From NCBI GenBank assembly GCA_944324945.1, contig CALUYE010000005.1:52236-116235 (forward strand): a stretch of 64,000 bases of DNA, in the 5' to 3' direction. The DNA comes from Candidatus Gastranaerophilales bacterium (GTDB lineage: Bacteria; Cyanobacteriota; Vampirovibrionia; Gastranaerophilales; Gastranaerophilaceae). Below the pieces are notes generated by a model that worked only from the letters and a program-made list of their open reading frames with translations, did not search any database and was not told where the DNA came from. Positions within the stretch are counted from its first letter, which is position 1; each line of letters opens with the position of its first letter. Shown piece by piece: positions 1 to 64,000 of the stretch. A program made the translations under genes and the position numbers.

Positions 1-1
1 T

Positions 2-1513
2 AAGGAATTTGTTAAAGAAGCAAAAAAACGCGGGTTTAAAATTAAAGCCGATCTTGTCTTAAACCATTTTTCAGACGAACATGAATGGTTCAAAAGGTTA
101 GAAGGTGGCGATGAGAGTGCACTTGAATATTTTGTCTATCGAGACACCATGCCTGAATATAAAAAATATCAGGATGAAAAATTAGGCACCGTTATAGAAT
201 ACAAGGAACCCGACGGAAAAATTTCAAAAAGGAGATTGATTTTTCCTGAAAATACCGAAAATAATTACAGAAAAGTGACGGTTAACAACAAAGACTATTA
301 TTTATATCACACTTTCTACCCCTTCCAACTGGACATAAACTGGGAAAACCCGAAAGTACTGTATTATGTTCTTGAAACAATTACATACTGGGCAAATATG
401 GGTATTGATATTTTTAGAATGGATGCAATTCCATATTTATCAAAAACACCGGGTACAAACGCAGAAAATCAGCCAAAAACCCATGCGATTATTAAACTTT
501 TAAGCGCGTATATTCAATTAAGCGCCCCATCAAGCGTAATTCAGGTTGAAGCATGCCAGGTTCCGAAAGATATTATCCAATATTTCGGAAAAGAAAGAGA
601 AATCAAATTAAAAATAAAAGACAGTGAAAAAACAATAAAAAGAACCGACGAAACACAAATTGCATACCATTTTCCCTATATGCCCGCGCTTTGGGCAAGC
701 TTAATTTCACAGGATAAAAAATATTTTATAGACGCATACAAAAAAACTCCGGAAATTCCAAAAACAGCCGCCTGGGGGATATTTTTAAGGGTGCATGATG
801 AATTAACTCTTGAAATGGTAAGCCCCGAGGTCAGGACTTTGATTTTTGAAAATCTTGTATCAAAAGGGGCAAGCTTCAGAAACGGTTTTGGCGTAAGCGG
901 CAGAATGGCAAACTTTTTAGATAAAGACCCCGATAGAATAGAAGAAGCTTTTTCTATTCTTTTATCGCTTCCGGGCATTCCGATTATTTATTACGGCGAT
1001 GAAATAGGGGTTGCAAATAATTTTGAAAATGCCAAAAAATCAGCAAAACTAAGACAAAAAAATAAAGCCCTTAGAGGACTTTTATCAACATTTGACTCAA
1101 GAGACATTCACAGGGGTGATGTACCAAAAAAACTATTCTACGGCTCAACACAAGGATACTATAAATTCAATTCAAGGGTTTATAAAAAAGTTAAAAACTT
1201 AATCTCTTTAAGAAAATCGCTTCCGGTTATGGCAGATGGTGAATTTATAATTCTAAAAACAAAAGAAAAAAGCAATTTTTCATACATAAGAAAAAATTCA
1301 ACAAAACAAATTCTGGTTATTAATAACCTTTCGGATAAAAGAACTGTGGCTGAGATTTCTCTACCCGTTAATATAATTTTAAAAAACAATGGTCGTATAA
1401 CAAGCCTTAAAAATTTAATAAATAATGACAACATAAAAGTAAATATTTCTTTGCAAAATAAAACCATGCATTTGAGATTATCGCCATATCAGTCATTATG
1501 GCTTGAATTGTAG
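2..1513 (+). CDS. GH13 trehalose synthase-like enzyme, 5' end cut by window
   Basis: The frame is open to the left edge (the first complete codon is at base 2), so the start lies outside the window. It belongs to the GH13 alpha-amylase family. The visible order is DLVLNHFSDEHEWF near the edge, then GIDIFRMDAIPYL with the catalytic Asp, QVEACQVP with the probable acid/base Glu, and FLRVHDELTLE with the conserved HDE transition-state Asp. The HDELTLE form and the NH-SDEHEWF loop resemble trehalose synthase (maltose alpha-D-glucosyltransferase) more than plain amylases. It ends in a beta-sandwich-like tail (PYQSLWLEL). About 503 residues are visible; family members are about 550 or longer, so roughly 50-100 are missing. 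There is no signal peptide information. Sucrose phosphorylase or another glucosyl-transferring GH13 is possible. Confidence 0.8.
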   Translation, partial: KEFVKEAKKRGFKIKADLVLNHFSDEHEWFKRLEGGDESALEYFVYRDTMPEYKKYQDEKLGTVIEYKEPDGKISKRRLIFPENTENNYRKVTVNNKDYYLYHTFYPFQLDINWENPKVLYYVLETITYWANMGIDIFRMDAIPYLSKTPGTNAENQPKTHAIIKLLSAYIQLSAPSSVIQVEACQVPKDIIQYFGKEREIKLKIKDSEKTIKRTDETQIAYHFPYMPALWASLISQDKKYFIDAYKKTPEIPKTAAWGIFLRVHDELTLEMVSPEVRTLIFENLVSKGASFRNGFGVSGRMANFLDKDPDRIEEAFSILLSLPGIPIIYYGDEIGVANNFENAKKSAKLRQKNKALRGLLSTFDSRDIHRGDVPKKLFYGSTQGYYKFNSRVYKKVKNLISLRKSLPVMADGEFIILKTKEKSNFSYIRKNSTKQILVINNLSDKRTVAEISLPVNIILKNNGRITSLKNLINNDNIKVNISLQNKTMHLRLSPYQSLWLEL

Positions 1514-1521
1514 GTTAAAAT

Positions 1522-2628
1522 ATGGAAAATACACCAAAAAAAACTAAAATTTTAAATTACATAAATGTCTTTCGCGGGCTTGCAATTTTATTAATCATAA
1601 TGGGGCATACCATGCAATTTGGCAGGCCGTCTGATATTATGAACTATATAAATTGCGAAATAATATGCGGCGGTACCGCACTTTTTATATTTATTTCAGG
1701 ATTTTTATTTCAGCATTTATCTTATAAATTTGAATATAAAAATTACATGAAAAAAAAGTGGACAAATGTAATTATGCCCTATTTAATAACTTCAATTCCG
1801 GGGTTGTTTTTCTGTCTTTATTGCCCTATTGCTTATAAAAATTCATTTAATGGTTTAAGTGCTTATATTCAAATTCCCCTTCATTTAACAATAGGAAGGG
1901 TTCATAACATCCCTACGTGGTTTATTCCTATGATTGTTATTTTCTTTATTTTTTCATTTTTATTTTTAAAACTTGAAAAAAAGAAAGTTTTATATAAATT
2001 ATTACCTTTATTGTTTTTAATTACTGTTTTTTTTCCAAGGGGTATTGTAGAGTACGAATCAACTCTTGGGCTTGATTATTTAGCTAAATACCTGGTTTAT
2101 GTTAAATACATCTTATGTAATTTTTTACATTTTTTATCTTTATATGTTTTTGGAATGTATTGTTCATCCAAAAAAGAAATTATTGATAAATTTTATGATA
2201 AAAGATTACTTTTATGGATAATTATGCTTCTTTTAAGTATGGCGGATATTTACGCGCAATATAAATACCATTACTCAAATTATACAATTTCAAAAACAAT
2301 CCTGACTGTGCTTGTTTTAGGTTATTTAAAACATTATGATGAATTCATTTTATCCCACAAAAAAACCAATAAAACTCTTGATTTCATCGCAAAATACAGT
2401 TTCGGCCTGTTTTTTATCCACTGGTACTGGTTTTTTATATACAATCAAATTTTCCATCTTGAAACATTTATGCCTTTAGTAAATAACAGCTATATTGTAA
2501 CATTCGGCTTTGTTGTATTAAGGTTTATTTTTGTTGCCATAGCCTCAATTTTAACATTATTTGCAGCTAAATATATTCTTTTAAAAATTAACAAAGATAT
2601 AAATACAAGAAAATTTTTAGGAATCTAA
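1522..2628 (+). CDS. Membrane acyltransferase, acyltransferase-3 family
   Basis: An integral membrane acyltransferase of the OafA/YrhL (Acyl_transf_3) family, 368 residues with about ten hydrophobic segments. The diagnostic N-terminus reads YINVFRGLAILLIIMGH, with the R and H of the conserved R/K-x10-H motif at the first membrane segment. Such enzymes move acetyl or other acyl groups from the cytoplasm onto surface glycans or lipids. It lies 8 bases after the GH13 gene on the same strand and converges with the radical SAM gene, overlapping its 3' end by 12 bases. The acceptor cannot be told from the sequence. Confidence 0.85.
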   Translation: MENTPKKTKILNYINVFRGLAILLIIMGHTMQFGRPSDIMNYINCEIICGGTALFIFISGFLFQHLSYKFEYKNYMKKKWTNVIMPYLITSIPGLFFCLYCPIAYKNSFNGLSAYIQIPLHLTIGRVHNIPTWFIPMIVIFFIFSFLFLKLEKKKVLYKLLPLLFLITVFFPRGIVEYESTLGLDYLAKYLVYVKYILCNFLHFLSLYVFGMYCSSKKEIIDKFYDKRLLLWIIMLLLSMADIYAQYKYHYSNYTISKTILTVLVLGYLKHYDEFILSHKKTNKTLDFIAKYSFGLFFIHWYWFFIYNQIFHLETFMPLVNNSYIVTFGFVVLRFIFVAIASILTLFAAKYILLKINKDINTRKFLGI

Positions 2629-3672
2629 AAAGTTTAAAGGATAATTAATTTCTTTTATATATTCATAATCAGTACAATTGCTGCAGGGTATGCCTTTTTT
2701 AGCGGGAATTGAAAAGTCGCTTAACATGTGTTTTGCATAAATAAAATCAGGCGAATTTAAAGCGCCCAAAAGCCCTTTCTTAAACACATCAGCCTTAAAA
2801 CTTGTTAATTGTATAAAGCAGCAGCCTAATAGTTTTCCGTCATAGTCAATCTGCGGCGCATCAAACATTCTTTTGCATGCAAGATATATTTTATCGGCAT
2901 TAGAAAAATCAAGCCCCGTTTTTTGTTCTACTAATTTTTCATTCTTAACGGGCGAATATGAAGGATCGTAGCTGTTTTTTCTATATACTATTTTCATATT
3001 CAATTCATGCGCTTTTTTCTTTGCTAACTCGATTTCATGTTCGTTATGACCGAATACTATAAATTGCCAGGTAAGTTTAGGAAGTTCTGAATTATATTTT
3101 TCTTTGTAGTAATTAATTTTTTTAATGTTATCTATAACTTTGTTAAAATCGCCGCCGCGTCTGTAGATTTTGTATGTTTCGCTTGTTGCGCCGTCAAGCG
3201 CTACAACAAGACTCCTGAATTTATATTTGACAAGATTCTCAAGGGTTTTTTCAGATACAGTATTTAGATTAACACCGTTATTTGCGCACAATTTTATTCC
3301 TTTTTTATGCGCATATTTAATTATTTCATCCAGCTCAGGGTTTAAAAAGATTTCACCGTTATTTGATAATTCTATTTCTTTAATAAAATCATTGTCATCT
3401 ACAAATTTTTTAAAATCATCAAATTTTAAATACCCTAGCCAATCTTTAGGAGCCTTCTTTTCTAAAAGCCTAACCGTGCACACGGGACAATCAAGCTGAC
3501 ATAATGAACATGCTTCAAGACGGACTTTTTTTGGAAGATCTTCTTTAGACTTATAATAAAATCTGTCATTTTTTAAATCATTGTCTCTTAAGGACATATT
3601 TTTGCAACTCGAAGCTAAGACTCCAACACATCCCAAGCATATACTATTTTTAATAAAATCCCGCCTTTTCAT
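2617..3672 (-). CDS. Radical SAM/SPASM protein with Tat-type signal, paralogue A
   Basis: 351 residues. The N-terminus MKRRDFIKNS is a canonical twin-arginine motif, followed by a short hydrophobic stretch and a possible lipobox (LASSC, Cys23). The mature part has the radical SAM CxxxCxxC motif as C58-QLD-C62-PV-C65, the NNGEIFLNPEL strand typical of SPASM-type enzymes, and C-terminal cysteines in CKRMFDAPQID, LLGCC and CSNC, consistent with a SPASM auxiliary cluster. It is closely related along its whole length to the neighbouring upstream gene, 23 bases away. Family members modify peptides or other substrates in the cytoplasm; export would be unusual because SAM and the reductant are cytosolic. 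Substrate unknown. Confidence 0.85.
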   Translation of the reverse strand: MKRRDFIKNSICLGCVGVLASSCKNMSLRDNDLKNDRFYYKSKEDLPKKVRLEACSLCQLDCPVCTVRLLEKKAPKDWLGYLKFDDFKKFVDDNDFIKEIELSNNGEIFLNPELDEIIKYAHKKGIKLCANNGVNLNTVSEKTLENLVKYKFRSLVVALDGATSETYKIYRRGGDFNKVIDNIKKINYYKEKYNSELPKLTWQFIVFGHNEHEIELAKKKAHELNMKIVYRKNSYDPSYSPVKNEKLVEQKTGLDFSNADKIYLACKRMFDAPQIDYDGKLLGCCFIQLTSFKADVFKKGLLGALNSPDFIYAKHMLSDFSIPAKKGIPCSNCTDYEYIKEINYPLNFLDS

Positions 3673-3695
3673 TAATATTTTTCACCATTTTATTA

Positions 3696-4769
3696 TTAAT
3701 CTAACATTATTGCTTGCTTATTTTTTTTAATTACTAAATATTTTAAGCAATTTGCACAAGGAAGAGTATTTTTCATTGGCGTTTTCAAATCCGTTAACAA
3801 ATGCTTTACATATATAAAATCAGGAGAATTAAGCGCATTCAATAGGCCTTCTTTAAATGCATTTGCTTTAAAATTATTTAAGGATATGCGACAACATCCT
3901 AATAACGTTCCATCGTAATCAATTTGAGGTGAATAAAATAATGTATGGCAAGCAAAACGCACTCGTTTATCAATCGCATCTTCTATCAATTCATTTTCAT
4001 TACCAACGACTTTTAATCCTGTTAGTCTTTCAACAAGTTTTTTATTTTGTATGGGTGAATATTCAGGAGCCCAATTTCTTTTGAATCCCATTTCCATATT
4101 TAATTCTTTTGCCTTTTCTTTTGCAAGTTCTATTTCATGTTCATTATGGCCGAATAAAATAAATTGCCATTTTAATTTGGGATATTCGGAATTATATTTT
4201 TCTTTGAAGTAATTTATTCTTTTAATATTGCTTATAACTTTATTAAAATCCCCGCCGCGCCTGTAGATTTTGTATGTTTCAGGGGTTGCGCCGTCAAGCG
4301 CTACAACAAGACTCTTGAATTTATATTTAACTAAATCTTCAAGCATTTTATCGGATACATCATTTAAATTAACGCCGTTAGTTGCGGTTAATTTTACTCC
4401 TTTTTGATTTGCATATTTAATAATTTCATCCAACTCAGGGTTTAAAAATATCTCGCCGTTATTTGATAATTCTATTTCTTTGATAAAATCATTTTCATCA
4501 ACAAACTTTCTAAAATCATCAAATTTTAAATACCCTAGCCAATCTTTAGGCCATTGTTTTTCAAATCTTCTTATAGCACATGCAGGGCAATTTAACTGAC
4601 ATAATGAACAAGCCTCAATTCTGATTCTTTTTGGAAGATCTTCTTTGGACTTATAATAAAATCTGTCATTTTTTAAATCATTATTACCAATAAACACACC
4701 GCACCCAGAAGTCAAAGCTCCAAGGCAGCTTAAGCATATTGAATTTTTTATAAAATCTCTTCTTTCCAT
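3696..4769 (-). CDS. Radical SAM/SPASM protein with Tat-type signal, paralogue B
   Basis: 357 residues, tandem paralogue of the next gene on the same strand and probably the first gene of a two-gene operon. The N-terminus MERRDFIKNS carries the twin-arginine motif, then a hydrophobic run and LTSGC (Cys23), a weaker lipobox. The radical SAM motif is C57-QLN-C61-PA-C64; SPASM-type cysteines occur in CHTLFYSPQID, LLGCC and CANC. Copies A and B share long identical blocks (for example NDRFYYKSKEDLPK, KYKF.SLVVALDGAT) but differ around residues 225-265, where B has an extra loop. Its promoter is an extended -10 box only 6 bases from ATG with no Shine-Dalgarno sequence, so the transcript is probably leaderless. 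Substrate unknown. Confidence 0.85.
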   Translation of the reverse strand: MERRDFIKNSICLSCLGALTSGCGVFIGNNDLKNDRFYYKSKEDLPKRIRIEACSLCQLNCPACAIRRFEKQWPKDWLGYLKFDDFRKFVDENDFIKEIELSNNGEIFLNPELDEIIKYANQKGVKLTATNGVNLNDVSDKMLEDLVKYKFKSLVVALDGATPETYKIYRRGGDFNKVISNIKRINYFKEKYNSEYPKLKWQFILFGHNEHEIELAKEKAKELNMEMGFKRNWAPEYSPIQNKKLVERLTGLKVVGNENELIEDAIDKRVRFACHTLFYSPQIDYDGTLLGCCRISLNNFKANAFKEGLLNALNSPDFIYVKHLLTDLKTPMKNTLPCANCLKYLVIKKNKQAIMLD

Positions 4770-4775
4770 GGTGAA

Positions 4776-4784
4776 ATTATAGCA
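4776..4784 (-). promoter_or_regulatory. Extended -10 promoter, leaderless start of radical SAM gene B
   Basis: Read on the minus strand, TGCTATAAT is a perfect extended -10 element. Six bases (TTCACC) separate it from the ATG, so transcription should begin at or next to the start codon. There is no purine-rich ribosome site between them. Confidence 0.6.
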
Positions 4785-4897
4785 TGGATTTTTGGGTTTT
4801 TTGAATTGTTAAACTTTTTTCTTATATTTATGGGAACTTTAGTATAATGTTTTAAATTGTTTAGTGTAATAAAATATACAAAAAAGGAGTGTGAAAA

Positions 4898-5245
4898 ATG
4901 AATTTAGTTATTAGATTTGTATTGTTTGCGCTTTGCGTTATTTTTGTCTCATGGATTATTCCTGGAATCAGCGTCTCGGGATTCTTAGCCGCGATATTAG
5001 TTAGTATTGTTCTCGGGTTGATTAATGCTCTTGTAAAACCTGTTGTTTACTTCATTTCTCTGCCGATTAATATTCTGACTTTAGGATTATTTAGCTTTGT
5101 AATTAATGCATTCTTATTGATGCTTGCAGGCTATATTACCCCCGGGTTTAGTGTAGACGGTTTTTTAAGCGCGCTTTTGGGTTCAATTTTATTATCAATT
5201 CTTGGTATTGGCGTAAACAAGCTTACCGAGGAAGGAAAATTTTAA
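4898..5245 (+). CDS. Small membrane protein, phage holin 4_2 (YvlD-like) family
   Basis: 115 residues with four hydrophobic segments. The conserved core LGLINALVKPVVYFISLPINILTLGLFSF is split here into its key parts: NAL.KP, LP.N..TLG and F.INA. These are diagnostic of the phage_holin_4_2/YvlD membrane family found widely in bacterial chromosomes. Despite the name, no phage genes are nearby, so a holin role is unlikely and the function is unknown. A clear AAGGAG ribosome site precedes the ATG. A TATAAT box at 4843-4848 is a likely -10. It ends directly against the VWA gene on the other strand. Confidence 0.8.
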   Translation: MNLVIRFVLFALCVIFVSWIIPGISVSGFLAAILVSIVLGLINALVKPVVYFISLPINILTLGLFSFVINAFLLMLAGYITPGFSVDGFLSALLGSILLSILGIGVNKLTEEGKF

Positions 5246-6019
5246 TTATTCCAAGATGTTGGAGGGCATTTTAATATTTCCTCTGACATCTTTTTTAATT
5301 CCGACCGTTTCAAAAAGAGATCTTGATAAATCTTCTTCATTATTTGCGTTTAAAAATTTACCGCTTGTCATTAAAGCCGTACATCTCAGCTGATTGTTCG
5401 CTTCAATATCGTGTATATCAAAAGCAATAACATCAATCGTAACATCATTTCTTGTTTTCATTAAATTGATAACATAAGTACAGGGGCTTTCATCACAATT
5501 TTCACCGCCATCCGTTAGAAGAATTATATGTTTCTTACCTTTTGAAATCCCAAAATCGTTATTTATTGCTTGTTTTAGAGAATATGTTATGGGAGTCCAG
5601 CCGACGGCATTTGTTGAATAAAGGCTTTGCATAATATTTTGATAGTTACCTGAAGCTAAAGGCACAACAAGATTTGAAGCCTGACAGCCTTGTAAATATG
5701 TAAAACCTGACTTGTGTCCGTATACTCTTAAACCTAATTTAACGTTTGGAGGAATTTTTGGCAAAATCTCCGCCAGAGTTGTTCTTGCCATATCGACTTT
5801 TGATTTTGTGCCGAGAGTATCATTCATCGAATTTGAAAAATCGACAATAAAAATTATCTGGCTGTCTTTTGCTGCAGCTTCTACTTTTTGGGTAACTTCC
5901 GTTACGTTTTGAGGAGCATAAACGCTATAGTTAAAATTAGGCGCGCTTGTTGCATTTTGTCTAAAAACAAAAAATGTCAAAATTATAAACGGTAAAAATG
6001 CTAAAAACTTTATTCTCAT
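5246..6019 (-). CDS. Exported von Willebrand factor A domain protein
   Basis: 257 residues with an N-terminal hydrophobic signal (about residues 1-26). A VWA domain follows from about residue 53. The metal-ion-dependent adhesion site is complete at D60-F-S62-N-S64, with TPITYSL and LLTDGGENCDES supplying the later Thr and Asp ligands. VWA domains bind protein partners through a metal ion; here the protein should be outside the cytoplasmic membrane. Its promoter carries a PhoB-box-like direct repeat and a TATAAT box 7 bases before the ATG, without a Shine-Dalgarno sequence, implying a leaderless mRNA. No neighbouring gene suggests a substrate. The partner is unknown. Confidence 0.8.
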   Translation of the reverse strand: MRIKFLAFLPFIILTFFVFRQNATSAPNFNYSVYAPQNVTEVTQKVEAAAKDSQIIFIVDFSNSMNDTLGTKSKVDMARTTLAEILPKIPPNVKLGLRVYGHKSGFTYLQGCQASNLVVPLASGNYQNIMQSLYSTNAVGWTPITYSLKQAINNDFGISKGKKHIILLTDGGENCDESPCTYVINLMKTRNDVTIDVIAFDIHDIEANNQLRCTALMTSGKFLNANNEEDLSRSLFETVGIKKDVRGNIKMPSNILE

Positions 6020-6026
6020 GGCAAAT

Positions 6027-6059
6027 ATTATACAACAAAACCGTTAGTTTGATGTTAGT
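6027..6059 (-). promoter_or_regulatory. PhoB-box-like direct repeat with -10 box
   Basis: On the minus strand ACTAACAT (6059-6052) is repeated as ACTAACGG (6048-6041), starts 11 bases apart, with AAACT conserved across the junction. Eight bases after the second copy is TATAAT (6032-6027), then 7 bases to the ATG of the VWA gene. The repeat occupies the -35 position, as PhoB-family sites do. The same arrangement with the same spacing occurs at 14907-14939. Confidence 0.55.
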
Positions 6060-6074
6060 CTTAAAAGGAATATA

Positions 6075-6290
6075 CTATTTATCCTTTTTAACTATTTTTA
6101 TCTCATACCCGAGATAATCCAAAATCTCTTGCACTGTTTCAAATAATACCCTTTTTTGATTAAATCTGTACGATAGACCGCTTGCTTTCGGAACATTAAT
6201 TCCTTTTTGCCTTAAAATTTCCGCCATCTTTCTCATAGAAAGACAGTTTTTAAGAAGGAGTATTTGTATCTCTTGTTTAATATCAATCAT
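6075..6290 (-). CDS. Small helix-turn-helix-like protein
   Basis: 71 residues, no signal peptide. The pattern LLLKNCLSMRKMAEIL...GINVPKASGLSYRF resembles a small Cro/XRE-type helix-turn-helix in which the recognition helix is followed by a strand-like YEIKIV tail. This is similar to the minimal HTH proteins often mislabelled in databases. It would bind DNA, target unknown. The gene is followed by 55 bases and then the VWA gene on the same strand, but that gene has its own promoter. It diverges from the prepilin-like gene, so autoregulation or control of that gene is possible but not shown. Confidence 0.55.
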   Translation of the reverse strand: MIDIKQEIQILLLKNCLSMRKMAEILRQKGINVPKASGLSYRFNQKRVLFETVQEILDYLGYEIKIVKKDK

Positions 6291-6396
6291 ATTTTGAGCT
6301 TATTTTATTTGTATTTCGTTGACAAATATATGAATTAATGATATACATGTTCGTAACTTGTACGAAAATATAAATCAAATATTAAGGAATAACATT

Positions 6397-7176
6397 ATGC
6401 TCCCCAATAAAAAAGAAATCAAAAAAGCTTTTACTTTGGCTGAAATTCTAATTGTATTGGTAATAATCGGTGTTTTAACCATGATACTTCTACCTGTGGC
6501 TTTTCAATCGTCGCCCGATAAGGAAGTAATGAAATTTAAAAAAGGAAATAACACTTTATTAACGGTAATTAAAGAGCTTGTTTCATCTGATGAATATTAC
6601 CAAGATGGCGATTTAGGAATAAGAGCAGAAGGAGAAATGATTGACGGAGAACATGATAATGATATAACTTATTTTTGCGAAACGTTTGCGGATGTTATCA
6701 GTACAAAAAGCGTTAATTGCTCTAAAAATACAATATGCAAAAATCAATATTGCTGGAATCATCTTGGAACAATAGAAGGCAAAAAATACTGTGATATTGA
6801 AAAATTAAAAAAGACAGCCGATGAAGCGTGTTTAAACAGCGAAGAAGCAGTAGGCGCAGAGATTGTATCTGGTGATGAAATTATATACTATCAAACATCA
6901 CCAATCTTTACATTTGGAATAACACACGATTTAGCTACAGCGGCAAACTCTGCTACGGAAGAAGATGACACTTTGGCAGGCGGAGCGAAAAACAGAAGTG
7001 CGCTTATAAAAAACGATGACGGTTTTGTATCAACTTACAAATTTATCTGCATGGATATAGACGGTATTAAAAAAGGAAATAATCCTTTTGGATACGCACT
7101 TAGGTATGACGGTAAAGTTATTTTGGGAGCATTGGCCGATGAATGGATGAAAAAGACCATTCAAAAGCAAGACTAA
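6397..7176 (+). CDS. Type IV prepilin-like (pseudopilin) protein
   Basis: 259 residues from the ATG at 6397, chosen over an in-frame TTG at 6358 because AAGGA (6384-6388) sits 8 bases before it and gives the short basic leader expected of prepilins. KKEIKKAFTLAEILIVLV is the prepilin peptidase signal: cleavage before Phe, Glu at +5, then a hydrophobic helix to about residue 32. The remainder is a soluble domain with six or more cysteines (for example FCETF, VNCSKNTICKNQYCW, YCDIE), likely disulfide-bonded outside the cell. It overlaps the convergent dCMP deaminase stop by 4 bases. It may be a minor pilin of a type IV pilus or type II secretion-like machine; no other pilus gene is in the window. 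Confidence 0.8.
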   Translation: MLPNKKEIKKAFTLAEILIVLVIIGVLTMILLPVAFQSSPDKEVMKFKKGNNTLLTVIKELVSSDEYYQDGDLGIRAEGEMIDGEHDNDITYFCETFADVISTKSVNCSKNTICKNQYCWNHLGTIEGKKYCDIEKLKKTADEACLNSEEAVGAEIVSGDEIIYYQTSPIFTFGITHDLATAANSATEEDDTLAGGAKNRSALIKNDDGFVSTYKFICMDIDGIKKGNNPFGYALRYDGKVILGALADEWMKKTIQKQD

Positions 7177-7646
7177 TTAACACTAACCATGTATGCGTTT
7201 GATAATTCATCTCTTAATTGTTGGGCTGTTACAAGAATAATCGGTGAATCATCGTCTTTTTTAAGATATATCTTTTCAATTCCCGATTGAACTATAAATC
7301 TTTTGCATAAAATACAGATTATATTATGACCCCAGATATACATGGAAGAACCCATGCACCTGTCTTGTCCCGCTTGAATTATTGCATTTTGTTCCGCATG
7401 GATTGAGCGGCATGTTTCATAGCGTGTTCCTGATTCGATTTTATTTTTTATTCTGTAGCATTCACCTAATTCCATGCAGGATAGGACTTTTGAAGGGGTA
7501 CCGTTGTAGCCTGTTGCTTTAATCTTGTTATCTGTTCCCACAATTACAGCGCCCACGTGCGCTCTTAAGCAGTTTGAACGCTTTGAAACCGTGCGTGCAA
7601 TTTCTAAAAAATAATCATTCCATTCAATCGGCGATTTATGACCCAT
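7173..7646 (-). CDS. dCMP deaminase (ComEB-like)
   Basis: 157 residues of the zinc-dependent cytidine/deoxycytidylate deaminase fold. The signature is complete: H83-A-E85 in SIHAEQNAI, where Glu is the proton shuttle, and the zinc ligands C111-x-x-C114 in CILCKRF. The N-terminal SKRSNCLRAHVGAVIV and GYNGTPSKVLSC match the dCMP deaminase subgroup. It converts dCMP to dUMP, supplying thymidylate synthesis. It has an AAAGGAA ribosome site and a TATAAT box about 20 bases before the ATG. The 3' end overlaps the convergent prepilin gene. Confidence 0.9.
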   Translation of the reverse strand: MGHKSPIEWNDYFLEIARTVSKRSNCLRAHVGAVIVGTDNKIKATGYNGTPSKVLSCMELGECYRIKNKIESGTRYETCRSIHAEQNAIIQAGQDRCMGSSMYIWGHNIICILCKRFIVQSGIEKIYLKKDDDSPIILVTAQQLRDELSNAYMVSVN

Positions 7647-7747
7647 AATTTAATTCCTTTCAATAAATATTATAACAAAAGGCATGCTCCATAAGCATGA
7701 ATTTTATCAAGCATTAAGAAATGTTACTAAATATTAACCACTATTGA

Positions 7748-7785
7748 CATGTTTAAAACATGCATCCTGTCATGATTTTGGCATG
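7748..7785. promoter_or_regulatory. Helically phased CATG boxes, possible operator
   Basis: CATG occurs at 7748, 7759, 7771 and 7782, spaced 11, 12 and 11 bases, i.e. about one helical turn each. The first two form a perfect dyad CATGTTT-A-AAACATG; the last two form a direct repeat CATGAT. TTGACA (7744-7749) overlaps the first box. A further dyad, CATGCT/AGCATG, lies at 7683-7699 nearer the deaminase gene. This 258-base divergent intergenic space holds no other gene. Confidence 0.35.
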
Positions 7786-7821
7786 ATGAAAATTTTTGTA
7801 ACTTACAATAAAACCAATAAG

Positions 7822-7849
7822 TTGCAAGACAAAAACAATATCTTATAAT
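7822..7849 (+). promoter_or_regulatory. Sigma-70-type promoter of yggS-sepF
   Basis: TTGCAA (7822-7827), a 16-base spacer, and TATAAT (7844-7849). The predicted start near 7856 leaves a leader of about 50 bases before the ATG at 7905. Confidence 0.6.
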
Positions 7850-7904
7850 TGATATTGAGGGTTGTAAAACCAAAGAATAAACAGGGAGTTTTTTTAATAC
7901 TTTT

Positions 7905-8549
7905 ATGAGTGTAAAAAAGAATCTGGAAAAAATCCTGAAGGATACAGAAAACTACAACCCTACGATTATCGCAGTAACCAAATACTACGGTATAAATAAA
8001 ATGATAGAGGCGTTTGACGCCGGGTTGAGGAATTTCGGAGAAAGCAAGGCGCTTGAAGCCGTTGAAAAAATCAACAAAATAGATGATACAACAAAGTCTC
8101 AATCGATATATCATTTTATTGGACATTTACAAACGAATAAAGTGAAATATGTTGTCGGAAATTTTGACTATATACACTCGGTTGATAGTTTAAAATTAGC
8201 GCAATGTATAAACAATGAAGCAAATAAAAAAGGCATTAAACAAAAAATTTTAATTCAAGTTAATAATGCGCACGAGCTTCAAAAATTCGGAGTAGATCCT
8301 TGCGAACTTGAAAATTTAATAAACGAAGTAAAAGCTATGGATTCAATTGAGCTTACAGGTTTGATGAATATAGCACCTTTAAGTGATGATGAGCAATTAC
8401 TTCAAAAGCTTTTTTCGCAAATGAGAGAACTTAAAGAAAAATTCAAGCTTAAAGAACTCTCAATGGGAATGAGCAAAGATTATAAAATAGCACTTAAAAA
8501 CGGTGCAACAATGATAAGACTAGGTAAAATTTTATTTGAAGATAACTAA
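7905..8549 (+). CDS. yggS: PLP homeostasis protein, YggS family
   Basis: 214 residues, the usual length for the YggS/PROSC single-domain alanine-racemase-fold family. The PLP-binding lysine is K26 in IIAVTKYYG. Other family marks are GLRNFGESKALEA, YHFIGHLQTNK, the HSVDS motif, KFGVDP, GLMNIAP, and the C-terminal LSMGMSKDYKIAL...RLGKILF. It binds pyridoxal phosphate and buffers its supply rather than catalysing a known reaction. It is followed 11 bases later by sepF, the conserved order in Gram-positives and cyanobacteria. No strong Shine-Dalgarno sequence is near the ATG; a GGGAG lies about 15 bases upstream. Confidence 0.92.
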   Translation: MSVKKNLEKILKDTENYNPTIIAVTKYYGINKMIEAFDAGLRNFGESKALEAVEKINKIDDTTKSQSIYHFIGHLQTNKVKYVVGNFDYIHSVDSLKLAQCINNEANKKGIKQKILIQVNNAHELQKFGVDPCELENLINEVKAMDSIELTGLMNIAPLSDDEQLLQKLFSQMRELKEKFKLKELSMGMSKDYKIALKNGATMIRLGKILFEDN

Positions 8550-8560
8550 AAGGAGAAAAG

Positions 8561-9058
8561 ATGGCACTTTCAGAAAAAATCAAGGAAATTATCGGGGCTT
8601 TGACAGATTCGTTCACTCCGATCGGCGAAGAACAATACGATGATGATCTTGATGGAGGATACGATTCAGAATATCCTACGGATAGAAATGCGGCGCTACA
8701 GCCGAGTTTCACCGAAACAAATCCCATTAGAAGAAATAAAGCTAATTTAAGAGTACTTCCGCAACCAAGAAGCGGGGCTCATGAGGTAATTGTAATTGAA
8801 CCCAAAGCATACAATGAATCAATTTCAATTGTAGAAGCTCTAAAAGAAAGAAAAACCGTTATTTTAAATCTTCAACTTTTAGACAGAGAACAATCACAAA
8901 GAATAGTTGATTTCTTATGCGGATGCACACACGCTCTTGAGGGTTCGCAAAGAAAAATCGGTGAAAGTGTATTCATCTTTACTCCATCCAATATAAACAT
9001 CACACAAGAATTTGTTAATTCAAAATTATCAACAGACGCAATGTGGACAAAAGCATAA
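8561..9058 (+). CDS. sepF: Cell division protein SepF
   Basis: 165 residues. After an acidic linker (about residues 20-60), the SepF fold is clear: VIVIEPKAYNESISIVEAL, KTVILNLQLLDREQSQRIVDFL, GCTHALEGSQRKIGESVFIFTP. SepF polymerises under the membrane and tethers FtsZ; in cyanobacteria and many Gram-positives it is the main FtsZ membrane anchor. It has an AAGGAG ribosome site, is co-transcribed with yggS, and is followed by an intrinsic terminator. Its presence points towards Firmicutes, Actinobacteria or the cyanobacterial branch. Confidence 0.93.
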   Translation: MALSEKIKEIIGALTDSFTPIGEEQYDDDLDGGYDSEYPTDRNAALQPSFTETNPIRRNKANLRVLPQPRSGAHEVIVIEPKAYNESISIVEALKERKTVILNLQLLDREQSQRIVDFLCGCTHALEGSQRKIGESVFIFTPSNINITQEFVNSKLSTDAMWTKA

Positions 9059-9121
9059 ACCTGTGGCGGATTTTGAATTAATTACGGAAATAGAGAGTTA
9101 ATAAGTATAATAAAATATTTA

Positions 9122-9153
9122 AATGCCTCCAAACTTCGGAGGCATTATTTTTT
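9122..9153 (+). terminator. Intrinsic terminator after sepF
   Basis: A perfect 9-bp stem (AATGCCTCC at 9122-9130, GGAGGCATT at 9138-9146) with a 7-base loop is followed by a T-run. It serves yggS-sepF and, on the other strand, could also end the convergent gene. Confidence 0.85.
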
Positions 9154-9185
9154 AAATTTTTATAAGTGAAAAAAATTAAAATCAG

Positions 9186-9995
9186 CTAAACTTCCTGCGC
9201 TTCAATTTCGTCAAACTTTTCTTTTGCCAATTGTTGGACGATTTTACCTTTTTCATAGTTTTCTTTTGCTTTTATGCACAAGTCTTTTGATAAACTTTGA
9301 CCAAGCTTATCTTGAGCTTTTATACCTGCAAATGCAGCTACAAAAGGAATAATATCCGAAGCAACATCAAATTTATGCTGATGTTTTGAAATAAAAGGAT
9401 TTATATTTTTTTCAAAATACTTTCCGACTTTTGAATTGTTTATTTCTTTTGCAAGAGTTTTTGCTTCACCTTTAAAAAACTTCGAAATATTAGGATTAAC
9501 TTTATTTAATAAACTTTTGCCGCCTTTAAGCAATAACAAACTTCCTATAACCGCTCCCGTGCATGCAAGTGCAGCCGTAGCAAATTTAATTGCGCTATCT
9601 TTTATTAAAGCTTTTTTATCTTTTGTTTCATTATTTGATTTTTTATTAAAAGAATCATAAACCGATTGCGAAATTTTATCGGCACCTTTTAAAAGCACTA
9701 AAAAACCCAACCCTCTTGCAGCCTTTGCTGATAATTTTCCGGGTTGGGATAATGCTAAACTTGTTCCTATAATTGTCGCGGTTATACCTGGGATTGCTTT
9801 AAATAATCGCATTTTACCGCTCTCTTGCGTACTTTGGTATGCACGCGCCACACTATGAGCCTTTAAAACACTGTCTTCCATCTGCTCAAAGTGCTTGTAT
9901 CGCACTTTTTTTCTCTGCAGCCCCGATTCCTCGTTCCCTTTAAAAACCATTCTGTTGCTCGGTTTTCGGCAATTATAATTATTTGTAATTTGCAT
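9186..9995 (-). CDS. Unrecognised protein with membrane segments
   Basis: 269 residues; family not recognised. The N-terminus MQITNNYNCRKPSNRMVFKG is a short polar leader without a signal peptide. There are hydrophobic segments near residues 70-105 (GITATIIGTSLAL...GLGFLVLLKGA) and 138-160 (ALACTGAVIGSLLLLKGG), and another near 215-228. The rest is Lys-rich and helical. GAGGA precedes the ATG. Its polar leader and paired Gly-rich hydrophobic helices resemble the unknown proteins at 15961-16644 and 56312-57415, suggesting a lineage-specific group, though no alignment was run. Function unknown. Confidence 0.6.
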   Translation of the reverse strand: MQITNNYNCRKPSNRMVFKGNEESGLQRKKVRYKHFEQMEDSVLKAHSVARAYQSTQESGKMRLFKAIPGITATIIGTSLALSQPGKLSAKAARGLGFLVLLKGADKISQSVYDSFNKKSNNETKDKKALIKDSAIKFATAALACTGAVIGSLLLLKGGKSLLNKVNPNISKFFKGEAKTLAKEINNSKVGKYFEKNINPFISKHQHKFDVASDIIPFVAAFAGIKAQDKLGQSLSKDLCIKAKENYEKGKIVQQLAKEKFDEIEAQEV

Positions 9996-10150
9996 TTTTC
10001 CTCACAAAGGTTAGTTGCTCATATTAAAATTGAGAATATTATTATTTTAAAACAATTTATAAAAAATGCAACCCCTTTTAATTGTATTATGAACAATTAT
10101 TAATTTTTTTCCAAAATGGTATCAAAATAAAAAATTTTACCTTTTTCTTA

Positions 10151-10159
10151 TGATATAAT
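10151..10159 (+). promoter_or_regulatory. Extended -10 promoter for the HMGL-family gene
   Basis: TGATATAAT gives an exact extended -10 (TG at 10151-10152, TATAAT at 10154-10159). No good -35 is seen at 17 bases. The ATG follows 31 bases later. Confidence 0.5.
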
Positions 10160-10189
10160 TTAAATAATCATTTAATTTTGTGGGGAAAT

Positions 10190-11494
10190 ATGAACTATAT
10201 CAAATTTGTTGATGTTACAAACAGAGACGGTGTACAAACTTCAAGACTCGGGCTTGCTAAACTTGAAAAAACAATTATCAACTTGATGCTTAATGAAATG
10301 GGAATCAATCAATCAGAATTCGGTTTCCCTACAACAAAACACGAAATAAATTACCTGAATGCTAATTTAGAGCTTGTTGAGCGCGGTGTTATAAACAAAA
10401 CAAAATTATCAGGCTGGATGAGAGCAATTAAAGGCGATGTGGAAGAATCATTCAACAATGTGCCCAAGCTTCAATACGTTAATTTATCTCAATCTACTTC
10501 GGATCAAATGATAAACGGGAAATATTTAGGCAAAAAAACAAGGCAGGATGTCTTGGAAAGTACTCTTGAAGCGGTTAATGAAGCATACAAACACAATGCT
10601 CAAATAATAGGGGTAAACGCAGAAGACGCTTCAAGATCAGATCTTGACTTTTTAATTCAATACGCAAAAGAAGCCAAAAAATACGGCGCGCAGCGCTTCA
10701 GATACTGTGATACTTTAGGTTATGACGATCCAAAGACGGCTTATGAAAGAATTTATGAAATTGCAAAAGAAGCACAAATGGATATAGAATTGCATTTCCA
10801 TAACGACCTTGGCATGGCAACTGCATGTTCCGTTATGGGTGCGCGTGCTGCAATTGACGCCGGGGTTGATGCTTGGATTAACACAGCAATTAACGGTATG
10901 GGGGAACGCGCAGGTAACGCCGATTTAGTTTCATGTATACTTGCAATTAAAAAATCAAGCGGTTTTCAGGATAAATATTTCATAGATCCTCAAATTGATA
11001 TTTCAAAAGCATGGAAACTTGCAAAATATACTTCATACGCTTTTGGAGTGCCTATTCCGATTAACCAGGTAGCGGTCGGAGCAAACGCATTTGCCCATGA
11101 ATCGGGAATACATGCGGATGGCGCTTTAAAAGACAGACGCAATTATGAGCTGTATGATTTTGAAGAACTGGGCAGGGGTGAGCCTGAAATAATCGAAACA
11201 GGTCGCACAATTACAGTCGGAGAATATGGCGGTATCAGAGGTTTCAGAAACGTATTCAACAATCTTGAACTTGAATTCCATGATGAAGATGAAGCAAGAA
11301 ACATTCTTGAACTTGCGCGCTATGCAAACGTACACACTCAAAAACCCTTAACCGACAGCGAATTAAAATTTATTTATTTTTATCCCAATATCGCGGCAAA
11401 AATAATGACGGTTGATCCTTATTATGCTCCAAAAGGCGCCTTAAAAGAAAGAATGGAAAGACTGGAAAAAGTAGCAAGCTCCAAAATAATATAA
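10190..11494 (+). CDS. HMGL-like acyl-CoA lyase/synthase (isopropylmalate/homocitrate synthase family)
   Basis: 434 residues from the ATG at 10190, preferred to a TTG at 10178 because GGGGA lies between them and the family begins at VDVTNRDGVQ. The TIM-barrel motifs of DRE-TIM metallolyases are present: R12-D13-G (substrate and metal binding), ELHFHNDLGMATA (metal-binding His pair), NGMGERAGNADL and the flap HESGIHADGAL. These enzymes join acetyl-CoA to a 2-oxo acid. The length, about 60-100 residues shorter than LeuA with regulatory domain, suggests a homocitrate or citramalate synthase-like enzyme or LeuA relative. No leucine, lysine or nif genes are nearby, so the substrate is open. miaB follows after 9 bases. 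Confidence 0.85.
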   Translation: MNYIKFVDVTNRDGVQTSRLGLAKLEKTIINLMLNEMGINQSEFGFPTTKHEINYLNANLELVERGVINKTKLSGWMRAIKGDVEESFNNVPKLQYVNLSQSTSDQMINGKYLGKKTRQDVLESTLEAVNEAYKHNAQIIGVNAEDASRSDLDFLIQYAKEAKKYGAQRFRYCDTLGYDDPKTAYERIYEIAKEAQMDIELHFHNDLGMATACSVMGARAAIDAGVDAWINTAINGMGERAGNADLVSCILAIKKSSGFQDKYFIDPQIDISKAWKLAKYTSYAFGVPIPINQVAVGANAFAHESGIHADGALKDRRNYELYDFEELGRGEPEIIETGRTITVGEYGGIRGFRNVFNNLELEFHDEDEARNILELARYANVHTQKPLTDSELKFIYFYPNIAAKIMTVDPYYAPKGALKERMERLEKVASSKII

Positions 11495-11503
11495 AAGGCA
11501 GTT

Positions 11504-12814
11504 ATGAAAAAAGTATATATTGATACTCTGGGCTGCCAGATGAATAAGTCTGACAGCGAACGGATTTTAGGCATCATGTCGCATTTTGGTTATGAAGAGT
11601 GCGATAATGAAAATCTTGCGGATTTATTGATTGTAAATACCTGCGCAATAAGACAGTTATCAGTAGATAAAGCATATTCAAGGCTTGGAAATTGGGGAAG
11701 AATCAAAAAAGAAAAAAAACAACAAGGAATCCCTATTAAAATAGGGATTTGCGGCTGCGTCGCACAATTAGAAAAAGAGAATCTGTTTAAAAAGTTTCCT
11801 TATCTTGATTTAATCTTTGGCACAAGAAATATTACCCAGCTGCCCGAATTATTAAAAGAAATTGAAGAAAAAAGGATTTGTGCCGCATCGGATAAACCCA
11901 TTTTAGAGAATAATTACGATATAAAAAGAACACAATCAATAAACGCCTGGCTTCCGATTATGGAAGGGTGCGATAACTTTTGTTCGTACTGCGTTGTGCC
12001 TTATACAAGAGGAAGAGAACGCTCAAGAACAATTGAATCCGTTTTAAAAGAAGCAAAAGAAATCATTTCGCAAGGCTACAAAGAAATCACTCTTTTAGGA
12101 CAAAATGTAGACAGCTACGGCAAAAATCTTGAAGACGGTACAAATTTTGCAAAACTTTTAAAAGCTCTTGATAATCTTAAAGGCAATTTCAGAATCCGCT
12201 TCACCTCGTCATATCCGACGGATATAACGGATGAAGTTATTGAAACGGTTAAAAATTCCAAAAAAATATGCGAATGCTTTCACATCCCCATGCAATCGGG
12301 AAATGATAGAATCTTAAAAGAAATGAATCGAAGATATAACGTTGAACAATACAGAAATATCGTTGATAAAATAAGAAAAAATATTAAAAACGTTACAATA
12401 ACATCGGATTTTATTGCGGGTTTCCCATCAGAAACCGAAGAAGAATTCAATGACACTTTAAAAATAATAGATGAACTTGAGCTTGATTATTCAAATACAG
12501 CAGCCTATTCCCCGCGCCCTTTTACAAAAGCGGGTAAAATGGTTAATCAATTTATAGATGAAGAAGAAAAAAGAAAAAGGCTTCAAATTCTAAACGAAAA
12601 AGTTAAAGCTGCAAGTTTAAAATCAAATGAAAAATATATAGATTCACTCCTTGAAGTTTTAATTGATAATGTAAAAGATGGGGTTTATCAGGGAAGGACA
12701 AGAAACAATAAAGTTGTTCATCTGATTGATAATAAAGATTATGAAATAGGGCAGTTTGTTAATGCGCGTATAAAAAGGGTTTCAACCTGGTGCATGTTTG
12801 CTTATACGGAATAA
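11504..12814 (+). CDS. miaB: tRNA-2-methylthio-N6-dimethylallyladenosine synthase
   Basis: 436 residues, full length. The N-terminal UPF0004 domain has its three cluster cysteines (C11 in LGCQMNKSD, C47 in NTCAIR, C85 in CGCVAQ). The radical SAM domain has C156-x3-C160-x2-C163 in EGCDNFCSYCVVPYTRGRERSR, the form specific to MiaB. A TRAM-like C-terminal domain follows (LEVLIDNVKDGVYQGRTRNNKVV). It methylthiolates i6A37 in tRNAs reading UNN codons. The response regulator begins 2 bases downstream, so the two-component genes are probably in this operon. Confidence 0.95.
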   Translation: MKKVYIDTLGCQMNKSDSERILGIMSHFGYEECDNENLADLLIVNTCAIRQLSVDKAYSRLGNWGRIKKEKKQQGIPIKIGICGCVAQLEKENLFKKFPYLDLIFGTRNITQLPELLKEIEEKRICAASDKPILENNYDIKRTQSINAWLPIMEGCDNFCSYCVVPYTRGRERSRTIESVLKEAKEIISQGYKEITLLGQNVDSYGKNLEDGTNFAKLLKALDNLKGNFRIRFTSSYPTDITDEVIETVKNSKKICECFHIPMQSGNDRILKEMNRRYNVEQYRNIVDKIRKNIKNVTITSDFIAGFPSETEEEFNDTLKIIDELELDYSNTAAYSPRPFTKAGKMVNQFIDEEEKRKRLQILNEKVKAASLKSNEKYIDSLLEVLIDNVKDGVYQGRTRNNKVVHLIDNKDYEIGQFVNARIKRVSTWCMFAYTE

Positions 12815-12816
12815 AA

Positions 12817-13509
12817 ATGACCAATATAACAAAAGCTAAAATTTTAATAGTTGAGGATGAAGTTCAAATTAACAGATTAATTGAACTTATCTTGCAGGGT
12901 GCAGGCTATTATAACATTCAAAAAGCTTATGACGGTGCTTCGGCACTTGAAATGATTAAAAAAGAAAAACCCGATTTAGTGCTTTTAGATGTTATGATTC
13001 CGAATATTGACGGGTTTGAATTGTGCAGATTAATAAAAGAAGATGAATATTTAAAAACAACTCAAGTAATTATGTTAACCGCCAAAAAAATGGAAGAAGA
13101 TATTCTAAAAGGCTTTGAAAGCGGAGCTATTGACTATATTTCAAAACCTTTCAGCAATAAAGTTTTACTTGCAAGAATTAAAGCCCATCTTGAAAATTCA
13201 AACATAGGTTCGGCTTTGAATAAATATAAAAATATTGAACTTGATGATATTAAAAAAACCGTTAAAATTAACAATGAAATAATTGAACTTACAAATTTTG
13301 AATTTAAAATTTTAAAAATTTTTATGTCAAACACGGGTGCGGTTTTTTCAAGAAACCGGCTTTTGAATTATTTATGGGGAGACGAGGGTTTTAATATATC
13401 GCAGCGCGCCGTTGATGTTCAGATTGTTAATTTAAGAAAAAAACTCGGAGATTTAGGCAAAAACATAAAAACAATAAGAGGTGCAGGCTATAAGCTAGAG
13501 GAAGAATAA
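12817..13509 (+). CDS. Response regulator, OmpR/PhoB family
   Basis: 230 residues from the ATG at 12817; an in-frame ATG at 12790 would overlap miaB and adds nothing conserved. The receiver domain has the acidic pair in IVEDE, the phosphoacceptor D58 in LVLLDVMIPN, the switch Thr in VIMLTAKK and Lys in YISKPFSNK. The winged-helix DNA-binding domain occupies about residues 130-228 (LTNFEFKILKIF, FSRNRLLNYLWG, RAVDVQIVNLRKKLG, TIRGAGYKL). It shares one base with the next kinase gene. PhoB-box-like repeats at 14907 and 6059 are candidate targets by family, but this is inference. Confidence 0.92.
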   Translation: MTNITKAKILIVEDEVQINRLIELILQGAGYYNIQKAYDGASALEMIKKEKPDLVLLDVMIPNIDGFELCRLIKEDEYLKTTQVIMLTAKKMEEDILKGFESGAIDYISKPFSNKVLLARIKAHLENSNIGSALNKYKNIELDDIKKTVKINNEIIELTNFEFKILKIFMSNTGAVFSRNRLLNYLWGDEGFNISQRAVDVQIVNLRKKLGDLGKNIKTIRGAGYKLEEE

Positions 13510-14903
13510 TGAAAAAAAGAGATAAATTTTGGCTTAACAGATTTCTTTTCCTTCTTATGATAATCCTTGTTTTTATGGGACTTTCTTTATACAATATCGT
13601 TCAATTTAACAATTCGTATTTAAAGGATGAATTTAGAGAAATAGATATATTTAAAAAACAAATAAAATGGGTTGTAATTCCTTATTTAAAAAACGGTGAT
13701 TTTAAAGAATTAAATAAATACTGTGAAGAATTTAAAACGCAGGATGATATTGCTTTTAAAATTTTAAATTCCAAAAAAGAAGTAATTGCAAATGCAAGCG
13801 CGATAGAACATGAAGCAACGGGTAAAAACCTTTATGGTTTTCTAGAAGAAAATTACAGCAAATGGAAAATATACAGGAATTCTCTTAAAGCAAAAAAAAT
13901 GTACGACAGAAGCGAATTTACGGTAAATAATCAAAAATACTACCTTGAACTTATGTTTTCTCAAAAAACCGTAATTTCTGCAATTATTAACGCTCAAAGA
14001 AACCTTTTTATATTTTTTATTGTCTCTATTTCCATAATTTCATTCTGTTCGGCACATATTTTTTATCAATTAAGAAAATCATTCAACAAACTTGAAGATG
14101 ATGTAACGGAAATTGCAAACGGAAATTTAGAAACCCCGATAGACATCCCAAAAATCGGGTTATTAGAAGAAATTACGCTTTCAATTAAAAAAATGACCTT
14201 TCAATTAAAAAAACAAATTGAAGATTTAACAAAGCTTGAACAGTACAAATCATATTTTCTGCAAGGAGTATCCCATGAAATTAAAACTCCGATTACTGCT
14301 ATTAACTCAGCAATTGAACTTTTAGAAACAAGAAATTCGATTAATAATCGGGATAGAGAATGTTTTGATATTATTCTGTTTCAAACAAAAGCAATCAACA
14401 AACTTGTAAATGATATTTTGCAGCTGTCTGAACTTGAATCGCAGCAGGCAAAACAATATATTATGTTTCACAAATTTAATTTAAACTCCGTAATTAAAGA
14501 TACGATAAATTCCCTAAGAACAAATAATGTTGAAATCAATTTAAAAGAAAATGATGACATTGAAATAAACTCAAACAGAGATTTAATTAACGTTGCAATT
14601 TCAAACCTTGTTGTTAATTCACTAAAATATTCAAAAACGGATAAAATTGATATTATCATATCAAAAGTTAATAACTTTGCGCAAATTGAAGTAAAAGACT
14701 ACGGTATCGGGATTGATGAAATTCATCAGGATAAAATTTTTGAAAGATTTTACAGAGTAGATAAAGCAAGAAGCAGACAAACAGGCGGTACAGGACTCGG
14801 GCTTTCTATCGTTAAATCAATAGTTGAATTGCATCAAGGGACAATAAATTTAAAAAGCAAACAAGGCGAAGGGTGTAATTTTATAATCAATCTTCCTTTG
14901 TGA
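13509..14903 (+). CDS. Sensor histidine kinase
   Basis: 464 residues. Two membrane segments (about residues 11-31 and 158-178) bracket an extracytoplasmic sensor of about 125 residues. A HAMP linker follows (FNKLEDDVTEIANGNLETPI), then HisKA with the phosphorylated H256 in QGVSHEIKTPI. The HATPase domain has an N box (NLVVNSLKYS), a G1 box (DYGIGI), an F box (IFERFYRVD) and a G2 box (GGTGLGLSIV). The start overlaps the regulator stop (TAATG), so the pair is translationally coupled. The signal is unknown; the domain plan matches PhoR-, ResE- or VicK-like kinases lacking PAS. Confidence 0.92.
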   Translation: MKKRDKFWLNRFLFLLMIILVFMGLSLYNIVQFNNSYLKDEFREIDIFKKQIKWVVIPYLKNGDFKELNKYCEEFKTQDDIAFKILNSKKEVIANASAIEHEATGKNLYGFLEENYSKWKIYRNSLKAKKMYDRSEFTVNNQKYYLELMFSQKTVISAIINAQRNLFIFFIVSISIISFCSAHIFYQLRKSFNKLEDDVTEIANGNLETPIDIPKIGLLEEITLSIKKMTFQLKKQIEDLTKLEQYKSYFLQGVSHEIKTPITAINSAIELLETRNSINNRDRECFDIILFQTKAINKLVNDILQLSELESQQAKQYIMFHKFNLNSVIKDTINSLRTNNVEINLKENDDIEINSNRDLINVAISNLVVNSLKYSKTDKIDIIISKVNNFAQIEVKDYGIGIDEIHQDKIFERFYRVDKARSRQTGGTGLGLSIVKSIVELHQGTINLKSKQGEGCNFIINLPL

Positions 14904-14906
14904 TTT

Positions 14907-14939
14907 ACTAACATTAAACTAACATTTTTTTAATATAAT
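14907..14939 (+). promoter_or_regulatory. PhoB-box-like direct repeat with -10 box upstream of GT9 gene
   Basis: ACTAACAT at 14907-14914 is repeated exactly at 14918-14925, an 11-base period, followed after 8 bases by TATAAT (14934-14939). CTAACATTAAACTAACAT differs from the E. coli Pho-box core only at positions 3, 4, 8, 14 and 15. The 8-base gap to the -10 is the same as at the VWA promoter. It lies just after the kinase stop. Confidence 0.6.
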
Positions 14940-14972
14940 TAAAATGTGGTCGCATTCTGTCGAAAAAATGAT

Positions 14973-15974
14973 ATGAAAAAAATTTTAATTATAAGATTAT
15001 CGGCAATAGGCGATGTAATTCATTCGACAATCATCCCTAAAGCAATTAAAGAAAAACATCCTGACTGGGAAATTCATTATATGACCCAGAATAATATCGA
15101 TGAAATTTTAAAAAATCAAAAATATATAGATAAAGTAATTACCTGGGACTATGAAAAAAGAAGTTCTTTTAAGTATACTCTTGAAACAATTAAAAAATTA
15201 AGAAAAGAAAAGTATGATATAATCTTCAATCTTACTTTCGCTCTTAGAAATTATTTTCTTGCTTTTGGCGCAAGACCCAAAAAAATCGCATTTAAAAAAA
15301 TAAACACGGGGTTGTGGGTTGATGATTACTATAACAGTGCAAAAGCAATAATAAAAGATTTAGAAAAACCAGAAAGCTTAGAGCTTTTTGTACCTGATAA
15401 CATAAAAGAAAAAGTTCAAAACGATATAAAGCAATATCCAAAACCCTATATTTTAATAAGTCCCGGAAAATTTAACAATATCAGGCAGGGGCGTATTTGG
15501 GATATGGAAAAATGGAAAAAATTGTGTTCTTTATTAAAAGAAAAATACCATGGAACAATATTTGTAAACGGCTCAAAATGTGAGAAAAATTACCATAAAC
15601 AACTGGCTAATGAAAATGTCATAGTGTTAAGCGGAAAATATAATTTAGAAGAAAGCTGCGCGCTTACTTCTTTAATGAACCTTGTAATTTCGGGAGACTC
15701 AGGCCCCTGCCATATGGCTTCAGCGCTTGATGTTAACGTATTGGCACTGTTGGGCTCCACTTCTCCCGATAAAATTAAGCCCTATGGCAAAAAAGGATAT
15801 TATATAGAACCTTCATTTAAATGCAGATATTGTTGGAAGAAAAAATGCAAATATTTAAAAGAAGGTGAAGCATACGCCCCTTGCATTGAAAGCATCAATC
15901 CCGATGATGTTATGAAAAAAATTCAAGACAACAACTTAATTAAACTAAAGGAAATTCAACATGATACAAAATAA
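14973..15974 (+). CDS. Glycosyltransferase family 9 (heptosyltransferase-like)
   Basis: 333 residues from the ATG at 14973; a GTG at 14946 would add nine non-conserved residues. ILIIRLSAIGDVIHSTIIPKAIKE is the GT9 N-terminus, here given as its two halves: IRLSAIGDVIHS with the catalytic Asp of the GD pair, and PKAIKEKHP. The C-terminal domain has ISPGKFNN, FVNGSKCE, ISGDSGPCHMASAL (nucleotide-sugar site) and LLGSTSPDKIKPYG. A Cys cluster near the end (CRYCWKKKCKYLKEG) is common in WaaC/WaaF relatives. It probably adds a heptose or similar sugar to lipopolysaccharide core. The following gene overlaps by 14 bases. Control by the PhoB-like repeat is suggested. Confidence 0.85.
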   Translation: MKKILIIRLSAIGDVIHSTIIPKAIKEKHPDWEIHYMTQNNIDEILKNQKYIDKVITWDYEKRSSFKYTLETIKKLRKEKYDIIFNLTFALRNYFLAFGARPKKIAFKKINTGLWVDDYYNSAKAIIKDLEKPESLELFVPDNIKEKVQNDIKQYPKPYILISPGKFNNIRQGRIWDMEKWKKLCSLLKEKYHGTIFVNGSKCEKNYHKQLANENVIVLSGKYNLEESCALTSLMNLVISGDSGPCHMASALDVNVLALLGSTSPDKIKPYGKKGYYIEPSFKCRYCWKKKCKYLKEGEAYAPCIESINPDDVMKKIQDNNLIKLKEIQHDTK

Positions 15975-16644
15975 TACGGGTTTTACATCATCAACATACA
16001 AAAAAATCCGCACAACCACATTTTCAAAATTTGAAACAATTCACTCCCTGAGGCACAGAGCACTCGAGAGAAAAATTACACCAAAAGACAAACTTAAAGC
16101 AGGCGTTGGTTCTATTGCAGGCTTAGCCCTTCCGATGGCTTATATGATGAAAAAACAAAAAATAAAAAACCCTCTGAAACTTGAATATTTAACAAAAGAC
16201 ATGGTAACACTATCAGGTGCTTCCATTGTCGGAGGGGTAGGCATAGGTTCAATCGGAGAAAACAAAAAAACAAAAATAAATAAAATAAAAGAAGGAATAT
16301 TCCAATTTTTTAACGCTTCAATACCTGTTATTTTAACAGCGGGAGGGTTAAAATTATGCGAAAAAAGTAAAAAATTAAACAACACTCCTTCAAAACTCTT
16401 AGCTACCTTAATAGGAATATCGGGAGGTGTTGTTATGGCATATAAACTTTCAAACCTTGTATGCAACCCTCAAAACAAAGAACCTGAAAGAAAATTCAAC
16501 CTTAAAGATTCCATTGTAAATATTGATGATTTATTTGGCGCTTTGGCTCTTGCAAAAATTCCCGTTGTTAAAAACATAAAAGTCGAGCGTGCACTGCCTT
16601 TTGTGTATTCTCTTTGCGGATATAAAGCAGGTGAGAGCAATTAA
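15961..16644 (+). CDS. Unrecognised membrane protein
   Basis: 227 residues; no family recognised. The polar leader MIQNNTGFTSSTYKKI is followed by hydrophobic, glycine-rich segments around residues 48-62 (AGVGSIAGLALPMAYMM), 82-97 (LSGASIVGGVGIGSIG), 117-128 and 145-162. Overlaps the GT9 gene by 14 bases, so it is translationally coupled to it. Together with the proteins at 9186-9995 and 56312-57415 it shows an architecture of polar N-terminus, Lys-rich loops and glycine-rich helices. Function unknown. Confidence 0.55.
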   Translation: MIQNNTGFTSSTYKKIRTTTFSKFETIHSLRHRALERKITPKDKLKAGVGSIAGLALPMAYMMKKQKIKNPLKLEYLTKDMVTLSGASIVGGVGIGSIGENKKTKINKIKEGIFQFFNASIPVILTAGGLKLCEKSKKLNNTPSKLLATLIGISGGVVMAYKLSNLVCNPQNKEPERKFNLKDSIVNIDDLFGALALAKIPVVKNIKVERALPFVYSLCGYKAGESN

Positions 16645-16744
16645 TTTATAAATAATATATTATACTTTAGTCTATTATTTATTTTATAGTATGATAGTAT
16701 AATAGTTATATAGCTTAGTATAACTGTCTACTATAGAGGTGAAT

Positions 16745-17953
16745 ATGACCGAGAAGTATAATTTTTCCAAGTTTAAATTTTTTGCAATTCTGATTCTAAC
16801 CCTTATTGGGATAGCGCTATGTATAGAATTAAGCATCATTTTTTATAAAACCAATTTTTTAGTCGATGCATCAAGAAGCTTTTGCGCAATATCGGAATTT
16901 ATCGATTGCGACGGTGTTGCAAAAACGCCCTACAGTCTTTCTATGGGTGTTCCTAATGCAATATGGGGTTTGATTTTATATTTAGTATTTTTAATGCTTT
17001 TATTTGTTGACAGAATTCAAAACAAATTCAAAAATACGATTTTCGATGTTTTTGAAAACCCCTCAAGCTATATTACATCTTTAGCTTTATTATCTTTCGG
17101 GATTTCTATGATTCTGGCATTTATTTCAATTTTTAAAATTCATAAAATCTGTACTCTTTGTTTTTGTACTTATATTATTGATTTATTTATTGCATTTTTT
17201 GCAAAAGGAAAAGGGTTTTTTATTGAAGATATCAAAACAACAATAAAAGACTTTATCAAAGGCGCTAAAAAATATTTTGCCTTATTTATAATTGTTTTAA
17301 TTGCCTTTATATCAACTTTAATTTATCTGGATAGAAGCCTTATTTTATCCCCCAAACTTAAAAAAGAAAGAATAAATAAAGAATTTTACGAAGCAACATA
17401 CAATAAATACGCGGTCAAAGGAAACTTTTTAGGTAAAAAAGACGCAAAAATAACAATAAATATATACAGCGACTACAATTGCCCTTTTTGCAGAATTACA
17501 AACACCATGATTCATAAAGCTGCAAAAGAAGAAAGTATCAAAGTAAACGAATATAATTTCCCGATTGATACTAAATGTAATAAAAAAGTATACTTCACCC
17601 TTGGAGGCCATGAAAGCTCCTGCCTTGCTTCAAAATATGCACTTGCCGCAAAAAAACAGGAAAAATTCTGGGATGTTTCAAATGTCTTATTCTATAAAAG
17701 CTATCAAACAGACGATGATATAATAAATTTCTTAAAAGAAGCAAAAATAGATATGGACTATGATAAATTAAGAAAAGATGCAAACAGCGAATCCGTTAAT
17801 AAAGAATTACAATCCGAAATCGAACTTGTACATTCTCTTGGAGTAAACGGAACACCCACTCTTGAAATTAACGGAGTTATGTATCTTGGCGGAATGCCTT
17901 ATGATGAACTGATTAAAAAAATAAAAACGGAAATAAAAAGAGAGTCAAAATAA
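16745..17953 (+). CDS. VKOR-DsbA fusion, disulfide-forming membrane protein
   Basis: 402 residues from the ATG at 16745 (GAGGTG lies 4-9 bases upstream; a GTG at 16739 is within that site). The N-terminal half is a four-to-five-helix vitamin K epoxide reductase domain with loop cysteines C47 and C55 (SFCAISEFIDCDGVAKTPYS, GVPNAIWG) and the quinone-side pair C136-TL-C139. After a fifth membrane segment near residues 180-196, a DsbA-like thioredoxin domain has C246-PF-C249 (DYNCPFCRI), a cis-Pro loop GVNGTPTLEING and the helical insert. It should oxidise secreted proteins and pass electrons to quinone. Cyanobacteria typically have such fusions. queH follows with no gap. Confidence 0.9.
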   Translation: MTEKYNFSKFKFFAILILTLIGIALCIELSIIFYKTNFLVDASRSFCAISEFIDCDGVAKTPYSLSMGVPNAIWGLILYLVFLMLLFVDRIQNKFKNTIFDVFENPSSYITSLALLSFGISMILAFISIFKIHKICTLCFCTYIIDLFIAFFAKGKGFFIEDIKTTIKDFIKGAKKYFALFIIVLIAFISTLIYLDRSLILSPKLKKERINKEFYEATYNKYAVKGNFLGKKDAKITINIYSDYNCPFCRITNTMIHKAAKEESIKVNEYNFPIDTKCNKKVYFTLGGHESSCLASKYALAAKKQEKFWDVSNVLFYKSYQTDDDIINFLKEAKIDMDYDKLRKDANSESVNKELQSEIELVHSLGVNGTPTLEINGVMYLGGMPYDELIKKIKTEIKRESK

Positions 17954-18490
17954 ATGAAAAAAATACTTCTGCATGCCTGCTGCGCACCATGTGCAAGCTA
18001 TCCGATACAAAAGCTTTCAAGTAGCGGATTTTTAGCGGAAGTATTTTTCTATAATCCCAATATCTATCCTCAAAAAGAGTATGAAATAAGAAAAAACGAA
18101 TTAAAAAATTACTGTAATAGTGCAAATATAACCTATATTGAAGGTGAATACGAAAAAGAAAAATATTATGAAATTATAAAAGGTCTTGAATCGGAACCCG
18201 AAAAGGGTTTAAGATGCGAAAAATGTTTCTATCTTCGACTTTTAAAAACCGCACAAAAAGCAAAAGAATTAAATATTGATTGCTTTACAACAACCCTTAG
18301 CATAAGCCCTCATAAAAACTCAAAGCAAATTTTTAAAATCGGAAAAATCGTAGAAAAAGAAACGGGAATTGAATTTTTGGAATTCGACTTTAAAAAACAG
18401 GACGGTTTTAAAATCTCAAGGCAGATAGCAAAAGAAAACAATATGTATTTTCAACAGTACTGCGGATGTGAGTTTTCAATCAGAAACTGA
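17954..18490 (+). CDS. queH: Epoxyqueuosine reductase QueH
   Basis: 178 residues, the normal size of the DUF208/QueH family. The N-terminal LLHACCAPCASYPIQKL carries the paired cysteines C9-C10 and C13. Further cluster cysteines are in RCEKCFYLRL and QQYCGCEFS, and TTTLSISPHKN is a family mark. QueH reduces epoxyqueuosine to queuosine at position 34 of GUN-anticodon tRNAs and replaces the unrelated QueG. It abuts the VKOR gene and ends exactly where the convergent flgC stop begins. Confidence 0.92.
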   Translation: MKKILLHACCAPCASYPIQKLSSSGFLAEVFFYNPNIYPQKEYEIRKNELKNYCNSANITYIEGEYEKEKYYEIIKGLESEPEKGLRCEKCFYLRLLKTAQKAKELNIDCFTTTLSISPHKNSKQIFKIGKIVEKETGIEFLEFDFKKQDGFKISRQIAKENNMYFQQYCGCEFSIRN

Positions 18491-18925
18491 CTATTTTCCG
18501 ATATCCAAAGACGCTACAGCCATCGCTTTTGATATTGTAATAACACCAAGCGATGCTTCATAAGCGCGTTGCGCCATGGTAGCATCGGCAATTTCAACCA
18601 TGGCATTTGTGTTTGAAGTTCTTATATATCCGTTTTCATCAGCATCGGGGTGTCCTGGTTTATATATTTTTTCTCCCGGAGTAGGATCTTCAACAATACC
18701 GTCAAAATTAACCCCTCCAAGACCCGCGCTTGAAGATAAGGCGCCTGTACCCATGGAAGATAATACGGTTGCAAAGCTTTGATCCTGATTAGAAGAAAGT
18801 ATGGGAATTTTTCTTGTATAATTCGGGGTATCAAGGTTTGCAATGTTAGCAGCTGCAATTTCAACACGTTTACCGTGTACGCTTATGCCTTCAAGACCTA
18901 TGTTAAATGCGTTCATTAATCCCAT
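18491..18925 (-). CDS. flgC: Flagellar basal-body rod protein FlgC
   Basis: 144 residues. The N-terminal helix (FNIGLEGISVHGKRVEIAAANIANLDTP) contains the rod-protein ANIAN motif, and the C-terminus YIRTSNTNAMVEIADATMAQRAYEASL is typical of FlgC. FlgC forms part of the proximal rod in the periplasm. It is last in a leftward block of four rod or hook genes with gaps of 9-12 bases. Confidence 0.92.
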   Translation of the reverse strand: MGLMNAFNIGLEGISVHGKRVEIAAANIANLDTPNYTRKIPILSSNQDQSFATVLSSMGTGALSSSAGLGGVNFDGIVEDPTPGEKIYKPGHPDADENGYIRTSNTNAMVEIADATMAQRAYEASLGVITISKAMAVASLDIGK

Positions 18926-18936
18926 AATTTACTCCT

Positions 18937-19296
18937 TTAGCCCGTCGATGAAACATTAAGGGCCGTTTTAATTTCAGTTATCGTACTTGATAATTGCCTT
19001 ACCGCTACGTTATATAAAAGATAATTTTGTTGCATTAAAGCAAGCTCGTCTTCGGTTGTTAATTTTTCACCGCCCGAAAAGGATGATATTGCAGCAGGGC
19101 CGTATTTTTGAACCATTTTTGATTCAAGAGAGGATGAGGTTCCGCTGTTTAAATATTGCGAAAAATCAACATCTTTTCTTTTATACCCGATAGTGTGCAT
19201 ATTTGCGATATTATCTGATAACGCCTCCTGGCGGGCAGAAATCAGATTAAGCATTTTTTGCTGATTATTTATTAAATGTGTCGGAATTAAACCCAT
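18937..19296 (-). CDS. flgB: Flagellar basal-body rod protein FlgB
   Basis: 119 residues. The N-terminus SARQEALSDNIANMHTIGYKRKDVDF holds the DNIAN rod motif, and the C-terminal LMQQNYLLYNVAVRQLSSTITEIKTAL helix matches FlgB. The central loop is short, which is usual for FlgB. It builds the rod base on the MS ring. It precedes flgC by 11 bases, the standard flgB-flgC order. Confidence 0.88.
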   Translation of the reverse strand: MGLIPTHLINNQQKMLNLISARQEALSDNIANMHTIGYKRKDVDFSQYLNSGTSSSLESKMVQKYGPAAISSFSGGEKLTTEDELALMQQNYLLYNVAVRQLSSTITEIKTALNVSSTG

Positions 19297-19305
19297 AAAT
19301 TACCT

Positions 19306-20022
19306 CTATTCGGTTATGTTAATTGCGCTTTGATACATTGAATTAACCGCTGTCATTAATTTTGAACTTGCAAGGATTGATGCGTTAATTCTTGATATCA
19401 TATATATTTCATTTGTTAAATCAAAGTTTGTCCGCTCGATTCCATACTGTTTAATATAATCATGATTTTCAACAAGCTTCATTTTGCCTGCTTCTTCGGT
19501 TGCAATAAAATTATTGCCGCCTGAATTTTTTAAACCTTCGGGATTTTGAAACTGGACAACAGGAATTGTTCCTAAGTATTCTCCTTCTTCACCAAGTTTT
19601 TTATAAGAATATACATCTCCGTTTTTTCTGATTTCCGTTTTTTCCGCAGCAGCGTCAATTTTTATTCCGGAGCCTACTAAATCACCGTTTTTAGTGATTA
19701 AATATCCGTCTTTATTTGTCATAAAAGAACCGTCTCTTGTATATCTTATCTCGCCTGAAAGCGTTGTAACAGGGATAAACCCGGCGCCGTCTATTGCAAC
19801 ATCTAAAGGATTTTTGGTCATATAAAATTCGCCTTGGGAAAAATCGGTTCTCTCTACCCCGTGTACTGATCCGTCTGCATCCATAATTTCTTCAAAACGG
19901 ACAGCCTTATAGCCGTTTGTATTCATGTTTGCAACGTTTTGAGAGGCGTATGCCAGCCTTGTGAATTCGGTTGTTATATTTGTGCTTGATTTTCTGATTA
20001 TTCCCTGTAGATTATAAGCCAT
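19306..20022 (-). CDS. Flagellar rod/hook protein, FlgG/FlgF-like
   Basis: 238 residues of the flagellar hook-basal-body family. It has the N-terminal TRLAYASQNVANMNTNGYKAVRFEE, a central YMTKNPLDVAIDGAGFIPV...YTRDGSFMTNKDGYLIT block, and a C-terminal INASILASSKLMTAVNSMYQSA helix. Length and TRDGSF block match FlgG (distal rod) or FlgF; FlgG is the likelier given the block order, but assignment between the two is uncertain. A good ribosome site (AAGGGG) precedes ATG. Gap to flgB is 9 bases. Confidence 0.85.
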   Translation of the reverse strand: MAYNLQGIIRKSSTNITTEFTRLAYASQNVANMNTNGYKAVRFEEIMDADGSVHGVERTDFSQGEFYMTKNPLDVAIDGAGFIPVTTLSGEIRYTRDGSFMTNKDGYLITKNGDLVGSGIKIDAAAEKTEIRKNGDVYSYKKLGEEGEYLGTIPVVQFQNPEGLKNSGGNNFIATEEAGKMKLVENHDYIKQYGIERTNFDLTNEIYMISRINASILASSKLMTAVNSMYQSAINITE

Positions 20023-20034
20023 TACTTAGCCCCT

Positions 20035-20733
20035 TTATACCTGACCTAATTTTGATATTGCCTGAGACAATTTTGAATTTTGTAGTCTGAACATCTGCCT
20101 GTTAGCGTCAAAGCTGTTTTTATAATTTGCCATTTCAACATATTCTTTATCTAATTGCACGTTTGAGCTTTCAACAAAACCCTGTCTGACGCAATTTGCA
20201 CTCGATAAAGAACCGTCAGCCATAACAACACCGATTGTACCAACGGGTGTATACCCTCTTTCATCCGGGTCAAAAACCCCGATTTTACCATCAAGTCCTA
20301 CTTTTATATCTTCAAGATTTTTCGGCATCTTTGAAAATACCACGGGAAGTCCCGTGTTTGATAAAACTTTTTGATCAAGCTGGGTTAAAAGTTCTCCGTT
20401 TTTGTTTAATTTAAATCTGCCGTCTCTGGTTAATTCAATACTTCCATCTTTATTTAACACCTGAAAATATCCTTTTTCATTAAGCGCAAAATCAAGAGGA
20501 TTTTTAGACATATAAAGCCTTCCGACTTGATCATCAACAGCGTATGAAAGAGCATCGGGGCCTATATATTGCGCAAACGAAGAAATAACCGCTTCTTTTT
20601 TTTGATAACCGATTTTATCAAACCCCACGATATTTTCACCGAAAATGCCCATTATATCCATATCCATCTGCATTGCATTGATGGATTGAGCCATACCGTG
20701 TCCGTCAAAATTTATTCCGCCTGCGAGTCTCAT
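20035..20733 (-). CDS. Flagellar rod/hook protein, FlgF-like
   Basis: 232 residues, same superfamily as the next gene. The N-terminus (MDIMGIFGENIVGFDKIGYQKKE) is a divergent rod motif with NIVG instead of NIAN. The core YMSKNPLDFALNEKGYFQV...LTRDGRFKLNKNGELL and the C-terminal YVEMANYKNSFDANRQMFRLQNS are clear. It is probably FlgF or a second rod protein. It opens the four-gene leftward block; AAGGAC precedes its ATG. The 160-base space upstream, shared with the divergent TPR gene, holds no other gene and no sigma-28 site that I can recognise. Confidence 0.82.
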   Translation of the reverse strand: MRLAGGINFDGHGMAQSINAMQMDMDIMGIFGENIVGFDKIGYQKKEAVISSFAQYIGPDALSYAVDDQVGRLYMSKNPLDFALNEKGYFQVLNKDGSIELTRDGRFKLNKNGELLTQLDQKVLSNTGLPVVFSKMPKNLEDIKVGLDGKIGVFDPDERGYTPVGTIGVVMADGSLSSANCVRQGFVESSNVQLDKEYVEMANYKNSFDANRQMFRLQNSKLSQAISKLGQV

Positions 20734-20857
20734 TTTTAAGTCCTTTTTTAAATATCGACGACTTTAATTTCAATATCTTGATTAAAAATCAGAAAAATAC
20801 TTTATATGAACTATAATTTTTTAATGATTTTTACCTAAAAGTCAATGTTATTATTTA

Positions 20858-20886
20858 TTGAATTAAGATTAAAAATAAAATATAAT
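20858..20886 (+). promoter_or_regulatory. Sigma-70 promoter, leaderless start of TPR gene
   Basis: TTGAAT (20858-20863), a 17-base spacer and TATAAT (20881-20886). The ATG at 20894 is only 7 bases further and has no Shine-Dalgarno sequence. Confidence 0.65.
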
Positions 20887-20893
20887 ATTTTTT

Positions 20894-22561
20894 ATGAGCA
20901 AGAATAGAGAATTTAAAATTGAATTAGTAAAAAAGGCTTTTGAATATAAATTCTTAAAAAAATACCAAGAAGCGATAGAATTGCTCAAAAAAGCCCTTGA
21001 GTATGAAGAAGACGGGTATGATGATATTGAAATATATTCGTTTATGGGGCAGTTGTATCTTTTAATGCAAAATCAAGATAAAGCACTTGAAGCTTTTAAT
21101 AAAACTCTTTCAATTAAAGCTAATCATATTTTCAGCTTGCAAAAATGTTTTGAAATTTATTACGATAAAAACGAAATTAATAAAGCTCTTGAAACAGCAG
21201 ATAAACTTTGTAAATCAGACAGGTCTCCCGTTTCATATTATTACTATATAAAAGCTTTAATTAAACTGAATAAAAAAGAAGAAGCCTTAGAGACTTTTAA
21301 TTCTTTGGATGAAACAATTAAGCTTGATTCCGATTTATTGTATTTAATTTCAACAATAAGCGGCTCCAAAAGAAAAATGATGCTTGAGCGCATTGTTCAA
21401 ATTGATGAATACAATAAAGAAGCAAATCTTGACCTTGCAAAAATGGAATATGAAGCAAAAAACTATAATAAAGTAATTAAATATTGCCTTAATCTTGACG
21501 ATGATACACCTTTAGCCAATTACTATCTTGCTATGATTGAAGCAAGCAAAAACCGTTATTCAAAAGCAATAGATTTATTTGTAAAAGCAATAAAATTTGA
21601 CAACAACGAACATGATTTTTATTTTGATTTAGCTAAAACATATATTGACGTAGCATGGCTTTCTGAAGCTCTTGATGCCGTTAAAAAATCAATAAACTAC
21701 TCATTTATTCACAACAAACACGATAATATCGATGAAAAATATTTTTTAATGGCGTGGATTTTAATTAAGCAAAATAAATTCTCTCAAGCACTTTTAAATT
21801 TAAGTTCAATTAAAAAAGAATCACCCTTGTATTCTAAAGCTCAAGTACTCGAGCAGACAATAAACCTTAAAAACGTTAATTTGGCTTCGGCTAAATCTGT
21901 TTTAGAAAAATATTACAACGAAGAAAAAGACAACCCGATTTTGCTTGATACTTTAGCTATAGTTTATAAAGAATTAAAACTTTATAAAAAAGCAATTGAA
22001 ATATACAATCAAGCTCTTTTAAAATATCCCGATTCAATTTATTACAATCTTGAAATTATAGATTTATTGATTGATGAAAAACGCTACAGCGAAGCTTTGG
22101 AATTGATAGATAAATTCAGCAAAAACTGCACAAACTGCCCTAATATATACAATTCTCTTGCAAGAATTTTCTACAGATTGAAAAATCTTGACGAAGCGTT
22201 AAGATGCATTAATTTATATTTAAATCTTGATAAAAATACCGCGGAATCATTCTATTTTAAAGGTTTGATTTTAAACGATTTAAATAAATTTCAAGAAGCC
22301 AAAAACTCAATTTACAATGCAATCAAACTAAACCCCAACAAAGCAAAATACTACTCGCAAATGTCGAGAAGTTATTTTAATCTTAACGAGCTTGAAAGTG
22401 CGCTTTTATATATAAAAGAAGCAATAGAACTTGATAATAATGAAATCTCATACAAAAAACAAGCTTACGATATAGCTCTTGCAATCGGAAACAAAACACA
22501 GATATTAATGTATGAAAATCAATTAAAAAGAAGCGAAAAGATTTTAAGATTAAGCAGATAA
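20894..22561 (+). CDS. Tetratricopeptide repeat protein
   Basis: 555 residues made almost entirely of 34-residue TPR units from about residue 10 to 545. Typical units read KYQEAIELLKKALEYEEDG, NQDKALEAFNKTLSIKANH, LYKKAIEIYNQALLKYPDS, NLDEALRCINLYLNLDKN and KFQEAKNSIYNAIKLNPNK. There is no signal peptide or catalytic domain, so it is a cytoplasmic scaffold. Its place between flagellar blocks and beside a GT2 gene could mean a role in either, but nothing in the sequence says so. The transcript looks leaderless. Confidence 0.88.
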   Translation: MSKNREFKIELVKKAFEYKFLKKYQEAIELLKKALEYEEDGYDDIEIYSFMGQLYLLMQNQDKALEAFNKTLSIKANHIFSLQKCFEIYYDKNEINKALETADKLCKSDRSPVSYYYYIKALIKLNKKEEALETFNSLDETIKLDSDLLYLISTISGSKRKMMLERIVQIDEYNKEANLDLAKMEYEAKNYNKVIKYCLNLDDDTPLANYYLAMIEASKNRYSKAIDLFVKAIKFDNNEHDFYFDLAKTYIDVAWLSEALDAVKKSINYSFIHNKHDNIDEKYFLMAWILIKQNKFSQALLNLSSIKKESPLYSKAQVLEQTINLKNVNLASAKSVLEKYYNEEKDNPILLDTLAIVYKELKLYKKAIEIYNQALLKYPDSIYYNLEIIDLLIDEKRYSEALELIDKFSKNCTNCPNIYNSLARIFYRLKNLDEALRCINLYLNLDKNTAESFYFKGLILNDLNKFQEAKNSIYNAIKLNPNKAKYYSQMSRSYFNLNELESALLYIKEAIELDNNEISYKKQAYDIALAIGNKTQILMYENQLKRSEKILRLSR

Positions 22562-22563
22562 TT

Positions 22564-23394
22564 TCATTTTTGAAAAATATTATCAGGTGTTTTTTCGTCA
22601 AAATTCAAAGAATAACCTAAATAATCATACATTTTTAATATCGCATCATAAAAAACTTTAAAATCCTTTTTTGAAGAATTTTTTTTAATATATTCCATAG
22701 CATCTTTAATTGCAATTTTTGGATTTTTTAATTTATCATATCTGCAATTTAGTCTGTAATTCACGCCTGTTGAATCAATTGATGAAATTTTCGGCAATTT
22801 GGACATAACTTTTAAGAAAAATCCTTCATTTTCGCAAATTACATTTTTATTTATAAAAAATATCTTATTCTTCTTTAAAAAATCACTGTTGTATAATTTT
22901 CCCCAGGAATTATCGGGGAAATTTGAGATTGCATATTCAAAATTATTAATTTTTACTTCAAAATACTCTTTTATAATTTCTTCACTGTCCGATTTAAATA
23001 AATCAAAATATTCCATATCGCATTCATCAAAAGGAACCGTTTTTGTAATTACAATATCCGAGTTTGAATCTTTAATTTCAAGATATGCGTTTTTAATTGC
23101 ATTAATATCTAAAAAATCACATGCTTCAAGAAAAAATACGTATTTTCCTTTTGAAATCTCAAGTGCTGAATTTTTTGCAAGTGCAGCCCCTTTTGTTTTA
23201 TGATTCTTGATAAAATTTATTCTTTTATCTTTTTTTTGATATTCAAGTATGATTTTTTCGGATTCGTCAATTGAAAAATCATTAACTAAAATAATTTCAA
23301 GTTCGCAATAAGTCTGATAGATTATGCTATCAAGACATTGAGTCAGATATTTTTGTGAATTTGATACAGGAACTATAACAGAAATTTTATCCAT
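22564..23394 (-). CDS. Glycosyltransferase family 2
   Basis: 276 residues from the ATG at 23394, preferred to a start at 23442 because AAAGGA lies just upstream and the family begins KISVIVPVSNSQKYL. GT-A features are present: EIILVNDFSID with the first nucleotide-binding Asp, KGAALAKNSALEISKGKYVFFLEACDFLD. In the last the usual DxD is EACD, a change from DSDD that may weaken metal binding. It sits between flagellar blocks, so flagellar or surface glycosylation is possible. Convergent with the TPR gene, 2 bases apart. Confidence 0.82.
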   Translation of the reverse strand: MDKISVIVPVSNSQKYLTQCLDSIIYQTYCELEIILVNDFSIDESEKIILEYQKKDKRINFIKNHKTKGAALAKNSALEISKGKYVFFLEACDFLDINAIKNAYLEIKDSNSDIVITKTVPFDECDMEYFDLFKSDSEEIIKEYFEVKINNFEYAISNFPDNSWGKLYNSDFLKKNKIFFINKNVICENEGFFLKVMSKLPKISSIDSTGVNYRLNCRYDKLKNPKIAIKDAMEYIKKNSSKKDFKVFYDAILKMYDYLGYSLNFDEKTPDNIFQK

Positions 23395-23539
23395 ATTTTT
23401 CCTTTTTTTGGTTAATATATCACATATTATATATAAATTCAATTGTTATAAATTATATATATTATCTTCCTTTGGAACAAAAAGCTTCTTTTATTCGTCT
23501 CTAAAAAATAAAAGCAATACTTTATATTGGAGCTGAGGT

Positions 23540-24484
23540 ATGGAAAAATTACTTGAGATTGATGAGAGTCTTAACGAGGAAAAAGAACTTGTCTTAAATT
23601 GCGATACGGATGAAAAAGAAGAAATTAAAACCTTTGATGTTATCGTAAACAAAGACGAAATTCTTCAGATGTATTTAAAAGACATAAGCAAAATTAAACT
23701 TTTAAAAAAAGAAGATGAATTAACAATCGGAAAAACAATAAAAGAAGGAGGGAAAAATGAAGCAATAATTGCAAAAAAGAAATTAATTCAGGCAAATTTA
23801 AGGCTTGTTATATCAATAGCCAAAAAATACACAGGACAGGGCATTTTATTTATGGATTTAGTACAGGAAGGGTCATTGGGATTAATCAAAGCCGCAAGCA
23901 GATTTGATTATAAAAAAGGATTCAAATTTTCAACCTATGCAACCTGGTGGATTAAACAAACAATAATAAGAGCAATAGCAAACAACTCGCGCTCGATTAG
24001 AATCCCCGTTCATATGGGAGATAAAATCAGAAACCTGAAAAAAGCAATGGTAAAATTGAGTATAGATTTAGGAAGAGAGCCTAATGATGACGAACTTGCG
24101 CAGTATTTAAAAACAACACCCAAAAAAATAAAAATCATAAAATCATCAATAATCAAAGAACCTGTAAGCTTTACAACGCCCATTGCGCAGGATTTAACCC
24201 TTGAAGATTATATTCAAGACACCTTGCAGACGGTACCGAGCGAAAGAATCGAAAAAATAGACTTTAAAAAAGATATAAATAAAGCTCTTGATATTTTATC
24301 CCCGAGAGAAAAATTTATAATCTTAAACAGATTCGGACTGGAAGAAAGAAGCCCGAAAACACTTGAGGAACTCGGAAATATGCTCGGCTTTTCAAAAGAA
24401 AGGATAAGACAGATAGAAATGGAGGGAATAAAAAAATTAAGAAAATCAAAAGACACGCAATTTCTAAAAGAATATCTCATATAA
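23540..24484 (+). CDS. RNA polymerase sigma-70 factor, RpoD-like or group 2
   Basis: 314 residues. Region 1.2 ([17 protein letters not shown]), region 2 ([53 protein letters not shown]), region 3 and region 4 ([43 protein letters not shown]) are all present. The long acidic region 1.1 of primary sigma is reduced to about 40 acidic residues, so this is either a short primary factor or a group 2 sigma like those of cyanobacteria. The -10-reading helix ([16 protein letters not shown]) is canonical and matches the TATAAT boxes in this window. GAGG precedes the ATG. Confidence 0.9.
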
Positions 24485-24518
24485 TAATCAAAAGTATTAT
24501 TATTTTAAACAAAAAATT

Positions 24519-24527
24519 TGCTATAAT
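24519..24527 (+). promoter_or_regulatory. Extended -10 promoter, leaderless start of ABC ATPase gene
   Basis: TGCTATAAT at 24519-24527 is a perfect extended -10. The ATG begins at 24534, 6 bases later, with no ribosome site. Confidence 0.6.
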
Positions 24528-24533
24528 GTTTAA

Positions 24534-25340
24534 ATGAAAAACGATTCCATAAATTTAATCGAAATTAAAAATCTTAAAAAAATATACAACGATGAGCCTT
24601 CTTTTTTAAATATAAAAAAAGAAGCTCATCTTGTTTTAAATAATATAAATTTAAATATTCAAAAAGGTCAGATAGTTGCTCTTGTAGGGGAATCAGGCTG
24701 CGGTAAATCAACTTTAGCTAACTGTATTTTAAAATTAATCAATCCGACACAGGGAGAAATTTTATACAAAGGCGAAGATATTTTAAAATACGATAAAAAA
24801 CAAACATTCAACTACAGAAAAAAAATCCAGATGATTTTTCAAAACCCGTATTCAAGCCTTAATCCTAAAATGAAAATACAAGAAACACTGTTAGAACCTT
24901 TGGAAATTCATAAAATTTTTAAATCAAAAAAAGAAAACTTAAATCGCGTTTGTGAAATTATCGATATGGTTGGAATTTCAAAAGACGATCTTAAAAAATA
25001 CCCCCATGAATTTTCAGGCGGACAAAGACAGAGAATTGCAATTGCAAGAGCGCTCATTTTAAAACCTGAATTTATTGTGGCGGATGAACCGGTTAGCGCT
25101 TTAGATGTTAGCATTTGCGCTTCAATCATTAATCTTTTGATTGAATTAAGGGAAAAACTTAATTTAACCATGCTTTTTATTTCGCACGATTTAAATTTAG
25201 TAAGATATTTAAGCGACAAAACAGCAATTATGAATAAAGGCACTATTGTTGAATTCAATAACACACAGGACTTATTCAAACACCCCAAAGACGAATATAC
25301 AAAATTTTTACTCTCTTCAATAAGAAATATTAAAGTCTAA
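24534..25340 (+). CDS. ABC transporter ATPase, peptide/nickel (OppF/DppF) type
   Basis: 268 residues. Walker A is VGESGCGKST (about 51-60), the Q-loop is MIFQNPYSSLNP, the signature is FSGGQRQRIAIARAL, Walker B is FIVADEPVSALDVS, and the H-loop is LLFISHDLNLVRY. The NPYSSLNP and PVSALDVS forms are typical of OppF/DppF-type ATPases in oligopeptide or metal import. No permease or binding protein is next to it, so its partners are elsewhere. Convergent with pgeF, overlapping by 4 bases. Confidence 0.9.
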   Translation: MKNDSINLIEIKNLKKIYNDEPSFLNIKKEAHLVLNNINLNIQKGQIVALVGESGCGKSTLANCILKLINPTQGEILYKGEDILKYDKKQTFNYRKKIQMIFQNPYSSLNPKMKIQETLLEPLEIHKIFKSKKENLNRVCEIIDMVGISKDDLKKYPHEFSGGQRQRIAIARALILKPEFIVADEPVSALDVSICASIINLLIELREKLNLTMLFISHDLNLVRYLSDKTAIMNKGTIVEFNNTQDLFKHPKDEYTKFLLSSIRNIKV

Positions 25341-26029
25341 TCGATTAATTTTAAAAACGCGCTGTGGCGGTTTTTTGTTTTGTTTTCTTTTCTGTATGAA
25401 AAAAATTTATCATTATCGCATACCGTGCAATAAGGACATATATCAATATTTTCAACCCCGATTTCCTCAAGCTGCGCTTTATTTATTCCCTTTAAATCCG
25501 CAAAATTATCCTTAAACAAACCTTCTTTATTTTTAACGCTGTTTTTTAATTTACTAAGCGCCTCATCATAAGTTTCAAAACATTCAAAGCATATACAAGG
25601 CCCTATTGCAGCCGTGATATTTTTAGGGTTTGAATTTAATTCGTTTATCATTTTTTGAACGGTTTTATAAACAATTCTATCCGCACTTCCTCTCCAGCCT
25701 GCATGTATAACAGCGCCTGCGTTATTTTTTTCATCATATAAAATAACAGGGGTGCAGTCTGCAAAATTAAGGTAAATTGCATAATTTTTTTTATTTAAAA
25801 TTAATGCATCGCAGTCTTTATATTCTCTTTTTTCTTCTTTTAATATTTCAATATTTGAACTGTGTATTTGAGATGGTTTTATTAAATTAGCGGAAGGGAT
25901 ATTTAAATAATTTGCTATTTTTTCAAGATTATCTTTTGCAATTAAATCTCTTGAAGTAAAAAAATGCTGCGCTTTTATAATATCTGAATAGTATACGTCT
26001 TTATTATCTATTTTTTTTATTTTAAACAT
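25337..26029 (-). CDS. pgeF: Peptidoglycan editing factor PgeF (YfiH)
   Basis: 230 residues of the YfiH/DUF152 (formerly multicopper polyphenol oxidase) family. Conserved metal-site parts are QIHSSNI, NFADCTPVILYD, VIHAGWRGSADRI and IGPCICFECFET. The family hydrolyses misincorporated L-Ser from peptidoglycan precursors and also acts on purine nucleosides. It lies immediately after an exported protein gene (0-base gap) in a leftward operon with flagellar genes, which looks incidental. Confidence 0.9.
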   Translation of the reverse strand: MFKIKKIDNKDVYYSDIIKAQHFFTSRDLIAKDNLEKIANYLNIPSANLIKPSQIHSSNIEILKEEKREYKDCDALILNKKNYAIYLNFADCTPVILYDEKNNAGAVIHAGWRGSADRIVYKTVQKMINELNSNPKNITAAIGPCICFECFETYDEALSKLKNSVKNKEGLFKDNFADLKGINKAQLEEIGVENIDICPYCTVCDNDKFFSYRKENKTKNRHSAFLKLID

Positions 26030-26953
26030 CTAGCTTTCCCGATTGATAAGAAAAATAGTCTTATTTAGTTTAATAAGCAGTTTTTGTTTTTCGTTATCTA
26101 TATTGTTTTTGCTGTATTTCCCGCTTGATGTCGGGATATATTTAGAATAATAATTTGAATCATACAAAAGATTACCTAAAACTTTAGAATAATAATTTGC
26201 GCTTAAAATATTTCTATAGCTTTCTTTTAGAGCATCCGAGCGGTTTTTATATTTTTCTTCAAAATTAATACATAAAAGATCAAGCATATTAACGCATGCG
26301 TTAAATCTTTGAACGTCGCCGTTTTCTTCTATGCATTTTTTAAGATTTAAAAGAGCATATTTTGTTTTTTGAATATCTTTAAGATATTCGCTTGTTGTAT
26401 CCTCTTTTTTTAAAATATTATCCAAAAAAAGCGCATCTTTAAGGGGTGCTTGTTTTAATTTTTCACTTTCAATTTCGCTATTCAGCTCTTCAAGCGTCGG
26501 AACTTTGTATTCATCTTTTCTATCTATCGTTTGAGCGGGTTTTTTATATTGAAATTCGCGCGATATATCGGGAAGTTCGCCATAATATCCTCTTTTTGGT
26601 TCATCGTCTTTTTTATCTTTTTTAAATTTATTTATTAAAGAAGAAAAAAATCCTTCTTTTTCTTTTTGGGATAGTTGAGTATTTTGCACAGGTTGCGGGG
26701 TTTGATTTTTTAAAGTGTCCGATTTATCGGGTTCATTATTTTTATTCTGTGCTTCATCAAGCCTTTTTTGTAAAGCATCATAATCTTCCTGAATCTTTTT
26801 TTCAATTTGTGAAAAATCCTGTGTCTTATTTGAATAAACACTGTTTATATCAACATCGTCATTTAGAAAAAACTCTTCTGCGCAACAAAATGAATTCATT
26901 GCGCAAAAATAAGTTAATATTACTAAATTGAGAAAAATAAGTAACTTTTTCAT
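26030..26953 (-). CDS. Unrecognised exported protein in flagellar operon
   Basis: 307 residues. A signal peptide is clear (MKKLLIFLNLVILTYFCAMNSFCCAEE), cleaved near residue 25. The next 130 residues are charged and disordered, including NKFKKDKKDDEPKRGYYGELPD. The C-terminal half is helical (TKYALLNLKKCIEENGDVQRFNACVNMLDLL). No family was recognised. It follows the hook-like gene by 12 bases in the same leftward operon as the FliJ- and FliK-like genes, so an extracytoplasmic flagellar role is plausible but unproven. Confidence 0.6.
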   Translation of the reverse strand: MKKLLIFLNLVILTYFCAMNSFCCAEEFFLNDDVDINSVYSNKTQDFSQIEKKIQEDYDALQKRLDEAQNKNNEPDKSDTLKNQTPQPVQNTQLSQKEKEGFFSSLINKFKKDKKDDEPKRGYYGELPDISREFQYKKPAQTIDRKDEYKVPTLEELNSEIESEKLKQAPLKDALFLDNILKKEDTTSEYLKDIQKTKYALLNLKKCIEENGDVQRFNACVNMLDLLCINFEEKYKNRSDALKESYRNILSANYYSKVLGNLLYDSNYYSKYIPTSSGKYSKNNIDNEKQKLLIKLNKTIFLINRES

Positions 26954-26965
26954 AAATTTTCACTG

Positions 26966-27799
26966 TTAATCAAGTAAAGACATAGCACTTTCTAAAAGTT
27001 GTTTATATGTCGACATGATTTTATCGGTTATATTCATTTGAATATTTGCCTGTTTCCAGTATGTCGCATTAGCCTTAAAATCAATGTTTGACAACTCTAT
27101 GCAGCCGCTTTGTATTGAACCTCTGCCTATGACGGGTTTACCCGAATACGGAGTTTCCAAAAACTGTCCTTCTTTATATTCAAAAAGCTCCTGGGGATTG
27201 TGAAAATTCATAATTGCAATTTTATACAACGGTGTCGCTTCTTTTCCGCCGTTTGTTTTACCGTAGAAAACACCGTCTGATTTTATTTCAAATTCATCGT
27301 ATTTACCTAAATATTTGCCGTTATCAGGGTCAATCCAGAGTTTAATTTCCGTTGTCGGAACGCTCAGTGCTCCCCCTTGAGCTATTGTTTCTTCAAAAGC
27401 ACCGTCTGAAAGAGATTTTGTGCCTGACATGATTTCGCCTTTATCATTTAAGATATACCCTTGAACTTTAGAGCCGTCAGATGCACAATAAACACCTTCG
27501 CCGTTTAATTTAAATTCGCCGAGGCGGGTGTAGGCAACTTTACCTTCTTCATTTCTTAAAACAAAATAGCCGTTTCCTTCAAGAAAAACATTTTCACTTG
27601 AAGTACCGGGGATTGCTTTACCTTGTCCCGTATTTTTTAATACTCTATCGGGAATTGTGGCATCTAAATATGTTTTAAAGGTCATTTGATTTTCTCTATA
27701 GCCCGGAGTATACATATTGGTTAAATTTTCAGAGATTGAATTTAACCACTCAACCGTGCTTTTTTGCATGTTCATTGCGTTAATAAATGCATCTCTCAT
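26966..27799 (-). CDS. Flagellar hook/basal-body protein, FlgE/FlgF/FlgG-like
   Basis: 277 residues. The N-terminal helix STVEWLNSISENLTNMYTPGYRENQM has the rod motif as SENLTN. The core has FLEGNGYFVLRNEEGKVAYTRLGEFKLNGEGVYCASDG, and the C-terminus SGCIELSNIDFKANATYWKQANIQMNITDKIMSTYKQLLESA is family-typical. At 277 residues it is longer than the two rod proteins near 20 kb and shorter than most FlgE. Lying after the FliK-like gene, it may be the hook protein or a third rod protein. It overlaps the previous gene by 4 bases. Confidence 0.8.
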   Translation of the reverse strand: MRDAFINAMNMQKSTVEWLNSISENLTNMYTPGYRENQMTFKTYLDATIPDRVLKNTGQGKAIPGTSSENVFLEGNGYFVLRNEEGKVAYTRLGEFKLNGEGVYCASDGSKVQGYILNDKGEIMSGTKSLSDGAFEETIAQGGALSVPTTEIKLWIDPDNGKYLGKYDEFEIKSDGVFYGKTNGGKEATPLYKIAIMNFHNPQELFEYKEGQFLETPYSGKPVIGRGSIQSGCIELSNIDFKANATYWKQANIQMNITDKIMSTYKQLLESAMSLLD

Positions 27800-28437
27800 C
27801 GGTTTTTACCTCGTTTTTCTTTTTTTGAAGAATCTTCTTTATATCTTGAATATCCTAAATAAGAATAGTTTATTTCTTCATCGTCAAAATTTTGCCTTAA
27901 GCTCTGGATATTATTTTTTAAATATTTCTCAACTTCGCTTGAACCGGGGATAAAATGAGCCTGAATTTTGCCATCGGAATCCATTTTTAAAATTACCGTT
28001 ATATCTTTATCAAAATCAAGCCTTATCGGTTTTTTGGAATCAAAGGAAGTTTGAAGCATATTCAAAAGAGAGTTTGTTGCGTTAATTTTTTTGTTATCAA
28101 AAGTTGTTAATTCAATTTTGTTATCTTCAACACTGTAATTTATTAAATTTTGCTGATTTAAAAGATTTACGAAAAATATCGCATCGTTTACCCCGATTTT
28201 ATCGGCATTTATGTCAAATTCCGCACCGAAATCAAGATTTAAAAATTTATTATTTATCTCATCTTCAAGTGATAAAGTCCTTGTCGGAGATAAAAAATTT
28301 TCAAATATCTGATTTAAACGCTCTCTTATATCAAAAAAACTTTCGCTTTTTTGACTGATGTATTGAATTTCGTTTGTTTGTGTCTGTTGAAATTCAACGG
28401 GTTTATTAATTTGTTGTATTTCGCCTGTAAGTTCCAT
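27796..28437 (-). CDS. FliK-like hook-length control protein (C-terminal domain type)
   Basis: 213 residues. The N-terminal 100 residues are acidic and unassigned. The C-terminal half (ITVILKMDSDGKIQAHFIPGSSEVEKYLKNNIQSLRQNFDDEEINYSYLGYSR, read as LKMDSDGKIQAHF then VEKYLKNNIQSLRQNF) fits the Flg_hook/FliK C-terminal pattern. That pattern has a paired strand, followed by r..L...l..LR..L...G. The position directly after fliJ and before a hook-type gene is the classic fliJ-fliK-flgD/flgE order. FliK measures hook length and switches export. The call rests mostly on context and pattern, and the protein is half the usual FliK length. Confidence 0.55.
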   Translation of the reverse strand: MELTGEIQQINKPVEFQQTQTNEIQYISQKSESFFDIRERLNQIFENFLSPTRTLSLEDEINNKFLNLDFGAEFDINADKIGVNDAIFFVNLLNQQNLINYSVEDNKIELTTFDNKKINATNSLLNMLQTSFDSKKPIRLDFDKDITVILKMDSDGKIQAHFIPGSSEVEKYLKNNIQSLRQNFDDEEINYSYLGYSRYKEDSSKKEKRGKNR

Positions 28438-28920
28438 TTATATCTCTTTGTTTTTTAGTTCCAATTCTTCTGATTCTTGCTCTTCCTTGAGAGCAACCTT
28501 TTTTGCATAAAATTTCTGCGAGCCTATTTCATTTAACTCTTTTAATTCACGAGCTTTTTCTTCTTGAATATATTCTTCTTTTTGGTGTTCTTTATGTTTT
28601 TCTAAGACGTTAACTTCCTGTTCTTTAATTTTTAAAACTTCTTTTTCGTGGTTTAGTTTGTCAATTGCTTCTTTTTTTAATTGTTTTAATCTTTCATCTT
28701 CTTCCCACAAATGTTTGATAAATTTATCATAACTGTCATACATCATAGGGTCTGCACTTCGCATTTGTTCGCTCAGGGTTTTAATTTCATCAAGATTCTT
28801 TAATATCATAAGCTCGATTCTATCAACTTCTTCTTGAGCTTTAATTACAACTTGCAACTGTTCTTCTTTTTTTCTTATCCTGATTTCAAGAATCTTTTGC
28901 AATCTGTATCTAAAGGGCAT
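28438..28920 (-). CDS. FliJ-like flagellar export protein
   Basis: 160 residues, almost entirely coiled coil. It begins MPFRYRLQKILEIRIRKKEEQLQ, the FliJ N-terminal pattern (f.yrLq.lLdlr...ee), and continues with heptads rich in K and E. FliJ is the stalk protein of the type III export ATPase complex in the cytoplasm. It is the first gene of the leftward fliJ-fliK-like-hook-like block; the next stop and start are adjacent. Low complexity makes identity less certain than context suggests. Confidence 0.72.
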   Translation of the reverse strand: MPFRYRLQKILEIRIRKKEEQLQVVIKAQEEVDRIELMILKNLDEIKTLSEQMRSADPMMYDSYDKFIKHLWEEDERLKQLKKEAIDKLNHEKEVLKIKEQEVNVLEKHKEHQKEEYIQEEKARELKELNEIGSQKFYAKKVALKEEQESEELELKNKEI

Positions 28921-28967
28921 TTGACATAATCTTTCAAAGATATACTATTCAATATAATTTACGGTCA

Positions 28968-30005
28968 ATGTGCTTTTCTTATTTAATGAAAATTTTATTT
29001 AAGTCAAAAAAATACATTAAATATATGATTTTAAAAGCAAAAAATATGGTTGATAATTTTACTATGATGAGGGGATTAGTAAAAAAGTTTTTTTTAGTTA
29101 TATGTTTTGTGTTATTTTCAAGCAGTTGTACTTTTGCGCTTGAAAAAGTAGGAATAATTACAGACACAATCCTAACCCCCGTAACATATTACAATGCATA
29201 CTTTAGAACGCCCGAGTTTTTTGCTCATGATATTAAAACAGCGCTTTATAAAAAAAATGTTCAAGTAATTCCGATTGATGAAACAAAAGAAGCGCTTATA
29301 AAAGCGGGTTTAAAACAAAACGATCTTCAAATCCTTCAAGGTTTACAGCAGGGATACAACATAGATTATCAATTTTTAGAAAAAATAACAAAAAGATTAG
29401 GTGTTAAAAAAATAATAGTTGTTACGATGGGAATGGATATTCAAAGGGATTTTTTAAAAAACACTCTTTGGAACAGCTTAAACATAGCAGGTTTTGACAC
29501 GGTTAACCCGACGCACAGGGTAAGCGTTTATGTCGGATTCTTTGATGTGGCAAATCAAAATGTCTTATGGGAAAGTATTTACGCTAAAAACATAAGAAAC
29601 AATAAAATGAAAAATCTCGATACCGCAATATCAAATAACTATGAAGGAATGCTTCGCTTAAAAGAATATTCAAAATACATAAGCCCCGATATTGCCTATA
29701 ATGTTAAAATGAAGATGCTAAACCCGAATTATGTTGAACCTCCGACATTTATCACAAGAGAAAACATAAAACAATACGCAAAAGACAGACACAATATAGG
29801 TTCTAAAAAGGAACTGTCTGAAATTGAGCGCAAAAAATGGGATACGGATAAATTAATAGAAGATACGAAAGAAAACGTAAAAGATAAAACAAACAAAGCA
29901 AAAACTAAAGTAAAAGAAGCAAACACATCTCTAAAAGCAAAACTATCCGACTTCTTTTCAAAATTTAAAAGAAAGCCAAAACAAGAAAATATAGATTGGC
30001 TATAG
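28968..30005 (+). CDS. Unrecognised exported protein
   Basis: Up to 345 residues, but the true start is probably near 29064 (MMRGLVKKFFLVICFVLF), which gives a normal signal peptide ending SSSCTFALEK. The mature part begins VGIITDTILTPVTYYNAYFRTPEFFAHDIKTAL and contains alpha/beta-like stretches (VKKIIVVTMGMD, HRVSVYVGFFDVANQNVLW). It ends in a Lys-rich helical tail from about residue 285. Upstream methionines are possible starts and no clear ribosome site decides. A TATAAT box lies at 28953-28958. It precedes fliL on the same strand, and fliL's -35 overlaps its stop. Function unknown. Confidence 0.6.
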   Translation: MCFSYLMKILFKSKKYIKYMILKAKNMVDNFTMMRGLVKKFFLVICFVLFSSSCTFALEKVGIITDTILTPVTYYNAYFRTPEFFAHDIKTALYKKNVQVIPIDETKEALIKAGLKQNDLQILQGLQQGYNIDYQFLEKITKRLGVKKIIVVTMGMDIQRDFLKNTLWNSLNIAGFDTVNPTHRVSVYVGFFDVANQNVLWESIYAKNIRNNKMKNLDTAISNNYEGMLRLKEYSKYISPDIAYNVKMKMLNPNYVEPPTFITRENIKQYAKDRHNIGSKKELSEIERKKWDTDKLIEDTKENVKDKTNKAKTKVKEANTSLKAKLSDFFSKFKRKPKQENIDWL

Positions 30006-30024
30006 AAGAAAAATTAAGTATAAT
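29996..30024 (+). promoter_or_regulatory. Sigma-70-type promoter of fliL-fliN
   Basis: TTGGCT (29996-30001), exact 17-base spacer, TATAAT (30019-30024). The leader is about 20 bases and includes GGAGGA before the fliL ATG. Confidence 0.6.
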
Positions 30025-30052
30025 AAAAACATAATTAATTTACGGAGGAAAT

Positions 30053-30664
30053 ATGGCAAAACCTGTAGATAATAACGACAATAAAAACCCCAACAACAAA
30101 AAAGGGTTTGAAATGACCGCAACAAATGCGATTTTATTAAGCAACGTTATTTTAATTATAGTAATTGTTGTTTCAATGATTACAACATATTCTCTTTTAA
30201 ACCATACGATCGATAAAAAAATATCACAAATAGTTCAAGGAGAAGAAGCAACCGAAGAAGAAGAAAACGAAGCCCCGCAGGAAGGAATTTTACTGGATCT
30301 TGGGGATTTTATATTAAACTTAGCCGACACAACCCACAGAAGGTATTTAAAAGTAGGAATTGCGCTTGAATTATCAAAAACGGACGAAGAAATAGCGCAA
30401 GAATCGCAGCCCGCTCCAAAAGCCTCAGGCCATGGTGCTGCTGCTCCAAATCAAATGGATTTAATTGCTTCAGAAATGGAAAGGTATAAACCTGCTATAA
30501 GGGATGCTGTTATTTCGGTTTTATCAAACAAAACTTCCGATGAATTATCAACCCCGACAGGAAAAGAGCTTGCAAAAGAAGAAATTTTGGAAATGGTAAA
30601 CGGAATTTTTGCAGGACAAAGAGAAGTTATGAGAGTAAGCTTCGGACAATTTATAATTCAATAA
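30053..30664 (+). CDS. fliL: Flagellar basal-body-associated protein FliL
   Basis: 203 residues. A cytoplasmic leader of about 25 residues precedes one membrane helix (AILLSNVILIIVIVVSMIT), then an acidic linker (EEATEEEENEAPQEG) and the FliL domain (LDLGDFILNLADTTHRRYLKVGIALEL...RDAVISVLSNKTSDELSTPTGKE). The C-terminus VMRVSFGQFIIQ matches the usual V..VyFt.FviQ. FliL supports stator assembly. An Ala/Pro insert (QPAPKASGHGAAAPNQ) interrupts the domain. fliN follows after 8 bases. Confidence 0.9.
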   Translation: MAKPVDNNDNKNPNNKKGFEMTATNAILLSNVILIIVIVVSMITTYSLLNHTIDKKISQIVQGEEATEEEENEAPQEGILLDLGDFILNLADTTHRRYLKVGIALELSKTDEEIAQESQPAPKASGHGAAAPNQMDLIASEMERYKPAIRDAVISVLSNKTSDELSTPTGKELAKEEILEMVNGIFAGQREVMRVSFGQFIIQ

Positions 30665-30672
30665 GGCTAATT

Positions 30673-31200
30673 ATGGAAGATAAAGAAATACAAAACAACA
30701 GTGAAAATTTATCCGATAATGAATTATTATCGGATTTAAATAATGATTTTACCATAGACAGCGAGGATATGGAATTTTCCCATAAAAAAGAAATTATTGA
30801 AGTCCGAGAGGAACCAAAAGAAAATACAAAACAAGAAACACCCGACGATACAAATTTCAACAAAACATCCGCCCATGATTTAATTACGGTGCGCCCCGTA
30901 AAATTTCAGGAATTTGAAAAAGAAGAAATTATCCCATCCATTAAGAAAAATCTTGATATTATGCAGGATGTAATGATGCATATCAGTGTTGAAATAGGAA
31001 AAACAAAATCTTCAATAAGAGAAGTTATGGAGTTAAAAAAAGGTTCAATTGTAGAATTAAACAAAGTTGCAGGAGAACCTGTCGAAATATACGTTAACGA
31101 AAAACTCGTCGCAAAAGGCGAAGTAATAGTAATGGAAGATAAGTTCGGCGTCAGGGTTACAACAACAAATCTCCCGAAAGACCCGGAAGATGATTATTAA
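30673..31200 (+). CDS. fliN: Flagellar motor switch protein FliN
   Basis: 175 residues. The first 90 are acidic and poorly conserved. The C-terminal SpoA (FliN) domain is plain: DVMMHISVEIGKTKSSIREVMELKKGSIVELNKVAGEPVEIYVNEKLVAKGEVIVMEDKFGVRVT. The parts VEIGKTK, LKKGSIVELNK and GEPVEIYVN are decisive. FliN forms the base of the C-ring and binds CheY and the export ATPase. The long N-terminus is reminiscent of FliY, but it has no phosphatase domain. Followed by a strong terminator. Confidence 0.92.
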   Translation: MEDKEIQNNSENLSDNELLSDLNNDFTIDSEDMEFSHKKEIIEVREEPKENTKQETPDDTNFNKTSAHDLITVRPVKFQEFEKEEIIPSIKKNLDIMQDVMMHISVEIGKTKSSIREVMELKKGSIVELNKVAGEPVEIYVNEKLVAKGEVIVMEDKFGVRVTTTNLPKDPEDDY

Positions 31201-31201
31201 A

Positions 31202-31230
31202 AAAGCGGGGTTTAACCCCGCTTTAATTAT
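31202..31230. terminator. Bidirectional terminator between fliN and Bax-inhibitor gene
   Basis: A perfect 9-bp stem AAAGCGGGG (31202-31210) and CCCCGCTTT (31216-31224) with a 5-base loop has A-rich and T-rich flanks, so it can end both convergent units. Confidence 0.88.
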
Positions 31231-31233
31231 TTA

Positions 31234-31962
31234 TTAATCACGTCTTTGAAGCTGCGCCAATAAACGCAAGATTTCAAAATATAACCATATTAACGTAACA
31301 AGCAAACTGAAAGCGCAATACCATTCAAAATAATCAGGCAGATTTCTTTTTTCTCCCTGTTCGACAAAATCAAAATCCAAAATGAAATTAAGTGCGGCTA
31401 TGGCACAAATTACAACACTTATAACAATTCCCATAACAGAACCGTTAAATACTGTCATCGGATGACCAAAAAACGCTCCTATCATACCGATAGCATAAAA
31501 TATCGCAATTGCAATTGTTGATATTAAAATAACCTGCCTGAATTTTTCCGTTGCTTGAATTACTCTTGCTTTATATAAAAATAACATTGTAAATAAAACA
31601 AGCAAAGTTAAAACAACGGCGTTTACTACAATCCCGTTATAAAGACTGTTATATGCATAACTTACAGCCCCCGCCAATAAACCTTCGCATAGCGCATAAG
31701 CAGGTGCGGTTATTTTTGAAGCTCTCGGATTAAAAGCGGTTACAATTGCCAAAATTATACCGATTACAAGAGAGCTTATTATAAATAAATTTGCTTTATC
31801 CATAAATCCTTTTGCCATTAAATCCCAGGTATATAGCCCCGATAGAGCAACAATACCCGTAAGAATTAAAGTTTTATTAATTGAACCCTGGATTGTCATT
31901 GGTTTTGAATCTAAAATAACGTTTTCGACAACTTTTGGATTCATCATAGGGTTTGAAGTCAT
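31234..31962 (-). CDS. Bax inhibitor-1/YccA family membrane protein
   Basis: 242 residues with about seven hydrophobic segments. Family marks include GSINKTLILTGIVALSGLYTW near the N-terminus, SKITAPAYALCEGLLAGAVSYAYNSLYNG, and the C-terminal FDFVEQG...PDYFEWYCAFSLLVTLIWLYFEILRLL. This subgroup of YbhL/YccA-like proteins is common in bacteria and may modulate protein quality control or ion leakage; its exact role is not known. GGAGG precedes the ATG. It converges on fliN at the shared terminator. Confidence 0.88.
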   Translation of the reverse strand: MTSNPMMNPKVVENVILDSKPMTIQGSINKTLILTGIVALSGLYTWDLMAKGFMDKANLFIISSLVIGIILAIVTAFNPRASKITAPAYALCEGLLAGAVSYAYNSLYNGIVVNAVVLTLLVLFTMLFLYKARVIQATEKFRQVILISTIAIAIFYAIGMIGAFFGHPMTVFNGSVMGIVISVVICAIAALNFILDFDFVEQGEKRNLPDYFEWYCAFSLLVTLIWLYFEILRLLAQLQRRD

Positions 31963-31989
31963 ATTTCCTCCTTTATAAACAAGTTGTAT

Positions 31990-32019
31990 TTGAATTATAC
32001 AACAATTTTGAGTTAAAAT
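31990..32019 (+). promoter_or_regulatory. Promoter of coaE, leaderless
   Basis: TTGAAT (31990-31995), an 18-base spacer and TAAAAT (32014-32019). Six bases separate it from the coaE ATG and there is no ribosome site. Confidence 0.5.
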
Positions 32020-32025
32020 AAAGCT

Positions 32026-32577
32026 ATGCTTAAAATAGGTTTAACGGGTAATATTGCAGCAGGAAAAACACAGGTCGAAAAAATAATCTCATCGCTTGGT
32101 TTTAGTGTTATTGATCTTGATAATGTTTCACATGAAATTCTTGAATATAATAAAACAGCGAAAGATGAAATTTTAAAAGAATTTAAAACCCTTAACAGAA
32201 AAGAACTGGGTGATATTATCTTTAAAAACCCAAAAAAAAGAAAAAAACTTGAAAACATAATCCATCCGATTTTAAACAAATGTATTGAAAACTTTTTTAT
32301 TGACAACAAAAATAAAAACGCTGCTTTTGTCTCGGGTGCAACCATATTTGAAGCAGGTTTTGATAAAACATTCGATAAAATTATTTTAATTGATGCACCT
32401 AAAGAAACAAAAATTAACCGCTTAATGAAGCGCAACAATTTAACATATAAAGAAGCTTTATTAAGACTTGAAACACAAGAAAACAACAGAAACAAAACAA
32501 AATATATAATCGATAACGATTCAGACTTTGAAACTTTAGAAAAAAAAGTTAAAGAGCTTTTAAAAAAAATGTTATAA
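32026..32577 (+). CDS. coaE: Dephospho-CoA kinase
   Basis: 183 residues, slightly short for the family. The P-loop is G8-NIAAGKT, followed by SLGFSVIDLDNVSHEIL with the CoA-binding Asp pair. HPILNKCIENFF and LIDAPKETKINRLMKRNNLTYKEALLRLETQ form the lid, and YIIDNDSDFETLEKKVKEL is the usual C-terminus. It phosphorylates dephospho-CoA in the last step of CoA synthesis. It is monocistronic, with a probably leaderless transcript. Confidence 0.92.
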   Translation: MLKIGLTGNIAAGKTQVEKIISSLGFSVIDLDNVSHEILEYNKTAKDEILKEFKTLNRKELGDIIFKNPKKRKKLENIIHPILNKCIENFFIDNKNKNAAFVSGATIFEAGFDKTFDKIILIDAPKETKINRLMKRNNLTYKEALLRLETQENNRNKTKYIIDNDSDFETLEKKVKELLKKML

Positions 32578-32603
32578 ATTTTTTAAAAAAGGGAACTATA
32601 TAA

Positions 32604-32672
32604 GTGGCGGTTGACGTTCGTGGACTTAAAACCCCTCGACTGCTCCGCTTGAAGATTAATGTTTAATCAAAG
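32604..32672. other. GC-richer patch of unknown nature in an intergenic gap
   Basis: Between coaE and the next gene, about 60 bases from GTGGCGGTTGACGTTCG to CTGCTCCGCTTG are much richer in G+C than the surrounding sequence. A 20-codon reading frame from a GTG exists but has no support. It could be a small RNA, a relic or part of a repeat; nothing was recognised. Confidence 0.25.
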
Positions 32673-32675
32673 ATT

Positions 32676-32707
32676 AAAAGCTCCCTTAAAGGGAGCTTTT
32701 GGGTTTT
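32676..32707 (+). terminator. Intrinsic terminator downstream of coaE
   Basis: AAAAGCTCCCTT (32676-32687) pairs with AAGGGAGCTTTT (32689-32700) across the centre, followed by GGGTTTTT. This strong hairpin ends the coaE transcript or a short RNA from the GC-rich patch. Confidence 0.8.
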
Positions 32708-32777
32708 TATTTGAAATTAAGGAAGATATAATATAAACTTATAAAAAGAGTTTATATGATTTTTTAGGAAAAATTTT

Positions 32778-33371
32778 ATGAAAAAGATAATATTATTTTT
32801 ATTTTGCTTGATTTTATCAATTCAAATGGCACATGCAGCAGATAAAATCCATGTTAGAGCGCTAAGCCCTTTTAACAGTATAACGCCGCCTGAAACATTC
32901 AAAGTGGAAGTTATAAATGATGGGGTTATTGATGATATTGATTTTATTAAAGGAGATATAATTAACTGCACACTTGAAAAAGTTACTGATCCTAAAAGAG
33001 CTAAAAGAAACGCTAAAATATATTTAAACGTAGTAAGTTATGAAGACAATAAAGGAAAACACGATTTTTTAACCCCCCTAAGGGCAAAATACGCAAAAAG
33101 CGTTATAAATAAAGAAGAAATCAAAAAAATTCCTCCCAAAAAAATCGTCAAAAAAACCGCTTCGACAGTGGGAAGCTTTTTTGTCAAAGGATTTTCATAC
33201 GGAGTTTCTTTTGTTGACGGATTTAGCGAAAATAAAGAAGATAACAGGCTAAAATCAGGAGCTAAACAAGTGTATGACGATTCGTTTTTATCATATATCG
33301 AATACGGCAGCGAAGTAGAAATCAAAGAAGGTGACGAATTTTACCTTGTTATTTCAAAGAAAAAAGATTAA
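32778..33371 (+). CDS. Unrecognised exported protein
   Basis: 197 residues. [23 protein letters not shown] is a clear signal peptide with an AHA cleavage site. The mature part begins [26 protein letters not shown] and has beta-rich stretches, then a Lys/Pro region [24 protein letters not shown]. The strand-rich start resembles small envelope proteins, but no family is recognised. An AGGAAA ribosome site precedes ATG. The 3' end overlaps the convergent prfB stop by 4 bases. Function unknown. Confidence 0.65.
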
Positions 33372-34466
33372 ATTTGTTTTCTTAAATAACTTTCAATAAA
33401 CCCGTCTATTTCACCATTCATAACACCTTCAACATCAGAAGTCTCATAGCCTGTCCTATGATCTTTTACAAGTTTATAAGGGTGAAAAACATAACTTCTT
33501 ATTTGAGAACCGAAATTTACATCCATGACACCACCCTTCAATTGCCCCATTTTGGCCTCATATTCCGCTTGTTTTATGGCAATTAATTTTGAAGCAAGCA
33601 TTTCAAGAGCCGTTTCCTTATTTTGCAATTGCGAGCGCTGCTGCTGGCATTTTACAACAATTCCTGTCGGGATATGTTTTATTCTGACCGCCGTTTCAAC
33701 TTTATTAACATTCTGACCGCCTGCACCGCCCGAGCGCATGGTATCAACTTCAATGTCTTCGCTTTTTATCTCAATTTTATCATTAAAATTCTCAATAACG
33801 GGAGATACTTCCAAAGAAGCAAAACTTGTCTGCCTTTTGCCGTTAGCGTTAAAAGGCGAAATACGCACTAGTCTATGCACTCCTTTTTCCGCTTTTGAAT
33901 ATCCATAAGCATAAAGCCCCGATAATTTTATTGAAGCCGACTTAATCCCTGCTTCATCTCCTTCTGATTTATCAAGCAATTGAGCTTCATACCCTCTTAA
34001 CTGCGCCCATCTTAAATACATCCTTAAAAGCATATCTGCCCAATCCTGCGCATCCGTACCCCCGGCACCTGCCGTTATCGTTAAAATGGCGTCATTTTTA
34101 TCATATTCACCATTTAACATATTTTCTAAATCAAACTTATCAAACTCATTTTCAAGCTTTAATAAATTCTCCCTGCCCTCAAAAATTAAATTCTCATCCC
34201 CCAATTCAAACGCAACCATAGCATCATCTATAGTACTTTTCCAAGAATTTAACTTATCAATTTTTGATTTAATTTCTTTTTGCTCTTTTAAAAGTTTAGA
34301 AGAGGCCTCCTGATTAGACCAAATATCTTCTCTTTTAAGTTCATTTTCAATCTCAATTAAACGTTTATTAAGACACTCAAGGTCAAAGACACCTTTCTAA
34401 AGCTTCGAGTCTAAATGTCAAACAGTCAATCTTTTGCTTCAATTCATCTTTTATATTGATATCCAT
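33368..34466 (-). CDS. prfB: Peptide chain release factor 2 with programmed +1 frameshift
   Basis: The gene starts at the ATG at 34466 with a 27-codon first frame ([11 protein letters not shown]...) that ends at an in-frame TGA (34385-34383). The site reads AAAGG, a 3-base gap, then CTT TGA C, the conserved RF2 autoregulatory shift with its internal Shine-Dalgarno. Slipping +1 joins the second frame ([17 protein letters not shown]), giving 27 + 338 = 365 residues, the length of E. coli RF2. The tripeptide anticodon SPF (RISPFNANG) and the catalytic GGQ ([13 protein letters not shown]) are intact. RF2 recognises UGA and UAA, so shortage of RF2 raises its own synthesis. It faces the putative invertible segment. 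Confidence 0.95.
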
Positions 34467-34525
34467 GGTTATATTTTACTACAGGCACAAAAAAACATCA
34501 TGCAATGAGAATAATTTAATAAAAA

Positions 34526-34556
34526 TAACTCAACATAATTAAACTTTTGTTGAGTT
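34526..34556 (+). repeat. Left arm of perfect 31-bp inverted repeat, itself a dyad
   Basis: This arm is the exact reverse complement of 34686-34716. Within it, AACTCAACA (34527-34535) and TGTTGAGTT (34548-34556) are 9-bp inverted half-sites around an asymmetric 12-base centre (TAATTAAACTTT). That is the layout of a tyrosine-recombinase core site. Confidence 0.85.
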
Positions 34557-34685
34557 GTTTTAAAAACTTTTAAAATTATTGTAGCATAAAGAAAAAATAC
34601 CATTGCAAATTAATAATAATTTATTAATTTTATTTAACATTTTCAAAATAAATATTTCAAAGCTTAATTTATGGCACTTCAGGCA
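34557..34685. other. Putative 129-bp invertible segment
   Basis: The AT-rich segment between the two inverted arms contains no gene. Its best promoter-like signal points left, towards prfB: on the minus strand TGCTACAAT (34586-34578), an extended -10, with TTGCAA (34608-34603) 19 bases upstream. Inversion would aim this signal at the recombinase-like gene and the polysaccharide operon. With the flanking bases this is the only content of the 302-base gap between prfB and the next gene. Confidence 0.5.
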
Positions 34686-34716
34686 AACTCAACAAAAGTT
34701 TAATTATGTTGAGTTA
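34686..34716 (-). repeat. Right arm of perfect 31-bp inverted repeat
   Basis: Exact reverse complement of 34526-34556, with the same half-sites AACTCAACA (34686-34694) and TGTTGAGTT (34707-34715). The asymmetric centre is in the opposite orientation, as needed for inversion rather than excision. It lies 52 bases before the recombinase-like gene. Confidence 0.85.
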
Positions 34717-34768
34717 AAGTCTGTTTTGGAAGCAATATAAAAATTTCTTGGAAAGTTAATTAATAGCA

Positions 34769-35299
34769 ATGGGAATGAGTTTACCAATCAAAAACAAAGC
34801 GGAAATAAATTCCATAAAAAATTTATATAAAAAGAAAAATCAAACAAGCGAGCTTTTAATGTTCATGCTTGCAATTAATACAGGGATAGATTTAATTGGT
34901 TTATTGAATTTAAAAGTAAAAGACGTCAAAGATAAATTATATTTAAACATCAAAAAAAATAAAGTCATGCCGCTTAATCAAGACATAAGAAACCTTATTA
35001 AAGAAACCACGGACGGAAAAAAACCAAAAGAATATCTGTTTAAAAATTCGCAAGGCAGCAAATTCCACAGAACAACCATTTTTTATGCTTTTAAAAACAT
35101 CTGCCGGGAATTAGGTCTTAATAACAATTATTCCGTTGCATCATGGCGAAAAACTTTTGCATACCATTATTACATAAAATACAAAGATTTATCATATCTT
35201 CAATGGCTCTTTAATCAAACAAACATCAAAATGACTCTAAAATTCATAGATGTTGATGAAAATATGAATCTGAGATACAGAAAAGGAATCAAACTATAG
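34769..35299 (+). CDS. Degenerate tyrosine-recombinase-like protein heading the polysaccharide operon
   Basis: 176 residues, the size of FimB/FimE-type minimal recombinases, with only the catalytic-domain fold. Aligned by eye to FimB, INTGIDLIGLLNLKVKDV occupies the Arg-I region but has Asp instead of Arg. SVASWRKTFAYHYY occupies the HxxR box with only the Arg kept. LFNQTNIKMTLKFIDV occupies the GH...Y box with Gln for His and Phe for the nucleophilic Tyr. So most of the RHRHY set is missing and strand cleavage is unlikely. It may still bind DNA, for example the dyads upstream. It starts at ATG 34769 (a second ATG at 34775 is possible) and leads 7 bases into the first GT2 gene. Confidence 0.7.
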   Translation: MGMSLPIKNKAEINSIKNLYKKKNQTSELLMFMLAINTGIDLIGLLNLKVKDVKDKLYLNIKKNKVMPLNQDIRNLIKETTDGKKPKEYLFKNSQGSKFHRTTIFYAFKNICRELGLNNNYSVASWRKTFAYHYYIKYKDLSYLQWLFNQTNIKMTLKFIDVDENMNLRYRKGIKL

Positions 35300-35306
35300 G
35301 TGCCTT

Positions 35307-36188
35307 ATGATTAAAGTTTCCGTTATTGTTCCTGTTTTTAATACAGAAAAATATTTAGAAAAATGTTTGAATTCTCTTATAAATCAAACCCTGCAAGATA
35401 TTGAAATAATTTGCGTAAACGACGGCTCAACAGACAAAAGTGCCGATATAATTAAAAAATTTGCCAATAAAGATTCAAGATTTAAACTAATCAACCAAGA
35501 AAACAAAAAACAAGGAGCAGCAAGAAACACCGGAATGAAAATAGCCAAAGGAGAATATATAGGCTTTGTCGATTCCGACGATTGGGTGGATTTAGAATAT
35601 TACGAAAAATTATATAATGCAGCAAAAAAATACAATGCCGATATAGCATTGGCAACCAATATAAGAACAGGGCATGGCAAGGACAAGAAAAGATTAAATA
35701 TAACCGAAGAAAAATTTGTTACAACATTACAAGATAAAATTGATGTTTGCCAACAATGGAAAAATGAATGTCCGACAAATAAAATTTATAGACACTCAAT
35801 GTTGAAAAATAATAATATAACATGGCCCGAGGGAGTGTATTGCGAAGATAAATTATTTACAATCAAAGCCATATATTATGCCAGCAGCATTGTAGCTGTA
35901 CCTGGCGTAAATTACTACTATTATAGAAATCCAAATTCAACAGTTAATTCAAAAGCGAAAAAACATTATAAGCAATTGAGTCTTGACAAAAATATTGCGA
36001 AAAAATCAGTACTTGATTTTTTAAAAGAAAAAAATGTTCAAATCAGAGATAGAGATTTTTGGGCAACAAAATATGAATTTTCATTTTGCGGAATTACATT
36101 ATACAGATTAGAGGAAAGTTTTTCAACGGAAAAAATTTTATTATTTGGTTTAAAAATTTTTGAAAAAACTAAAAAGGATATTCAATGA
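35307..36188 (+). CDS. Glycosyltransferase family 2
   Basis: 293 residues. KVSVIVPVFNTEKYLEKCLNSLI, IEIICVNDGSTDKSADII and GAARNTGMKIAKGEYIGFVDSDDW form a complete GT-A domain with DSDD as the metal-binding motif. The C-terminal half (SMLKNNNITWPEGVYCEDKLF) carries the usual acceptor-side ED. It is the first transferase of the surface polysaccharide operon. Its stop overlaps the next start (ATGA), giving translational coupling. Confidence 0.9.
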   Translation: MIKVSVIVPVFNTEKYLEKCLNSLINQTLQDIEIICVNDGSTDKSADIIKKFANKDSRFKLINQENKKQGAARNTGMKIAKGEYIGFVDSDDWVDLEYYEKLYNAAKKYNADIALATNIRTGHGKDKKRLNITEEKFVTTLQDKIDVCQQWKNECPTNKIYRHSMLKNNNITWPEGVYCEDKLFTIKAIYYASSIVAVPGVNYYYYRNPNSTVNSKAKKHYKQLSLDKNIAKKSVLDFLKEKNVQIRDRDFWATKYEFSFCGITLYRLEESFSTEKILLFGLKIFEKTKKDIQ

Positions 36189-37153
36189 AAAATAATCTTG
36201 TAACAATTTTTCTTGTAACATATAACCACTTCGATACAATAGAAAATTCTATAAAAAGTGTTCTTGAACAAGTAACAACCTTTTCATACAAGCTTGTTAT
36301 ATTGGATGATGCATCTACAGATGGAACTTCGGATATTGTAAGAAAATACGCAAAAGATTACCCGCAAAAAATAATACCGATAATTAGAAATCATAATATT
36401 GGCGAGCAGTTAAATTTTTATAACGGATTGAAAACTGTTGACACGAAATATTATACAGTTTTAGAAGGCGATGATTATTGGTGCGACAAGCAAAAACTGC
36501 AAACTCAAATAGAGATATTGGAACAAAATCCCGATTGTTCTTTTTGCGCACATAATACTCTGGTTAAGTATTTACAAGACGATATAGAAAGGCCTTATAT
36601 AAAATCTAAAACACAAAAATACGGTTTTCCGCCAAAACGTATTACAAAAAAGTATTATATTGAACCTCATACTTCCTCTAGAGTATATAGAACAAAATGT
36701 TTGAATTTAAAAGAAATTCAAAATCCGATAGTTGCTACTTATGATATTGCAACAAATTTTTATTTTTTAACTAAGGGTAATTTATTTTATATAGATAAAA
36801 TAATGTCGGTTTATAATTATACCGAAAATGGGGTTTATTCCGGTTTAAATCCTTATACTCAGAGATTTAAGAGTGCAAATATAATAAATTTATTAAATAA
36901 AGAATTTAACTACAAATATAATAAAATTCTATCCAGATTATTTTCTACCAGATTAAATTTAAATTTTTGTACATATTTAAAAATTAAATACTTAAAACAG
37001 AATTTTGAAGCAACTTATAGCAAAATTTTAGATAAATATAAAAACCAATATTTAATAAACGCAGATATTAAACCTATTTTTAAATTTAAATTTCCAATAG
37101 GCGCAAAAAAATGGCTTTCGTTAGAGTTAAAAAGAGAGAAGGTGCGAGGGTGA
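36185..37153 (+). CDS. Glycosyltransferase family 2
   Basis: 322 residues. VTIFLVTYNHFDTIENSIKSVLEQ, YKLVILDDASTDGTSDIV and VLEGDDYWCD form the GT-A domain, with the GDDYW metal site typical of the subfamily also found at the N-terminus of the GT2-TagF fusion in this locus. The two share EQVTTFSYKLVILDDASTDG-like sequence. It overlaps both neighbours by 4 bases. The sugar transferred is not known. Confidence 0.9.
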   Translation: MKNNLVTIFLVTYNHFDTIENSIKSVLEQVTTFSYKLVILDDASTDGTSDIVRKYAKDYPQKIIPIIRNHNIGEQLNFYNGLKTVDTKYYTVLEGDDYWCDKQKLQTQIEILEQNPDCSFCAHNTLVKYLQDDIERPYIKSKTQKYGFPPKRITKKYYIEPHTSSRVYRTKCLNLKEIQNPIVATYDIATNFYFLTKGNLFYIDKIMSVYNYTENGVYSGLNPYTQRFKSANIINLLNKEFNYKYNKILSRLFSTRLNLNFCTYLKIKYLKQNFEATYSKILDKYKNQYLINADIKPIFKFKFPIGAKKWLSLELKREKVRG

Positions 37154-38130
37154 TAATTTTGGTAACCGGAGGTGCTGGATTTATAGGCTCATGCTTTATA
37201 CGGCATATTCTAAAAAAACACTCGGATTATAAAGTTATAAATTTAGATGCTTTAACTTATTGCGGCAATTTAGATAATTTAAAAGATATCGCAAATAATT
37301 TAAATTATACGTTTATTCAAGGCAATATTTGCGATAAGCGTTTAGTTTACGAATTGGTTGAACAGGCGGATTGTGTGATAAACTTTGCAGCCGAATCACA
37401 CGTTGACAATTCAATAAAAAATCCTGAAATATTTATAGAAACAAATATAAAAGGAACGCTAAATTTATTACAAGCAAGTAAAAACCTTGGAACAAACAGA
37501 TTTTTGCAAATATCTACAGATGAAGTTTATGGTTCACTTGATAATACGGGGTATTTTTATGAAACAACCCCGCTAGCCCCCAATAGTCCGTACTCAGCTT
37601 CAAAAGCAAGTGCTGATTTGTTAGTTAGAGCATATTATGAAACTTATAAATTACCCGTATTAAATACAAGATGTTCAAATAATTACGGACCATATCAATA
37701 TCCCGAAAAGCTTATTCCGTTTTTTATTTCACAACTTTTAAAAGGAGAAAAAGTGCCGGTATATGGGGACGGATTAAACGTCAGAGATTGGTTGTATGTG
37801 TATGACCATTGCGAAGCAATAGATGTTGTCCTGCATAAAGGCAAAGTTGGAGAAGTGTATAACATAGGCGGTCATAATGAAAAGACCAATCTTGAAATTA
37901 CTCGCCTTATTCTTGAAGCAATGGGAAAAGATGAATCCTCAATAAAGTATGTTGAAGACAGATTAGGACACGACAGAAGATACGCCATTTCTAACGATAA
38001 AATTACATCTGAATTAGCCTGGAGTCCTTCCGTTACTTTTGAACAAGGAATAAAATTAACAATTAACTGGTATTTATCTAATCAAGATTGGATTAAAAAC
38101 ATCGAACACAAGCGAGAGGCAACTGCATGA
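37150..38130 (+). CDS. rfbB: dTDP-glucose 4,6-dehydratase
   Basis: 327 residues from a GTG at 37150 that overlaps the previous stop (GTGA), with GAGAAGG upstream; a start at 37111 would add 13 residues ahead of the Rossmann fold. [10 protein letters not shown] binds [26 protein letters not shown] and STDEVYGSL with the catalytic DE are present, as are YSASKAS with Tyr and Lys, and [13 protein letters not shown] and [18 protein letters not shown]. It makes dTDP-4-keto-6-deoxyglucose. rfbC and rfbD are absent here, so the product goes to vioA rather than to rhamnose. Confidence 0.95.
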
Positions 38131-38999
38131 AAGGAATTATTTTAGCAGGAGGCAGCGGAACCAGATTATACCCAACAACAATGGTTACTTCCAAACAATT
38201 ATTACCTGTTTACGATAAGCCAATGATTTATTATCCCTTATCGGTACTAATGCTCGCCGGCATTAAAGACATCCTGATCATTACAACGCAAAAAGATGCT
38301 CCCGATTTTAAAAAATTGTTAGGCAATGGAGACCGTATTGGTATTAATTTAACATACAAAACTCAAGCTGCTCCGAATGGACTTGCAGAGGCCTTTATTA
38401 TTGGTGAAGATTTTATTAAAAATGACAATGTTGCTTTAATATTGGGGGATAATATTTTCTTTGGACCCAGATTTTCAGGTACATTAAAATATGTATCAAA
38501 GACAGTTGAAAATTATGGCGGAGCTTGCATTTTTGCATATCCTGTCAAACAACCGGAGCGTTTTGGAATTGTCGAGTTTGATAAGAATGACAAAATTATA
38601 TCATTAGAGGAAAAACCTCAAAATCCTAAGTCAAACTATGCCATAACCGGTCTTTATATTTATGACAATAAAGTTGTTGAATATGCTAAAAACCTTAAGC
38701 CGTCTGCTCGTGGCGAATTAGAGATTACTGATGTTAACAAAATTTATTTAAACAACAATGAATTAAGAATGGAAAAACTCGGCAGAGGCTTTTCCTGGTT
38801 GGATACCGGTACACATAACTCTTTATTGCAAGCAGGACAATATGTCCAAACCATTGAAGAAAATCAAGGAATTAAAATTGCTTGTTTAGAAGAAGTTGCC
38901 TTCAGGATGAAATTTTTATCTAAATCAAAAATTTTATCAAATATTAAAAATGTTAAAAACAATGAATACTATGACTATGTCAGAAAGCTGGTTGAATGA
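38127..38999 (+). CDS. rfbA: Glucose-1-phosphate thymidylyltransferase
   Basis: 290 residues. [17 protein letters not shown] is the nucleotidyltransferase signature; [52 protein letters not shown] and [17 protein letters not shown] match RmlA throughout. It forms dTDP-glucose from glucose-1-phosphate and dTTP, the substrate of the preceding rfbB. Four-base overlaps on both sides show tight coupling of the pathway genes. Confidence 0.95.
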
Positions 39000-40099
39000 A
39001 CACACAATTAAAAGAAAAAATATATGTAACAAAATCTTTTATGCCGCCTAAAGAAGAATATTTTAATTACTTAAATCAAATTTACCAAAATGGGCAACTG
39101 ACAAATCAAGGTCCATTAGTAAAAGAGCTCGAAGAAAAATTATCTTCATATCTGAGGGTGAAAAAAAATTTTCATTATGTAACTAATGGAACTATTGCTT
39201 TACAAATAGCGCTAAAAGCTCTTGGTATAAAAAACGGAGAAATTATAACAACGCCATTTTCGTATGTAGCAACAACTTCATCTATTTTATGGGAAAAATA
39301 CAAACCCGTATTTGCAGATATCAAGCCTGACAATTTCACAATTGATGCAAATAAAATCGAACAAGTCATTACTCCAAACACTCAAGCAATAATGGCAGTT
39401 CACGTATTTGGCTATGCTTGCAATATTGAAAAAATACAAAAAACCGCGGATAAATACAATTTAAAAGTAATTTATGACGCGGCACATGCTTTTGGTTCAA
39501 ACTATAAAGGGCAATCTTTGTTAAATTTTGGTGATATTTCTACTTGCAGTTTTCATGCAACAAAACTTTTTCACACTATTGAAGGCGGGGCATGCATTGT
39601 AAAAGATGATGAAATTTCAAAAAAATTAGACTTAATAAAGCGATTTGGTCATGATGGTGATACTCATTTTTGTTTAGGAATTAATGCGAAACAATCCGAA
39701 TTCAATGCAGCTATGGGGTTGGCTAATTTTCCATATATCAATGAAATTATTGAAAACAGAAAAACAATTTCCGAATTATATGATAAAGAGCTTGAAGGAA
39801 TTATTCAAAGACCCGAAAAACAAAGCGAATTGCAATATAACTATGCATATTATCCGATTGTATTTAAAAACGAAGAAGAGTTATTAAAAGTATTTAAGGC
39901 TTTAAACAAGGAAGACATCTATCCGAGAAGATATTTTTATCCAAGCTTGAATACATTGCCATATATAAAAGAAAAGCAATCTTGTCCGATTTCTGAGAAT
40001 ATTTGTTCAAGAATAGCTTGTTTGCCATTGTATCCTGATTTATCGGAAGAAAGTATATATAAAATATGCAAAATTATAAAAAATGAGATTAGCATTTAA
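38996..40099 (+). CDS. DegT/DnrJ/EryC1 sugar aminotransferase, VioA-like
   Basis: 367 residues. The PLP lysine is K190 in [15 protein letters not shown]. The start of the protein ([30 protein letters not shown]), [25 protein letters not shown] and [13 protein letters not shown] closely follow VioA, dTDP-4-amino-4,6-dideoxy-D-glucose transaminase. With rfbA and rfbB immediately upstream, this would aminate dTDP-4-keto-6-deoxyglucose at C4 to give dTDP-viosamine. The exact C4 stereochemistry and position (C3 versus C4) are inferred from resemblance, not proven. Confidence 0.82.
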
Positions 40100-40116
40100 T
40101 TTAAAGCGAGGTTAGT

Positions 40117-40875
40117 ATGAAAGAAATAATAAATAAAATTTTTTCAATAAAAAACAAAAACAAAACACAAAAAGTTATTACTATCTTGGGTATAAAAATA
40201 ACAAAAAAGATAGCTGCAAATAATGAAAAATTTTTAATTGAGTTAAATAAAAAAATTTCCAATATTGAATTTAAACAAAATCTAATAATGGATTATTTTA
40301 TAAATTCTTCAAATGCGGCGAAAGCAACAGGACAATTAAGAAAATTTCAATTAGAATGTCTTGAGTTACTTAAAAACTTTGAAAAAATATGCAATCAAAA
40401 CAATTTAGTTTACTGGTTAGATTTTGGTTCTTTGCTGGGAGCTATACGGCACAAAGGATTTATTCCTTGGGATGACGATTTAGATGTTTCAATGCCTCAA
40501 GATTCTTTTAACAAGTTTAGAGAAATTGCAAAAAATTTAGTTCCGGAACCGGTATGTTTCATAGATAGAGAACCCGGCAGAATGGCAAGGCTTCAATACA
40601 AAAAAAATTCAAAAGCATTTATTGATATTTATTGTTATTTTGATAAAAATGAAACTTTGCAAACAAATCTTCCGTTTGTAAATCTAAATTCAAGAAAACC
40701 AATTAAAAAGGAAATTCTTTTACCTGTACAAAAAATAGAATTTGAAGGGTCTATATATTCAGCCCCAAACGATCCTGACACTTATTTAAGAATAAGATAT
40801 GGTAATTACAGTCTATTACCCAAAAAACCAAATCTTGAGTGCGGACATGAAGTCATAAATGAATATTTAGAGTAA
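40117..40875 (+). CDS. LicD-family phosphotransferase
   Basis: 252 residues. The LicD core is unmistakable: YWLDFGSLLGAIRHKGFIPWDDDLDVSMPQDSFNKF, with the metal-binding DDDLD. It begins with about 60 residues of unassigned, Lys-rich sequence, and then QLRKFQLECLELLKNFEKIC leads into the domain. LicD enzymes transfer phosphocholine or a related phospho-substituent from a CDP donor onto surface glycans. The adjoining gap contains a decayed nucleotidyltransferase-like remnant, which may once have made the CDP donor. Confidence 0.88.
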   Translation: MKEIINKIFSIKNKNKTQKVITILGIKITKKIAANNEKFLIELNKKISNIEFKQNLIMDYFINSSNAAKATGQLRKFQLECLELLKNFEKICNQNNLVYWLDFGSLLGAIRHKGFIPWDDDLDVSMPQDSFNKFREIAKNLVPEPVCFIDREPGRMARLQYKKNSKAFIDIYCYFDKNETLQTNLPFVNLNSRKPIKKEILLPVQKIEFEGSIYSAPNDPDTYLRIRYGNYSLLPKKPNLECGHEVINEYLE

Positions 40876-40889
40876 CAAAAGAATTAATT

Positions 40890-41033
40890 ATGATTAAAGT
40901 TTATATTGAAATGAGTACAGATTTATCATATTCAAATCATCTAAATATTAACAATGAATGGCGTAAACCGAAAAAAGGAGCTTGTCGTAAGTTTTGCAGT
41001 GAAAAAGCAATTGTCGGTCAACTTCTCAAATAA
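40890..41033 (+). pseudogene. Remnant of a cytidylyltransferase-like gene
   Basis: A 47-codon frame begins MIKVYIEMSTDLSYSNHLNI. It resembles the start of HxGH nucleotidyltransferases attached to PEP-mutase or LicD systems (consensus kVY..MS.DL.H.GHLNI), with the HxGH motif degraded to YSNH. The remaining 20-odd residues keep only a trace (SEKAI for TDKAI). The rest of the 230-base gap to the next gene has no open frame. It looks like the decayed 5' piece of a gene paired with licD. A short unrelated peptide cannot be excluded. Confidence 0.45.
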
Positions 41034-41106
41034 ATATTGAAAGCCGACTAGTAATCCTAATTTTAAATAAACAAGGCCTACTGAATTTATATGAAAGAAA
41101 TATAAA

Positions 41107-43431
41107 ATGATTAACAATGATATTAAAGTACAAATAGTTTGCGTAACATACAATCAAAAAGAATACATTAAAGATGCTCTGGATAGTTTTTTAATGCAAA
41201 AAACTAATTTTAAATTTGAAGTATTAGTTGGCGACGATTGTTCAACGGACGGCACAAGTGAAATTGTTGCCGAATATGCAAAACAATACCCTGATATTAT
41301 AAAACACATACACAGAACATCAAATATGGGGTGTTTAGCAAATTTTATGGATTTATGCGAAAGTATAACAGCCAAATATGCAGCCTTTTGTGATGGTGAT
41401 GATTATTGGAGCAATGAAAATAAACTTCAAAAACAGTTTGATTACATGGAAAAAAATAAAAATGTTACAATTTGCAGCCATCTTTCAGAAGTGAGAATTA
41501 CTTATGATTGCCCTTATTTGCATTATTACAAAAAACAAAAAAGGGGATTAGTTATACCAAGCCGTCTGCCATTAGAAAAAAAATTAACAGCCTCTGATGT
41601 TATTGAAGAAATACCCCATATGTCCAGCTTGTTTATCCGATGGAATATTGGACAAATTCCGGATTGGTGCAAAAGAGACGGTAAATGCGGAGATTATCCC
41701 ATAATCTTTTTTTCGCTTGGTGATTCTTATTTATATGTAATCAAAGAAAAAATGAGTGTTTATAGAAAAAGTGAAACCGGTGTTTTTTCCCAAAAAGAAT
41801 CTCAATATTTATTTTTTATAAATACAAGGCCTGAATATTTCAAATTATTGACCGGATTTATTAAATATTATGAAAAAAATTACCCGACTTTTCAAATTAA
41901 AAATTTTAAAAAAAGGCTATTAATAGAACTCTCCAATTATTTAAATGCAATCATTGAAACCGAAAAATGGGAAAAATTACTTGAATTAAAAGAGCAATAT
42001 CCTGAAATATATAAAATTGCATTATCTTTACTTAAAGAATATAAATACAAATTGCAACAAATAGATAAATTAGGAACAGAACAAGCAAATCTATTAAGAA
42101 AAAATAGCACATTAAAAATCATAAAGCCTATTTTACAATCTGTTTATGCAATAAAAAAGACCATTAAAAATTTGCAGCGGCTATTCAAACAAATTCATTC
42201 ATTTTTTGCATATTGGATATTTGCTATAATACCCAAAAAGAAAAATTTGTGGGTGTTTACAGGCTTTAATATGAAAAGCTATTCAGATAATACAAAATAT
42301 TTATATGAATATATTATAATGAATCACCCAGAGATAGAAGTTGTTTGGTTAACAAAAAGCAAAGAAATTCAAAAAAAATTAAAAGAAGCAAAAATGCCTG
42401 TATGTAAAGCAAATAGTCTTTATGGAATTTGGATGACGGCAAGAGCAAGTATTGCTCTTTCGAATCATTTTAAAATGTCTGATTATGATAATCGCTATGG
42501 TTTTAATGCTAAAACAAAATTTGTGAATCTATGGCACGGAATTGGATTAAAAGATATGCGTCCGATTGGTGATAAAATCCCAAATATGACTATTCCGGGT
42601 GTCAGGTTGTCATCTGATATTATTATAAATAAAGATGATAGTTTATTTGTTAAAATACAAAAGACATTGAAATATTTTTTTGTGGCTCCGTTTAGAGAAC
42701 TCTATGAAAAATACTTTTTAATAATTTGCCCCGGACAACAATTTAAAGATTACAACGCTATACCTTGGCAAATTCCAAAAGATGCACAGTTTTTGTGCGG
42801 ATATCCAAGAAACATAAACCTTTATAAATCAAATTTAACCAATCCGAAAAATTACAATATATTATATGCTCCTGCATATAGATGGAATCTTAATGATGAG
42901 GAATGTTTAATAAATATTTTTATAAATAGTATAGACTGTATAAATGACTTATTAGAAAAAAATAATGCTACTTTTACATTAAAATTACATCCGCGTACTT
43001 GGAAAAACTATGGCAATATAATTTTGACTGCAATTAAAGATAAAGAAAGATTTCTAATAAACAAAGAAAATGATATCTATACCGAATTACAAAACTATTC
43101 GCTATTAATAACAGATTATTCTACATTGGGATATGATTTTCTCTTAACAGGAAAGCCGCTGGTATTTATGGCTTTTGATAAAGAACAATATCAAAATAAT
43201 AATAAATTTAGTATGCCATATGAAGAAAATTGCCCCGGTGATGTAGTTACTTCTTGGACAGATGCACTGCTTTCTGTTGAAAAATCTTACAATAATCCCG
43301 GTTATAACAAAGAAATAAGAGACAAAATTTCCGATCTATTTGTGCCTAAAAAATACAATGATATCAATAATTCAAAAAGAATTGCGGAAGAAATAAAGCG
43401 AAGATTAAAAATAAGGAGAAAAAATGACTAA
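41107..43431 (+). CDS. Bifunctional GT2 / CDP-glycerol glycerophosphotransferase (TagF-like) fusion
   Basis: 774 residues. Residues 1-230 are a GT-A domain (VQIVCVTYNQKEYIKDALDSFL, VLVGDDCSTDGTSEIV, FCDGDDYWS). After a helical linker at about 270-375, a TagF/TarF-type domain runs to the end: VFTGFNMKSYSDNTKYLYEY, VVWLTKSKEI, NLWHGIGLKDMRPI with the catalytic His, LYAPAYRW, FTLKLHPR and TDYSTLGYDFLL. This should polymerise or add glycerol- or ribitol-phosphate, as in teichoic acids. The fused glycosyltransferase suggests it builds an alternating sugar-polyol-phosphate chain. RBS is weak. Confidence 0.88.
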   Translation: MINNDIKVQIVCVTYNQKEYIKDALDSFLMQKTNFKFEVLVGDDCSTDGTSEIVAEYAKQYPDIIKHIHRTSNMGCLANFMDLCESITAKYAAFCDGDDYWSNENKLQKQFDYMEKNKNVTICSHLSEVRITYDCPYLHYYKKQKRGLVIPSRLPLEKKLTASDVIEEIPHMSSLFIRWNIGQIPDWCKRDGKCGDYPIIFFSLGDSYLYVIKEKMSVYRKSETGVFSQKESQYLFFINTRPEYFKLLTGFIKYYEKNYPTFQIKNFKKRLLIELSNYLNAIIETEKWEKLLELKEQYPEIYKIALSLLKEYKYKLQQIDKLGTEQANLLRKNSTLKIIKPILQSVYAIKKTIKNLQRLFKQIHSFFAYWIFAIIPKKKNLWVFTGFNMKSYSDNTKYLYEYIIMNHPEIEVVWLTKSKEIQKKLKEAKMPVCKANSLYGIWMTARASIALSNHFKMSDYDNRYGFNAKTKFVNLWHGIGLKDMRPIGDKIPNMTIPGVRLSSDIIINKDDSLFVKIQKTLKYFFVAPFRELYEKYFLIICPGQQFKDYNAIPWQIPKDAQFLCGYPRNINLYKSNLTNPKNYNILYAPAYRWNLNDEECLINIFINSIDCINDLLEKNNATFTLKLHPRTWKNYGNIILTAIKDKERFLINKENDIYTELQNYSLLITDYSTLGYDFLLTGKPLVFMAFDKEQYQNNNKFSMPYEENCPGDVVTSWTDALLSVEKSYNNPGYNKEIRDKISDLFVPKKYNDINNSKRIAEEIKRRLKIRRKND

Positions 43432-43582
43432 TATAGCTTTATTAACAGCAGGCAAAGTCGTTTCCGAAATTCAAAATGCAATTCCAAAGCAATTTACAGC
43501 CATCTTTGGTAAGGCAATTCTGGTTTACATTATGGAATTAAATTTGAGGATTAAACATATATTTAAAATACAAGGGGATTAA
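43424..43582 (+). pseudogene. Remnant of an IspD/TarI-type cytidylyltransferase
   Basis: A 52-codon frame overlapping the TagF stop, with a good AAGGAG site. It begins MTNIALLTAGKVVSEIQ and continues IPKQFTAIFGKAILVYIME, close to the first 40 residues of ribitol-5-phosphate or methylerythritol-phosphate cytidylyltransferases (ialltAGG.GsRm....PKQf....gKpIlvyt.e). The GGxGxRM nucleotide loop is corrupted (GKVVSEI) and the frame ends after 52 codons of an expected 230 or so. An intact copy would have supplied CDP-ribitol for the TagF-like enzyme. Confidence 0.6.
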
Positions 43583-43596
43583 AAGTTCAAAATTCA

Positions 43597-43695
43597 ATGT
43601 TAAACCCCGCTATACCAATGGTACTTGGTTGGAAATCAAAATTCAAACTAAACGAAGCGGTTGAACAAGTATACACAATAAGAACAATTGTTTGA
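43597..43695 (+). pseudogene. Remnant of an NAD-dependent epimerase/dehydratase C-terminus
   Basis: A 32-codon frame reading MVLGWKSKFKLNEAVEQVYT matches the end of short-chain sugar epimerases (lGWkPk.sLeEGi..ty.w). No Rossmann-fold part is left. It directly follows the cytidylyltransferase remnant, suggesting one deletion removed the end of one gene and most of the next. The 276-base gap contains nothing else. Confidence 0.45.
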
Positions 43696-43707
43696 AAAGG
43701 AACAGAA

Positions 43708-44803
43708 ATGGAAAAAATCAAAAATATTGAATTTTTAAGAATTATAGGTTGTATAACCATTGTAATTTTGCATTTATTTAACGATTATGGTCTTCATTCA
43801 ATATTTCCCGATATAGAGTTATACAACAAAATTCAAACAATGACATCAAACGGACAAAAGGCTGTGGACTTATTTTTTATTTTGTCCGGCTTTCTTTTTG
43901 CATATAGATTTAACACTGCAAAAACAACATTTGATTTCGTAAAGCTCAAAATCATACGCTTTTATCCTGTGTTACTTTTTGTTATTTTATTGTGTTTTGT
44001 TGCTTCCTTGTTTAAAATAGGAACTTTTAACATTTACGAAATGATAATAACATTAGCAGGATTAAACGGAACAGGGTTGTATAACACCTGGGGAACAATT
44101 TTTGTATTTTGGTATGTATCATCATTATTGTTTGTATTGACACTATTTTATTACTTACTGAAAAACTATCAAACAAAGAACGTGAACTTGTTTATTGCAC
44201 TTGGAATATTCTATTCCTACACAATAATATTGAGCTATACCCATGGTCACATATTTGGAAAAATTGAAAATATTAATAATGTTTTTAATTTGGGAATTTT
44301 AAGAGCATTTGCAGGAGTCGGCATTGGATATTTTATTGCACTTTGGTATAAAACAAGATATAACAAACCCTTGCAATCAAACTATTACCGTATTAAAACT
44401 TGGCTATATACAATTTGCGAATTTTGTTGTTTATATTTCATAATAAATAATTTAATGCTTCACAAAATCAAATACAATAATGACATTATTTTTATTATTA
44501 TTTTTGCACTGACACTTGTTTTGTTTATAACAAAACAAGGATATATAAGCAGAATATTAGATGTTTCTTTTTGGAGCAAAATTTCCAAGTATTCATATTC
44601 TATCTTTATGACCCATTGGTTTGTGTATTACATTTTCAAAAACACCCTTTGGAAAAACCACAATATATATATATATATATATATATCCGAAGCTAAACAT
44701 AATCATTTCCTTGTGTTTAGTTTTTGCACTGGGAATTTTTGCATATCATTATGTTGAAAAGCCATGCAATAAATATCTAAATAAAAAAATAAATAACAAT
44801 TAA
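43708..44803 (+). CDS. Acyltransferase-3 family protein with (AT)12 frame-disrupting tract
   Basis: An OafA-like membrane acyltransferase. MEKIKNIEFLRIIGCITIVILH is the family N-terminus, followed by about ten membrane segments. The frame passes through an (AT)12 tract at 44663-44686 (translated as repeating Ile-Tyr) and then runs in the wrong frame to a stop at 44757 (349 residues). The proper C-terminus, LVFALGIFAYHYVEKPCNKY, lies in the +1 frame to 44803. Gain of one AT unit, or loss of two, would restore a protein of about 365 residues. It therefore appears to be in an altered-C-terminus or OFF state and is a likely slipped-strand contingency gene. Sequencing error in the tract is the main alternative. 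Confidence 0.8.
44663..44686 (+). repeat. (AT)12 dinucleotide tract inside acyltransferase gene
   Basis: Twelve uninterrupted AT units in coding sequence. Reading frames before and after the tract do not match, and both have clear acyltransferase sequence. Confidence 0.9.
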
Positions 44804-44829
44804 ATACTTTTATTAAATCAGAGGATAAA

Positions 44830-46116
44830 ATGATAAACAAAAGACGAGTACTTGTGTTCCCTTGCGGAAGTGAAATAGGTTTAGAAATTAATCGAGCGCT
44901 TGCAAATGACATTCACTTTGAAATGTTTGGAGCTTCAAGCTTGCCTGATCATGGAAAATTTGTTTATAAAAATTACATTGAAGATGTGCCGTTTGTAGAT
45001 AAAGTAAATTTCATTGATGAAATCAATAAAATTTGTGAAAAATATAAAATTGATTATATTTTTCCTGCACATGACAGCGTGGTTTTAAAATTAGCTCAAT
45101 ACCAAAACGAATTAAAAGCGCAAGTTATTACTTCTTGTGTTGAGACGTGTGAAATTGCTCGTTCAAAAAAGAAAACTTATGAAGTCTTAAAAGATACAAT
45201 TCTTGTACCCAAAACTTATAGCATAAACGATAAAAACATAAAATATCCTGTTTTTATTAAACCGAATGTCGGGCAAGGCTCCAAAGGGGCAAGACGTTGC
45301 AATACAAAACAAGAATTGGCTGTTGCATACAATAACAATAAAGAAATTGTTATTTGTGAACTATTACCAGGAAAAGAATATACGATAGATTGTTTTACAA
45401 ATTCCAACGGGGAATTATTATTTGCAAAAGGAAGAGTTCGAACAAGAATTTCAAATGGAATCAGTGTTAATTCAAGAGCAATCAATAATCCTAAATTCAA
45501 AGAAATTGCTCTTAAAATCAATGAAAAAGTTAAATTTTCCGGTATGTGGTTCTTCCAAGTAAAAGAAAACTTAAATGGCGAACTTGTGCTTTTGGAAATT
45601 GCGCCGAGAATAGCAGGTACCATGAATTTATATCGTGTATTGGGTGTTAATTTTGCACTATTAGCATTATATGACAAAATGGGCTTTGATGTAAAAATCA
45701 TAACTAATAATTTTGATATTGAAATTGATAGAGCATTATATACAGCATATAAAACCAATATAGATTATGATTGCGTTTATATAGATTTTGACGATACATT
45801 AATTTTTGATAATAAAACCAATACCAATGCAATAAAATTTTTATATCAAGCAAAAAATGAAAATAAAAAAATTATTTTAATTACAAAACACGAAAAAGAT
45901 GTGGTTCAGAGCCTTAAAGAACATTATATTTGCAAAGATTTATTTGATGAAATCATACATATAGCAAAAGCGGACAAAAAAATAAATTATATAAAATGCA
46001 AGCCGGCCATCTTTATAGATGATTCATATAGTGAAAGAAAAGAAGTTTCGGAAAAATTAAATATACCCGTTTTCGACCTGGACTCAATAGAAGCATTAAT
46101 AAATTACAAAAATTAA
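44830..46116 (+). CDS. ATP-grasp ligase fused to HAD-like domain
   Basis: 428 residues. Residues 1-310 are an ATP-grasp enzyme related to carbamoyl-phosphate synthase-type ligases: a Rossmann-like start (RVLVFPCGSEIGLEINRAL), IDYIFPAHDSVVLKLAQYQ, YPVFIKPNVGQGSKGARR for nucleotide binding, and LLEIAPRIAGTMNLYR with the metal-binding Glu. From D319 a HAD-like phosphatase domain follows (DFDDTLIFDNK, ILITKHEKDVV, FIDDSYSERKEV). The pair probably makes an amide, peptide or phosphorylated building block for the surface polymer. Similar fusions occur in polysaccharide loci; the substrate is unknown. It is followed 8 bases later by the exporter. Confidence 0.85.
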   Translation: MINKRRVLVFPCGSEIGLEINRALANDIHFEMFGASSLPDHGKFVYKNYIEDVPFVDKVNFIDEINKICEKYKIDYIFPAHDSVVLKLAQYQNELKAQVITSCVETCEIARSKKKTYEVLKDTILVPKTYSINDKNIKYPVFIKPNVGQGSKGARRCNTKQELAVAYNNNKEIVICELLPGKEYTIDCFTNSNGELLFAKGRVRTRISNGISVNSRAINNPKFKEIALKINEKVKFSGMWFFQVKENLNGELVLLEIAPRIAGTMNLYRVLGVNFALLALYDKMGFDVKIITNNFDIEIDRALYTAYKTNIDYDCVYIDFDDTLIFDNKTNTNAIKFLYQAKNENKKIILITKHEKDVVQSLKEHYICKDLFDEIIHIAKADKKINYIKCKPAIFIDDSYSERKEVSEKLNIPVFDLDSIEALINYKN

Positions 46117-46124
46117 GGAGATTT

Positions 46125-47912
46125 ATGATACTAACTAATTTTACCGACAAATTTAAAAATACTCAAACATACATAAATTACTCGCGAATTTTGCCGTATG
46201 TTAGGCCTTATTGGTTTAGGGCGTTGATGGCTGTATTGATTTGCATTCCGATTGGGTCATTGGATGCGGTTATTGCTTTATCACTAAAGCCGTATATGGA
46301 TTTGGTAATGGTTGAAAAAACGGTACAATCGCCGTGGTATATTCCTTTTGGAATTGTTGCATTCACTATTATTCAGGGGTTGTTAAATTATCTTGCAACA
46401 TATTTAAATACCTGGGTCGGGGGTAAAATTACCAATGATTTAAAAATGACTTTGTATAAAAAAATGCTCACTTTTGAAACGGGTTATTTTGATAAGAAAA
46501 AATCAGGTGAAATTGTAATGCGCTTTAATAACGATGCAGATACGGCATGTAACGGTTTATTGGAAAATCTTAAAACTTTTACATCAAGATTATTTTCTTC
46601 AATATCTCTTGTTGCGGTTCTGTTTTACAACTCCTGGCAATTGGCAATTATTGCAACGATTGTTCTCGGGGGAGCATTTTTGCCTTTGGCTAATATCAGA
46701 AAACGAATAAAAACAGTTATGGATAAATCAGTCAATGCGGGTTCTGCCGTGATAACGGCATATAACGAATCATTTGCAGGCAACAAAACTATTATTTCTT
46801 ATAATTTAGCTTCCAGACAAGAAAACAAATTTAAGGATATTTTATCGAATATTTTCAGTTTGAAAATAAAAATGGTTCAAAGAACCTCCTGGCTTTCTCC
46901 AATGATGCATGTTATTGTATCAGTCGGCATAGGTCTTGCTATCGGATATGGTTCCCATTTGATTTTAACAAATCAAATTACAAGCGGAAATTTTGTCTCA
47001 TTTATTACGGCTTTAATTATGTTATACACACCGATTAAAAATTTAGGCAATAATTTTAATGCGGTTCAAATGTCATTTATGGCAATCGAAAGAGTCTTTG
47101 GCGTATTAGATCTAAAACCCAAAATCAGAGATAGAGAAAATGTAAAAGAATTTCAAAATATTAATAACGAAATTACATTTGAAAATGTCAGCTTTGAATA
47201 TATAAAAAACAGACCTGTATTAAAAAATCTCAACCTTCATATCAAAAAAGGTGAAACATTAGCTCTTGTAGGCAATTCAGGCGGAGGTAAATCCACAATC
47301 GTAAGCTTACTGCCAAGATTTTATGATATTCAAAAAGGTGAAATAAAAATTGACGGTATTAATATTAAAGATTATTCTCTAAAGTCTTTAAGGGATAATA
47401 TTTCAGTAGTTTTTCAGGATAATTTTTTATTTTCAGGCACAATAAGAGAGAATATTTTGCTTGGAAAAATGAACGCAACAAAAGAAGAATTAAATTCAGC
47501 GGTTCAAAGCGCATGTTTGAGCGAATTTATAAACAGCCTCGAAAAAGGTCTTGACACACAAATCGGGGAACGAGGGGTACTGCTTTCGGGAGGTCAAAAA
47601 CAACGCGTAGCAATTGCCCGTGCGTTCATAAAAAATGCACCGATTGTTATCTTAGACGAAGCAACTTCCGCTCTTGACAATAAATCGGAAGCAATAGTTC
47701 AAAAAGCAATAGATAATCTTATGCAGGATAAAACCGTATTTGTCATAGCCCACAGATTATCAACAGTCAGAAATGCCAATAAAATTGCGCTCATAAACGA
47801 AGGAAAGCTTGTTGAAATCGGAAATCATGATGAACTTATGTCGATTGAAAACGGTCAATATAAAACGCTTTATGAAATGCAGTTTAAAAAACAGGAAGTA
47901 AAAATAGTATAA
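46125..47912 (+). CDS. MsbA-type ABC exporter (fused membrane and ATPase domains)
   Basis: 595 residues. Six membrane helices lie within about residues 20-305. The motif ETGYFDKKKSGEIVMRFNNDAD is characteristic of MsbA/LmrA-like half-transporters. The ATPase domain has VGNSGGGKST (Walker A), QDNFLFSGTIRENI, LLSGGQKQRVAIARA (signature), VILDEATSALD (Walker B) and VIAHRLSTVRN (H-loop). It probably flips a lipid-linked glycan or lipid A across the inner membrane. As the last gene of the polysaccharide operon it may export that product. A terminator follows, shared with thrS. Confidence 0.9.
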   Translation: MILTNFTDKFKNTQTYINYSRILPYVRPYWFRALMAVLICIPIGSLDAVIALSLKPYMDLVMVEKTVQSPWYIPFGIVAFTIIQGLLNYLATYLNTWVGGKITNDLKMTLYKKMLTFETGYFDKKKSGEIVMRFNNDADTACNGLLENLKTFTSRLFSSISLVAVLFYNSWQLAIIATIVLGGAFLPLANIRKRIKTVMDKSVNAGSAVITAYNESFAGNKTIISYNLASRQENKFKDILSNIFSLKIKMVQRTSWLSPMMHVIVSVGIGLAIGYGSHLILTNQITSGNFVSFITALIMLYTPIKNLGNNFNAVQMSFMAIERVFGVLDLKPKIRDRENVKEFQNINNEITFENVSFEYIKNRPVLKNLNLHIKKGETLALVGNSGGGKSTIVSLLPRFYDIQKGEIKIDGINIKDYSLKSLRDNISVVFQDNFLFSGTIRENILLGKMNATKEELNSAVQSACLSEFINSLEKGLDTQIGERGVLLSGGQKQRVAIARAFIKNAPIVILDEATSALDNKSEAIVQKAIDNLMQDKTVFVIAHRLSTVRNANKIALINEGKLVEIGNHDELMSIENGQYKTLYEMQFKKQEVKIV

Positions 47913-47913
47913 A

Positions 47914-47945
47914 AATAAGAAGCTATTAAGCTTCTTATTTTATTT
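47914..47945. terminator. Bidirectional terminator between exporter and thrS
   Basis: AATAAGAAGCT (47914-47924) and AGCTTCTTATT (47929-47939) form an 11-bp perfect stem with a 4-base loop. It lies just after the exporter stop and overlaps the end of thrS. Confidence 0.8.
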
Positions 47946-49713
47946 CCTTTTGACCTTTTGAATTTATTTCGTCTTTTAGTTTTTCGATAAATTCGCTTAT
48001 TGGCATTTCGCCTATTTGGCCGGTTCCTCTTTTTCTTATTGCAACGGTGTTGGATTCTATTTCTTTATCGCCTGCAACCAGAACGTAGGGGACTTTTTTG
48101 TTTTGAAGGTAATCTCTTATTTTATAGTTCATTGATTCTGATTTTTCTTCAAAGATTACTCTTATATTGTTTTCTCTTAATTTTTTGTAGATTTTTTCCA
48201 TGTATTCGTTGTGTCTGTCTGCAATCGGAACAAGCGCAACCTGTTGCGGAGCAAGCCATGCCGGGAAAGCGCCCGCGTAATGTTCGATTAAGATACCGCA
48301 GAAACGCTCCATTGAGCCGAAAATAACACGATGCAGCATAACAGGAGTTTTAAGTACGCCGTCTTTATCTTGATATTTAATTTCAAACCTTTCAGGTAAA
48401 TTAAAATCAAGTTGAATTGTAGCACATTGCCACATTCTGCCTATTGCATCTTTTACTTTAAAATCGATTTTAGGGCCGTAGAATGCACCGTCGCCTTCGT
48501 TGATATCATATTTCATGCCTCTTTTATCAAGAGCTTCTTTTAAACCTGCTTCAGCCAGTTCCCAATTTTTCAAATCTCCGACATAGCTTTCAGGGCGCGT
48601 TGATAGTTCAACTTCAAAGCCCATATTGAAAATCTTCATAGTATCCGATACAAAATCGATAATTTCGTTTATTTCGTTAACAAGCTGCTCGGGCGTGCAG
48701 AAAATATGCGCATCGTCCTGAGTAAAGCCTTGAACGCGGGTTAAGCCGGATAGGGCGCCTGATTTTTCTCTTCTGTATACCGTTCCCAATTCTGCCATTC
48801 TTAAAGGCAAGTCGCGGTATGAGTGGCGCTGTGATTGATAAATTAAAATATGAAAAGGACAGTTCATTGGTTTTACAATGTATTGTTCATCTTCTTCGTT
48901 TTCCTTTTGAATGAAGAACATATTTTCCTTATAGTGATCAATGTGTCCCGACAGTTCCCATAATTTTGTTTTTGCGAGCTGTGGCGTTTGAACAATTACA
49001 TAGCCTCTTTTTCTGTGTTCTTCTCTCCAGTAATTTTCAATTTGCTCGCGAACAGTGTATAAATTAGGATGCCACAAAACAAGCCCGCCGCCGATTTCAT
49101 CTCTTACCGAGAATAAATCAAGCTGCACGCCTAATTTTCTATGGTCGCGTCTTTTTGCTTCTTCTACTTGATTAATATAGTTATCAAGCTCTTCTTTTGT
49201 TAAAAATGCCGTTGCGTAAATTCTTTGAAGCATTTTATTTTTTTCGTTTCCGCGCCAGTACGCACCTGCAACAGACATTAATTTAAATGCTTTTATTTCT
49301 TTTGTTGATTCAATATGAGGACCTGAACATAAATCGTTAAATAAGACTTTCCCGTCTTTATCTTTTGTTAAATAAAGAGTCGGGTTGTCATTTTTGTGTT
49401 CTTCTAAAAGTTCCGCTTTATATATTTCGCCTTGCGATTTAAATTCTTCAATTTGTTTTTCAACATCGGGAATTACATATTTTTCAAAAGTTAAATTTTG
49501 AGCGATTAATTTTTTCATTACTTTTTCGATTTCTTTAAGGCTTTCATCGTTTAGTGTAACCCCTTCGATATCAAAATCGTAATAAAATCCGTTTTCAATA
49601 GCAGGCCCGATTGCAAGTTTTGCCTGCGGATATAACATTTGAACAGCCTGCGCCATAATATGAGAGCAGGAATGTCTTACGGTTTGCAATTTTTCATTTA
49701 ATACTTTTTCCAT
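47935..49713 (-). CDS. thrS: Threonyl-tRNA synthetase without TGS domain
   Basis: 592 residues from the ATG at 49713, with AAGGA 8 bases upstream. The protein begins directly in the editing domain (RHSCSHIMAQ with the metal His pair, LAIGPAIENGFYYDFD). The catalytic core has MNCPFHILIYQSQRHSYRDLPLRMAELGTVYRRE (zinc site Cys and class II motif 2), RVQGFTQDDAHIFCT and HRVIFGSMERF (motif 3), and the anticodon-binding domain is at the end. The N-terminal TGS domain of E. coli ThrS (about 60 residues) is absent, as in cyanobacterial enzymes. This is a subfamily feature, not a truncation. Confidence 0.95.
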   Translation of the reverse strand: MEKVLNEKLQTVRHSCSHIMAQAVQMLYPQAKLAIGPAIENGFYYDFDIEGVTLNDESLKEIEKVMKKLIAQNLTFEKYVIPDVEKQIEEFKSQGEIYKAELLEEHKNDNPTLYLTKDKDGKVLFNDLCSGPHIESTKEIKAFKLMSVAGAYWRGNEKNKMLQRIYATAFLTKEELDNYINQVEEAKRRDHRKLGVQLDLFSVRDEIGGGLVLWHPNLYTVREQIENYWREEHRKRGYVIVQTPQLAKTKLWELSGHIDHYKENMFFIQKENEEDEQYIVKPMNCPFHILIYQSQRHSYRDLPLRMAELGTVYRREKSGALSGLTRVQGFTQDDAHIFCTPEQLVNEINEIIDFVSDTMKIFNMGFEVELSTRPESYVGDLKNWELAEAGLKEALDKRGMKYDINEGDGAFYGPKIDFKVKDAIGRMWQCATIQLDFNLPERFEIKYQDKDGVLKTPVMLHRVIFGSMERFCGILIEHYAGAFPAWLAPQQVALVPIADRHNEYMEKIYKKLRENNIRVIFEEKSESMNYKIRDYLQNKKVPYVLVAGDKEIESNTVAIRKRGTGQIGEMPISEFIEKLKDEINSKGQKEIK

Positions 49714-49780
49714 TGTTTTTTCCTTAAACAGCAATAATAATTACTCAAATTTTAGCACAAAACAATTTTCTTGTAAAAAT

Positions 49781-49802
49781 AAACCCTGTATTAACAGGGT
49801 TT
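49781..49802 (-). terminator. Intrinsic terminator after glnA
   Basis: A perfect 9-bp stem with a 4-base loop, AAACCCTGT (49781-49789) and ACAGGGTTT (49794-49802), is followed on the minus strand by ATTTTT. It separates glnA from thrS. Confidence 0.85.
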
Positions 49803-49806
49803 AAGT

Positions 49807-51147
49807 TTAATAAGCATTTAAGTATCTGTCTTCTTCCCATTTGGTAACATATTTTCGATATTCGTCCCATTCAAGATTTTTGGTTGCTATAAATTCATTT
49901 AAAATATGCTCACCAAGGGCGTCTTTTATAACTTCATCTTTTTTCATTAAATAAACCGCTTCAAGTAATGTACCGGGCAGAGAATCGATTCCTGCCGCTT
50001 TTAATTCTTTAGGTGTCATTTCGTAAATATTTTCTTCAACCTGATGCGGCGGCTCAATTTTATTTTCAACGCCGTCTAAAATAGCACCCAATATTGCAGC
50101 TAAAGCTAAATAAGGGTTGCATGAAGGATCGGGCGAGCGAAGTTCTATTCTTGTTGCTATTCCGCGCTTAGCAGGAACTCTGATTAGCGCAGAGCGGTTA
50201 GCTAAACTCCATGCCATATAAACAGGAGCTTCAAACCCCGGGACTATTCTTTTATAGCTGTTTACAAGAGGGTTGGTTATTGCGGTAAATGCTTTAACAT
50301 GTTTTAAAATGCCTCCGATTGAATAAAGTGCTTCTTTTGAAAGCTGGTAGTCTGATTCAGGGGAATAGAAAATATTTTTGCCGTCTTTAAATAAAGATAA
50401 ATTACAATGCATGCCTGAACCGTTAATTCCAAATATCGGCTTTGGCATAAACGTTGCATAAAGCCCGTATTCATTTACAACGCTTTTTACAACGTATTTA
50501 AAAGTAATTATATTATCGGCAGTTGTCAGAGCATCCGCATATTTAAAATCTATTTCATGTTGACCTTCAGAGACTTCATGGTGCGATGCTTCTATTTCAA
50601 AATCCATAGCTTCAAGGGTTTCAACGATGTCTCTTCTTATATCTTCGCCTAAATCAAAAGGAGCAGCATCATAATACCCGCCTTTGTCATGCGGAATTGT
50701 TGTGGCGTTACCGTTTTCGTCTCTTTCGAAAATGAAAAATTCCGCTTCCGGCCCGACATTCATTTTGTATCCTAATTTTTCCGCTCTTGCAATCATTCTT
50801 TTTAAGTTGCATCTTGGACAGCCTTCAAAAGGAGTTCCATCGGCGTTATGAATATCGCAAATTATTCTTGCAACATTCTCTCCTTCTCTTTCACACCAGG
50901 GTAAAATCATAAACGTATCAAAATCAGGATAAAAATACATATCAGATGTTTCAATGCTTCTAAAGCCTTTGATTGAAGAGCCGTCAAGCATGATTTCATT
51001 ATTCAATACCTTATTCAGTTGACTTATGGGTAGGGATAAATTTTTGATTGTTCCGTTCATATCGCAGAATTGCAATCTGATAAAACCTACATTGTTTTCG
51101 GAACAAATTCTTTCAATCTTTTCTTTTGTCATCTTCGCGTATGCCAT
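49807..51147 (-). CDS. glnA: Glutamine synthetase type I
   Basis: 446 residues, the length of GSI-alpha enzymes without the extra adenylylation segment. The beta-Grasp start (GFIRLQFCDMNGTIKNL), MLDGSSIKGFRSIETSDMYFYPD, and the metal and glutamate site motifs (GPEAEFFIF, ASHHEVSEGQHEIDFKY, GSGMHCNLSLF) are complete. RVPAKRGIATRIELRSPDPSCNPYLA has the arginine cluster. It assimilates ammonia. No adenylylation Tyr motif was noticed. GGAGGAA precedes ATG. Monocistronic with its own terminator. Confidence 0.95.
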   Translation of the reverse strand: MAYAKMTKEKIERICSENNVGFIRLQFCDMNGTIKNLSLPISQLNKVLNNEIMLDGSSIKGFRSIETSDMYFYPDFDTFMILPWCEREGENVARIICDIHNADGTPFEGCPRCNLKRMIARAEKLGYKMNVGPEAEFFIFERDENGNATTIPHDKGGYYDAAPFDLGEDIRRDIVETLEAMDFEIEASHHEVSEGQHEIDFKYADALTTADNIITFKYVVKSVVNEYGLYATFMPKPIFGINGSGMHCNLSLFKDGKNIFYSPESDYQLSKEALYSIGGILKHVKAFTAITNPLVNSYKRIVPGFEAPVYMAWSLANRSALIRVPAKRGIATRIELRSPDPSCNPYLALAAILGAILDGVENKIEPPHQVEENIYEMTPKELKAAGIDSLPGTLLEAVYLMKKDEVIKDALGEHILNEFIATKNLEWDEYRKYVTKWEEDRYLNAY

Positions 51148-51230
51148 AATTTCCTCCTAAATAAAGTATGATTTAATACTATATGAAAAACACTAAAAAG
51201 TTTGTTTTTTTAATATATTTTTAATATTAA

Positions 51231-51262
51231 AAATTCGCAAAGTTTAAAGACTTTGCGAATTT
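51231..51262 (-). terminator. Intrinsic terminator after purA
   Basis: AAATTCGCAAAGT (51231-51243) pairs perfectly with ACTTTGCGAATTT (51250-51262) across a 6-base loop. On the minus strand it runs into TTTTTAAT. It lies 20 bases past the purA stop. Confidence 0.8.
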
Positions 51263-51282
51263 TTTATGAGATATTTTTAAAA

Positions 51283-52581
<1,299 letters not shown>

Positions 52582-52645
52582 TTAATACATTCATTATTTT
52601 ATAACAAAACAAGAATAAATAAAATACTTCAAATCGCCAATAAAA

Positions 52646-52674
52646 TTGCCTTTTTAAAATTTATAAACTATAAT
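52646..52674 (+). promoter_or_regulatory. Promoter of aldo/keto reductase gene
   Basis: TTGCCT (52646-52651), exact 17-base spacer, TATAAT (52669-52674). The ATG at 52696 lies about 15 bases past the predicted start and lacks a Shine-Dalgarno sequence. Confidence 0.55.
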
Positions 52675-52695
52675 ATTGTAAAAAGACTAAATTAT

Positions 52696-53922
52696 ATGAA
52701 AAGACGTGATTTTTTAACCAATTCAGCATTTTTAACACTGGGTTCTTTATATATTTCCTGTATATCAGGTTGTAAAAAAGACAATGATATAATAATCAAA
52801 CCGGACCAAATTACAAGAAGAAAATTTAAAAATATAACACTACCTTTATTAGGCTTAGGATGCTTAAGAATACTGGCAACACCAAGAGAAGAATTTCAAA
52901 AAATGGTAGATTATTGCATGGAACATGGCGTCAATTTTTTTGACACGGGTTTTTATTATTGCGATAAAAAATCTGAAGATATTTTAAGTGCAGCCCTTCA
53001 AAAATACAAAAGAGAAGATTATTATATAGCTACAAAAATTTCTCCGTTGTTTTTTAAAGATAATAATGATTTTGAAAAAAAATTTAAAATTCAGCTGGAA
53101 AGATTTAAAAGTAGTTATATAGACTTCTATCTGGCCCATTGCATTAAAGATAAAGAATCCGTAAATCATTTTAAAGAAAAAGGTATGTATGATTCCATGT
53201 GCCGACTTAAAGAGGAGGGAAAAATAAGATACATAGGCTTTTCATCACATGGAAAAGAAGATGTCTTGGATAGATTTACCGATGAATACAAATGGGATTT
53301 TTGTTATATTAAAGTCAATTATCACGAATATTACGACTCTAAGACAACAAAAAGAAAAATGGCAATACTAGAAAAGAAAAAAATACCAATTATTGCAATG
53401 GAGCCAATGCTTGGCGGAAGATTAGCCACTCTTGAAGATGAAGCTATGCAAGAATTGAAAAAAAATCATCCTGATATGACACCTGTTGAATTTGCGATGA
53501 AATGGAGCGCTTCACAAAATGTTGTATCTATACTATCAGGAATGAATAATTTAAAACATGTCAAAGAAAATATATCTTACTATATTAATTTTAAAAAAAT
53601 TAATGATGAAGACGAAACAGCAAGAAGAATCTCTGATATTATCTACAAAAATAAAATTATAAACTGTACATATTGCGGATATTGCTTAACCGCTTGCAAA
53701 CAAAATGTAGATATCGTCAATATCTTCAAATCTTACAACACATACATCTTAGACAAAAATGAAAAAAATTTAAAAAATCTATCTAAAGTATTGGCAAACA
53801 ACAAAAAAAATTCTTCATGTAACAGATGCATGGAATGCTGCAAAATATGTCCGCAAAGTTTAAAAATTCCTGATTTGATTGATAAAATATATAAAAAAAT
53901 GGATGATTTCCAAAAATCATAG
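52696..53922 (+). CDS. Tat-lipoprotein-like aldo/keto reductase with C-terminal ferredoxin domain
   Basis: 408 residues from ATG 52696; the frame is open further upstream but only this start yields the signal MKRRDFLTNSAFLTLGSL...ISGC. That has a twin-arginine motif and a good lipobox (Cys at about 26). The TIM barrel of the aldo/keto reductase family follows: LPLLGLGCLRI, VNFFDTGFYYCDKKSED with the catalytic Asp and Tyr, YYIATKIS with the Lys, and IDFYLAHCI with the His. The ferredoxin region has CTYCGYCLTACKQNV and CNRCMECCKICPQ, enough for two [4Fe-4S] clusters. It probably works outside the membrane as a redox enzyme. Substrate unknown. tatA and tatC are 1.4 kb downstream on the same strand. 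Confidence 0.85.
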   Translation: MKRRDFLTNSAFLTLGSLYISCISGCKKDNDIIIKPDQITRRKFKNITLPLLGLGCLRILATPREEFQKMVDYCMEHGVNFFDTGFYYCDKKSEDILSAALQKYKREDYYIATKISPLFFKDNNDFEKKFKIQLERFKSSYIDFYLAHCIKDKESVNHFKEKGMYDSMCRLKEEGKIRYIGFSSHGKEDVLDRFTDEYKWDFCYIKVNYHEYYDSKTTKRKMAILEKKKIPIIAMEPMLGGRLATLEDEAMQELKKNHPDMTPVEFAMKWSASQNVVSILSGMNNLKHVKENISYYINFKKINDEDETARRISDIIYKNKIINCTYCGYCLTACKQNVDIVNIFKSYNTYILDKNEKNLKNLSKVLANNKKNSSCNRCMECCKICPQSLKIPDLIDKIYKKMDDFQKS

Positions 53923-53995
53923 TAGATATCTTATTTTGACTTCAATTAATTATTAAACTATAATTTGCAAGTAGATACTTTGCTGCGGAGGATGA

Positions 53996-55288
53996 TTGAA
54001 AAATATTTATAAAATAAGACTGTTTATTTCTTTTATAAGTTTACTCATTTCAACAATCGCTGTTTTTGGGTTGTTTTATTGGGTTAAGGTGCTTGATGTG
54101 CAATTTAGTGCGCTTTTGCAAAGAGTGGTTGTGGATTTTTCGATATTGGCGCTTATTTTATTTGTTTTATTAATTTTAATAACGTTTATATTCGGAAGAT
54201 TGTACTGTTCTTTAATTTGCCCTTTCGGCATAGCACAAGAGATTGTTAATTTAATTTTTTCAAAATTTCAAAAAAAGAAAAAGGGGGATTTTTATAAAAA
54301 CTTAAGTTTTAAATACTTTATCGCATTCTTTGCGCTGGGTTCCTTAATTGGCGGAAGTGCTTTAATTATAAGATATATTGATCCTTATACAATATTTTCA
54401 TCCATGGTTAGTTTATCGTTGTTTGGGATTATTTTTTCTTTGTTTGTTTTTGTTCTTGTATTTTTTAAAAACAGATTCTTCTGCTCGAATATTTGCCCCG
54501 TTGGAGCAATTTTAGGGCTTATTTCCAGGATTTCAATTTTTAAAATGATACCAAATAAAGATAAGTGTGTTTCTTGTTCGCTTTGTGCAAAAAACTGTCC
54601 TCAAGGCTGTATTGACTATAAAAATAAAACAATTGATAACGAAAGATGTATTAAATGTTTTAAATGCATAAATGTGTGTAAAAAAGACGCAATAAACTAC
54701 ACAATTCAACCAAAAGCAGAAATAAAATTCATGCCCGCAAGAAGAAACTTAATTAAAACCGTTTCGCTTTTTGCGCTTTTAGCACTTGGTTATAAAACAG
54801 GAGTTGAACTTAGCAAAAATATAGCTAAAAAAATCAAAAATATTATCCTGCCCCCGGGCGCACAAAACGAACAATATATGATAAATAAATGCCTAAATTG
54901 CAATTTGTGTATAAATAACTGCCCCAATAAAATCTTATCAAAAGCAAATGATGATTTTAAAGCTGTTCATATTGACTATTCTAAAGGCGAAAAATATTGT
55001 AAATACGACTGTATTGAATGTTCAAGAGTTTGCCCTTCGGGAGCAATTAAAAAACTTTCTCTTAAAGAAAAACAAAACACAAGAATTGCAATGGCCGTGA
55101 TTAATCAAAGCAATTGCACGCAATGTACAAGATGCCTTGATGTATGTCCTAAACAAGCGATTCAAAAAGATAATGAAGGAAAAATTGTTATTGATGCATC
55201 TAAATGCATCGGATGCGGAAAATGTGCAACATATTGTTACAATAATGCTATAGAAATTTTTTCAATAAATGAACAAAAGCTGTTATAA
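53996..55288 (+). CDS. NapH-like polyferredoxin with internal twin-arginine segment
   Basis: 430 residues from a TTG with GGAGG close upstream. Residues 1-165 hold four membrane helices and two NapH/CcoG cysteine motifs (GRLYCSLICPFGIAQE, FFCSNICPVGAIL). Two [4Fe-4S] motifs follow (CVSCSLCAKNCP, CIKCFKCINVC). At R249-R250 the sequence MPARRNLIKTVSLFALLALGY is a twin-arginine motif plus a fifth membrane helix. After it come four more clusters (CLNCNLCINNCP, the less regular CKYDCIECSRVCP, CTQCTRCLDVCP, CIGCGKCATYC). This looks like NapH fused to a NapG-like exported ferredoxin. It would carry electrons from quinol or cytosol to extracytoplasmic reductases. tatA starts 26 bases later. Confidence 0.85.
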   Translation: MKNIYKIRLFISFISLLISTIAVFGLFYWVKVLDVQFSALLQRVVVDFSILALILFVLLILITFIFGRLYCSLICPFGIAQEIVNLIFSKFQKKKKGDFYKNLSFKYFIAFFALGSLIGGSALIIRYIDPYTIFSSMVSLSLFGIIFSLFVFVLVFFKNRFFCSNICPVGAILGLISRISIFKMIPNKDKCVSCSLCAKNCPQGCIDYKNKTIDNERCIKCFKCINVCKKDAINYTIQPKAEIKFMPARRNLIKTVSLFALLALGYKTGVELSKNIAKKIKNIILPPGAQNEQYMINKCLNCNLCINNCPNKILSKANDDFKAVHIDYSKGEKYCKYDCIECSRVCPSGAIKKLSLKEKQNTRIAMAVINQSNCTQCTRCLDVCPKQAIQKDNEGKIVIDASKCIGCGKCATYCYNNAIEIFSINEQKLL

Positions 55289-55314
55289 TATTAATTAAAT
55301 AAGGAGAAAACAAC

Positions 55315-55566
55315 ATGTCATTAGGCGTAACGGAAATTACATTAATTTTAATTGTCGTAATTTTACTTTTTGGAGGAAAGAGAATCCCTGAGCTTGCACG
55401 TTCTCTTGGAAGAGCGAAAGCCGAGTTTGAAAAAGCAAAAAATGCAATAAAAAAAGAAACCGATGAAATTAAAGAATCTATTCAAGAAGAAATAGATGCA
55501 GCAGCTTCAAAATCTGAAACAAAAGAATACGAACCAAGCGACGAATCAAACAACCAGCCGGTATAG
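55315..55566 (+). CDS. tatA: Sec-independent translocase protein TatA
   Basis: 83 residues. A short N-terminal membrane helix ([18 protein letters not shown]) is followed by the hinge and amphipathic helix [20 protein letters not shown], then an acidic tail. The [14 protein letters not shown] block is the TatA/E hallmark. It forms the pore component for folded proteins. A good AAGGAG site precedes the ATG. tatC follows after 3 bases. Confidence 0.93.
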
Positions 55567-55569
55567 ATA

Positions 55570-56304
55570 ATGTCAGAAGAAAAAAAGCAACAAGAGCAGG
55601 AAGAAAGCTTTATATCGCATCTTGAAGCATTTAGAGAAGCACTTATCAAGTGTCTTATTTCTTTATGCGTTACTTTGCCCGTGGGTTTAATTGTTGCTCC
55701 CAAAGGATTAAATTTTTTAACCGCATATTTAATCGGGAAAAATAAGTTCCAATTTAACTATTTTTCACCGACCGAAGTTTTTGTACTTCAGGTTAAAATG
55801 GCTGTTCTTGTTGCTTTTGTTCTGGCATTTCCGTATATTGTCAAAAAATTATGGGAATTTATAGTCCCGGCGCTTTACGATAACGAAAAAAAATTCATAA
55901 AATCAACCGTTTTATTGTCTTTTTTCTTGTTTGTTTTGGGTAATATTTTTTGTTTTTTTGTAATATTGCCTTTAATTATTAACTTCGGCTTGAGTTTTAC
56001 AACAAACTACATCAACCCCGTTTTTTCAATTTCAACCATTGTTAACCTTGTTTTGTGGCTATGTGTTGCTTTTGGAATAATGTTTCAAATTCCCCTTGTT
56101 ATTTATTCATTGATTAAATGGGATATAGTAAGTTATGAATCAATAAAAGACAAAAGACCCTATGTTGTTGTTGTTTTATTAATCATAGCAGGAATTTTAA
56201 CCCCTCCCGATGTTTTAAGCCAGGTTATGCTTTTTACTCCCACTTATCTTCTTTTTGAATGCGGACTTCTTGCTGCAAAGAATATAAAGAAAGAAGAAGA
56301 ATAA
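55570..56304 (+). CDS. tatC: Sec-independent translocase protein TatC
   Basis: 244 residues with six membrane helices. The N-terminal SFISHLEAFREALIK matches the signal-binding cytoplasmic end (HL.ELR.Rl), and YFSPTEVFVLQVKMAVLVAFVLAFPYIVKKLWEFIVPAL is the conserved second-helix region, here with SPTE and P.L.P. IIAGILTPPDVLSQVMLFTPTYLLFE forms the usual C-terminal part. TatC recognises the twin-arginine motif. It is preceded by tatA with no tatB, the minimal TatAC layout. The following gene begins 7 bases later. Confidence 0.94.
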   Translation: MSEEKKQQEQEESFISHLEAFREALIKCLISLCVTLPVGLIVAPKGLNFLTAYLIGKNKFQFNYFSPTEVFVLQVKMAVLVAFVLAFPYIVKKLWEFIVPALYDNEKKFIKSTVLLSFFLFVLGNIFCFFVILPLIINFGLSFTTNYINPVFSISTIVNLVLWLCVAFGIMFQIPLVIYSLIKWDIVSYESIKDKRPYVVVVLLIIAGILTPPDVLSQVMLFTPTYLLFECGLLAAKNIKKEEE

Positions 56305-56311
56305 AATCGTT

Positions 56312-57415
56312 ATGCCATTCACTAATTCAACAGCAACAATACTAAAACCCCTTGAAACATCATCTTCAATAGGTATGTTTGCGCGCGACACGGGAGGTTG
56401 TTTAATTGCAAGACTTTCTCTTGCGCGCACAAAAGAAGAGGCAAAAGAAATAACATTCGCAGAAACAACAGAATCGGCAATTTTCTACTTTTCCGCTCCC
56501 GCGCTTGCAAAAACAACGTCAAAACTTTTCTCAAAAATATACGGTTTAAAAAAAGACGAGTTTACAACACCTTTAAAAAATTTAAAAAACATTGATTCGA
56601 ATACCTTAAAAAAAATTAAACTCGCAAAATTTAACCAAATTGCGGCAACTTTTGGGATAGTTCTTCCTTTTGTATATGGAATAGCACCCACAAGAAACCT
56701 TTTAACCCTCGCTGATTCAGGCAAGAATAAATTTACGACTCTTGTCGGATTGGAAAATAAAAAAGATGAAAAACAAAAGGAAAAAGCAAAAAACAAAGCA
56801 AAAAATTTAATAAAAAAATTAAGCTTAATAAGCATATCAACCCTTGCGCTTGCGGGAATTATTTCACTTGGAGCAAAAAATAAAAAAATATATGATAAAA
56901 TTGAGCCCTTTATTGATAAATTCGATAAATTATTTGAATTTTCATCCGATAATGACTTAAAACTTTCTCATTACGCTGCACTAATATATCCTTTCAGCAT
57001 AGCAGGCTATCTTAGCGCAAGCAGAGATAAATACGAAAGAAACGAAAACATAAGAAGATTTTCAATCACTGTTCCTTTATTATTTTTAGGAGAAAAGATA
57101 ATTCAAAATCCTATATATAAATTTTTTGATAAACGTTTTAAAACCAATGTATTTAATAACGGCAATATTAAAAGCTATAAAGAAATTTTAAAAATGCCTG
57201 ATTATAAACAAAAAAATTATCTTAAATCAAAAAATTTTTCATACGGTCTGACATTTTTAACAAACACGATTTTAATTGCAGCAGCGGTTGCTCTTTTAAA
57301 CAGGTTTGAAACAAAAAGAAAATATCTGAAAGATAATAAAAAACAAATTTCATTTAATAGGCCTGTGGGTGTTGAAGAATATAAAAAACTTTTAAAAACA
57401 AAAAGTTTCAATTAA
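56312..57415 (+). CDS. Unrecognised membrane protein in tat operon
   Basis: 367 residues; family not recognised. The polar leader MPFTNSTATILKPLETSSS has no signal peptide. Hydrophobic segments lie near residues 110-125, 173-188, 220-234, 253-265 and 315-332. Between them are Lys-rich stretches (ENKKDEKQKEKAKNKAKN). Same style as the unknown proteins at 9186-9995 and 15961-16644. It is 7 bases after tatC and 10 before larB, so it is probably co-transcribed with both. Function unknown. Confidence 0.55.
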   Translation: MPFTNSTATILKPLETSSSIGMFARDTGGCLIARLSLARTKEEAKEITFAETTESAIFYFSAPALAKTTSKLFSKIYGLKKDEFTTPLKNLKNIDSNTLKKIKLAKFNQIAATFGIVLPFVYGIAPTRNLLTLADSGKNKFTTLVGLENKKDEKQKEKAKNKAKNLIKKLSLISISTLALAGIISLGAKNKKIYDKIEPFIDKFDKLFEFSSDNDLKLSHYAALIYPFSIAGYLSASRDKYERNENIRRFSITVPLLFLGEKIIQNPIYKFFDKRFKTNVFNNGNIKSYKEILKMPDYKQKNYLKSKNFSYGLTFLTNTILIAAAVALLNRFETKRKYLKDNKKQISFNRPVGVEEYKKLLKTKSFN

Positions 57416-57425
57416 TATATTAAAT

Positions 57426-58109
57426 ATGAATGATAAATATATTGAGCTTGATTTTGCAAAATTGGATACTCAAAGACAAAAAAGGCGCGGATACTCGGAA
57501 GCCGTATTTTGCGAATGTAAAGAAAACGATGATTTATTAAAAATTTTTCAAGCTTTTATAAGTCAAGGGCAAAATATCTTAGGCACAAGAGCAACAAAAG
57601 AACAGTTTGAATTTCTTAAAAATAAACTGAATAAAGAAATTTCATATAACAAAAAAGCAAAAACAATAACCTTTATTCAAAAAGAAATAAAAAAACTGGG
57701 CGAAATTGCAATTTGTACCGCAGGAACAGGCGATATCCCGATAGCCGAAGAAGCATCCGAAACAGCACAATTTTACGGAAGCAACGTTAAAAAATATTAT
57801 GATATCGGAATAGCAGGGATTCACAGGTTGCTTGATAAAATAGAAGATATAAAAAAAGCAAATGTAATTATCGCTCTTGCAGGTATGGAAGGGGCGCTTG
57901 GCGGAGTCATAGCGGGATTGGTTGATATTCCCGTTATTGCGGTTCCCGTATCTGTTGGTTATGGTGCATCTTTTAAAGGTTTAAGCGCACTTCTTTCAAT
58001 GCTTAATACGTGCGCTGAAGGAATAAGCGTCGTAAATATCGATAACGGTTTTGGTGCGGGCTATTGCGCCAATCAAATAAACAGACTTATTTGTACGGGG
58101 AGAAAATAA
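57426..58109 (+). CDS. larB: Nickel pincer cofactor biosynthesis protein LarB
   Basis: 227 residues with a PurE-like domain: AICTAGTGDIPIAEEASETA, YDIGIAGIHRLLDKI, VIIALAGMEGALGGVIAGLVDIPVIAVPVS, GYGASFKGLSALLSMLNTCAEG, VVNIDNGFGAG. LarB carboxylates and hydrolyses nicotinic acid adenine dinucleotide in making the nickel pincer nucleotide of lactate racemase. Its stop shares one base with the larC start. larA and larE are not in the window. Confidence 0.93.
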   Translation: MNDKYIELDFAKLDTQRQKRRGYSEAVFCECKENDDLLKIFQAFISQGQNILGTRATKEQFEFLKNKLNKEISYNKKAKTITFIQKEIKKLGEIAICTAGTGDIPIAEEASETAQFYGSNVKKYYDIGIAGIHRLLDKIEDIKKANVIIALAGMEGALGGVIAGLVDIPVIAVPVSVGYGASFKGLSALLSMLNTCAEGISVVNIDNGFGAGYCANQINRLICTGRK

Positions 58110-58846
58110 TGAAACTATATTTTGAATGTACATCGGGGATTTCAGGAGACATGTCTGCTGCTGCCCTTCTGGATTTGGGAGCAGACAGGAAAAAACTTGA
58201 AACCGCTCTTAAATCAATAAATCTTGATGATGAATTTGAATATAAAATAAAAGAAGTTCAAATTAATTCCATAAAAGCAACCGATTTTGACGTTATTTTA
58301 AAACATCATCATAACAGCGATCATCATCACCATCACCACGAACACAGAAACCTTGATGATATTAATAAAATAATTGAAAAAGCGCAGGCAAGCGAAAATG
58401 CTAAAGATTTAGCCAAAAAAATTTTTAAAATTGTTGCTAAAGCGGAAGCAAAAGTCCACAATAAAGATATAAAAGAAATTCATTTCCACGAAGTTGGTGC
58501 GATTGATTCTATTGTCGATATTTTAAGTTTCAGCGTCCTTTTTGACGATTTAAACCCCGATGAAGTCTTTTTTTCCACTCTTCAAGACGGATGGGGCTTT
58601 ATTGAATGTCAACATGGAACATTATCGGTTCCTGTTCCTGCGGTTTGTGAAATTTTAAAAGAATATAAAATACCGATAAAAATAACCTCAGAAGAAGGAG
58701 AAAAAATAACCCCGACAGGCGCTGCGATTGTTGCTGCTTTATATAAAGGTAAATTTAACGATGAATTTATAATTGAAAAAACAGGTTACGGTGCAGGCAA
58801 GCGAAAATATAAAAACCCTCTTTTAAGAGTTATGCAGATAATTTAA
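58109..58846 (+). CDS. larC: LarC-like nickel insertion protein, N-terminal part only
   Basis: 245 residues from the ATG at 58109 (overlapping the larB stop). MKLYFECTSGISGDMSAAALLDLGA is the LarC start. A His-rich nickel-binding loop (HHHNSDHHHHHHEH) follows near residues 70-85, then IKEIHFHEVGAIDSIVDILS, LSVPVPAVCEILKEYKIP and ITPTGAAIVAAL. LarC normally has about 390-430 residues. Here the reading stops after the N-terminal (LarC1-like) part and a terminator overlaps the stop codon, so no larC2 follows. It may be a short functional form or a truncation; it inserts nickel into the pincer nucleotide using CTP in known systems. Confidence 0.85.
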   Translation: MKLYFECTSGISGDMSAAALLDLGADRKKLETALKSINLDDEFEYKIKEVQINSIKATDFDVILKHHHNSDHHHHHHEHRNLDDINKIIEKAQASENAKDLAKKIFKIVAKAEAKVHNKDIKEIHFHEVGAIDSIVDILSFSVLFDDLNPDEVFFSTLQDGWGFIECQHGTLSVPVPAVCEILKEYKIPIKITSEEGEKITPTGAAIVAALYKGKFNDEFIIEKTGYGAGKRKYKNPLLRVMQII

Positions 58847-58869
58847 AGGCTCCAGAAGGAGCCTTTAAA
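58842..58869. terminator. Intrinsic terminator after larC
   Basis: A perfect 12-bp stem, TTTAAAGGCTCC (58842-58853) and GGAGCCTTTAAA (58858-58869), with an AGAA loop. It overlaps the larC stop and abuts the convergent small exported protein gene. Confidence 0.88.
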
Positions 58870-59205
58870 TTAGTTTAATTTTGTACATCTTCCAAGTTTA
58901 TATAAAACTTTAGCCGATTCCATCTGCGTTCTTGAAACGTCTCTATCGCACAAAACAAAAATGCCCGTGTCTAAATCTTTAACTTTACAGAATCTTTGTT
59001 TTTCGACTTTGCAATTGTAAACATCGCCATACCCGTCAGCATCAAAGAATTCGCGCTTGATTTGTGCGTATTCTTTATCTTTAATTACATCTTTTTTGAC
59101 TTTTGTTTTTGTAGCCAAAGATGATGTTGTCTCAGCATTAGTCAACGCACTGAAACTGAACGATGCAACCGTTAAAACAAAAAGAGCAAGAATAATTTTT
59201 TTCAT
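58870..59205 (-). CDS. Small exported protein with four cysteines
   Basis: 111 residues. MKKIILALFVLTVASFSFSALTNAE is a signal peptide with a TNA cleavage site. The mature protein has four cysteines (YNCKV, RFCKV, VLCDRD, GRCTK), which could form two disulfides. A Lys-rich segment (KTKVKKDVIKDKEYAQIKRE) precedes them. AAGGAGA precedes the ATG. It follows the next exported protein by 17 bases in the same direction. No family recognised. Confidence 0.65.
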   Translation of the reverse strand: MKKIILALFVLTVASFSFSALTNAETTSSLATKTKVKKDVIKDKEYAQIKREFFDADGYGDVYNCKVEKQRFCKVKDLDTGIFVLCDRDVSRTQMESAKVLYKLGRCTKLN

Positions 59206-59222
59206 TTTTATCTCCTTTTTCG

Positions 59223-59606
59223 TTAATTATTAAAATGTATTGTTTGAGGTTTTGTTTTGCAATATTGGTTTATTGGATCAGAAGAGGAAGCACTTAACTT
59301 GCCTTGTTTTAACTCTGCAATTTTGGAATCTGTATATTTTTTCAAAACAGACATTGGAACATAGCAATCTTGATATAAAGATTTTTGTCCGTTGAATTCA
59401 AAAAAAGTTTGATAATGACATTCGTTTTTATTTGTTATTCCAATAATTGTTGGCCCGTATTCAACTTCTCCGGGGGTACATGCCCCAAGTCTTTGATTTA
59501 ATTCTATACCTTTTTGAAGCGCCGCATCCCAATCTTGCCCGCTTGCAGCATAAGCTGCCATTGTAAACGCGCAAATTCCAACCAAGGCCGTTAGTAATTT
59601 TTTCAT
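59223..59606 (-). CDS. Small exported protein with four cysteines
   Basis: 127 residues from the ATG at 59606, which has AGGAG 8 bases upstream; the ATG at 59615 sits on that site. MKKLLTALVGICAFTMAAYAAS is a signal peptide. The mature part has four cysteines (GACTP, NECHYQ, QDCYVP, QYCKT). It is not clearly related in sequence to its neighbour, but shares size and cysteine count. Function unknown; disulfide bonding by the VKOR-DsbA protein is an inference. Confidence 0.62.
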   Translation of the reverse strand: MKKLLTALVGICAFTMAAYAASGQDWDAALQKGIELNQRLGACTPGEVEYGPTIIGITNKNECHYQTFFEFNGQKSLYQDCYVPMSVLKKYTDSKIAELKQGKLSASSSDPINQYCKTKPQTIHFNN

Positions 59607-59624
59607 TTTTTTCATCTCCTAAAT

Positions 59625-60887
59625 TTATATTTTATCAAAACCTGTATACTTTCTAAGCACTTCAGGAATTATTATGTGTCCGTCAGGCGTTTGGAAGTTT
59701 TCGCAAATTGCAGCCAATGTTCTTCCGACAGCAAGCCCTGAGCCGTTTAGAGTATGGACAAATTCAACACTTCCGTCTTTTCTTCTGAATCTGATATTGG
59801 CGCGTCTTGCCTGATAATCGCCAAAATTAGAACATGATGAAATTTCTTTGTATGAATTATATGATGGCATCCACACTTCTAAATCATAACATTTTTTTGC
59901 GCTAAATCCAATATCCCCCGTTGATAAACATACTCTTCTGTAGGGAAGTTTTAAAAGTTCCAATACATTTTCAGCATCACGGGTTAATTTTTCATGTTCT
60001 TCCACAGAATCCTCAGGACGAGTTAATTTGACAAGTTCAACTTTGTTAAATTGATGCTGTCTTATTAAACCTCTCGTATCTTTTCCTGCAGACCCTGCTT
60101 CCCTTCTAAAACAAGGAGTGTAGGCTGTCATGTATTTAGGTAAGTCATCTTCCGATAAAATTTCATCCTGATAGATATTTGTAACGGGAACTTCAGCTGT
60201 CGGGATTAAATATAAATCTTCATCCACACATTTAAACATATCTTCTTTAAATTTAGGTAACTGCCCCGTTCCCGTCATTGTTTTTGAATTTGCCATAACG
60301 GGAGGCAATATTTCTTCATAGCCTCTTGTTTGGGTATGAGTATCCAAAAAGAAATTAATTATTGCGCGCTCTAATTTAGCACCAAAATTACGATACAGAG
60401 TAAATCTTGTATGCGCTAATTTTACCCCGCGTTCAAAATCAAGCATTCCAAGCTCGGGACATAAATCCCAGTGTGCTTTATATTCAAAATCAAATTTTGT
60501 AGGCTCGCCCCATCTCTTAACTTCAACATTAGCACTGTCATCAGCCCCTATTGGAATTTCAGGATCGGGAGTATTGGGGATACACAACAGTGTTTGCCTT
60601 TGTTTTGAATCAAGTTCGTTTAATTCTTCTTCCAATTTTTTGGCTTCTTCGCCCAGCTGTCTTATTTCCGCTTGAATTTGCGTTGTATCAATACCGTCTT
60701 TTTTCATTAAACCGATTTTATTTGATTCCGATTTTCTTTTTGCTCTTAAATTATCAAGCTCAAATTGAAGTTTTCTTCTTTGTTCATCTATTTTTAAAAC
60801 TTCATCTATGGATAAATCGGGATTTCTTCTTTTTAAAAGTTCGTTTATCTTATCGGGATTTTCTCTTATTAACTTGATATCTAACAT
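59625..60887 (-). CDS. serS: Seryl-tRNA synthetase
   Basis: 420 residues. The N-terminal tRNA-binding coiled coil runs to about residue 105 ([21 protein letters not shown]...[11 protein letters not shown]). The class II core has [27 protein letters not shown] (serine site), [30 protein letters not shown] (motif 2) and [20 protein letters not shown] (motif 3). AAGGAG precedes the ATG. The pseudouridine synthase gene ends 1 base upstream, so the two form an operon. Confidence 0.95.
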
Positions 60888-60888
60888 T

Positions 60889-61614
60889 TTATGCTCCTTG
60901 TCTTAATTTTTCCAAATATGCTTTCAATTCCTTTATTTGACGGGGTTTTATCGGTTTTATCTGTCCTTTTTTCAATCCCGTAAGTTCAATGTTTGCATGT
61001 CTTATTCTTTTTAAATTTATCACATTATAGCCCAAAAATTCAAACATTTTTCTTATTTGCCTGTTTAAACCCTGATAAAGAGTTATTTCAAACAAAGTTT
61101 CGTTATTTTTTTCTTCAAGAATAATATAATCGCAATAAGCAATTTTATCTTTTTCAATTTCAATTCCTTCGTTTAGCTTTTTAAGCTCATCTTTTGTTAA
61201 TTTGCCATCCACGCGCACAATATAAACTTTTGCAACTTTTATTGAAGGGTGAGTAAGCTCATAAGCTAAATTACCGTCATTTGTCATAATTATCAAACCC
61301 GATGAATCCTTATCAAGCCTTCCTGTGGGGTTTAGATGGTGATATTCTTTAGGAATTATATCGTAAATTGTTTTTCTGTTTTTTTCATCCGATTTTGTTG
61401 TTATATAACCTGCAGGCTTATAAAATTTATAATATTCAAGTTTATTCGAATGTATTAATTTATCATCAATTGTTACTTTGTCTTTTTTTCTTATCTCAAA
61501 ACCAAGCATTGTAACAACTTCGCCATTCACCTTAACACGCGAAGATAAAATATATTCATCAGCCTTTCTTCTCGAACAAAAACCACTCTGGGCAATATAT
61601 TTATTAATTCTCAT
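60889..61614 (-). CDS. Pseudouridine synthase, RsuA/RluB family
   Basis: 241 residues. An S4 RNA-binding domain starts the protein ([22 protein letters not shown]...VKVNGEVV). The catalytic part has [17 protein letters not shown] with the nucleophilic Asp, and [31 protein letters not shown]. It isomerises a uridine in ribosomal RNA; RluB (23S) and RsuA (16S) are not separable by eye, and RluB-like is somewhat likelier. Its promoter is TGTTATAAT with only 6 bases to the ATG and no ribosome site. Confidence 0.9.
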
Positions 61615-61620
61615 AGAAAA

Positions 61621-61629
61621 ATTATAACA
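61621..61629 (-). promoter_or_regulatory. Extended -10 promoter, leaderless start of pseudouridine synthase
   Basis: On the minus strand TGTTATAAT (61629-61621) ends 6 bases before the ATG at 61614. No Shine-Dalgarno sequence fits between. Confidence 0.55.
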
Positions 61630-61715
61630 TAACGATAAAGTTTATAGCGAAAAAAGGCAATTTTTCTTCTCAAATTGTTTTTATTTTTATATAGAGGAAT
61701 ATTGGGATTATTTTT

Positions 61716-62441
61716 ATGAAAAAACAGATGACAAAATTATTGGTTAAATTATTTGATTGTGTTTATAATATTCAAAAAAGAAAACACGAAAAAAGAATGT
61801 CAAAATTAAACAAAAAGATTTTATCCGCTCAATTTTGCGATGAAAAATTTCATACTTCATCAGGGGCAACTTTAACGATTAAAAACCATTCAAATAACAA
61901 TGCAAAAGCAAACCAAGAAAAAATTAAAAAGCTTTTTGAAACATTTATAAACGACAAAGAAAAACTTTTTGATTACATTAAAAAAGGAAATACAAAAGTT
62001 TATAAAATTAAAAATGCAAATAAAATACTTTCTTTAATTAAAGAACAGGAAGGATTTATTTTACCAAAAAAAGGATTAAAAGCGCTTTATTTAAATTTAA
62101 TTTTAAATAAAAAATTCTCTCTAAGGACTCCCGAGATGTTTGTTTTAAGAACGTTTGACGTTAATGTTTACGCATTTATGTATCAATTCTATAACTGGTA
62201 CAGTTTTAAAATGAATTTACCGGGCTTTGAAGAAGATTCGCAGGAATATTTTAAACATGTATTTGAAATTTGCGAAACGGATAAAAGAACCAAACTTTCA
62301 TTTGAAGAAATAATGAAATTAAAAAGTGCAATAAGAAGAGATATTGAAGCAATTGACTTTGTAATTTCTTTTGTAAAAGAAAAATCAATTGCAGCAAAAA
62401 AACTTGCAAAAATTAAAGCGGGCGAAAGCGTTAAAGCTTAA
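61716..62441 (+). CDS. Unrecognised cytoplasmic protein
   Basis: 241 residues, basic, with no signal peptide or membrane segment. The start MKKQMTKLLVKLFDCVYNIQKRKHEKRMSKLNKK is amphipathic and Lys-rich. The later part is helical (FETFINDKEKLFDYIKKGNTKVYKIKNANKILSLI; RDIEAIDFVISFVKEKSIAAKKLAKIKAG). Codon and base composition match the neighbours. It overlaps the convergent solute-binding protein stop by 4 bases. No family recognised. Confidence 0.6.
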   Translation: MKKQMTKLLVKLFDCVYNIQKRKHEKRMSKLNKKILSAQFCDEKFHTSSGATLTIKNHSNNNAKANQEKIKKLFETFINDKEKLFDYIKKGNTKVYKIKNANKILSLIKEQEGFILPKKGLKALYLNLILNKKFSLRTPEMFVLRTFDVNVYAFMYQFYNWYSFKMNLPGFEEDSQEYFKHVFEICETDKRTKLSFEEIMKLKSAIRRDIEAIDFVISFVKEKSIAAKKLAKIKAGESVKA

Positions 62442-63676
62442 TTTTCGCGCAATTTTTTAATTTGTTGCGAAAGATTATCAATTTTTAATTCAATGTTTTC
62501 ACTAGAAGAATCATCTTTAAGTAAAATTTCTTCAAAAGTTTTATTTATTGCTTCATTGATTGATGAACGATTCTTTTCGCCAAAATCCGCTTCCGAAATG
62601 TTATTAAGCTGCCAAGCACTGATACAGCGGGATTTATCGTATAAATCAGAGGAACAATTTTTAAAATAATCATCTTCAAGAGCGTATTTATTAGCAGGTA
62701 ATACGTTTGTCAATTTTGCAAATTCTTCCTGATTTTTTTGATTTGTCAAAAGAAGGGCAAATTCAAAAGCAAGTTCTTTATTTTTGGCTCGTTTCGGGAT
62801 TATCAAATTCATTAAAGAAATGTCATATTCGCCGTTTAAGCCTGTTAATTGATATGAAATATCGGATTTTTCATAAATATCCGGAGCGCTTTTTTTAATC
62901 ATATTTAAAAAATTAGACCCTGCGACAATAATTGAGGCTTGATTGGACATATATTTTTCAATTACCTCTCTGTGGCTTATTGCAAGGGTATCCTTAGGCA
63001 TTTGATTATTTTTATACATTTTGTTAAATTCATCAAAAACGTATTTCGCATTTTCTTTTTCTTCTTCTGTTTCAAAATAAGTAATATCATATTTTGCTAA
63101 AATTTTTGCCAGAGTATCGTTTTCATTAAGAGAATTGACATACACAGGGATATTTGAACACTGCGCTAAAGTCGGGGCAAGCGAAAAAAGTTCATCATAA
63201 GTAGTTATAAATTCACCCCCGAAACAGTTATCCCAGGTTTCTTTATTATATATTGTTACTGCGCTTGTTGCATAGAAAGGAAGCGCATAGATTTTATTAT
63301 CGTATTTTAATTTATCTAAAAGTTTTTCGCTAAACTGACTCAAATCTTTATTATCAAATGTTTCTAAAGTATCTTTTTGAGCTAAAAGCAATGAAAACCC
63401 GGGGTTTAGATTAATTAAATCGGGAGGAGTCGAAGATAAAATAGAAGCAAGAGTTCTTTTTTGAGCTTCGTTTATGGGTATATCTATCCATTTTACTTTA
63501 TAAGAAGGGTGTTTTGATTCAAATTCCTTAATAATCCCTCTCATTTGTGCTTCATAAACGGGTTTTAATTGAATTGACCAAAATGTAAGCTCGTTTTTGT
63601 TATCTTTAGCGTTAAAATTTTTATACAAAAATAAAGATAATATTACTATAACTATAATTAAAATTATTTTTTTCAT
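62438..63676 (-). CDS. Extracellular solute-binding protein, sugar ABC type
   Basis: 412 residues. An N-terminal hydrophobic segment (KKIILIIVIVILSLFLY) without lipobox Cys serves as signal or anchor. The family-1 binding-protein fold is evident: ELTFWSIQLKPVYEAQMRGIIKEFESKHPSYKVKWIDIP, PPDLINLNPGF, LPFYATSAVTIYNKETWD, QASIIVAGSNFLNMIKK and KNKELAFEFALLLTNQKNQEEFAKLTNVLPANK. It probably delivers a sugar or oligosaccharide to a permease encoded elsewhere; no ABC membrane genes are adjacent. It ends in a coiled tail (ELKIDNLSQQIKKLREN). Confidence 0.85.
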   Translation of the reverse strand: MKKIILIIVIVILSLFLYKNFNAKDNKNELTFWSIQLKPVYEAQMRGIIKEFESKHPSYKVKWIDIPINEAQKRTLASILSSTPPDLINLNPGFSLLLAQKDTLETFDNKDLSQFSEKLLDKLKYDNKIYALPFYATSAVTIYNKETWDNCFGGEFITTYDELFSLAPTLAQCSNIPVYVNSLNENDTLAKILAKYDITYFETEEEKENAKYVFDEFNKMYKNNQMPKDTLAISHREVIEKYMSNQASIIVAGSNFLNMIKKSAPDIYEKSDISYQLTGLNGEYDISLMNLIIPKRAKNKELAFEFALLLTNQKNQEEFAKLTNVLPANKYALEDDYFKNCSSDLYDKSRCISAWQLNNISEADFGEKNRSSINEAINKTFEEILLKDDSSSENIELKIDNLSQQIKKLREN

Positions 63677-63728
63677 TTTAAACTCCGAAGCTAAAAATAT
63701 TTTACAACAACCATCGCTTCAATAAAAG

Positions 63729-63959
63729 TTATTTACAAATTATCATCCTTATAACCCCGAAAATTATAAGTATAATTCCAAGTATAATCTTAAAAGTCAA
63801 AACTTCCCCGAAAAACACAACACCGAAAAACAAAGCGCTCAGCGGCTCAAGCGCGCCTAAAACAGCGGCTTTAGTGGAACCGATAAACTTAATTGCAATT
63901 GTTAATGCTTCAAGAGAAATAATCGTATGATTAACTCCTATTAGGAAAACACACTGTCA
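63729..63959 (-). pseudogene. C-terminal fragment of an EamA-family transporter, broken upstream
   Basis: About 75 codons read FLIGVNHTIISLEALTI then KFIGSTKAAVLGALEPLSALFFGVVFFGEVLTF and IILGIILIIFGVIRMII, which is the last part of an EamA (DMT) carrier domain with its GstkAAvl..lEPl.a...g mark. Upstream, the frame hits TGA at 63959-63957, where family members continue. From there to the window edge the sequence becomes GC-rich (GGCGGGGGTCAGCCCGCC). The gene is therefore interrupted by a foreign or repeat sequence, or the contig is misjoined here. The 53 bases between it and the solute-binding gene start hold nothing clear. Confidence 0.6.
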
Positions 63960-64000
63960 AAAGGGTTTTTGCTTTTGGCGGGGGTCAGCCCGCCTCGGCG

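Follow-up and report, generated by a model that had tools for sequence, protein, structure and literature searches.

A predicted invertible promoter and a disarmed tyrosine recombinase at the head of a polysaccharide operon in Gastranaerophilales

Introduction

Invertible promoters placed before surface glycan genes are well known in Bacteroides and other bacteria. In fimS, the promoter lies between short inverted repeats, and FimB and FimE, which flip it, are small tyrosine recombinases of about 200 residues. Tyrosine recombinases cut DNA with the catalytic set R-K-H-R-H/W-Y. A phase-variable element of the FimB/FimE-type kind is reported for upaE of UPEC in the accessible part of PMC6083910. 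In Bacteroides capsule loci, as treated in the available portion of PMC7315117, regulator genes are found at the start of the operon and some of the promoters invert; UpxY acts as an antiterminator, and UpxZ acts against the UpxY of other loci. In Akkermansia, the cps1 inverton is an invertible element before a capsule locus, with reads in both orientations (PMC13343947, main text).

The window analysed here is a stretch of 64,000 nucleotides, part of contig 5 of a Candidatus Gastranaerophilales genome (1.92 Mb in 15 contigs). Its switch locus is similar to the fimS/upaE type in that short inverted repeats flank a promoter-like motif and a small tyrosine recombinase is the predicted flipper. 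Different from that type, the first gene of the window switch encodes a catalytically dead recombinase, and the likely flipper is located on another contig. Like the genes of UpxY and UpxZ in the portion of the source available, the dead gene stands at the beginning of a polysaccharide operon behind a predicted invertible promoter, whereas its product has a recombinase fold and the host belongs to another phylum. Unlike the window locus, the Akkermansia cps1 inverton comes with no mention of a recombinase in the main text of PMC13343947. The window protein shares the catalytic-domain fold (PF00589) with XerC, XerD, XerA and XerH, but in contrast to them has lost the first Arg (R1), both His and the Tyr, and has no N-terminal domain.

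The accessible part of PMC9431673, on XerC and pyocins, offers no clear earlier case of a recombinase that regulates without cutting, and in that of PMC5991714 'inactive tyrosine recombinase' is a label for protomers in an excision model. A search mainly of titles and the beginnings of abstracts, mostly outside subscription journals, gave among the matches listed no description of a dead recombinase at a phase switch, and nothing joining Gastranaerophilales with phase variation. Invertible glycan promoters are thus known, while a disarmed recombinase as the conserved first gene of a switched operon is not described in the literature searched.

Results

The window locus

An earlier note on this DNA had claimed a perfect 31-bp inverted repeat around 129 bp, each arm consisting of two 9-bp half-sites and an asymmetric 12-base centre, with the arms in opposite orientation. 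The repeat and the arm structure are both present as claimed (Table 1). The arm layout is AACTCAACA-TAATTAAACTTT-TGTTGAGTT, in which AACTCAACA and TGTTGAGTT are the half-sites of 9 bp each and TAATTAAACTTT is the asymmetric centre of 12 bp. For 64 kb of this base composition, the chance expectation for perfect 31-bp inverted repeats within 300 bp is about 3e-10.

Table 1. Features around the predicted switch, in window coordinates.
Feature	Position	Strand	Remark
Release factor gene	33368..34467	-	PCRF and RF-1 domains in 33371-34219
Left arm	34526..34556	+	predicted recombination site; perfect inverted repeat
Invertible segment (predicted)	34557..34685	.	129 bp; similar to the L116 segment in reverse
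Extended -10 motif	34570-34595	-	points left, away from the operon (OFF); de novo motif
Right arm	34686..34716	-	predicted recombination site, in orientation opposite to the left arm
Catalytically dead tyrosine recombinase	34769..35299	+	176 aa; first gene of the operon
Polysaccharide operon	35307..44757	+	eight genes with glycan-related Pfam domains

The recombinase-like gene had also been placed at the head of a polysaccharide operon, and the Pfam domains downstream agree with that. After a gap of 7 bp there follow GT2, GT2, a sugar-nucleotide dehydratase/epimerase, a nucleotidyl transferase, a DegT aminotransferase, LicD, GT2 together with a glycerophosphotransferase, and an acyltransferase. 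The release factor gene is presumably prfB (RF2). An upstream frame and the heptamer CTTTGAC, which we take to be the programmed frameshift motif in a split prfB frame, are visible in its sequence, and the frame is likely split by programmed frameshift.

The dead recombinase and its family

The window protein matches PF00589 with 59.8 bits against a cut-off of 27.1. The absence of the first Arg, both His and the nucleophilic Tyr, as first read from the translation, was borne out by the alignment. D41 takes the place of R1, A124 that of the HxxR His, Q150 that of the third His/Trp and F159 that of the Tyr, V66 is found at the Lys position, and of the full set R-K-H-R-H/W-Y only R127 (R2) is retained. 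The AlphaFold2 model has a pLDDT of 91.5 and was matched by Foldseek to XerA (5hxy) with a probability of 1.00 and a TM of 0.76 by query length, so the protein has a recombinase fold. Against PDB sequences, the profile of the dead family matched XerC-like, XerA, XerH and XerD chains, and the window protein alone gave no match at E 0.01. The NCBIfam equivalog cut-offs were missed for XerA (52.3/220 bits), XerC (31.5/335) and XerD (31.9/330). A Pfam scan up to E 1 returned only PF00589 and a sub-threshold DUF3666, with no likeness to UpxY or UpxZ by Pfam domains. Chain 14 of PDB entry 9i5v (401 aa, deposited as RaiA) also matches the dead-recombinase profile, at 2.6e-7; a literature search gave no link among the papers listed.

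A profile of 16 dead proteins was run over 383 genomes of the order. It gave 45 near-full-length matches (217-275 bits), spread over 40 genomes. Five genomes carry two dead copies each, and the next best match has 166 bits; since at most nine first-look candidates were scored per genome, the 45 may miss some, and a contig-edge piece in G110 (161 bits) was excluded. None of the 45 has the HxxR His, and all of them have R2. Four retain R1, which is lost in the other 41; the third His is missing from 40 and the Tyr from 26, so that 19 retain the Tyr. In the 21 intact recombinases that neighbour dead genes, both His, R2 and the Tyr are present in 21/21, and R1 in all 20 that reach this position. 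A protein collection held 305 homologues. In the 120 that were examined, mostly at full coverage, the His is lost in 120 and R1 in 119, the Tyr is changed to Phe in 102 and R2 is retained in 118; intact proteins may be present among the remaining 185.

With the catalytic columns masked, the 45 dead proteins fall on one side of a branch with a support of 100, in a quick, unrooted tree in which five long rows, four of them dead, blur the details. The alignment shows that the family carries its own conserved signature. Among the 16 pairs listed, the six with dN below 0.15 have dN/dS values of 0.04-0.15, and the other ten, all with dS above 1, have values of 0.21-0.58. By these ratios the close pairs are under purifying selection. 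As the family also forms one group and mostly heads glycan operons (see below), we do not regard the dead protein as a pseudogene in decay.

The dead gene could nonetheless be thought of as a decayed second recombinase copy that is kept by linkage to the operon. Catalysis is indeed gone, such switches can do without the gene (see below), and the L121 copy holds a stop. We consider this reading quite improbable: the dead proteins form one group with its own signature and low close-pair dN/dS, the other 44 matches have no stop inside, and the loss is common to every homologue examined. Domestication of the dead recombinase is instead supported by the placement on one side of a branch, the loss of the HxxR His in 45/45 matches and 120/120 examined homologues, the low dN/dS of close pairs and the place in the operon.

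Among 80 of at least 541 viral-contig relatives no member of the dead family was seen, all 80 having an intact HxxR motif by a rough pattern. In Lachnospira and relatives (L074-L077), a separate recombinase of 245 aa has R1 changed to Gln, the HxxR His to Gln and the Tyr to Phe. It is located directly behind a carboxypeptidase-like gene, by look presumably a D-Ala-D-Ala carboxypeptidase, and has no clear repeat pair. As it branches apart from the Gastranaerophilales family, catalysis was likely lost there independently.

Inverted repeats and reversed segments in relatives

The earlier note had proposed to look in related genomes for the protein together with its arms. Upstream of the dead gene, a repeat pair with a score of at least 15 is present in 28 of the 45 loci, one of which (L127) is odd and may be unrelated. 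In the shuffle control, 3 of 1800 reach a score of 15 and none 16. The 17 loci under the threshold comprise three that are short of upstream sequence, four with imperfect site pairs by eye (L056, L057, L111 and L114) and ten in which none was found. Within a locus the arms are perfect or nearly so, and between loci they differ.

The most telling comparison is that of L061 with L130, whose segments match by 91.4% over 128/128 bp in reverse (z 24), with the inner half-sites swapped between the arms by eye. When L130 was flipped in silico, the alignment score rose from 101.5 to the maximum of 204.5 for crossovers 0-12 bp into the arm, and was 167-200.5 for crossovers elsewhere. As read from the two sequences, this difference leaves a crossover footprint inside the arms. 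In all, 17 different, hand-chosen segment pairs were compared. The L122 and L123 segments are reversed with z 15.8, and L117/L125 and L108/L117 with z of about 6; L054/L119, L058/L060, L108/L125 and L129/L055 share their orientation with z of at least 4.9. The window segment matches that of L116 in reverse with a score of 107 (z 4.9), above all 300 shuffles (maximum 93), against a forward score of 68 (z -1.3); this reversed match is moderate, with 75% over 85 bp. It is the only clear one of five window pairs, the scores being weak for L050 (forward z 2.3) and for the contig-12 locus of the same genome (C12; reversed z 2.4, forward 0.5). Both orientations were found between related genomes only, in L061/L130, L122/L123 and window/L116. 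Since reversed segments occur in relatives, inversion is supported, and presumably the window segment inverts in this species now.

The switch segments of L122 and L124 are 100% identical, and the dead genes of these two genomes differ at dS 0.85, which suggests a recent exchange of the switch alone.

Inverted repeats by themselves are no proof of inversion and the window locus has no adjacent recombinase, so that its repeat might also represent the ends of a transposon or MITE, or a mere hairpin, that does not invert. We regard this as very improbable in view of the reversed segments in relatives with the crossover inside the arms and of arms that are near-perfect within a locus and different between loci. 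Moreover, Rfam gave no match over 33000-36500, and a sequence scan revealed no terminator-like site. The arm type TCAACA-N12-TGTTGA is found without mismatch only at two pairs in the whole genome, that of the window and that of C12. Allowing up to one mismatch, 15 places are obtained (11 beyond the exact four) against 6 for the backward pattern, so the single-mismatch copies are not telling. A reading of the window repeat as a MITE was rejected, as no second exact pair exists beyond contig 12.

A promoter motif within the segments

The leftward promoter-like signal that had been noticed inside the segment was sustained in part. A generic sigma-70 scan found 5 sites against a shuffle mean of 7.8, nothing above chance. 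What stands is an extended -10 motif with a consensus of roughly TTTGTTTATGnTAnnAT, found de novo over 26 related segments (L127 and the duplicate L124 being left out); its window copy lies on the minus strand. Its total score is 452 in the real segments versus 306-333 in eight shuffled sets, and the sites lie within 29 bp of the segment end in 25/26 real segments versus 11-16 of 26 shuffled ones. The motif is clear in 22 of the 26 segments, at 5-29 bp from the arm that is fired through, and is directed toward the dead gene and the operon in 10 and away from them in 12; L051, L062, L122 and L123 were set aside with a weak or displaced motif. In the window, the leave-one-out score is 12.7 on the minus strand versus -2.1 on the plus strand. 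The -10 hexamer TACAAT is located at 34583-34578, and inversion would place it at 34659-34664 on the plus strand. This motif is a predicted working promoter.

In its OFF direction the motif aims at prfB (window 34378-34583). As it points at a gene with a split frame, the window switch could also touch release factor expression. By eye, a single arm is left beside a promoter-like motif at L128, L134 and L112; the first two may be locked ON and the last locked OFF. A shared leader (TTCTC, GAAAG) between the right arm and the start codon of the dead gene in L108, L114, L128 and L050 was considered as an operator or leader peptide, and this reading was dropped because only near relatives share it.

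The recombinase that may flip the switch

An intact recombinase is located upstream on the same strand in 20 of the 45 dead-gene loci, and at L055 the tail of one is seen by eye at the contig edge. For 25 of the 45 dead genes the stretch examined holds no intact neighbour, and in four of these cases the contig ends within 260 bp. Across the 16 loci with a repeat and an intact partner, arm similarity correlates with partner identity at rho 0.37 (p 0.0004), or 0.39 when the dead protein is accounted for. It does not track the dead protein, for which rho is 0.09 (p 0.17), or 0.14 (p 0.08) after accounting for the partner; between partner and dead protein there is no correlation (-0.10). Single pairs illustrate the same: L061 and L125 share their arms and have partners that are 75% identical and dead proteins that are 44% identical, and the dead proteins of L108 and L113 are 77% identical with arms that are unrelated. 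Since the arms go with the intact partner rather than with the dead protein, flipping is likely the work of an intact neighbour or of an intact recombinase acting in trans.

For the window, the candidate lies on contig 12 of the same genome, where an intact small recombinase, a perfect 24-bp repeat pair around 125 bp and a second dead protein with 64% identity to that of the window all run in one direction; the contig ends just behind. From 28 recombinase loci given to the arm comparison, 26 were read and 5 had usable arms. The window arms score 22 against those of contig 12; against the four other usable loci, one of them in the same genome, they do not exceed 14. As its arms resemble those of the window, we infer that the contig-12 enzyme flips the window switch. 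By the same comparison, no matching trans recombinase was obtained for the other partnerless loci. The intact recombinase of L044 adjoins arms that by eye differ from the window arms at 1/26 bases. It shares 88% identity with the L111 recombinase, 80-81% with the L113 and L116 enzymes and 72% with the contig-12 enzyme; recombinases in the subclade of the contig-12 enzyme (L044, L111, L113 and L116) adjoin TCAACA-type arms.

A profile of the intact enzyme matched in 21 of 23 dead-gene genomes searched. The one match in G306 is to the dead protein, and that in G254 contains a stop. G320 and G325 gave no match to this profile; at L128 of G320 one arm is left by eye, and G325 is 84% complete. All ten genomes that have a repeat and no neighbouring recombinase (G000, G111, G104, G086, G186, G192, G210, G275, G352 and G386) hold an intact-type match of at least 190 bits. 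With the reversed segments taken into account, it is very likely that the window repeat works as an invertible, phase-variable promoter, flipped by another, intact recombinase.

The genes behind the dead gene

In 43 of 44 loci the gene that follows shares the strand of the dead gene, and in 36 of 44 it lies within 60 bp. By Pfam, these 44 genes include 15 of glycosyltransferase family 2, 12 nucleotidyl transferases and 4 bacterial sugar transferases. DNA polymerase, HU and a transposase domain are each matched by a single next gene, so a few loci are something other than glycan operons. Further downstream, 83 of the 110 genes listed were examined, and dehydratases, epimerases and glycosyltransferases were obtained. 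Among ten recombinase loci that have enough downstream sequence and no dead gene, three show the repeat followed by a glycosyltransferase or sugar transferase, and the dead gene is thus optional.

Discussion

The earlier note had offered two alternatives, that a different, active recombinase flips the switch or that the dead protein is a domesticated regulator that binds the dyads. The first, and the domestication in the second, have found support, and the evidence favours both layers at once; what falls is the strict either/or. Our best overall explanation, a promoter switch flipped by the contig-12 enzyme together with a dead recombinase serving as a non-cutting regulator in the ON state, is one that we consider probable.

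The sequence of events we propose is as follows. The intact small tyrosine recombinase of contig 12 is predicted to invert the window segment in trans. In the present OFF state, the motif is aimed at prfB. Once inverted, it would drive transcription across the right arm, first of the dead gene and then of the glycan genes, and the dead regulator would be made only when the promoter faces the operon. The dead protein is likely a non-cutting, DNA-binding regulator of this ON state, which most likely would provide feedback on, or cross-talk between, phase-variable glycan loci. By analogy, it would bind recombination sites or promoters without cutting and so would do by other means what UpxY and UpxZ do.

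How would such a protein act? It could sit on its own arms in the ON state only and block the active recombinase in a dominant-negative manner, thereby holding the switch ON. In favour are a preserved fold and R2, the basic character of the dead proteins (median pI 9.45 vs 9.73 for the intact enzymes), and a gene that follows the right arm immediately, so that the ON-facing motif would drive its expression. Nevertheless this latch appears rather unlikely to us, since the arms do not track the dead protein in the rank correlations given above, the closely similar dead proteins of L108 and L113 go with unrelated arms, and L128 and L134 retain the dead gene despite one arm missing by eye. The missing co-adaptation with the arms leans against arm-specific binding by the dead protein.

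Alternatively, the dead protein may be an ON-state regulator of the transcription of its own operon or, in trans, of other glycan loci, in the place that UpxY and UpxZ would hold by analogy. The dead gene comes first, close to the next gene and mostly before glycan genes; it is kept at loci that look locked by eye; its product is not co-adapted with the arms or the partner; and five genomes have it in duplicate. On the other hand, an operator was not found, and the parallel with UpxY/UpxZ is one of position only. We therefore put this reading forward tentatively, as a possibility. Between the latch and a role in transcription or across loci, the co-variation result leans toward the latter.

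For the family as a whole, we propose that cutting was lost once in Gastranaerophilales, and that this founded a group of non-cutting regulators heading phase-variable glycan operons, in which each flip would toggle a descendant of the flipper and give feedback or cross-talk. The arguments for and against this wider proposal seem to us evenly balanced.

The unusual point of these loci is a conserved family of disarmed recombinases that forms part of the switched operon. The module lends itself to testing, as the arms, the intact enzyme and the dead protein can be transferred to another host. If the dead proteins regulate, these gut relatives of Cyanobacteria would have a phase variation with its own feedback of recombinase fold, and a set of genes taken for phage integrases by Pfam would have to be renamed.
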